27,691 nt of DNA from positions 1 to 27,691 of IMG/VR virus record IMGVR_UViG_3300039191_000363; one strand, 5' to 3'. The notes beneath the pieces are model-generated. The model did not search any database and was not told where the DNA came from. It saw only the letters and a program-made list of their open reading frames with translations. Below, one piece after another: positions 1-27,691 of this stretch. The first letter of the stretch is position 1. Every line of letters starts with the position of its first letter. The stretch is from a virus. A program made the translations under genes and the position numbers.

Positions 1-1
1 C

Positions 2-91
2 CAAGACGAGAGGCGCGAAACCCTGCAGGCCGCCGTCCGGATATGGTCCGAGCGCGTGACCATACAACCCGTGCTTCGGGAGATTTCATGA
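2..91 (+). CDS. C-terminal end of an upstream gene, 5' cut by the window
   Basis: An open frame enters from the left edge and gives 29 residues ending in VLREIS before a TGA at 89-91. That stop overlaps the ATG at 88 in an ATGA arrangement, the same coupling used throughout this operon, which is the main reason to think it is coding. The visible part is charged and helical-looking (DERRETLQAAVRIWSERV). It is too short to assign a family. The real gene starts left of the window. Confidence 0.55.
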   Translation, partial: QDERRETLQAAVRIWSERVTIQPVLREIS

Positions 92-279
92 TGGGCCTGC
101 GTGACGACATAGACGCCGACAAGCGAGCCAAGGAATTGCGCGGCAAGGCGGGAAATCCGCGCGAGGTTTTCGAGGTCGAGAACAACAGCGACGGCCGGAC
201 TGATTACTTCGAGAACGACGTGATCCGGCTCATGCCTGGCGACCCGTTCTATGACCAGGCCGAAGCGGCAATTTCTTAG
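88..279 (+). CDS. Small hypothetical phage protein (63 aa)
   Basis: The frame is open from the left edge, with a GTG-type alternative upstream at 43. The ATG at 88 is preferred because CGGGAG lies at 77-82, five bases before it, and the ATG overlaps the stop of the preceding gene. The product starts MMGLRDDIDADKRAKEL, is charged and acidic, and has no membrane segment or recognisable motif. It is the second gene of an early operon that leads to recombination genes. Function unknown. Confidence 0.6.
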   Translation: MMGLRDDIDADKRAKELRGKAGNPREVFEVENNSDGRTDYFENDVIRLMPGDPFYDQAEAAIS

Positions 280-288
280 GAGATCGAG

Positions 289-549
289 ATGCAATGTATC
301 AAAACCGGGGCGCACATTTACATCGCCCAATATGGCTTGTTTGCGATCTGCGACGTGTTCGAGCTGAAAGGCGTGAACCTGTTTCGGATCGCCGGGACCA
401 GCCGCGAGCCGATGCACGACGTGATCCATTTCAACGTCGTTGACGTGGCCCAATGGTTCGACCGCGAGGCCACCGACGGCCGCAGCTCCACCATGACCTC
501 GGCCTGTGCTGCGAACTTTGGCTATGACGGAAAGGCGGTGCAGGCATGA
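289..549 (+). CDS. Hypothetical phage protein (86 aa)
   Basis: The ATG at 289 is preceded by AGGAG at 278-282, which overlaps the stop of the previous gene, so the start is well supported. The product (MQCIKTGAHIYIAQYGLF...) looks like a small compact alpha/beta domain with alternating hydrophobic residues in its first half and a conserved-looking Trp (AQWFDRE) later. I see no metal site, membrane helix or catalytic motif. Its stop overlaps the next start (ATGA at 546-549), suggesting translational coupling. Function not recognised. Confidence 0.65.
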   Translation: MQCIKTGAHIYIAQYGLFAICDVFELKGVNLFRIAGTSREPMHDVIHFNVVDVAQWFDREATDGRSSTMTSACAANFGYDGKAVQA

Positions 550-674
550 GCCGCAAGCCGACAATCTGGGAAGCCCTGGCCAGAAAGCTCGGCCGGGAAC
601 CCACGCACCGCGAGGCGTGCGACGAGGTAAAGCGCATCCTGCGCGAAGGCGCAGAGGAAAGGGCAGGCGCATGA
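546..674 (+). CDS. Micro-protein (42 aa), helical
   Basis: This gene is under the usual length cut-off for ORF calling. It starts at ATG 546, overlapping the previous TGA, and ends in a TGA at 672-674 that overlaps the next ATG at 671, so it is coupled at both ends. The product, MSRKPTIWEALARKLGREPT followed by a helical charged half (EACDEVKRILREGAEERAGA), looks like a short helix-turn-helix-sized basic/acidic helix pair. It could be a small DNA- or protein-binding factor, but no family is recognised. The double coupling is the main evidence that it is real. Confidence 0.55.
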   Translation: MSRKPTIWEALARKLGREPTHREACDEVKRILREGAEERAGA

Positions 675-1021
675 CGCGCGAGCCCTACCGCCCCACTGTG
701 CCTGATTTCACCACCCCCAAAGAGGAGACACCATTGGACCGCAACGGCCACCCCAACCTGGCGCGCACCTACATCGCGCCCAACCCCACGCAGGAGCCGG
801 AGGCGAAGCCCGCCCCCGAGCCCCAAGAGATCAAGGAAGCGCCGTTCTGCAACGCGGAAAGCACGCGCAACAAGCACGGCAAGGCGGTGATGCGCCTGCG
901 CTTTGAGAGCTTCGAGGCCCTGGAAGCCTACTTCGCGGACGAGCTGATCGGCTCCGACATGATGGAAGGCAGCGCCTCGAAAGTGATCGGCACCACGCTG
1001 CTGATCTGGGACCGTAACTGA
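671..1021 (+). CDS. Hypothetical phage protein (116 aa)
   Basis: ATG 671 is chosen because it overlaps the stop of the 42-residue gene; the frame is open further upstream but that part is antisense-like sequence. A TTG at 734 after a purine-rich stretch is an alternative start. The N-terminal half is Pro/Glu-rich and probably disordered (TQEPEAKPAPEPQ). The C-terminal half (residues about 55-116) looks folded, with a helix around FESFEALEAYFADELIG and a final strand TTLLIWDRN. No known domain is recognised. Confidence 0.6.
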   Translation: MTREPYRPTVPDFTTPKEETPLDRNGHPNLARTYIAPNPTQEPEAKPAPEPQEIKEAPFCNAESTRNKHGKAVMRLRFESFEALEAYFADELIGSDMMEGSASKVIGTTLLIWDRN

Positions 1022-1041
1022 AACCACGAAAGGAAAGACCT

Positions 1042-1455
1042 GTGGACAACCTGTTCAAGAAAATGACCGCGACGTGTGACGAGCTGGCAAAGCTGATGGC
1101 GGATCGCGGGATTGTCACGCCGTCGGCCACAATCCAAGCGCGCAGCGGGCACCGCACCGCCCGCGTGATGCTCAACTTCGCGGAGGCCACCAGCTCATAT
1201 CCCGACAAGTATGAGTTTATCAGTGGCGACACCATCGAGGAGGCCGTGGAGAAGGCCGAGGCGTGGGTGATGGCCCAGCCGACGGCCGACGAGCGCGCGC
1301 TACAGGATGCCCTGGAACTGACCGCCAAGGCGCTGGAGGCCAGCCGCAAGGCCGGGCTCGACACCGGCGAGGGCGCGGCGTTCGTCGCCCAGCTCGAAGC
1401 CATGATGAAGCGCTTGAGCGAGAACGCGATCACCGACCAGAGCGAGGCGAGCTGA
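1042..1455 (+). CDS. Hypothetical phage protein (137 aa)
   Basis: It starts at GTG 1042 with a purine-rich AAAGGAAAG at 1029-1036, and its stop overlaps the next ATG (TGATG). The first part (DELAKLMADRGIVTPSA) is helical. The middle, ending in KYEFISGDTIEEAVEKAEAWV, looks like a strand-helix module, and the C-terminus is a long predicted helix. The layout recalls small early proteins of alphaproteobacterial phages, but I cannot name a family. It sits among genes leading to the recombination pair, so an accessory role in DNA metabolism is possible but unproven. Confidence 0.65.
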   Translation: MDNLFKKMTATCDELAKLMADRGIVTPSATIQARSGHRTARVMLNFAEATSSYPDKYEFISGDTIEEAVEKAEAWVMAQPTADERALQDALELTAKALEASRKAGLDTGEGAAFVAQLEAMMKRLSENAITDQSEAS

Positions 1456-1703
1456 TGGCACGCGGAACAGCGAGCTATACCGGCGAGGAGGTGGAGGTGG
1501 CGTTCAGCGCCACCGGCCAGCTCACAGACTACGGCGTGCCAGGATCGCCGCGCTGGGTCGAGTGGGAGGATATCGAGATCGAGGAGCTGACGATCCTCGG
1601 CCACAAGGTCGATCCGAAGATCCTGCCCGCCGAGCTGGTGGAGGCGATCCGCGAGCTGGCCGACGAGGTGGAATTTGAAGCCGAGGAGCCCGACTATGAC
1701 TGA
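1455..1703 (+). CDS. Small acidic phage protein (82 aa)
   Basis: The ATG at 1455 shares its A with the TGA of the preceding gene. The product begins MARGTASYTGEEVEVAFSAT and is strongly acidic toward the C-terminus (ELADEVEFEAEEPDYD). A beta-rich first half is followed by a region around EIEELTILGHKVDPKILP and a helix. This resembles small phage proteins of unknown function encoded near recombination genes. No metal-binding or catalytic residues stand out. The acidic tail could mimic DNA or bind a basic partner, which is speculation. Confidence 0.6.
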   Translation: MARGTASYTGEEVEVAFSATGQLTDYGVPGSPRWVEWEDIEIEELTILGHKVDPKILPAELVEAIRELADEVEFEAEEPDYD

Positions 1704-1917
1704 CCGAGAAATCATCCCCAGCGTCGAGATCGTCGTGTTTGTCCAGGACGCAGGCGGAACCACCCCTGCCACGATCCTGATCGAAGGCGGCACGCCGCTA
1801 TGGGCGCTCACGGCAATGACCATGCGCGCCATTGCGAGCCAGCACCCACACCTGGGCGGCAAGCCCATCGTGGCGCTGCGCTACGACGTGCGGGCGCAGA
1901 CGAGGGCGACAGCGTGA
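1696..1917 (+). CDS. Hypothetical phage protein (73 aa)
   Basis: The ATG at 1696 lies inside the end of the previous gene (8-base overlap) and its TGA overlaps the GTG of the next gene, so it is embedded in a coupled series. The product MTDREIIPSVEIVVFVQDAG has an N-terminal strand-rich region and a helical middle (WALTAMTMRAIASQH). No domain is recognised. Coding rests on gene packing and on GC-rich third positions. Confidence 0.55.
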   Translation: MTDREIIPSVEIVVFVQDAGGTTPATILIEGGTPLWALTAMTMRAIASQHPHLGGKPIVALRYDVRAQTRATA

Positions 1918-2135
1918 AGCACTGCGCCTGGCATGAGTGCGGCCGGGCTTTCGAGCCCGCCGACCCCCGACAAGAGTTTTGCTGTCCCGACTGCCGCAAG
2001 GCACGGGGCGCATGGAAGGCCAGGCGCGGCGGTCCACTGGTGGGCATGCTGCTGTCTGGAGACGTGGAGGCGCTGATGGAAGCGAAGCGCCGCATCAAAG
2101 AGGAGATCAAGGATGCAACTACCAAAGCTGATTGA
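1914..2135 (+). CDS. Small zinc-finger protein (73 aa)
   Basis: It begins at GTG 1914 overlapping the upstream TGA. The first 25 residues hold a C-x4-C pair (CAWHEC) and, after a short linker, CCPDC followed by RKARGAWKARR. This is the layout of a treble-clef or zinc-ribbon knuckle often found in small phage proteins that bind nucleic acid. The rest is a basic and then acidic helix. A similar Cys pattern occurs in the protein at 4786-5079. The gene overlaps the exonuclease start by 23 bases, so co-expression is likely. Zinc binding is inferred from spacing only. Confidence 0.65.
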   Translation: MKHCAWHECGRAFEPADPRQEFCCPDCRKARGAWKARRGGPLVGMLLSGDVEALMEAKRRIKEEIKDATTKAD

Positions 2136-3102
2136 GGACATGGATTTTGCCACATATTTGGGCGATCCGATGCCGGACCCAAGCCTGACCAGCTCGCTTG
2201 TGAAAGACCTGCTGGGCACCGCCCCGCGCAAGGTCTGGCAGAACACCGCCAGGCTCAACAAGGACGCCGAGAGCGAGGAGAAAACGATCTTCGATCTGGG
2301 CTCGGCCGCGCACCGGCTGTTCACCGGCACCGGCGCGCCGATTGTCGAGATCGACGCTGCCGATTTCCGGTCGAAGGATGCGAAAGAGGCCAGGGACGAA
2401 GCCTATGCCCAGGGCAAGACGCCGATCCTGGCGAAGAACATGCCGCGCGTGCGTGCAATGGCCACCGCTGCACTCGACCAGGTGCGGGATAACCCCGAGA
2501 TCGGGCACCTATTCTCGGCCGAGAAGCAGGCCAAGCTCCTGCGCGAAGCCACAATCCTGTGGCAAGAGGCGGGCGTGATGTGCCGGTGCCGCCCTGACTT
2601 CTACTCGCCCGAGGAGAACGTGGTGATCCACTACAAGACCACCGGCACGGATATCTCGCCGGTGTCGCTGGCCAAGTTTGCCGCCAGCTCGGGCTGGGAC
2701 ATGACAGCCGCGCACTATCACCAGGGCGCGAAGCTGCTGACCGGCAACGCGCCGCGCCAGTATTTCGTGGTGCAGGAGACGGCCGAGCCGCACCTCCTGC
2801 TGACGGCCGAGATCGACAGCACGTTCCTGGAGACAGCGCTGATGCGCCGCGAGCGGGCGATGATGATCTGGGGCCGCTGCCTGCGCGAGAACCGCTGGCC
2901 CGGCATGATCTCCAAGACGATCACGCTGGAGTGCCCCGAGTGGCATGAGCGCAACCTGATCGCGGAGAAGGACGCCGAGGAAAGCGCCAAGGCGGCGGGC
3001 TCCGATCTCCTGGAGATGATGCGCACCTGGCAGGCACCCGAGGGCTGGCAACCGGCAGCGGTCCAGGGCTCGCGCCGTGACGAGAAGGACGTGATCGAAT
3101 GA
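2113..3102 (+). CDS. RecE-like (PDDEXK_12) exonuclease, unusual active site
   Basis: This 329-residue protein matches the C-terminal nuclease of RecE/exonuclease VIII, which resects double-stranded ends to 3' single strands for annealing. The expected motifs appear in order: His67 in GSAAHRLF, Glu145 before a strand ending ILWQEAG, Asp162 in CRCRPD, Lys175 in HYKTT and Gln204 in AHYHQGAKL, and a late W-P-G segment. The residue 11 positions after Asp162, normally Asp in the D-x-K motif, is His173 (codon CAC at 2629-2631). Start is ATG 2113 behind GAGGAG at 2101-2106. It is coupled by ATGA to the ATPase, so the two probably form a recombination module. The family call is strong; activity is open. 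Confidence 0.85.
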   Translation: MQLPKLIEDMDFATYLGDPMPDPSLTSSLVKDLLGTAPRKVWQNTARLNKDAESEEKTIFDLGSAAHRLFTGTGAPIVEIDAADFRSKDAKEARDEAYAQGKTPILAKNMPRVRAMATAALDQVRDNPEIGHLFSAEKQAKLLREATILWQEAGVMCRCRPDFYSPEENVVIHYKTTGTDISPVSLAKFAASSGWDMTAAHYHQGAKLLTGNAPRQYFVVQETAEPHLLLTAEIDSTFLETALMRRERAMMIWGRCLRENRWPGMISKTITLECPEWHERNLIAEKDAEESAKAAGSDLLEMMRTWQAPEGWQPAAVQGSRRDEKDVIE

Positions 3103-3989
3103 GCTTCACCTTCCAGACGGCCGAGCGCCGTAACACGCACATTCTGGTGGCCCTTGCGGGGGCCTCCGGTAGCGGCAAGACGTTCAGCGCCATGAACCTG
3201 GCAACGGGTATCTGTGGCGACAAGCCGTTCGCCGTGATCGACACCGAGGCAGGCCGGGCGCTGCACTATGCCGATCAATTCAACTTCAAGCACGCGGATT
3301 TCGCCCCGCCGTTCACGCCGGAGCGCTACCTGGAGGCGGTGAAGGCGGCAGAGAAAGCCGGGTTCGAGGCCATCGTGATTGACAGCATGAGCCACGAATT
3401 TGACGGACAGGGCGGGATCATGGAAATGGCCGAGGCGTCCGCCGTGAAAGGCCCCGGCGCATGGAAAGACCCGAAGATGCGCCACAAGAAGATGATGAAC
3501 GCCTTTCTCCAGGTGCGCGCGCATCTGATCTTCTGCCTTCGCGCCGAGGAGAAGATCGACATGAGCAAGAAGGATGATCGAGGGCGCGTGATCGTGGAAA
3601 ATGCGGGCTGGTTCCCGATCCAGGAAAAGCGGTTCATGTATGAAATGACCGCCAGCTTCACGCTCCAGCCTGGATCGCCGGGCGTGGTTGATCTCACGTT
3701 GCCGCACAAGGTTCAGGATCAGCACCGCATGAGCTTCCTTCCCGGTCGCCACATCACGGCCGAGGCAGGGGCCAAGCTCGCAGCCTGGGCGCGCGGCGAC
3801 ACGATCACGACACCCGACAAGGAGCTGTGGGACCGGGCTCGGCGTATCTCGCACGACGGGATCGAGAAGATCACGACGTTCTTCCAGAAGGTGGCCACCG
3901 AGGAGGAGCGCGCGGCTCTCCAACCCATCAAACGGGAGCTATGGGAGACTGCCAAAAAAGCGGACGAGAACCGTGGCGAGCTGGGCTGA
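3099..3989 (+). CDS. RecA-fold ATP-binding protein (AAA_24 / Sak4-like)
   Basis: This 296-residue ATPase has a Walker A motif GASGSGKT at residues 21-28, an acidic residue after a strand at about 48 (AVIDTEAG) and a Walker B strand AIVIDSMSHE at 91-100. Length and motif order fit phage RecA-superfamily core proteins of the AAA_24/Sak4 type, which promote single-strand annealing, often next to a RecE- or Cas4-like nuclease. Here it directly follows the RecE-like gene with an ATGA overlap, which supports a joint role in recombination-dependent replication or repair. Residues about 255-296 form a helical C-terminal part. The Sak4 label is inference; a generic phage P-loop NTPase is the safe call. 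Confidence 0.8.
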   Translation: MSFTFQTAERRNTHILVALAGASGSGKTFSAMNLATGICGDKPFAVIDTEAGRALHYADQFNFKHADFAPPFTPERYLEAVKAAEKAGFEAIVIDSMSHEFDGQGGIMEMAEASAVKGPGAWKDPKMRHKKMMNAFLQVRAHLIFCLRAEEKIDMSKKDDRGRVIVENAGWFPIQEKRFMYEMTASFTLQPGSPGVVDLTLPHKVQDQHRMSFLPGRHITAEAGAKLAAWARGDTITTPDKELWDRARRISHDGIEKITTFFQKVATEEERAALQPIKRELWETAKKADENRGELG

Positions 3990-4447
3990 TGCGATCCAAG
4001 ACGAGCGGCGAGCGACGCAGGATGATGCGCCGCTACGTCGAGCGATCCGAGCTGTGGTGCCGATGCTGCGCGCGGCCCATGTATTTCCTGGGGCTCGAAA
4101 GCCGAAACAGCTTCATCGGGCGCTGGCAGCAATACAAGGGGCGGGACGTTGTGCCGGACAAGCGCGCCTTGGCCAGCCTGATCGCAACCATCGACCACCT
4201 GATCCCGCAATCCAGGAACGGGACGCACCACCCCCGAAATCTGATGCTCATGTGCCAGGCGTGCAACGCCGACAAAGCGCACATGACCCCGAGCGAGTGG
4301 ATCGCGCATCGCGCCGCGACCGGGCGAGCCTTGAAGAAGGAGATCATCGCCAAGCTCTTGAAGCGCGAACGAAAGGCGATCCGCCAGATCGGCGGGCCGT
4401 CCATGATTTACACCCACCAAGCCACAAAGGAGAACCCCCATGGCTGA
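3989..4447 (+). CDS. HNH endonuclease (152 aa)
   Basis: The ATG at 3989 shares its A with the stop of the ATPase gene. The product has a basic N-terminus, a first Cys group CRCC at residues 24-27, the core D69-H70 in TIDHLIPQSRNG, Asn84 in HPRNLMLMC, and a second pair C89-x2-C92 followed by N93 and K96. This is a canonical zinc-stabilised HNH fold. Residues 110-152 form a basic helical tail that could bind DNA. HNH proteins in phages act as packaging partners, homing enzymes or recombination nucleases; the position after the RecE-like/ATPase pair favours DNA processing. No intron or intein is visible nearby. Confidence 0.85.
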   Translation: MRSKTSGERRRMMRRYVERSELWCRCCARPMYFLGLESRNSFIGRWQQYKGRDVVPDKRALASLIATIDHLIPQSRNGTHHPRNLMLMCQACNADKAHMTPSEWIAHRAATGRALKKEIIAKLLKRERKAIRQIGGPSMIYTHQATKENPHG

Positions 4448-4727
4448 CGAAAAGACGAACCAGAAGCCCGAGAAGGACGACGACAACGCTTTCGCTGCAA
4501 TCGACATGACGCAGCCGGTGTTCATCGTGTTCCACCAGACGGAGACGCGGAACAACATCGAAGTGTTCCAGGGACCATACGCCGAAGCCAACGCCAAGGC
4601 GCGAGCCAGCCAGAAGTCGGTGCGCACGAAAGCGAAGGTCGCCGTCCTCGGCCCCCAGCGCGCGGTCTATGAGCCGCCCGAGCCGTCGAAGGCGCAGGAA
4701 GTCCAGATCGACTGGACGGCGCAGTAA
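4440..4727 (+). CDS. Hypothetical phage protein (95 aa)
   Basis: ATG 4440 lies 8 bases inside the HNH gene end and is preceded by AAAGGAGA at about 4426-4432. The N-terminus is highly charged (DEKTNQKPEKDDDN) and probably disordered. Residues about 22-75 look like a small beta-alpha-beta domain (PVFIVFHQTETRNNIEVFQG, then an Ala/Lys helix). No family is recognised. It is the last gene before the hairpin at 4735-4759. Confidence 0.65.
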   Translation: MADEKTNQKPEKDDDNAFAAIDMTQPVFIVFHQTETRNNIEVFQGPYAEANAKARASQKSVRTKAKVAVLGPQRAVYEPPEPSKAQEVQIDWTAQ

Positions 4728-4734
4728 GAACCAG

Positions 4735-4759
4735 GCGGGCGCGAGTGACTTGCGCCCGC
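4735..4759 (+). terminator. GC-rich hairpin, possible weak terminator
   Basis: Perfect 8-bp inverted arms GCGGGCGC (4735-4742) and GCGCCCGC (4752-4759) enclose a 9-base loop. The arms follow the stop of the 95-residue gene by 7 bases. The downstream sequence (TGTATTG) lacks a true T-run, so it may only attenuate or protect the mRNA 3' end. The next gene starts 26 bases later. Confidence 0.4.
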
Positions 4760-4785
4760 TGTATTGACCGAGGAAAGGGGTAGTC

Positions 4786-5079
4786 ATGTCACGCGCACCG
4801 ATGGAGCCAAAACAACCGACGCCGCTCCAGCGCGGCCTGTGTGACTGGTGCGGCAACGCTACGCCCCAGGGGCGCGCTTATTGTGGCAAGGAGTGCCGCG
4901 TGGCCTATAACAACCTGCTGGCCCGCCAGGGCAAGGCCGTGATGCAGATGCTCAAGGTCTGGCGAAAGCACCGAGGCGCGAAGGGATCACGCGGCGAGGG
5001 CATGATCGGCCAAGTCGCCTCGCGCGTGGATGCCATGCTGGAGGAGGATCGAGAACGCAAGCGCCGCCTGCGTCAGTGA
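4786..5079 (+). CDS. Small zinc-finger protein (97 aa), basic C-terminus
   Basis: ATG 4786 follows the purine-rich GAGGAAAGGGG at 4770-4780. Residues 19-22 (CDWC) and 33-37 (CGKEC) form a C-x2-C...C-x3-C pair, a treble-clef-like knuckle with the same plan as the protein at 1914-2135. The remainder is a very basic helical region ([14 protein letters not shown], then [12 protein letters not shown]). The combination suggests nucleic-acid binding, perhaps regulation or packaging, but no family name is certain. It is the last plus-strand gene; its stop overlaps the opposing gene by 7 bases. Confidence 0.7.
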
Positions 5080-5396
5080 TCGTTCCGGTTGGCGATTGCA
5101 GACAGGAGCGCGTCGAGCCTGGCGTTCGTGTCCTTGCGGGATTGCCGATGCTCGTCGCGGATCTCCCGCATGTCGTTCAATAGCCTGTTCAGGTGCGCGT
5201 CCAGATCGGATTTCTGCACCGTGTCCTCGCGCACCCTGTTGATCCTGGCGTGCAGATCCCTGCTGTTGTTGCCCACTTCATCCTCCACATGGCGGATCAT
5301 GAAGACAAGCCGCCAGAACGCGCCGATCAGGATCGTGCCCCAGCCAAGCGTCAACGTCACGGCGATGCCGATAGCCCATTTTAAGTCCTCACCCAT
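5073..5396 (-). CDS. Membrane protein with coiled coil, lysis cassette (possible holin)
   Basis: The frame allows GTG 5411, but ATG 5396 overlaps the TGA of the Rz1-like gene and gives 107 residues. Residues about 8-33 ([22 protein letters not shown]) form one transmembrane segment. The rest is a hydrophilic, heptad-like helix ([20 protein letters not shown] and onward) without a second membrane span. Single-span proteins with a helical tail at the end of a lysis operon can be holins or inner-membrane spanin subunits. An Rz-like protein already lies upstream, so holin or holin regulator is the more useful guess. It is the last gene of the late operon and abuts the converging early operon. Confidence 0.6.
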
Positions 5397-5614
5397 CAAC
5401 GCCCCCGGCACGCTCTGATCTCGTTTCGCACAACGCCATAGTGTCCGATCATCACAGACAGCGCCGATCCTTCCGGCAGGGCCACCAGCTCGTCGGCCGC
5501 TTGGTCCTGCACCTCTTGCGGGTAGCTGTAGAGCGTCGGGCAGGCGTCAGAAACTGCCGTCGCGCATCCGCTCAACAACACCATCCCGATCAGTCCGAGT
5601 ATTTGCCACCGCAT
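5396..5614 (-). CDS. Rz1-like outer-membrane spanin lipoprotein (72 aa)
   Basis: The product starts with a short signal ([14 protein letters not shown]) and a lipobox L-S-G-C with Cys17, so the mature protein would be lipid-anchored in the outer membrane. The mature part contains [20 protein letters not shown] and ends in a Cys-containing helix ([10 protein letters not shown]). The start lies inside the upstream Rz-like gene in another frame (68-base overlap, 5547-5614), the classic Rz/Rz1 nesting. With the inner-membrane partner it should span the periplasm and disrupt the outer membrane at lysis. This call is based on lipobox, size and overlap rather than sequence identity. Confidence 0.75.
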
Positions 5615-5765
5615 CCCGCATCCTTTCCTTTACCTCGTCCCGCGCCTGGGCGCGATCCAGCCGCTCCGTGAGCTGGCCATTGCGCCGCCCGGTCAGCACC
5701 AGGGCAATGATGCCCAGCGCCCCCAGGATCAGCGGCCAGAGCTTGCGCAGCCAGCCCCAGATCAC
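5547..5765 (-). CDS. Rz-like inner-membrane spanin (72 aa)
   Basis: The likely start is GTG at 5765, overlapping the amidase stop (GTGA); the longer open frame upstream is an arginine/proline-rich shadow of the amidase gene. The product begins IWGWLRKLWPLILGALG, with a signal-anchor at residues about 8-25. A charged helix follows (NGQLTERLDRAQARDEVKER, then a C-terminal half). A short N-in/C-out protein with periplasmic coiled coil, overlapping a lipoprotein gene, is the expected i-spanin plan. It is shorter than lambda Rz (153 aa), as in several compact spanin systems. Confidence 0.7.
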   Translation of the reverse strand: MIWGWLRKLWPLILGALGIIALVLTGRRNGQLTERLDRAQARDEVKERMRDAVANTRTDRDGVVERMRDGSF

Positions 5766-6607
5766 CGCACGCCCCTTTCGTGATCGTCCACCCGAGCCTC
5801 CTCGATCCGGTCGGACATGATCCGCTGCACCACTGTAGCGGCCAGGACCACGCCGATCAGGCCGAGGGCCAGCCAGGGAAGCCAGTCGGCCAGCCCGCCG
5901 ATGGCGGGGATCGCCGCAATCTGTTCGTGCGCCTGGGTAGCGGCAGCGGCAACGCCAGCGGCAACGCCGCTCTGTGCCTGGACCGCCTGGGCTCGGCGCT
6001 GCGTCTCGGCCGCGCGGATCGTCCGGCTTTCCGACAGGTTCGCGCGCGGCCAGCTCTGCCAAGCCTCGGCCGCACCGCGAAGGATCGCATCCGCCAGGCG
6101 CTCCTGTTCGCTGTCCTCGTCCGTAGCCCGGTTGCCGACCGGCGAGCTGCCGAAGAAGGGCTCGATCAGGATCGCAGGGGCCCGGCCGGAGTGCAGGGAG
6201 CCGCCGCCCCGATCCGCCGAGGCGCGTGTCTTGATCCCGCGATCCCGCAGGCCCAGCGCCACCACCATCTCGCGCTGGACGCTTTCCGCCAGGCGAAGGG
6301 ACAACGCGGTGCCGCTGGATAGGGTTTCAGTCCCGGTCGCATCTGGCGAGCTGGCCCCGTTGAAGTGCAGCTCCACGCTCGCGTCAGCGCCCCAGGCGTC
6401 CACCTCGGAATAGACGCGCTCGATCTCGCGCGTGTAGCCGCCGCCAGGCGTGCGCATGAAGGTGCGAACCTGGATGCCATAATCCCCGGCCAGGCGCTCG
6501 ATGCGCCGCGCGAGCCGCCCGTTCCAGACGAACTCGCTTTCCCCGGTGTCCTGGCGAACCGCGCCCTGGCTGGCGCTGTTGTGCCCTACTACGATTGCAA
6601 GTTTCAT
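5762..6607 (-). CDS. N-acetylmuramoyl-L-alanine amidase endolysin with C-terminal membrane segment
   Basis: This 281-residue protein fits the Amidase_3 zinc amidase fold that cuts the peptide from N-acetylmuramic acid. Expected zinc and catalytic residues are His9 (VVGHN), Glu25, His81 (SVELHFNG) and Glu149 (AILIEPFF). The catalytic part ends near residue 185. An Ala-rich helical linker (about 200-236) leads to a hydrophobic segment at 242-262 (WLPWLALGLIGVVLAATVV) and a charged tail. No N-terminal signal is visible, so the enzyme appears tethered by its C-terminus, unlike a soluble endolysin. Its stop is coupled to the Rz-like start. The family call is solid; export and topology are inference. 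Confidence 0.85.
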   Translation of the reverse strand: MKLAIVVGHNSASQGAVRQDTGESEFVWNGRLARRIERLAGDYGIQVRTFMRTPGGGYTREIERVYSEVDAWGADASVELHFNGASSPDATGTETLSSGTALSLRLAESVQREMVVALGLRDRGIKTRASADRGGGSLHSGRAPAILIEPFFGSSPVGNRATDEDSEQERLADAILRGAAEAWQSWPRANLSESRTIRAAETQRRAQAVQAQSGVAAGVAAAATQAHEQIAAIPAIGGLADWLPWLALGLIGVVLAATVVQRIMSDRIEEARVDDHERGVR

Positions 6608-6936
6608 ATTTCTGCGCCAACTCCAAAATGCGTGTCCATCTGTGCATCGGTGACTTTCTTGGACATCATCAACAGGCGCAGCAGCAGGTCATTGCGATTG
6701 ACGACCAGTTGCCCTAGCGCGTTGATTTCCGCGATATCTTGCTTGTCCGCGCCCTCGATGTGCTGCGCGATTATGTCGGTGACGATCTGCGGCAATGCGT
6801 TACCCGGAACCCAAGCTTTTGCCTCTGCCGCCGTAATCCAACCCTCGCGCAGGGCCAGTTTGGCAAAGTCGAGACGGGACATGGACGCGGCCGCGCGGGC
6901 CTTGGCGGGGTCTGGTCTGCCAATCTTGATAATCAT
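6604..6936 (-). CDS. Hypothetical tail-fibre-associated protein (110 aa)
   Basis: The stop overlaps the amidase ATG and the start overlaps the stop region of the upstream small gene, giving a coupled series. The product (MIIKIGRPDPAKARAAASMS) is helical. It has an FAKLALREGWITAAEAKAW segment that resembles small phage proteins encoded downstream of tail fibres in Rhodobacterales phages. These are sometimes annotated as tail assembly or fibre chaperones, but no function is established here. No membrane span is present, so a holin role is unlikely. Confidence 0.65.
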   Translation of the reverse strand: MIIKIGRPDPAKARAAASMSRLDFAKLALREGWITAAEAKAWVPGNALPQIVTDIIAQHIEGADKQDIAEINALGQLVVNRNDLLLRLLMMSKKVTDAQMDTHFGVGAEI

Positions 6937-7151
6937 GCGCCCACTCCATCGGTCAAATCAGCTTCGTCAACGGTCCATTCGTTGCGCCATTCGCGGTCGG
7001 TCGGCACATCGGACACGTCCACGATCTTGTATGCCTTGCCAGTCGGCACATCCTTGGCCGCGATCTGCTCAATCGTCAGCCCGCAATCGGCAGGGGTCAG
7101 GACAGCCACGCCGCCTGTGTCGTTTTGGTAGATGATACGTTTGTTTTGCAT
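6933..7151 (-). CDS. Small tail-fibre-associated protein (72 aa)
   Basis: A longer start exists at 7166, but ATG 7151 follows AAAGGA with a 6-base gap and gives MQNKRIIYQNDTGGVAVLTP as N-terminus. The protein has a beta-rich start and a DVSDVPTDREWRNEW region, then ends DEADLTDGVGA. I recall similar short proteins next to tail fibre genes in alphaproteobacterial phages and prophages, where they have no proven role. Position directly after the fibre gene suggests a fibre-associated or chaperone function. Confidence 0.65.
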   Translation of the reverse strand: MQNKRIIYQNDTGGVAVLTPADCGLTIEQIAAKDVPTGKAYKIVDVSDVPTDREWRNEWTVDEADLTDGVGA

Positions 7152-7162
7152 GGGATTTCCTT

Positions 7163-8422
7163 TCATCGGAAGATTGCTACGCTGACCTTAGTGCCGTCTC
7201 GGGCTTCGGCCAAGCCGTCAGAAAGCAAAATCCTCACTGATCCTACACCGTAAGTGACTGGTATTGCCGGTCCATTTTGGTCGTAAAGGTTTAATGATCC
7301 GCTGTTCCAATTCGCCGTTGCCGCATAATTCGCATCCTCCATGTCCGTCGTAAAGTTTACCGTGTAATCACCCGTCCCATTATCCGTGATACTCGAAACA
7401 TTCCCGCTGGCGCGGATTGCCACTGTTCCGGTGCCGTTGAAATTTACCCACGCGCGGCAGGCATACATCGGGGCTGAACCAGTGGCGTTCAGCACGTCAG
7501 CGATGGCTGTTCGTGTGTAAGCTGTCGTCGCAAGCTGCGTTGTGTTTGTCGCCGCCTGCGCAGTGGGGGCACTGGGTGTGCCAGTCAACTGAGGGCTTTC
7601 AATCGGTGCCTTGAGCGCAACACTTGCAACGCTTGCCGCACCAAGCGTTGTCCGCTGCGCCGCAGCGTCAGTAGCCGCCGCGATTGCCTGTCCTGCCGCC
7701 GTGAACGCGAAGCCGCCGCTCTTAATCAGCTTCCCTGTCGCGCCGTTAAACAATGCGACGTGATTGTTTGTGGCCGAGGCTGGCCCTTCAACGTCGCCTG
7801 TTGCAGAAGCCGCCGCCTCCGCGGCGCTGTCGGCCGCCTCTGTGGCGCTGGTGCCTGCCGACGCGGCAAAAGATTGCGCCTCTGTGGCGCTGGTGCCTGC
7901 CGACGCGGCAAAAGATTGCGCCGAAGCTATCTCGGCAGCGGTCGGCCCGATCCCAAGATCTGAACCACTTGCGCCAAACACCAGAGCCCGACCCGCGCGC
8001 GCCGCCGCGCTTCCAGTGGCCAAAGGACCGACAACGAGCGATGTGCGGCTGATCCGAAGGCTTTGCGCCACGCGGGTATTGATCCCCTGTATCGCCTGCC
8101 AAAGACGATCCAGCTCGGTGTTGAAGGGTCCTGATTTGAACCCACCCCGAAGCTGCATGTCCGAGCTGCGTTGGAGCGGCACAATCAGATAGACGGAATA
8201 GGCGTCTGTGCCGTTCGCTGCCACGGCAAGCGTGACAACACCGGATCCCGTGCCCGCGCCTGTCACCGTGTAGTCCGTGTTCAACACCAGAGGCGTTTCC
8301 GACCCCGATTTGTAAACCTCAAGCCAAGAGGCTTGCTCAAAATAGAAATCGAGCGAGATCGTCGTGACGCCCGCCGCTGGAGTGAGTGGCCCCACAACTA
8401 GATCGCTTTCCAAAACCGCCAT
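7163..8422 (-). CDS. Tail fibre protein with T7 gp17-like N-terminus
   Basis: The 419-residue product opens with a domain like the T7 tail-fibre head-binding region: FYFEQASWLEVYKSG, a strand-rich YTVTG section, and RSSDMQLRGGFKSGPFNTELDRLWQ leading into a helix (residues about 105-125). The middle is an Ala/Ser/Thr-rich coiled shaft with a duplicated 14-residue unit (about 169-196). The last 100 residues (from about WVNFNGTGTVAIRASGN) are a beta-rich tip like those of many phage fibre ends and are the likely receptor-binding part. GGAGG precedes the ATG by 7 bases. It would attach to the tail tube and recognise the host surface. Confidence 0.85.
   Translation of the reverse strand: MAVLESDLVVGPLTPAAGVTTISLDFYFEQASWLEVYKSGSETPLVLNTDYTVTGAGTGSGVVTLAVAANGTDAYSVYLIVPLQRSSDMQLRGGFKSGPFNTELDRLWQAIQGINTRVAQSLRISRTSLVVGPLATGSAAARAGRALVFGASGSDLGIGPTAAEIASAQSFAASAGTSATEAQSFAASAGTSATEAADSAAEAAASATGDVEGPASATNNHVALFNGATGKLIKSGGFAFTAAGQAIAAATDAAAQRTTLGAASVASVALKAPIESPQLTGTPSAPTAQAATNTTQLATTAYTRTAIADVLNATGSAPMYACRAWVNFNGTGTVAIRASGNVSSITDNGTGDYTVNFTTDMEDANYAATANWNSGSLNLYDQNGPAIPVTYGVGSVRILLSDGLAEARDGTKVSVAIFR
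7835..7918 (-). repeat. Two perfect 42-bp tandem repeats in the tail fibre shaft
   Basis: Bases 7835-7876 and 7877-7918 are identical 42-base units, plus 4 further matching bases, encoding a 14-residue unit AQSFAASAGTSATE twice. A degenerate third unit precedes them in the protein direction after 7835. The period is a multiple of three, so copy number could change without breaking the frame. Confidence 0.9.
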
Positions 8423-8425
8423 CTG

Positions 8426-10897
8426 CTAACCTCCGAAAGCGTTTGAAATATCTGGTGCCCGCAAAGCACCTCGCCCCTGTATAGCAGAAGATCCTGGTGG
8501 GGCGAAGAATTGAGTGTCATACTGTCGCGCGCTCTGGATGCGACGGCGGAACGACTGCGATGCCTCCGGGTCGATCACCTGCTGGAGCTGATCCAGAACT
8601 TCGCGCTCATAGGCCAGGCGCAGATACCATAGCGAACCGCCGGGCGTGTAATTCCGCAGGAGCTGCACGAACTCGCGGCCCGCGCGCGTATCCTCGCCCA
8701 GCGCCAGCTCGCGCGCGTTGCCGACCGAGAAGCGAAGCATGTCGTCTAGGAAGCCCACGCCAGGCCCGGTCAGCGTCTCCGCAATTCCACCTCCAAAGCG
8801 GTTCACGTCCGAGAAAAAGAAATCCCCGAAGATGCCAGCGCCGCCGCCCTGAGCAATCGCGGCCGTCCAGAACTCGCCGCTGGTCATGTCGCGCGGATCG
8901 CGTCCCTTGGACGTCTCCTTCATCTGGATCGCCAGCGCGCCCAGGATCGTGTTGCCGACCAGAAGCCCGGCCGCGTAGGACATGGCCGAGCCCGGCCGTC
9001 CCTGGTAGGCTTCCGCCATGATGCGGCCGAACTGCGTGACCAGCATCGTCACTGGGAAACTCTTGAACTGGAGCCCGAAGCGCAGGAACTCCCCCGAGAT
9101 CGAGCCCGGCTGCGTGCGGCCGAGGATCGTGGCGCGGCCAAAAATGTTGGTGCTGGGCACCGCGAACTCGGTCAGGCTGGTGATCGCTTCCATGTAGCGA
9201 TCCGCGAGGTTTGCGCCGCCCACCTCCTCGATCTCTTGTGACCGCAGAAGCCGGAGCCCGCTTTCCGTTTCGTGAACACGCGATCTCTGAATTGCTGGCC
9301 AGTCGTTTTCCCCGATCCCGTAGCTCTTGAACATGCGCTGCGTGCGCGCGGGCAGATCAGCCCAAGAGCCCGACTGCCACTTTACTGCCTGCGACATGAA
9401 CTCCAGCCCGAAGGATTGACGCTGCACCTCTGTCATCCATCCCAGACCCGAGGCGCGGATTGTGAAGTCAGCTAGGCGCGCCGCGCTTTCGACGTGCATC
9501 TCCTCCAGCTCGTAGCGTGCCACCGCGTTGCCGATATCCACCGCGTTCTCGAAGATTAGCCCCGCCTCATTCGCCTGGGCGCGCATGTCGGTTGATGTGG
9601 CCAAGCGCGAAAGCTGGCGCATGAACCCGAGCTTGCCCATCCCGACGAACCCGGCCGCGATCCGCTGGCTGTTGAAGTCTGTCACGCTGGAGATCACGGC
9701 CGAGCCCAGGTGCGCGCTCGTCAGGTAATTCCGCAGGGCCGATGCTCCGCGTGCCAGCTTGGCGTTCTGTGGCATGTTGGAGCGGCCGGTGAACAGGTCC
9801 ATCATGTCGTCGGCCACCTTCGACTTGCGCCGCGCCCGGTCCAGAGCATCAGGTTCCGCTGATCGGCTTGCAAGCTGCTGCGCCGCGTCGGACAGATACC
9901 GGAACGTGTGGAACGGATTTGGCCCCAGCTCCTCCATCATCGAGATATCCATCGCCATGTTGTCGAGGTGGCCCATCATCACTCGGAACGCATCCTGCCC
10001 GCTGCCAAATCGCTCTGAATACCCCATCCAGTCGTCGGCGCTCTTGAACTTGAAAAACCGATGATCGGCCCGGCGGTTATACATGGCCGAGCCGTAGCGC
10101 GCCGCAGGCGAGCGCCTGGAATAGCCATCGGTGCGGATCGCCTCGAAGGCGTCTTTCATCAGCACCTCCAGCGTCTCGTTCGTGAAGGCCAGCCCGTTGT
10201 TGAAGTCGCGGCCCATCGCCTCCAGATCGAGGCGCGGCATGATGAAATCGCGCCAGTCGTCATAGCTCGCCTTGCGAACCCTGGCGCTGTCATGTGCCTG
10301 GGGAAGCCCCCAATCGGATCGCTTTCCCACATGGCCCCCGGCCGCATTGAAGCGAAGCCGCGCCTTCTCCGCGACCCCGGCCCAGGATTGTGCGATCGAG
10401 CGCGCGGCCGCGTCTCCGGTGTCCTCACCAAAAACCTCGCGCACCACCTTGCGCAGCACCTCGGGCTTGCGCCGGTTCCCCACCAGGTTGGCACGGAAGG
10501 ATCGCACCGCGTCGGTCATGTCGCGCCGGAAGCTGCGCCGCACCGCCTCATACTTGCCCGCCAGTGTCGAGCCCCCAGCCCCCCGCGTGTTCGACACCAG
10601 GTCTTGCAGGTATTGCGCCGGGTCCAGCTCGCCTCTGATATTCCGGTGGCGCTGGATGCGCTGCGCTTGGCGCTGCGATGCCGCCGCCTGGAGCTGCATC
10701 ACACGCCGCTTTTCCCCCGCCTCGGCACGGGCCTTGCCCTGAACGGCGCGCGCGGCCTCGATCTCGGCCTGGGTGTATCCCATGCTGCGCTGAAACTCGC
10801 GGAAAGCGTTGTCATACTCCCGAAGGATGCGCTCGGCCCGGTCGCGGTCCATCTCGCCACCGGCCACCGCCCGGTTGATACAGTCTCGAAGCGCCAT
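8426..10897 (-). CDS. Large internal virion / ejection protein (823 aa)
   Basis: This long protein is encoded between the tail fibre and the ParB-domain protein, where podoviruses place ejected core proteins. The N-terminal 120 residues are charged and helical (MALRDCINRAVAGGEMDRDR). The middle is mixed helical. Residues about 620-700 contain hydrophobic segments such as SAMSYAAGLLVGNTILGALAIQM that could insert in a membrane, followed by a Gly-rich part with GAGIFGDFFF and FGGGIAETLTGPG. This recalls phage large internal virion and polyvalent-protein-associated regions. No catalytic motif is visible. It probably leaves the virion with the DNA and helps form the trans-envelope channel. Confidence 0.7.
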   Translation of the reverse strand: MALRDCINRAVAGGEMDRDRAERILREYDNAFREFQRSMGYTQAEIEAARAVQGKARAEAGEKRRVMQLQAAASQRQAQRIQRHRNIRGELDPAQYLQDLVSNTRGAGGSTLAGKYEAVRRSFRRDMTDAVRSFRANLVGNRRKPEVLRKVVREVFGEDTGDAAARSIAQSWAGVAEKARLRFNAAGGHVGKRSDWGLPQAHDSARVRKASYDDWRDFIMPRLDLEAMGRDFNNGLAFTNETLEVLMKDAFEAIRTDGYSRRSPAARYGSAMYNRRADHRFFKFKSADDWMGYSERFGSGQDAFRVMMGHLDNMAMDISMMEELGPNPFHTFRYLSDAAQQLASRSAEPDALDRARRKSKVADDMMDLFTGRSNMPQNAKLARGASALRNYLTSAHLGSAVISSVTDFNSQRIAAGFVGMGKLGFMRQLSRLATSTDMRAQANEAGLIFENAVDIGNAVARYELEEMHVESAARLADFTIRASGLGWMTEVQRQSFGLEFMSQAVKWQSGSWADLPARTQRMFKSYGIGENDWPAIQRSRVHETESGLRLLRSQEIEEVGGANLADRYMEAITSLTEFAVPSTNIFGRATILGRTQPGSISGEFLRFGLQFKSFPVTMLVTQFGRIMAEAYQGRPGSAMSYAAGLLVGNTILGALAIQMKETSKGRDPRDMTSGEFWTAAIAQGGGAGIFGDFFFSDVNRFGGGIAETLTGPGVGFLDDMLRFSVGNARELALGEDTRAGREFVQLLRNYTPGGSLWYLRLAYEREVLDQLQQVIDPEASQSFRRRIQSARQYDTQFFAPPGSSAIQGRGALRAPDISNAFGG

Positions 10898-10900
10898 GTC

Positions 10901-13306
10901 TTACCCTTTCACGCAGAGATCGAGGACGGCCACCGCCTCGTCGTCAGCATCCAGCTCGGCCGCGAGATCAGCGCGCGACTTCACCACCGCGATCTCGTTG
11001 CCTTCGTCGTCAAAGCCACGGGCCACCGGCACCGCATCGAATAGATCAAACCGTCCTGGATCGTTCGGATCAACCTGGTCGGACATATCCCCGTCCGAGG
11101 TTCTTGCCGATGAAGGCTCGGCCGTCGGCTCGATCCTGGTGTTGGCGATCTGGGCGCGCACGCCCTCCCCGCCTACCGGGTCCGCGAAGCCTTCGAGGGG
11201 ATCAGGTGCCGCTGCGCTCGAACGCGCAGGTTCTGCATTGCGCCCAGGAGCGCCATCTCCTCGCCCAGCAAGGCCATTTCGCTCAACCTCTTGTCGGACA
11301 GCATCTGCAACTCGCTGGGCGGCGTCTTTGAGCCTGCCGGTTTCTTTGTAGCCTTTCGCGCCATCGTTCAACGCCTCCGATATTGGCCCCGCCCGGTGCG
11401 CCAGTTTCTGCACCGCCGCGAGGGCTTGTTCAACTTGTTGCCTGGTCTGCTTGTTGGTCGCCGTGTCCAGTCGGTTTGCTCCCGTTCCCTGGATGCGGTC
11501 GGCTCGCTCGTCCAGTGTGCGGAAAACGCTGCGATCATCGCGCATGATCCGCATGGCCCGCTCCAGCACCTTGGCCCGCTCCAGGTAGAGGCTCTGCACG
11601 ATCTCTTGTTCCCCGAACAGATCGCTTGTCGTCTCCCGAGAAACCGGAGCCTGGAGCGCTTGAGAAAGGATGCTTTCGGCCTGCGTGGTGGTGTCCGGCC
11701 GGGTGCGCTTGAGGAGCTGCATCATGGCTCCGTGCATCTCTGGGTTATCCACCATCCTGCCCACGAGCTCGGCAAAGCGCTCGGGCACCACCTCGTTGAT
11801 ATACAGATCAAACGCTTCATCGGAAAGCCGCGCCAGCGATTGCGCCCGTGCAATGCCAGGACCGGCAGGCAGTTGCGTGATTGCGTTTGGCTGCACGCGA
11901 AGCACGCGGGCCGCGTCTTTGGCCATCGCCGTAGACATTCCGTCGCTGGCCTCTGCGATGTTTGTCAGCGCAGCCAAAACGCGAATATCCTCGGGCGAAA
12001 ACCCATCGACCTCGCGAAACACACGCGCCGCCATTCTAATCTCTTCGCCGGTCTGTTCCATGATCCGCCGCGCCAGGCCGGTGCGCTGGTGCCCGTCAGC
12101 GATTGCCCGCGATCCGTCGCCGTATTCGTAGACGATCACGATCCCCGCGCGCTCGGGATACCACTCGGTCACATCGAGAAGGCGCTGGGTCTGCCCGCCC
12201 TCGGCCACCACGTTGGAGCGGAACTGGAAAACGTCCGGCTGCACCAGAAGCTCGCGCGGGTCCACCTCCTCGATCTCGCCGTTGAGGATCGAGGCGCGCG
12301 GCTGGGCGAAGGTCGGGCGATCCGGCATGTCCGGCGTGCCGCCCTCATGCGCCGTCTCTGCGGCCGTCTGGGCGCGCTCCAGGTGTTCGCGCACCTCCGG
12401 CCCGTCGCCACCGTCGGTTGCCGCCTCCTCGTCCTCCAGGTCGCGCCGGAGCTGCTGCGCGATCAAGCCCGCCTCTGCATCACCTGTCGCCTCTGCTGCC
12501 TCGATCAGCGAGCGGCGCTCGCCGCGCAGAAGGTGGCCAAGCCTGGTCGCCTGGTTTACGCCGCCACGAAACGCCTCGGGGCCATACATCGTGCCCGCGC
12601 GGATCGTGCCCCCGAGCGTGGCACCGACGGCAAAACCGAACGCGGCGTTCTCAAAGATGCTTTCCTCGGGAAGTCCGAGCTGGCGCAGGAAGGCATTGCG
12701 CGTCGGCGTGGTTCCGGCCTCCAGCGCAGCGTTGAGCCCGCCCTCGATCAGCGCCGTGGCCAAGATGCCAGCGCGAGAAGCCGCACCGAAGGGAAGCGTT
12801 GCAATCGTCTCGATGTTGTCGAAACCGGCCACGAAACCGCCAGCCAGTTGCCCGCCAAGACCGCTCACGCCCCGCCCCCGAGACATGATCTCGTCGGATC
12901 GCTCGACACGCTCCAGGAGCGCCCCGGTGATTTCGTCGCGCCGCGCTGCCAGCGTCTCCGGCGTCACGTCCTCGGGAAGCTCGATGCCGCGCTGTTCCAG
13001 CTCCGCGAAAAGATCGGTCAGCGTGGCGTCGTCTGGGGCGAAGCGCTGCGAAGTGAGCCGCCCCGCCATTTCCAGGGAAAGCGCCTGCCCTTGGACGCGA
13101 ACGCGCGCTGGGCCTGGGCCGAAGCTGTCGATCGCCATCTGGTCGAGAAGCGGCTGGAATATCTCGCGCTCTGTTCTGGGTCGGCTGGTTAGCTCGCCCA
13201 CCTCTTGCTCGCGGCGAAACGCTGCACCGGCCACATCGCCAAAGGTTGCGCGTGGCCCGCGCGTGGCGACGGGATCAACCGGCTGGAGCTGCACAAGTCT
13301 GGCCAT
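10901..13306 (-). CDS. Large virion protein with DdrB-ParB-like domain (801 aa)
   Basis: The first 250 residues are mixed, with Gly/Ala-rich hydrophobic stretches (GLGGQLAGGFVAGFDN, AAFGFAVGATLGGTI). Residues about 340-600 match the DdrB-ParB branch of the ParB/sulfiredoxin fold: FQFRSN near 360-365, RLLDVTEWYPERAG at 375-388, the signature ADGHQRTGLARR at 403-414, then NIAEASDG and LSDEAFDLYINEVVPERF. Such domains occur in phage and plasmid polyvalent proteins. Residues 640-801 are helical and then acidic. Its location between the transglycosylase protein and another ejection protein suggests it is packaged and ejected. The start ATG overlaps the upstream stop region at 13306-13308. Domain call is good; function is inferred. 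Confidence 0.75.
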   Translation of the reverse strand: MARLVQLQPVDPVATRGPRATFGDVAGAAFRREQEVGELTSRPRTEREIFQPLLDQMAIDSFGPGPARVRVQGQALSLEMAGRLTSQRFAPDDATLTDLFAELEQRGIELPEDVTPETLAARRDEITGALLERVERSDEIMSRGRGVSGLGGQLAGGFVAGFDNIETIATLPFGAASRAGILATALIEGGLNAALEAGTTPTRNAFLRQLGLPEESIFENAAFGFAVGATLGGTIRAGTMYGPEAFRGGVNQATRLGHLLRGERRSLIEAAEATGDAEAGLIAQQLRRDLEDEEAATDGGDGPEVREHLERAQTAAETAHEGGTPDMPDRPTFAQPRASILNGEIEEVDPRELLVQPDVFQFRSNVVAEGGQTQRLLDVTEWYPERAGIVIVYEYGDGSRAIADGHQRTGLARRIMEQTGEEIRMAARVFREVDGFSPEDIRVLAALTNIAEASDGMSTAMAKDAARVLRVQPNAITQLPAGPGIARAQSLARLSDEAFDLYINEVVPERFAELVGRMVDNPEMHGAMMQLLKRTRPDTTTQAESILSQALQAPVSRETTSDLFGEQEIVQSLYLERAKVLERAMRIMRDDRSVFRTLDERADRIQGTGANRLDTATNKQTRQQVEQALAAVQKLAHRAGPISEALNDGAKGYKETGRLKDAAQRVADAVRQEVERNGLAGRGDGAPGRNAEPARSSAAAPDPLEGFADPVGGEGVRAQIANTRIEPTAEPSSARTSDGDMSDQVDPNDPGRFDLFDAVPVARGFDDEGNEIAVVKSRADLAAELDADDEAVAVLDLCVKG

Positions 13307-16300
13307 CAGTCGAACTCCCGCAGATCAAAGGTCAGGATGCCGCGCTGGTCGCCGTCATCGGTCAGGAACACGGCGCCCTCGGCGTCCACCGGCACCAGGA
13401 TATTAGGATCATCAGGCGACGGCCGCAGGCCCTGATCTCGATCAATTGAGCGCTCCAGCTCGTCGGCAGACATTGGCCGGCCGAACCGATCCACGACAAG
13501 CCCGCGCGCAATTTCGGTCAGGCGCTCGTCGGTCAGACCCCCGCCCAGCATAGTGCCGCCGATCATGCGGTTCACGCGCCCAGCGTCCCAGCCTGGTGGC
13601 AGGAGCGTGAACCCGTAGCGGGTTTCTGCCAAGCCGCCGGTGCCGTCGGCTTGCTCGCCCAGCGCCATGCGGTAGCCCGTTTCAAGGTCGCCCGTCTCGA
13701 TTGCCCGGCCACCCTCGGCCATTGCCAGGCCGCGCGCATAGGCCAGCGCCGTGGTGTCGAGATCGCGGATCCCCTCCGGTGCGATCATGTCAGCCTCCAG
13801 AAGAGGCGCAAGGATCGTCTCGCGCGCCACGGCCAGATCGGTAGCCCCGCCACCCTCCAGCCGCGTATCCACGGCCCCGCGCAGGATCACACCTGCCGCC
13901 TGCTGGTTGCCCATCGAGTAGACCGCACCGGCCGCGTAGATCACCGGCTCCGATTGCCCAATCCGCGAGAAGATCGCCATTGCCTGATCCTCGCCCATCT
14001 CGGCCACCGAGCCCAGGAACGCGGCGCGCTGGGCGCGCGAGCCGTTCTGGAACACCTCCGAGATGCCGTCCAGCTCGGCCTGTGTCAGCGGAACCGGATG
14101 ATCGACCCCTTCCGGCCGCGTGTGTGGTGCTAGGAGATCGACGCGCTGCGAGATAATGCTGCCCACCTGTTCCATGTCCTCCGCTTCCGCAAGGCTCGGC
14201 AGCTCGACCCCGACCGAGCGCGCAAACCGCACCGGCTCATTGGTGGCCATGCCCCGGCGATGCTCTGACCACTCGCCAAGGCGCTCGATCACGCGCTGAG
14301 TGGTCAGAGCCTCAGCCCCGTAGCCCTGCCCCTGTGCCGCCAGGACAGCGAGCGAGGCGCGCGCATCCTCCAGGACCGCATCCCGCTCGGCCGCGCTCAT
14401 GCCTCGCAGCGTCTCCACGTCGCGGTGGAACGCCTCGACCTCGTTGATCGCCGCCAGCACGTCTTGATTGCCCGCCGCCTGGGCGCGCAGCCCGTCGTAG
14501 TCCACGTCCTCGGCCCGCGCGCCGTTCATGGCCAGTTGTTCAATCAGGGGCAGGCCGACCGTTTCAGCCGAAACCGCATCCTGCACTTGCTTGATCCGGT
14601 CTTGCAGGCTTTCGATGATTGCCGCCCCGCCCAGATCGAGATCGCCCCGGTCGGCCGCGTCAGACATGTCTCCCCTGACGCGCTCGACGTAGCGCATCAG
14701 CTCGTCGCCCGTCATGCCGTGCGTTGCCACCTGTGCATCAGCCACCTGAAACTCAAGCTGCGCCTCGCGCTGGAGATCAGGGTAGGGAGAGAGCGCCGAC
14801 ATGATGCGCGCACGCTCCTCTTGTGGGATCGCCACCGGCACGCCAGCCTCACCCATCGACACATAGGCGTTGATCGTGTCCGTCATGCCTTGTTCAAGCC
14901 GCCGCCGCTCTGCCTCGGCCGCAGTCCGGCGCGCGCTTTCGGTCGAGCGCGCCCGGCTTTCCATCGAGCGCAGCATCTCCAGGCTTTCACCCGCAGGAAG
15001 CGGAGAGTTGCCCGAGAACACCTGTTGCCGGAACTCGTCCACATACTGACCAGGCGCGGCCGAGCGCATGAAGTCGGCCTCAATCATCAGGTGGCGCGCG
15101 CCCATCGTGATCTCGGCCATGTTGGTGGCGATAGCGTCCGGCGTCATGGTCCCGGCGCGCGTCGGATCGGCCGGATAGGTGCGCCCGGCGATCTCGAACC
15201 CCTCGCGCGGCCCGAACTGCGCCAGCGTGTCGCTGGCCTGGGCCATGTGATCGGCCAGCTCTGCCGCCGTCGCGCCGGTTAGCGCCAGCCGCTCGGCCTC
15301 GGATCGCGTTGTGGTCACGATCTGGCCAAGGGCCTCCTCTTGCCGTGCCATCACGCGCCGCTGGGAAAGCTCTACTGCCTGCCGCTCTGCTGCGATCCGG
15401 CCCCGGTCGAACTGCGATTGCAGCTCCGTGGCCAGGCCAGGCATTTCCTGGGGAAGCTCGGACATAACTTGTGCCCGCACGCTTTCCAGCTCCTCGCGGA
15501 GCTGCCCGAGATCGCCGTCGGCCCGCTGCATGGCCGCACGCATCCCCTCCTCCATCGCAGAGGTTGCACGGGCAGTAATCACCCGATCCGCTGCACGGTT
15601 GAACGCCGCATCGCGCACCGTGAACGGAAGTCTTGGCTCGAATGTCGAGCTGTTCAGCGTCTCCAGCTCATACTCCGGCGTGCCGGGCACGCTTACCGTG
15701 ATCCCTTCACGCCCCGCGCGCTCCTCGGCCTTCCTGATCCAGAGGTTTGCAAAGTCCTGCGCCGACATGGTGCCAGGATCGCCGCCGTTGAGCCGCACGG
15801 CTTCGCGCCCGACAACGGACGAGGCCAGGCGTGGGCCAGCGGTCAGTAGATTGATCGCGCCCTGCGCGCCCTGCTGGTGCGCCAGGTAAATCTCGCCCAC
15901 GGTCGGCTGTCGGCCGAGCGCCGTGGCAAGCGTGCTCATGTTGTCTCGGGTAAAGCGCGCGCCTGCATCTGCCGCCTGATCCACGTCGAAACGGTTTGCG
16001 ACGCCATACTGCGCGGCCGTGCCGTCGATGAACTGGAACAGGCCACCGGCCGAGCTGTTGGGGTTCTGCGCGTTGGGATCGAAGCTGCTTTCCAGGCTGG
16101 CAATGACGGACAGCACACCAGGATCGACGCCGTGCGCCTCGCCCGCCCGCGTGATCGCCGCACGAACGCGCGTTGGTCCAGGCTGTAACCCGTCACCCTG
16201 TGCGCCCATCGTCACCGAGGTATCCTGGCCACGAAGCTGCCGGAGCCCCCATTGAGGCCCGCGCTCGTCCACCGCGGCTAAAGCCTCTTGCTCGCCGCGT

Positions 16301-16461
16301 GCGGTCTGCACCTGTTCCACCGCCGGGCGGATGAACTGGTTGGCCGATCCAAGGATATCCTGGAACGCTGCGAAGGTCTGTTCGCGCCCGCGACCAAGCT
16401 CCGCGCGAGGGGAAACCTGGGGCGTGACAAGGGCAGGGCCATAGCGGCGAATTGAAGGCAT
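13306..16461 (-). CDS. Very large ejection protein with N-terminal lytic transglycosylase domain (1051 aa)
   Basis: Residues about 98-230 form a soluble lytic transglycosylase (SLT/goose-lysozyme-like) domain: VDPGVLSVIASLESSFDPNA with catalytic Glu124, then SSAGGLFQFIDGTAAQYGV and IYLAHQQGAQGAINLL. The remaining roughly 800 residues are long charged helices with few Cys and little hydrophobic character. This matches the plan of T7 gp16 and other ejected podovirus proteins, which open the peptidoglycan at infection and form part of the DNA channel. The N-terminus (MPSIRRYGPALVTPQ) is basic. The stop overlaps the next start. I am confident about the enzyme domain and the virion role. Confidence 0.85.
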   Translation of the reverse strand: MPSIRRYGPALVTPQVSPRAELGRGREQTFAAFQDILGSANQFIRPAVEQVQTARGEQEALAAVDERGPQWGLRQLRGQDTSVTMGAQGDGLQPGPTRVRAAITRAGEAHGVDPGVLSVIASLESSFDPNAQNPNSSAGGLFQFIDGTAAQYGVANRFDVDQAADAGARFTRDNMSTLATALGRQPTVGEIYLAHQQGAQGAINLLTAGPRLASSVVGREAVRLNGGDPGTMSAQDFANLWIRKAEERAGREGITVSVPGTPEYELETLNSSTFEPRLPFTVRDAAFNRAADRVITARATSAMEEGMRAAMQRADGDLGQLREELESVRAQVMSELPQEMPGLATELQSQFDRGRIAAERQAVELSQRRVMARQEEALGQIVTTTRSEAERLALTGATAAELADHMAQASDTLAQFGPREGFEIAGRTYPADPTRAGTMTPDAIATNMAEITMGARHLMIEADFMRSAAPGQYVDEFRQQVFSGNSPLPAGESLEMLRSMESRARSTESARRTAAEAERRRLEQGMTDTINAYVSMGEAGVPVAIPQEERARIMSALSPYPDLQREAQLEFQVADAQVATHGMTGDELMRYVERVRGDMSDAADRGDLDLGGAAIIESLQDRIKQVQDAVSAETVGLPLIEQLAMNGARAEDVDYDGLRAQAAGNQDVLAAINEVEAFHRDVETLRGMSAAERDAVLEDARASLAVLAAQGQGYGAEALTTQRVIERLGEWSEHRRGMATNEPVRFARSVGVELPSLAEAEDMEQVGSIISQRVDLLAPHTRPEGVDHPVPLTQAELDGISEVFQNGSRAQRAAFLGSVAEMGEDQAMAIFSRIGQSEPVIYAAGAVYSMGNQQAAGVILRGAVDTRLEGGGATDLAVARETILAPLLEADMIAPEGIRDLDTTALAYARGLAMAEGGRAIETGDLETGYRMALGEQADGTGGLAETRYGFTLLPPGWDAGRVNRMIGGTMLGGGLTDERLTEIARGLVVDRFGRPMSADELERSIDRDQGLRPSPDDPNILVPVDAEGAVFLTDDGDQRGILTFDLREFD

Positions 16462-16464
16462 GGT

Positions 16465-17043
16465 TTACCCCGTCAGTTGATACGCATCGAGGCCGATCTG
16501 TGCCGCGCGACCGAAGCCGCCCAACATTGAGGATCGCGCCTCGGACATGAGGCCCCGCGCACGAAGGCGGGACATTGCGGCGCGGTTGTCCGCGTTCTGC
16601 CTGGTCACGTCCAGGTTCCGCTCGGCCAGGCGCTTGGTGCTTTCGGCCACGTTCACCGGCGTGCCCACGCCAATGTCGAGCCCGTTGGCAAGCTGGATCA
16701 CCTTTTGCTCGCCCGCCAGCTCGGCATATTCCCGCGCCAGGTCACGCGCCTGGCCCGCACCTGCCGCCTGTTCCTGGAGCGCCTGCGTCCTGGCGAACGC
16801 GGCCTGGTCCTTTGCTGCCCGGCTCGCGGCCACACCCTGCCCGATTGCCGCCAGGGCCGAGCCTGCGCTTAGAACCTGGGACAACGTGACGAGACCAGAG
16901 CCCGCCGCAGCGGCCCCAGCTCCTGCCGCCGCGGCCCCAGCTCCTGCCGCAGCGGCCCCAGCTCCCGCCGCAGCGGCCCCAGCTCCCGCCGCCGCCCCTG
17001 CGCTGGATACCGCCGTCCCGATTGCCATGAAAACTGTTGCCAT
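16465..17043 (-). CDS. Internal virion protein, Ala/Gly repeat near N-terminus (192 aa)
   Basis: The start is preceded by AGGAGG. After MATVFMAIGTAV comes a run of 7-residue AGAAAAG units (about residues 16-47), then a hydrophobic helix (LSQVLSAGSALAAIGQGVAA) and a helical remainder rich in Ala, Arg and Gln (ASRAAKDQAAFARTQALQEQ). Size, Ala-rich helices and position directly before the transglycosylase gene recall T7 gp14-like or other small ejection proteins, some of which insert in the outer membrane. The repeat makes the N-terminus unusually flexible or membrane-active. Family assignment is by architecture, not by a firm motif. Confidence 0.7.
   Translation of the reverse strand: MATVFMAIGTAVSSAGAAAGAGAAAAGAGAAAAGAGAAAAGAGAAAAGSGLVTLSQVLSAGSALAAIGQGVAASRAAKDQAAFARTQALQEQAAGAGQARDLAREYAELAGEQKVIQLANGLDIGVGTPVNVAESTKRLAERNLDVTRQNADNRAAMSRLRARGLMSEARSSMLGGFGRAAQIGLDAYQLTG
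16904..16994 (-). repeat. 21-bp tandem repeats coding for AGAAAAG units
   Basis: On the plus strand the phrase CGGCCCCAGCTCC recurs at 16911, 16932, 16953 and 16974, a strict 21-base period with a few third-position changes (TGCCGC versus CGCCGC). It gives four 7-residue units plus a shorter leading copy in the internal virion protein. In-frame slippage could change copy number. Confidence 0.9.
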
Positions 17044-17052
17044 GCCCGCCTC

Positions 17053-19608
17053 CTAAAATCTCACGTCGTAGGTTATCGACCGCAGGAGGAACGGCATAGG
17101 CTCGATCTGCGTGATCTCCACCGTCGGCTCCTTCTGCCAGCGGCCGAGCCCGCCGATCCGCTTTGGCCCCGTGAATAGAACCTCCTCCAGCGTCGGGTCC
17201 ATCAACCCGCTGTCGTAATTCTGGAGCGACACTTGCCGCGCCCGCCCGCCGTCGTGCCCCGTGATCGCCACCGCTCCGGTGCGTTGGAGCTGGAGAAGCG
17301 CGCGGAAGATGCGCATGTTCTGCATTGTCGGGGAAAGCTCGCTCCGGCCCTTGTAGGGGTGTAGCACGATCCTCGGCACCTGCTTGAGCCCGACCTCGGC
17401 CGAGGTGGCAAAGGACGCCGTGCCAAGGTCGATTGAGCCCGAGGACACCGTGAACGCGCCAAGCGGCAGGCCGTCACCATGCACCTCGACCACCTGCCCC
17501 TCAAGCCAAGGATAAGCCGACACGTCGATGGTCGAGCCAGCGCCCGAGATCGAGATGCTACAATCCGACATGAACCCATCATCGAACTGCTCAAGGAAGT
17601 GCCACGTCGCGCCGGTCAGATCGCGCTCGACCATTGCGAAGGCGTCACCGGCCTGCGTCGAGGAAAACTCCAGAGGCGTGCCTTGCGTCTTGACGCGGAA
17701 AAAGCCCGTCACCTGCTGCACGCGGTCAATCACAACCATGGCGGCTGGCACCTGGTTGCCGTTCCGGTCGGCCCCGGTGTTGGCAACCAAAAGGATAGTC
17801 GGCTCGTCCACGTCGCGCGCCAGGCGCAGCACCAAGCGTCGCGGCGACGACATGAGGTGCCCAGCCAAGAGCGATACCGGCTCTGCCGAATAGCTCTGCT
17901 CGGTGTCGGTGAACAGATACTCGCGCAGAGCTCGACCGTTGCGATCCACGAACAGCGTGCCACCCTGCACGTCCACCGGATTTACGTTGGCACTGGAGCC
18001 ATGGCGGCTCGTGACCTTGAGTGCGATATTGTCGATGGTGATTGGCTCGTCGGGCACATAAAGCTCGGCCGAGCTGGTGAAGATTTGCAGGTGCCGTCCA
18101 GGGTAAATATTCTGGATTGTCACCTGCTCGTCAATGTTCGGTGCGACCACAATCGGAGACGCTGCTACCGGGTCTGCATCCTCCTTGAAGTCGAACAGCG
18201 CGCCCGCCCGGCTGGCCACAATCACATCAGGTCGAGCCTTGAAGCCGCCCATCCAATGCCGTCCCTGATAGAACGTGCCGCAGCTCGGATAGCCGCGCGT
18301 GGCGCTCCAGAGCGCGTCAAAGTCTTTCTTGCCGAACTGCTTGCGGGACAGCACCACCGTGCCGTCGCCGGTCAAAATGTCGATCACCAGGATCGGCCAG
18401 GATATCTTGCCATCCTTGCCGGTAAATTCGACCTCAAGCTCTGCGTTCGCGCCCGATCCCTCACTGATCCGCACGGTCACGGAGGTGATATCTGGCAGGC
18501 TTTCGATTGCCGTCTCTAGGTTCGCCGCGTTGGTCGATGCGGTGTTGGTCCAGCTTATCTCGTCGCTGGCCGCGCCATTGTATTCGACCAAGAGCTTGTG
18601 ACCACTATTCATGTCATCGAACCGCAAGAACTGGATTTCGTTCTCGCCGCCGCCGGTATCCTCGTCGTCAAAGGAGAACTCGGTTATGGTGTCGAACTCC
18701 AGAGGGCTTGACCGCCAGTCTTGGTCGCTACCCAGCCGCTGCACGATGTAAGGCGGCTGGTCCTGGTGGTAGAGGATCAGCGTGTCCAGGTTCGGCGCGG
18801 CCTTGATCGAGGCCACCTGCGCGGCCGTGTGCGGGATCGGTGTTGCCGCCATCCATGCGCCGCTCAATCCGTCGAACACGTCGCAGCACCCCCCGATCAT
18901 TACCAGGATATACTCGTCCTCTATGCTTGTCGTCAGGCGGTGCATGGAGAACGCCTCGACCGTGCCGCCAGAGCTGTAGCCTGCCTCGATCTGCATTTCC
19001 ACGCCGGACAGCTCGACTGTGGCACCTTTGAGATCGAGCGCCGAGGCATTGTCTACGATCACACGCCAATAGCGCGCCGTTCCCAAGAGCGTGTCAGGAG
19101 CTGCGCCGAAACGTCGATCATAAGAGATATTGCCAACGGAGATGGATGCCACATCTGACCAGGTAGAGCCGTCCGAGCTGGTCTGGAGCGTGAGATTTGC
19201 CGTTGAGATACCGGCCGGCAAGCTGCCGATCCGAAGATCGCGCGCATCAAACAAAGACACCGCCTGCGCGCTGCCCAAGTCCAGCCTAGCGATCTCGTAT
19301 TCCGTCGCTGTGCCCACGCCTCCAGTCTCCAGGAGCGTGTTGCGGTCGCCGTCGGTCAGGTTCGCGGCCGTGCCGCCGTTTGCGGCCGTGACGGTTGCGC
19401 CGCCCAGGCTGATCGAGGAGATCGGGCCACGCTGGAGCGCGCGGAAGCGCCAGCCCTCGCGCCGCTTGGCCCCGCCTTGGGGCAGAGGCACCGCGTTCTC
19501 GATGATGCGCGCCGAGTTGTAGAAGAACGCCACATCTTCGCGGCTCCAGAGGAGCGGATCGAACTCGCCTGCGGAAAGGCTGGTCTGGACATGGCGGCTG
19601 GTGGGCAT
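17053..19608 (-). CDS. Tail nozzle / tail tubular protein B, T7 gp12-like (851 aa)
   Basis: The open frame runs up to 19872, but ATG 19608 overlaps the TGA of the adaptor gene and begins MPTSRHVQTSLSAGEFDPLL. That is the expected start of this family, with SREDVAFFYNSARIIENAVP and GGAKRREGWRF soon after. The upstream extension is an Arg/Pro-rich shadow. The rest is beta-rich, as in the beta-propeller nozzle that closes the short tail below the adaptor ring. Residues around 455-540 contain a GMEFKARPD-like region typical of these proteins, with MGGFKARPDVIVASRAG visible. The gene follows the adaptor directly, as in T7-like and BPP-1-like phages. Confidence 0.8.
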   Translation of the reverse strand: MPTSRHVQTSLSAGEFDPLLWSREDVAFFYNSARIIENAVPLPQGGAKRREGWRFRALQRGPISSISLGGATVTAANGGTAANLTDGDRNTLLETGGVGTATEYEIARLDLGSAQAVSLFDARDLRIGSLPAGISTANLTLQTSSDGSTWSDVASISVGNISYDRRFGAAPDTLLGTARYWRVIVDNASALDLKGATVELSGVEMQIEAGYSSGGTVEAFSMHRLTTSIEDEYILVMIGGCCDVFDGLSGAWMAATPIPHTAAQVASIKAAPNLDTLILYHQDQPPYIVQRLGSDQDWRSSPLEFDTITEFSFDDEDTGGGENEIQFLRFDDMNSGHKLLVEYNGAASDEISWTNTASTNAANLETAIESLPDITSVTVRISEGSGANAELEVEFTGKDGKISWPILVIDILTGDGTVVLSRKQFGKKDFDALWSATRGYPSCGTFYQGRHWMGGFKARPDVIVASRAGALFDFKEDADPVAASPIVVAPNIDEQVTIQNIYPGRHLQIFTSSAELYVPDEPITIDNIALKVTSRHGSSANVNPVDVQGGTLFVDRNGRALREYLFTDTEQSYSAEPVSLLAGHLMSSPRRLVLRLARDVDEPTILLVANTGADRNGNQVPAAMVVIDRVQQVTGFFRVKTQGTPLEFSSTQAGDAFAMVERDLTGATWHFLEQFDDGFMSDCSISISGAGSTIDVSAYPWLEGQVVEVHGDGLPLGAFTVSSGSIDLGTASFATSAEVGLKQVPRIVLHPYKGRSELSPTMQNMRIFRALLQLQRTGAVAITGHDGGRARQVSLQNYDSGLMDPTLEEVLFTGPKRIGGLGRWQKEPTVEITQIEPMPFLLRSITYDVRF

Positions 19609-20246
19609 CAGTAGACCCCTCCAAAGCGCGCGTTCCAGATCGGATCGTGATCGTCCAGGAGGGATCGCGTCGGATCGCCGGTCGCGTCGGCCTCGGTCGC
19701 CGTGCGGAACAGCCCGCCCCGGCCGAACTCGCTCGGGTTGCCATAGGCGATCTGGCGGTGGAGCTGTTCCTTGCTCGCGTTCTCCGTCACCGGCAGCGCT
19801 AGGGTCGCGGCGACGGCCTCGATTGCGAGCGTGTGAAAATAGCCCGGCCATTGGCTTTCTGGCACGCGCCAAATGTATTCAATCACCACCTGGTCGAAGT
19901 CGGTGAACAGCCAGCGCTCCTGGATTTCGTAGAGGAACACTTGGGGCGCGCGCTGCCGCGTCGTGTTGAACACGGACAGAGGCTTTCCCACGCGATCCGT
20001 GCGCAGGGTCGGCATGAGAAAGGCGCGCTTCCATTCGTTGATCGGCGTGCCCGCTGCATCCTCCTCCAGCACCTTGCGGCGCGTGGCGAAGCTCCAGTCG
20101 TGCGATCCAAGGAGCTGGAGGATCGTGGGCTCGTAGAGCTGGTTCACCTTCTCGGCTGTATCGCTGTCCTCCTCAAAAGAGGAAATCGCCGGTTCGCCCA
20201 GGCGAGCCAGCGCTTGCGATGCAACGTCCACTCTGCTGTCGGTCAT
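19608..20246 (-). CDS. Tail adaptor / tail tubular protein A, T7 gp11-like (212 aa)
   Basis: The product (MTDSRVDVASQALARLGEPA) begins with helices (DTAEKVNQLYEPTILQLL, then SHDWSFATRR), the usual head-completion adaptor start. It continues with a beta part (VIEYIWRVPESQWPGYF) and a second helix pair (LAIEAVAATLALPVTEN). Length matches podovirus adaptors that form a 12-mer ring under the portal. It sits just before the nozzle gene and just after a predicted terminator, so its expression depends on read-through or an unseen promoter. The call is based on architecture and position. Confidence 0.8.
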   Translation of the reverse strand: MTDSRVDVASQALARLGEPAISSFEEDSDTAEKVNQLYEPTILQLLGSHDWSFATRRKVLEEDAAGTPINEWKRAFLMPTLRTDRVGKPLSVFNTTRQRAPQVFLYEIQERWLFTDFDQVVIEYIWRVPESQWPGYFHTLAIEAVAATLALPVTENASKEQLHRQIAYGNPSEFGRGGLFRTATEADATGDPTRSLLDDHDPIWNARFGGVY

Positions 20247-20257
20247 GTCAGCCCCCT

Positions 20258-20292
20258 AAGAAAATGGGCCGAGGCCATGACAGCCCCGGCCC
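20258..20292 (-). terminator. Intrinsic terminator or attenuator after the capsid module
   Basis: Arms at 20266-20275 and 20283-20292 pair over ten positions with one A/C mismatch around a 7-base loop. Read on the minus strand the hairpin is followed by ATTTTCTTA, a short U-rich tract. It lies between the small head protein gene and the tail adaptor gene, leaving only about 12 bases before the adaptor ATG. Partial read-through would lower tail gene expression relative to capsid. Confidence 0.65.
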
Positions 20293-20318
20293 GTCCCTCG
20301 CATCCACACCCCAGCGGA

Positions 20319-20570
20319 TTAGGCGAAGGCGTCGATTGCCGCGATGGTCACAACACCGGCACCGCTGATGGCCGAGACGTGTGCATCGAAGTCGGCATCC
20401 GAGGCGTGGATCAGGATGCGATCCCCCACGGTCAAAAGCGCCGCTGCGCTGTTGAAATAGCCCGTGCCCTTGACGGCCGCTTTCGCGTCGGCCCCGGCGT
20501 TGTAGCTGAAAATCTTGATGCCACCGCCGGAGCCACTGTGGTTCTCCAGTCCTTGCAGGTTGAAAGCCAT
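20319..20570 (-). CDS. Small head protein, possible decoration protein (83 aa)
   Basis: GGAG precedes ATG 20570. The product (MAFNLQGLENHSGSGGGIKI) is small and beta-rich: FSYNAGADAKAAV, then GYFNSAAALLTVGDRILIHA, and a hydrophobic VVTIAAIDAFA end. Position directly after the major capsid gene, small size and similarity to short proteins found there in other podoviruses suggest a head decoration or fibre-base protein. Co-transcription with the capsid gene between two terminators fits a protein needed in high copy number. The exact role is not established. Confidence 0.6.
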   Translation of the reverse strand: MAFNLQGLENHSGSGGGIKIFSYNAGADAKAAVKGTGYFNSAAALLTVGDRILIHASDADFDAHVSAISGAGVVTIAAIDAFA

Positions 20571-20599
20571 GTTGCTTCTCCAGGTTCAGTTTCAGGAGA

Positions 20600-20620
20600 G
20601 GGCGAGCGTCAAGCCCGCCC
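20600..20620 (-). other. Hairpin between the capsid and small head protein genes
   Basis: GGGCGAGC (20600-20607) and GCCCGCCC (20613-20620) pair at seven of eight positions around a five-base loop, in the 61-base gap between the two genes. No U-run follows on the minus strand, so it is not a clear terminator. It could stabilise the 3' end of capsid mRNA. Confidence 0.5.
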
Positions 20621-20631
20621 CCTAGTGGCGC

Positions 20632-21480
20632 TTATGCGCCGTCCTCGTCGCAGGTGATCTCGACCACGCCACCGGCGTCGATCTCGATGGAGCCTGCCGA
20701 GAACAGCATGTTGGCGAGCCAGCTCGTCTTGGTCGGGATGTAGTTGACCTCCATCCGCTGATCCATTCCGATGGCGTGCCCGATGGCCGACTTCGCATAG
20801 GCGAAGGTGGTCCGGTCGCCGCCGGTCAGGTCAAGACCGCCCTCTGCACGGGTTGCGATCCACTTGAACGACATGCCCAGGAAGCTGGAGATATCGCCAT
20901 TCACCAGGGCGCGCACCGTGTTGAAGTCCGCGCTCGTCGCCTCGGTTTCCCCGAGGAGCCCTTCGCGGCCGACGTAGGAGCCCACATAGGTGATATCCTC
21001 GTCCTCACCCACGCCGCCGTCGCCCAGAAGGCGCGAGGCGCGGCGCAGCTTGTCCACGTTGAGGTTGGTGTCTGCCCCGCCGATGGAGCTTGCCACGGTC
21101 AGAGTGGTTGCAGTCGCTTCCAGCGCGTCGATGATAAGCTGATCCTCGCGGCGGCTGATTGCCTTGGCGATGGAACCGGCCAGCTCCTCGCGCTCGGAGA
21201 TGTTGGTTTTCGCATCATCGAACACGTCGGTGTATTCGGCGGCGTTCCAATCTTCGAGCGTGACCGTCGCGTTGGTGTGCGCGAGGTTCATCGGCACAAC
21301 GTCGGTCTGCTTCACCCGGCGGGTTGCCAGGCCAGCGGCCAGTTTCGGGAAGCGGTGGGTCGAACCCACAACGCCAGTTTTCACGCGCGTGGTGTCGCGC
21401 AGCTTGCCCATATCCTGATAGGCGTGCTTCACATCAGCGTCAAAGCTGGCGATTGCTGCGGTAGAGAGAGAGGTGGACAT
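20632..21480 (-). CDS. Major capsid protein (282 aa)
   Basis: The ATG at 21480 has AAGGAG seven bases upstream. The protein begins MSTSLSTAAIASFDADVKHA, with a long N-terminal helix, then GSTHRFPKLAAGLATRR and VVPMNLAHTNATVTLEDW. A helix rich in charged residues follows (SIAKAISRREDQLIIDALE), and it ends with SAGSIEIDAGGVVEITCDED. The pattern matches the HK97-fold capsid proteins of the Phage_capsid_2 family seen in BPP-1-like podoviruses. Position after scaffold and before a small head protein supports this. It has its own predicted promoter and is flanked by terminators, as expected for the most abundant virion protein. Confidence 0.85.
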   Translation of the reverse strand: MSTSLSTAAIASFDADVKHAYQDMGKLRDTTRVKTGVVGSTHRFPKLAAGLATRRVKQTDVVPMNLAHTNATVTLEDWNAAEYTDVFDDAKTNISEREELAGSIAKAISRREDQLIIDALEATATTLTVASSIGGADTNLNVDKLRRASRLLGDGGVGEDEDITYVGSYVGREGLLGETEATSADFNTVRALVNGDISSFLGMSFKWIATRAEGGLDLTGGDRTTFAYAKSAIGHAIGMDQRMEVNYIPTKTSWLANMLFSAGSIEIDAGGVVEITCDEDGA

Positions 21481-21588
21481 TGTGTCACTCCTTCAAGGTT
21501 TCAATCGGGGGAGATCGAGGGCCTTGAGGGTCACGGGCCTGTCACAAAAGCCGGGTGCCGTTCCTCGCGGGTCTGCATCTTGTGGTGC

Positions 21589-21617
21589 AATATGCCACCA
21601 GAGACGTGATCTGGCAA
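21589..21617 (-). promoter_or_regulatory. Predicted sigma70-like promoter of the capsid gene
   Basis: On the minus strand TTGCCA (21612-21617) and CATATT (21589-21594) are separated by exactly 17 bases, five of six and four of six matches to the sigma70 consensus. The site is just downstream of the terminator at 21626-21664 and about 110 bases before the capsid ATG. The start of transcription would be near 21581. Prediction only. Confidence 0.45.
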
Positions 21618-21625
21618 GCGCGCAT

Positions 21626-21664
21626 AAAAAAACGCCCCAGCGGGAGGATGTTGCCGGGGCGTTT
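21626..21664 (-). terminator. Rho-independent terminator between scaffold and capsid genes
   Basis: Arms AAACGCCCC (21630-21638) and GGGGCGTTT (21656-21664) pair perfectly over nine bases and continue inward after one mismatch. On the minus strand the stem is followed by an uninterrupted run of seven T (21626-21632, overlapping the stem base). This is a textbook intrinsic terminator placed after the scaffold stop at 21705. It splits the late operon before the capsid gene. Confidence 0.8.
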
Positions 21665-21704
21665 AGGTGAGGGAGGTTTTGTAAAGAGCTTGCGCCCTGT
21701 GATC

Positions 21705-22718
21705 CTATAGCACGCCAGACTTGATCGAGCCAGTGGCTTGCGGCGAGTTGCCAAATGCCTTCTGCATCAGGTGTTGAGCTTCTGCCATTGCTCCGTCCTT
21801 TTCAGAACCGGCTGGCATCCGGCTTGCGGCCGCGTGTTTGGCGTATGCCTCTTGCGGCGTCACCGATCCATCCGCACCGTCGGCCATCGGGATCGGCTTC
21901 TCGCCCATCTCGCCGGTCAGGATGCGGTGAAAGATGCGCGCTGCGCGGCCGGTGCCGACCATTTGGGCGAACTCGGCCATGTCCTGATCGTCTTTCAGCA
22001 CGCCGCGCTGGGCCAGCTTCTCGGCATAGGTGCCGATGGTGTTGACGATGGTGCTGGCTTCCTTCTGGCCGACCTCCTTGACCAGCGACTGCATCTCTTG
22101 CTCGCCGCTGATCTTCTGCGCCTCCTCGTTCGACACGCCGATGGGCATCCCGCCTTCCGCGATCCCGCTCAAGCCCTCGCGCATGAGTTGGGTAAACGCC
22201 TTGTCGGGGATACCGAGCTTGTGCGCCGCCTTGCGGAACGCATCGACATAGGGCTTCGAGGCTTCGCTGTTCAGCTCGTCCGCGATCTTGTCGTCGTCGC
22301 CCTCGGGATCGAACTTGTAGCCGTCGGGATCGTCGGGCACCGCGCCCTCCAGGCTGCTTTCGCCCTTGCCCTTCTGGGACAGCTCGCGCCGCGCGCCCTG
22401 GTAGGCTTTCGTTACCTTCGCCAGCGTCTCGTCAGCCGTTTGGCCCAGGAGATGATCCGGCAGCTCCATGCCGTCAGGCAGCTTCCAGGCATCGCCCTCG
22501 CCTTCACCTTCCTTGCCGCCGGTCTTTTGCTTGGTGGCGAAGTCCAGGATCGAGGAGCCGCCCTGTTCCGATCCATCTCCTTCGCCATCTCCACCTTCGC
22601 CGCCAGCTCCTTCGCCCTGGTCGCCGCTGTCACCGTCTCCGTCGCCTTCGCCCGAACCACTCTTGCCTTCATCGGATGGGCTCCAAACGGGGGCGTGATA
22701 CTGCCAGAATTTCCACAT
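21705..22718 (-). CDS. Scaffolding protein (337 aa)
   Basis: ATG 22718 has AAGGAG nine bases upstream. The N-terminus MWKFWQYHAPVWSPS is followed by a 40-residue Gly/Asp/Glu low-complexity stretch (SGSGEGDGDGDSGD and onward, residues about 20-60). The rest is acidic, Lys/Glu-rich and helical, with a hydrophilic C-terminus. Location between portal-region genes and the capsid gene, high acidity and helical content are typical of podovirus scaffolds that guide procapsid assembly and leave before maturation. No protease motif is visible. The family call is by context and composition. Confidence 0.7.
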   Translation of the reverse strand: MWKFWQYHAPVWSPSDEGKSGSGEGDGDGDSGDQGEGAGGEGGDGEGDGSEQGGSSILDFATKQKTGGKEGEGEGDAWKLPDGMELPDHLLGQTADETLAKVTKAYQGARRELSQKGKGESSLEGAVPDDPDGYKFDPEGDDDKIADELNSEASKPYVDAFRKAAHKLGIPDKAFTQLMREGLSGIAEGGMPIGVSNEEAQKISGEQEMQSLVKEVGQKEASTIVNTIGTYAEKLAQRGVLKDDQDMAEFAQMVGTGRAARIFHRILTGEMGEKPIPMADGADGSVTPQEAYAKHAAASRMPAGSEKDGAMAEAQHLMQKAFGNSPQATGSIKSGVL

Positions 22719-22758
22719 GCACGTCGTCTCCTTGTTCGCTGGGGTGTGGGTTTTCGTG

Positions 22759-23112
22759 TCAGCCCGCGAGGAGCTGGTTCACCTGGTCGCCTACTTCGAT
22801 TTTGGCTTCTCGCAGTCGGGTGACTGCGGGCCATTCGCCGGTGCGGTTGCCGTCCTCGTCAGCGACGAACGCCTGCATATCCAGCTCTTTGATCGCGGCG
22901 TCGATCTCCTCGTTGAGCTTGGTGATCGCGCGCTCGATCCGGCGGCGCGAGCCCCGGTTCACCTTGGAGCGCTTAACCTCTCCCTCGATCAGTGCGGGCT
23001 GGCTGGCTTTCGCTTCCGCGATCTTTGCCTCCAGGTCTGCCACGGTTTCGTTGCTGTCCAGCTCGATCCCAAGGCCCTTGGCCTCCTCGATCAAATCATC
23101 CTTCTTGGCCAT
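22759..23112 (-). CDS. HeH/SAP-like domain protein (117 aa)
   Basis: The frame allows several ATGs; ATG 23112 is preferred because AAGGAG lies six bases before it, while ATG 23118 has the Shine-Dalgarno directly adjacent. Residues 1-35 (AKKDDLIEEAKGLGIELDSN then ETVADLEAKIAEAKA) fit a small helix-extended-helix or SAP-like fold, common in nucleic-acid binding. The rest is a charged helix (RRRIERAITKLNEEIDAAI) and ends in EVGDQVNQLLAG. In other podoviruses a small protein sits here between portal and scaffold. A role in head assembly is a guess. Confidence 0.6.
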   Translation of the reverse strand: MAKKDDLIEEAKGLGIELDSNETVADLEAKIAEAKASQPALIEGEVKRSKVNRGSRRRIERAITKLNEEIDAAIKELDMQAFVADEDGNRTGEWPAVTRLREAKIEVGDQVNQLLAG

Positions 23113-23419
23113 TGCCATCTCCTTCTTGCGCCAGTGTGATGTTGTGAACGATATCGAACACGACTTGCGCCATGCCCTCACGGTAGAACGCTGCCTCGGC
23201 CCCCTGGCCCGGCACGCAGCGCGTCAGGTTGACGTAGCGGTTATACATATCAGCCAGAACCTCGCGCCCGGCAGGCGTCGAGAACACCACCGCGTAAAGC
23301 TCGGGATCGAGTCCCTGCTTGACGGGTGCCTGTGCCTCTGTGCGACGCATGAGATCGCGCCAGGCGTCACTGTCCGCGTTCTGGAATAGGGCGTCGAGCC
23401 CGGTATCACCGTCTGCCAT
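23096..23419 (-). CDS. Bbp19-like small phage protein (107 aa)
   Basis: The gene overlaps the portal stop by 14 bases and the HeH gene start by 17. The product includes YAVVFSTPAGREVLADMYNR and a Gly/Ala segment with AEAAFYREGMAQVVFDIVHN. I recall this pattern from Bbp19-type proteins of BPP-1-like phages, which lie in the same head-gene position. The exact function of that family is not known to me. Identification is by resemblance and position, so moderate. Confidence 0.55.
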   Translation of the reverse strand: MADGDTGLDALFQNADSDAWRDLMRRTEAQAPVKQGLDPELYAVVFSTPAGREVLADMYNRYVNLTRCVPGQGAEAAFYREGMAQVVFDIVHNITLAQEGDGNGQEG

Positions 23420-25028
23420 TCTGTTGCGCCCCCTGCGCTTCTACGGCCGCTGCCGCCACGTTGGGATCGGCCCCTTGCTGCGCCGCGCCTTGCGCCGCTG
23501 CTGCCTTCTTGAGCTGCGCCTTCTGTTCCTCGGTCGTGCGCAGGTCCATCGGCACGTTCATCAGATCGCCCAGGCGCGGCGTGACTTTCTCCAGGTCCAT
23601 CTCGAACGCCATGAGCTGATCGCCGCCGATGGCTTTCAGCATTTCCATGAAGCGCACAATGTTCTCGACCTCCTGCATGGCCTCGCCCCGCGCGAGCGGG
23701 CTTGTCATGCGCACCTCGATCAGAAACTGGTCGATCTGGAGCCCCTGCGTCGGCAGGATTTGCTTGCTTTCCAGGATATCCACGACGCGCTGCACGGCTG
23801 GGATCACGAACTCCGCATAGAGACGGCCCAGGCCACCAGCTTGATCTGCCACCAGCTCGCGGGCACGCTGCACGAACTCGGTCGCGGTGCGGATCGGGCC
23901 AGCCTCGGGCGGCAGGCTGTTGTCACCGATCACCTTGCGAATGTTCATGTGGAGAGTGTCCAGCACCAGCTCGCCAAAGTCGATCCGTTGGGGATTGTCG
24001 AGGCGCTGGAGGCTGGGACCGTCCGGCCCGCCGTTGCGGCGCACCTTGATGATCGAATAGGGCTTGATCGAGATAGGCCCGTTCAGCCCGTTCTCGGTCG
24101 CGGTGTAAACGCCAGCCACGGCTACGGCCACGGCACGCAAGGTCAGCTCCACGATCTTGTTGGCGGTGCGGATATCGGGCAACGCGAACAGCACCGGACC
24201 CCGCCCACGGTTTTCGCCCGGCAGCTTGGAGTATCGCGGCGTCACGAAAGGCGATGTGCGGCTCTGGCGTTCGACCAGGCGAGCCTTGTCAGCGCCCTTC
24301 TGCCAGAACACCTCGTAGCGGAACGGCCGCTCCTTCTCGTCATAGTCGCGGTAGACCACCGAGGCGAGCTTGACCATGCCGGGCGTCGGCTTCTCGGCCT
24401 CCTCTTTCAGCTTCTCGGGCAATGTTGCGTCTGGCCACTCGGCCATGATCGCATCAGCGCGGATTTCGTGCCAGAAGAACCAGCGATCCAGCCGCCCGTT
24501 CGGCCCCTCGTAGGCGTAGAAGTGCGAAAGAGGCATGGCCTGGAAAATCACCGGCTCGCCCAGGAAGTCGTCGTTCGGCATCACCTTCATGCCGCCCTGG
24601 CCATAGTGCCAGTCGATGTATGTCTCATTGGAGGCGGTCGGAAAGCCTGGCCCGTTAAACACGGCCTGCACGATGTTGGTGACGGCCTCCAGCTCTGCCT
24701 TGGCCTCGTCTTTCGCCTTGCCCACGGCCTCCTTGAAAGCCTCGTCCGGCATCTGTTTTGCAGCCGGTCCCAGGCCAATCTCAAACCAGTCCTGAAACTG
24801 TGGGGTGAAGTCCGAGGAGAGACGGTTGGCGGCTCGGATCACCGACACCTGGGGAGTGCTGTCCCAGTTGTAAGCGGCCTTGTTCTGGCCCTCTTTGGTC
24901 TTGGTGAAATTCTCGCGGTCAGGGAACGTCAGCTCCATCGCTTCGCGGTAAATCTCGTCCGAGGCTTCCTTGTCGCGCTTTGCGGCAAGGATCGCCTTCC
25001 ACGCCTTGTCGATGGGCCACTGCGCCAC
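23406..25028 (-). CDS. Portal protein, head-tail connector family (540 aa)
   Basis: The start is GTG 25028 behind GGAGG with a 6-base gap. The protein contains the conserved N-terminal NWDSTPQVSVIRAANRLSSD, the middle beta part with DDFLGEPVIFQAMPLSHFYA, and the helical region around RTATEFVQRARELVAD, all typical of the podovirus portal (Head-tail connector) family. Length of 540 residues is in the family range. It is the 12-mer that carries the packaging motor and the adaptor ring. The Ala/Gln-rich C-terminus (KAAAAQGAAQQGADPNV) is probably disordered. This is the most secure structural call. Confidence 0.9.
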   Translation of the reverse strand: MAQWPIDKAWKAILAAKRDKEASDEIYREAMELTFPDRENFTKTKEGQNKAAYNWDSTPQVSVIRAANRLSSDFTPQFQDWFEIGLGPAAKQMPDEAFKEAVGKAKDEAKAELEAVTNIVQAVFNGPGFPTASNETYIDWHYGQGGMKVMPNDDFLGEPVIFQAMPLSHFYAYEGPNGRLDRWFFWHEIRADAIMAEWPDATLPEKLKEEAEKPTPGMVKLASVVYRDYDEKERPFRYEVFWQKGADKARLVERQSRTSPFVTPRYSKLPGENRGRGPVLFALPDIRTANKIVELTLRAVAVAVAGVYTATENGLNGPISIKPYSIIKVRRNGGPDGPSLQRLDNPQRIDFGELVLDTLHMNIRKVIGDNSLPPEAGPIRTATEFVQRARELVADQAGGLGRLYAEFVIPAVQRVVDILESKQILPTQGLQIDQFLIEVRMTSPLARGEAMQEVENIVRFMEMLKAIGGDQLMAFEMDLEKVTPRLGDLMNVPMDLRTTEEQKAQLKKAAAAQGAAQQGADPNVAAAAVEAQGAQQNGRR

Positions 25029-25030
25029 GA

Positions 25031-25246
25031 TCAGCCTCCGAGCGTTTTTTTAAGGTGGTCTGACAGGTTGCCGATCAGCATGTCCCGACCCCGAGTGCTC
25101 GCGCCGCCACCGCCGCCACGTTCGCCACGCTGCTGCGAGCGGTTGGCCTCCTCGTTCGAGGTTTGCCGCTCGCGCCGTGCCTGCGCTGACTGCTTCTTCG
25201 CTTCCTCTTGTGCGCCGTTGTCGCCGCCCCCGAAAATTCCGCCCAT
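25031..25246 (-). CDS. Small Gly-rich protein (71 aa)
   Basis: The frame allows starts as far as 25333. ATG 25246 overlaps the stop of the acetyltransferase gene and has GGAGG five bases upstream. It gives MGGIFGGGDNGAQEEAKKQS, followed by a charged, probably disordered middle and a GGGGGAST stretch. It ends RDMLIGNLSDHLKKTLGG. Such short Gly-rich proteins often precede portal genes in podoviruses. I cannot assign a function. Confidence 0.6.
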   Translation of the reverse strand: MGGIFGGGDNGAQEEAKKQSAQARRERQTSNEEANRSQQRGERGGGGGASTRGRDMLIGNLSDHLKKTLGG

Positions 25247-25698
25247 CATCGCCTCCATAGGTATAAGCTCAAGTCGCGCCCCGTCGGGGAAAACCCTGTC
25301 GCTGGTCCGCAATCTAACCGAAAACCGAACCATTCGGCAAATCTAATCGCTCTTTCGTCGTCAGAGGCCACCCAGGCGCGCAACTCGTCATAGACTGCGC
25401 CGCTGTCGCGGAAGATCGTGAACAGCCGGAACAGCGGCCGAAGCTCGGCCGAGGATCGGATTGCGGCACCGGGATATGAGACGAACCAGCCGCGCCGGTT
25501 TACGTCGGGCATGATCGCCATGCTGGCCACAAACTCGCCGTGATCGTCCTCAAGCGTCCAGGCCCACTTAGCCGTCGTCGCCACCATCTCGGGCAAAAAC
25601 GGTTGAGCCAACGCTTCCGCTTGTTCCTCGGGCCTTAGCCTCTGCAACATCTCTGGCAACGTCCTGTTGCCCGTGATCCCCACCAGGAGCTGTGCCAT
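25246..25698 (-). CDS. GNAT-like acetyltransferase (150 aa), N-terminus uncertain
   Basis: ATG 25698 gives MAQLLVGITGNRTLPEML and then LRPEEQAEALA, the usual opening of small phage GNAT-fold proteins. The core has GEFVASMAIMP (strand), then ELRPLFRLFTIF and VASDDERAIRFAEWFGFRL, the typical helix before the last strands, ending DLSLYLWRR. Acetyl-CoA binding is expected but the pyrophosphate loop is weak, so activity is uncertain. The frame stays GC3-rich and coding-like upstream of this start to about 25775, where no start codon is found in it, hinting at a frameshift fusion with the neighbouring frame. Its substrate is unknown. Confidence 0.55.
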   Translation of the reverse strand: MAQLLVGITGNRTLPEMLQRLRPEEQAEALAQPFLPEMVATTAKWAWTLEDDHGEFVASMAIMPDVNRRGWFVSYPGAAIRSSAELRPLFRLFTIFRDSGAVYDELRAWVASDDERAIRFAEWFGFRLDCGPATGFSPTGRDLSLYLWRR

Positions 25699-26059
25699 AT
25701 CCCTGATCCCCTTCCACTCGTCCGGCCCAATCGGCCTTTGCCACGGCACGCGCCGCCGCTCGTCGGTTGCCCCCCTCTTGATCGCTCGATCCCTGGAGGT
25801 GGTGCGGCTTGAGATCGAGGTGGAACTCCTGAACGTCGATGCGGTGCCAGATACCAGCGAGGATCGGCAGCTTGCCGGACACTGTTCGGATGAAGGTCGA
25901 GCGGCGCATGTGGATCCGGCCAAGGCTATCGGTTCGGACCACGCCGGATTTTGGCCAGACATGATCGTCATGCACCATGAAGCTCGGCAGCATCGCCACG
26001 TTGCCCTTGCAGGCCCGCATGAGTGACGGGATGGAAAGGTCGAGGGTCGGATCGGTCAT
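25568..26059 (-). CDS. Hypothetical protein, C-terminal part overlapping the acetyltransferase (163 aa)
   Basis: ATG 26059 overlaps the stop of the 38-residue gene upstream, so the start is well placed. Its first 95 residues (MTDPTLDLSIPSLMRACKGN, then FMVHDDHVWPKSG and a region ending EFHLDLKPHHLQG) look coding with GC-rich third positions. After a six-G run (25770-25775 on the plus strand as C) the coding character moves to the acetyltransferase frame, and the last 65 residues here are Gly/Ala/Arg-rich like a shadow. Either two genes overlap by 131 bases, or a single gene is split by an indel or programmed shift. Function not recognised. Confidence 0.5.
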   Translation of the reverse strand: MTDPTLDLSIPSLMRACKGNVAMLPSFMVHDDHVWPKSGVVRTDSLGRIHMRRSTFIRTVSGKLPILAGIWHRIDVQEFHLDLKPHHLQGSSDQEGGNRRAAARAVAKADWAGRVEGDQGYGTAPGGDHGQQDVARDVAEAKARGTSGSVGSTVFARDGGDDG

Positions 26060-26172
26060 GCCAGCGCCTCCAGTATGCGGCGGTCCAGCAGCCTTGCCGC
26101 AATCACCACGCCCTCAATCTCCTCCAGCGTGGCCAACTTGGCAACGTATCGCTTCCAGTGCGGCGCGCTCAT
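26056..26172 (-). CDS. Micro-protein (38 aa) coupled to the methylase gene
   Basis: This gene is too short for normal ORF calling. ATG 26172 overlaps the methylase TGA (26169-26171), and its TGA at 26056-26058 overlaps the next ATG. The product is MSAPHWKRYVAKLATLEEIE plus a second helix (GVVIAARLLDRRILEALA). It looks like a small helix-turn-helix or helical hairpin with a basic start, possibly DNA- or protein-binding. Coupling on both sides and a plausible amphipathic pattern support it being real. Confidence 0.5.
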   Translation of the reverse strand: MSAPHWKRYVAKLATLEEIEGVVIAARLLDRRILEALA

Positions 26173-26996
26173 ATCAATCTCCCAAGCATTTCAAAGTTCA
26201 TCCACAAGACTTCGGTGCGCTTGGCGGCCCCATCGGCCAGCGCCGAACGGTCAACCCGGATCCACCCTTCAAGCGCGGCGTCGTATGCGGGGTGCGGATA
26301 CCCAGACAAAACAACCTTGCCTTTCAGCGTCTTGAGAAAACGCAGAAGATCCGCGTGCTGGTTGTCGGTCATTTCGTGCGCGTAATCGTGGCTCGTGTCT
26401 CCGCGCGTTTCAAAAACGTAGGGCGGATCAACGTAGTGCAGCGTGTCAGGTCCATCATGTGCGGCCATGACCTCGCTTGCGTCACGGTTGAGGACAACCA
26501 CCCCTCGAAGGCGCTCTACAACAGCCAAAAGCGCGTCAGGGTAATTTACCCAATCACGCGCCGGTGTGGTGCCCAATCTGTTGCTGTTACTGCGAAAGCC
26601 TGTCTTCTGGTGGACGCCGTTGGAACCAAAGCCCATGAAGCTGCGAATGATCGTGCGCCGCGCACGCTCCAAAGGCTGATCGCAAACCTCATATGCGTCC
26701 GCAAATTCTTCTGCGGCAAATGGTGTGTTTTTCAGCCAATCAACCAACGTAAGCGCATCATTGCTGCGCAGAACGCGAAACAGATTGACCACCTCATCAT
26801 CCAGATCGTTGTAAATCTCAGCATATGAGCGATGCTTGCGCATCAGGACCGACGCGGCACCGCCAAAAGGCTCGACGTAAACGCGATGCTCTGGAAAATG
26901 GGACGTGATCCACGGCGCAAGGAGCCACTTGCCACCATGCCAGCGCAGGACCGGACGTTTGCATTTGGCCAAAACTTTCTGATTTGCCGCGGTCAT
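26169..26996 (-). CDS. Adenine-N6 DNA methyltransferase, Dam/D12 class (275 aa)
   Basis: ATG 26996 overlaps the stop of the 24-residue gene upstream, and the first residues are MTAANQKVLAKCKRP. Motifs in order: LRWHGGKW (17-24), VEPFGGAASV (41-50, the AdoMet-binding FxGxG region), YNDLDDEVVNLF (62-73) and the catalytic DPPY (190-193). Length of about 275 fits the Dam/DpnM D12 class that methylates adenine in sites such as GATC, though the target here is unknown. Phage copies protect DNA from host restriction or regulate packaging. A longer start at 27041 reads through the overlapping small gene and is unlikely. Confidence 0.85.
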   Translation of the reverse strand: MTAANQKVLAKCKRPVLRWHGGKWLLAPWITSHFPEHRVYVEPFGGAASVLMRKHRSYAEIYNDLDDEVVNLFRVLRSNDALTLVDWLKNTPFAAEEFADAYEVCDQPLERARRTIIRSFMGFGSNGVHQKTGFRSNSNRLGTTPARDWVNYPDALLAVVERLRGVVVLNRDASEVMAAHDGPDTLHYVDPPYVFETRGDTSHDYAHEMTDNQHADLLRFLKTLKGKVVLSGYPHPAYDAALEGWIRVDRSALADGAAKRTEVLWMNFEMLGRLI

Positions 26997-27067
26997 GCTG
27001 CCACCCCCGCCGCCTTCGCCCGCCCGCCGCAAAACGGGCATGGCTTGAGTTCGGGAATGTCAGTCAT
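26993..27067 (-). CDS. 24-residue Lar-like CPFCG mini-protein
   Basis: The start ATG 27067 overlaps the VRR-NUC stop, and the stop TGA at 26993-26995 overlaps the methylase start. The product is MTDIPELKPCPFCGGRAK plus six residues. ELKPCPFCGG is the first zinc-knuckle motif of restriction-alleviation (Lar) proteins, which normally have about 60 residues and two Cys pairs. Here only one pair remains, so it may bind zinc by dimerising or be a remnant. Double coupling supports translation. Confidence 0.5.
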   Translation of the reverse strand: MTDIPELKPCPFCGGRAKAAGVAA

Positions 27068-27483
27068 ATCATTCTCCACTTTTTAAGAGATGCCTCGGCA
27101 TCGGTCACTGACCGCACGACGGCATATTGCGCACCGCACCGGACAAGATCGCGCTGGATATCTCTTTGGGAATCGCTCTGGTTCGTCAGCGCCTTGACCT
27201 CCATGAAATACACGCGCCCTTGCCAGATGATCTCGATATCGGGCCAACCTGGCTTGGTGCCGAGTTTGCGGGCCTTGGCTATCTGCCGCGCCACCTCTGC
27301 CCCCCTCATGTCCACCTCGTTCGGGCTGTGGTGGTAGATCGCATCGCCCGGCAGTGCCACATCGAGGAGCTGGAGGATCGCCTTGTGGATCGGCCCCTCG
27401 CGGTCCTGGCGCGGCGCGCTGTGGTCGCCGTCGGCCTTGTAGAACGCCTGGAGCTGGGCGGCTGTCATGCGGTTGCCGGTCAT
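27064..27483 (-). CDS. VRR-NUC domain nuclease (139 aa)
   Basis: ATG 27483 overlaps the upstream TGA and gives MTGNRMTAAQLQAFYKADGD. The PD-(D/E)xK signature is Asp82 (KPGWPD) and Glu95-x-Lys97 (YFMEVKAL), followed by Gln107 (SQRDIQ), Gly117 and VVRSVTDAE. This is the VRR-NUC fold, often a standalone Holliday-junction or flap nuclease in phages. The N-terminal 30 residues are a small leader. It is coupled to the Lar-like mini-gene. The longer open frame upstream is a shadow of the preceding gene. Confidence 0.8.
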   Translation of the reverse strand: MTGNRMTAAQLQAFYKADGDHSAPRQDREGPIHKAILQLLDVALPGDAIYHHSPNEVDMRGAEVARQIAKARKLGTKPGWPDIEIIWQGRVYFMEVKALTNQSDSQRDIQRDLVRCGAQYAVVRSVTDAEASLKKWRMI

Positions 27484-27677
27484 AGCTTGTTCCTCGCCCA
27501 CTTGAGCGCATTGGCCAGACGGTCGCGTATGTCCTGGGTTGCGCTCGACTTCGACCCCTTGCACGGGCATGGAGCAAGCGCGACCAAGAGCCCGTGGATT
27601 TCATCGGCCGGAACGTAGATCACGGCCATGCCGTTCTCGATCTTGACGTGGCCCCGCTTGTCGTCGCGCAGGCTCAC
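27480..27677 (-). CDS. Hypothetical protein (65 aa)
   Basis: Start GTG 27677 has GGAGG seven bases upstream, and its TGA at 27480-27482 overlaps the VRR-NUC ATG. The product (MSLRDDKRGHVKIENGMAVI) has a beta-rich half with YVPADEIHG and a CPCK motif near residue 37, then a charged helical end. Two nearby Cys residues could bind a metal only with partners elsewhere. No family is recognised. Confidence 0.6.
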   Translation of the reverse strand: MSLRDDKRGHVKIENGMAVIYVPADEIHGLLVALAPCPCKGSKSSATQDIRDRLANALKWARNKL

Positions 27678-27691
27678 TTGCGCACCTCCGT
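27674..27691 (-). CDS. Last codons of an upstream late-operon gene, cut by the window
   Basis: Reading into the window on the minus strand, TEVRK is followed by TGA at 27674-27676, overlapping the GTG of the 65-residue gene. Only six codons are visible, so this is inferred from the GTGA coupling that recurs in this operon. Confidence 0.35.
   Translation of the reverse strand, partial: TEVRK

Follow-up and report, generated by a model that had tools for sequence, protein, structure and literature searches.

Few features of PD-(D/E)XK nucleases are as constant as the acidic residue of motif III, whose presence is a common test for telling active from dead homologues. Motif IV of the RecB-type members reads QhXXY, as defined in PMC6237815. 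Metal ligands have been described for MGME1, Cas4, and lambda exonuclease. In human MGME1, Mn2+ in the A-site is held by His180, Asp238, Asp251, and the main-chain carbonyl of Trp252, while Gln271 touches the phosphate, and activity drops dramatically upon the exchange D238N or D251N. The metal ligands of the Cas4 protein Pcal_0546 are Asp123, Glu136, and the carbonyl of Ile137. Alanine at Asp123, Glu136, Gln149, or Tyr153 leaves this protein almost inactive, and the canonical enzyme is most active in Mn2+. A Gln-to-Ala mutant of the Cas4 protein SSO0001 retained significant activity. In lambda exonuclease, metal A is bound by D119, E129, and L130.

Departures from the canonical residues occur naturally within this fold: Asn or Gln may stand where the acid or the Lys is expected, or active-site residues may have migrated (PMC1189080, PMC1913061, PMC551604). 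The exonuclease analyzed here resembles these variants in its natural replacement of active-site residues; the accessible parts of the three papers name Asn, Gln, and migrated residues, but not His at motif III. In the literature covered, which contained few subscription papers and included the accessible parts of PMC6237815, PMC8093625, PMC3466216, PMC3118119, PMC1913061, PMC1189080, PMC4081073, PMC6199318, PMC4176176, and PMC551604, no paper was found that describes a PD-(D/E)XK-fold protein with a motif III His.

The window, that is, the whole stretch of 27,691 nucleotides of viral DNA analyzed here (IMG/VR record IMGVR_UViG_3300039191_000363), encodes an exonuclease that shares with E. coli RecE (PDB 3h4r) the fold, the His of motif Ia, the Glu of motif I, the Asp of motif II, and the Lys of motif III, as well as a gene position beside an annealing-type protein. 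It differs from RecE in having His for the motif III Asp, Thr for the motif IV Gln, and YL for the N-terminal YH. The partners also differ, a Sak4-like AAA_24 protein in the window versus RecT for E. coli RecE (PMC8093625). MGME1 and Cas4, with their site formed by His, Asp, an acid, and a carbonyl and with their QhXXY motif, are the template for the metal site predicted below; in both of them, unlike in the window enzyme, the acid of motif III and the Gln of motif IV are retained.

The RecE-like exonuclease of the window

The exonuclease gene (2113-3102, + strand) starts with ATG and encodes a protein of 329 aa. This protein matched the phrog_412 profile 'exonuclease VIII' (3.2e-56) and Pfam DUF3799 (PF12684; 1.8e-12, 48 bits versus a cut-off of 26). 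A sequence search of the PDB (E up to 1) gave E. coli RecE 3h4r as the sole match (5.5e-07), which was also the top solved structure for the AlphaFold2 model of the protein (mean pLDDT 89.5), with a Z score of 19.8 and an rmsd of 3.1 over 211 residues. With the profile match, the RecE fold, and an adjoining gene of the strand-annealing type, the protein is by descent a RecE-like exonuclease, and it probably works like its RecE-like relatives.

The residues concerned and the adjoining gene are the following, where His-type rows are alignment rows with His at motif III, and groups A and B are the window clade and a metagenomic group, both introduced below.

2158..2160, + strand: codon 16, Leu in place of the His of the N-terminal 'YH' (Leu in 17/17 rows of groups A and B)
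2311..2313, + strand: codon 67, His of motif Ia, kept (18/18 His-type rows); predicted second His ligand of the metal
2545..2547, + strand: codon 145, Glu of motif I, kept (18/18 His-type rows)
2596..2598, + strand: codon 162, metal-binding Asp of motif II (RPD), kept (Asp in all rows with a letter)
2629..2631, + strand: codon 173, CAC for His, replacing the motif III Asp and turning D-x-K into H-x-K (sequence and alignments)
2635..2637, + strand: codon 175, catalytic Lys of motif III, kept (Lys in all rows with a letter)
2704..2706, + strand: codon 198, Thr in place of the Gln of motif IV, QhXXY (Gln in 0/18 His-type rows)
2716..2718, + strand: codon 202, Tyr of motif IV, kept (18/18 His-type rows)
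3099..3989, + strand: AAA_24 (PF13479) / phrog_1366, Sak4-like RecA-type ATPase, its start overlapping the exonuclease stop

In the alignment to RecE 3h4r, in which residue positions were counted by hand, His173 lies opposite the Asp of D-V-K, 11 residues past the Asp of RPD and two residues before the Lys. The codon and this alignment confirm the original prediction that CAC at 2629-2631 places His opposite the catalytic Asp. The remaining RecB-type residues are present, namely His67 of motif Ia, which is the equivalent of MGME1 His180 by motif order, Glu145 of motif I, Asp162 of motif II, and Lys175 of motif III; that these four are kept had also been predicted and holds in 18/18 His-type rows. 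The additional assignment of Gln204 as the conserved Gln of the fold was wrong. Since QhXXY ends at Tyr202, the position of the Gln is 198, which is Thr in the window (T198-A-A-H-Y202, with the Tyr kept and the Gln absent), and Gln204 was rejected on the basis of this register. With the change of Gln198 to Thr besides His173, two canonical active-site residues are therefore replaced, not one. Judged by its motifs, the exonuclease is outside the PD-(D/E)XK signature, as it has His173 instead of an acid (D/E) two residues before the motif III Lys and no Gln in motif IV. The most fitting name for it is a His-type variant.

Conservation of His173 in group A

Twelve close IMG/VR loci were compared with the window. 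Ten full-length loci (L001-L010; 20-102 base differences) read CAC at codon 173, L011 still has His at codon 173 with a frame break in its exonuclease gene, and L012, the 20th contig, stops short of this codon. Altogether, His173 is present, besides the window, in 19/19 related IMG/VR contigs spanning codon 173, with 47-98% identity. The window clade including these 19 contigs is termed group A. The patterns by which its close members were found include residue 198. Because one pattern of the wider scan contained the His itself, a re-scan was done with a DNA pattern for E-C-P-E-W-(H/L)-E-R, which lies 100 residues off; it returned the identical 19 contigs and zero relatives with Asp.

Of 14 group A members, 13 have CAC at codon 173 and one has CAT. 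The dN/dS values of the window versus the 13 other members were 0.11-0.32, and the group A exonuclease is under purifying selection. A canonical GAC codon that was misread by a sequencing error or changed by a private mutation, which was one of the readings offered initially, would need a single base exchange from GAC to CAC. The alignment with close homologues, originally suggested as a check, gave His in all 19 relatives covering the site, one of which uses CAT; together with the dN/dS values this refutes a sequencing error or private mutation, the probability of which is negligible. According to these alignments, His173 is a conserved active-site variant and no sequencing slip. The frame break in the 98% relative L011 (identical with L049 and L064; IMGVR_UViG_3300028217_000283) lies near residue 37-38 of the exonuclease.

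His-type exonucleases outside group A

Twelve homologues from phage and plasmid records with 23-33% identity all have Asp at motif III (12/12). A scan for RxRPD-x10-HxKTT yielded 29 stretches, 19 of which are the contigs of group A. Nine of the remaining ten (L160-L167, L169) represent four distinct proteins with 28-31% identity to the window enzyme and are termed group B; the tenth, L168, was rejected as a chance match to the pattern. Group B is metagenomic and has H-x-K with Ser or Ala as the motif IV letter; it was found with a pattern that demands H-x-K, so that its His was preselected, which does not apply to its residues 16 and 198.

A further His-type enzyme is exonuclease VIII of Dunaliella viridis virus SI2 (YP_009021007), which has H-x-K and Ala at the position of the motif IV Gln. 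It matches phrog_412 and DUF3799, and it had no IMG/VR match in the scan. Its nearest relatives found are the exonucleases of the Erythrobacter phages R6L and ZS04 (L153/L154; 35%), which read D-x-K and Gln and whose motif strand aligns with that of SI2 without gaps. SI2 has Leu at residue 16 when its frame is extended to an upstream GTG preceded by GAGGAG. Thus, the SI2 enzyme resembles that of the window in H-x-K, in a motif IV without Gln, in Leu at the YH position, and in a related portal, but it differs in its distant sequence (21% identity), in a very probably separate origin of the His, and in its Erf-like partner. The annotated start of the SI2 gene (L152, NC_023841.1, 21784-22974, - strand) at 22869 seems to be too far downstream; the GTG at 22974, with GAGGAG before it, would add the N-terminal Y...SSS segment of the family.

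Scans of genome contigs gave no relative (2/2 scans). In tblastn searches of named phage records (500 / 513 / 915 records) and plasmids (23 / 7), all hits had less than 60% identity among the matches listed. From the named records, 12 + 7 homologues among the matches listed were taken up, and more distant His-type members are possible there.

Origins of the His

A quick tree was calculated from a 97-row set minus one row under 230 aa. The resulting 96 rows comprise 18 with His, 75 with Asp, two with Glu, and one with Ser, and the His rows, which include near-copies and two contigs entered twice, form one side of a branch with an SH-aLRT value of 99. A more careful tree of 43 of the 100 rows of the set described below, built without columns 173 and 198, needs three changes to His, two of which are forced by supported branches. 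In AU tests, whose groups were named by trait after the earlier trees were known and in which SI2 is on a long branch, a single clade of A, B, and SI2 was rejected (p-AU 1.15e-5), and A and B as one clade were not (p-AU 0.106). Hence, the trees indicate that SI2 very probably represents a separate origin of the His, and groups A and B could go back to one origin or to two.

Covariation of residues 16, 173, and 198

A 100-row set was used for covariation, from which nine near-copies (L001, L010, L011, L035, L051, L082, L108, L118, L126) had been left out and in which L153/L154 enter minus their first 150 residues. The motif III letters of this set are His in 18 rows, Asp in 79, Glu in two, and Ser in one. 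Ser at the motif III acid, with the Gln kept, occurs in L090 (2001-2822), and Glu in L073 (4001-4879) and L140 (2001-2858).

Position 198 is Thr in 11 of the 18 His-type rows, Ala in three, Ile in two, Ser in two, and Gln in none. In the Asp rows it is Gln in 68/79. Of 24 columns that are at least 85% conserved when the motif III residue is Asp, three (16, 173, and 198) and no others are changed throughout all three His-type groups. Leu at residue 16 was found in 0/76 Asp rows having a letter there, a conservation that is inflated because 61/82 non-His rows match a motif covering this residue; in 18 rows without His at motif III that are free of this bias, residue 16 is His in 14 and Leu in none. 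RecE also has Y-H at this position. By these counts, the set of His173, Thr, Ile, Ser, or Ala at 198, and Leu16 is recurrent in three phage exonuclease groups, with SI2 very probably acquiring it separately. Only 2 to 3 independent pairs are available, too few for the covariation to attain significance, and the link to the Gln may be loose, since the Gln is missing in 11/79 Asp rows and one Cas4 Gln-to-Ala mutant is active.

Annealing partner and shared portal

The AAA_24 ATPase encoded next to the window exonuclease is presumed to be its strand-annealing partner; Sak4 corresponds to PF13479 (PMC8093625). Gene content was searched in 27 His-type records, many of which are fragments: 17 of the 19 group A contigs, 9/9 of group B, and SI2. 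An AAA_24 homologue is present in 25/27; it is missing from SI2, which has Erf, and from one contig whose sequence stops at the exonuclease. Each of the 27 records has exactly one phrog_412 exonuclease, and a YqaJ exonuclease was found in 0/27 of these often fragmentary records. In SI2, the Erf-like annealing gene is located two genes on from the exonuclease.

The portal gene of the window has 68-69% identity to the portal of SI2. It is present in 11/17 group A records, the six misses all being shorter than 15 kb, and was weakly matched in 2/13 non-His records; it was found in 0/9 group B records and 0/2 Erythrobacter phage records. The related portals are accompanied by different recombination modules, an exonuclease with AAA_24 in the window clade (2113-3989) and an exonuclease of another lineage with Erf in SI2 (L152, 20692-22974), and both exonucleases are His-type despite these differing modules.

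Predicted metal site

Of the three original readings, namely an inactive enzyme, an altered metal site, or an erroneous or mutated base, the altered metal site is the best reading. It is now preferred because the other catalytic residues are kept and because the change recurs with two companion changes in a separate lineage. On balance, the sequence data favor an active exonuclease with a rebuilt, altered metal site. By motif order, the metal would be held by His67, Asp162, His173, and the carbonyl of residue 174. The smaller residue at position 198 would make room for the larger His, and Lys175 would still activate the water. The enzyme would then resect double-stranded DNA in the 5'-3' direction to 3' single strands, which would be handed to the annealing partner. 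His at motif III should bind Mn2+, Fe2+, Co2+, and Zn2+ better than Mg2+. Use of Mn2+ alone would prove little, since canonical Cas4 already works best with this metal.

If catalysis was lost along with the acid of motif III and the Gln of motif IV, the protein would be a nuclease-dead RecE-like protein, kept as a DNA-end-binding clamp or as a loader for the Sak4-like ATPase, while resection would be done by host or other phage nucleases. Such a loss would match the behavior of MGME1 D251N and of Cas4 with alanine at Glu136 or Gln149, in which activity is strongly lowered or nearly abolished, as well as the joint change of two catalytic motifs, and a binding role would also show purifying selection. 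However, His67, Glu145, Asp162, Lys175, and Tyr202 are kept in 18/18 His-type rows, across groups with only about 21-31% identity to the window, and position 173 is invariant in the 19/19 contigs of group A. Moreover, a second phrog_412 exonuclease or a YqaJ exonuclease was found in 0/27 of the records searched, yet an endonuclease-like gene exists in the window at 27064-27570. A dead nuclease is the main rival reading but is regarded as unlikely, at perhaps less than half the weight given to an active enzyme.

Catalytic His residues have been proposed for some nucleases of the PD-(D/E)XK fold, such as Vsr and BsoBI. Likewise, His173 could act as a general base or touch the phosphate in a mechanism with a single metal, held by Asp162 and Glu145, both of which are kept, and with a shifted role of Lys175. 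Against this stand the location of the side chain, which in MGME1, Cas4, and lambda exonuclease is the ligand position adjoining the carbonyl of the main chain that also binds the metal, and the Lys175 kept in every row, so that this mechanism appears distinctly improbable.

In its widest form, the preferred reading of an altered metal site would comprise at least two independent swaps of the Asp, the Gln, and the N-terminal His for a coupled set of His, a small residue, and Leu. These swaps would create a site of two His and one Asp in a nuclease that works on Mn2+, Fe2+, Co2+, or Zn2+ rather than Mg2+, and the related portal shared by the His-type lineages of the window clade and SI2 would suggest selection exerted by a host environment or a defence that both have in common. 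This scenario is put forward tentatively, as a conceivable one that falls somewhat short of an even chance.

A recurrent natural H-x-K with matching changes nearby would show how the site can be rewired, and recognition of the H-x-K version would stop such proteins from being written off as inactive. If active, these enzymes would supply recombineering with new partner exonucleases that differ in their metal requirements.

Other genes of the window

Scans for Rfam families and tRNAs gave no hit in the window. The AAA_24 gene is followed by an HNH endonuclease gene (4025-4447, + strand; frame open from 3827; Pfam HNH 5e-08). This gene is present in L055, L058, L060, L061, and L062 (72-94%) and in L067 and L068 (39%), it is reduced to its last 23 codons in L057, and it had no match in L065, L066, and L069-L072, in the manner of a gene that is gained and lost. 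The recombination genes are flanked by two small Cys-rich ORFs (1800-2135 and 4786-5079, both + strand), which both match phrog_20494, a family without assigned function, and may be duplicates of one zinc-ribbon-like gene. The small nuclease-like gene at 27064-27570 (- strand) matches phrog_824, a profile without assigned function, and the phrog_93 endonuclease profile, with no Pfam match. Its translation reads PD...EVK, and a canonical acidic motif thus seems to exist elsewhere in the window genome.
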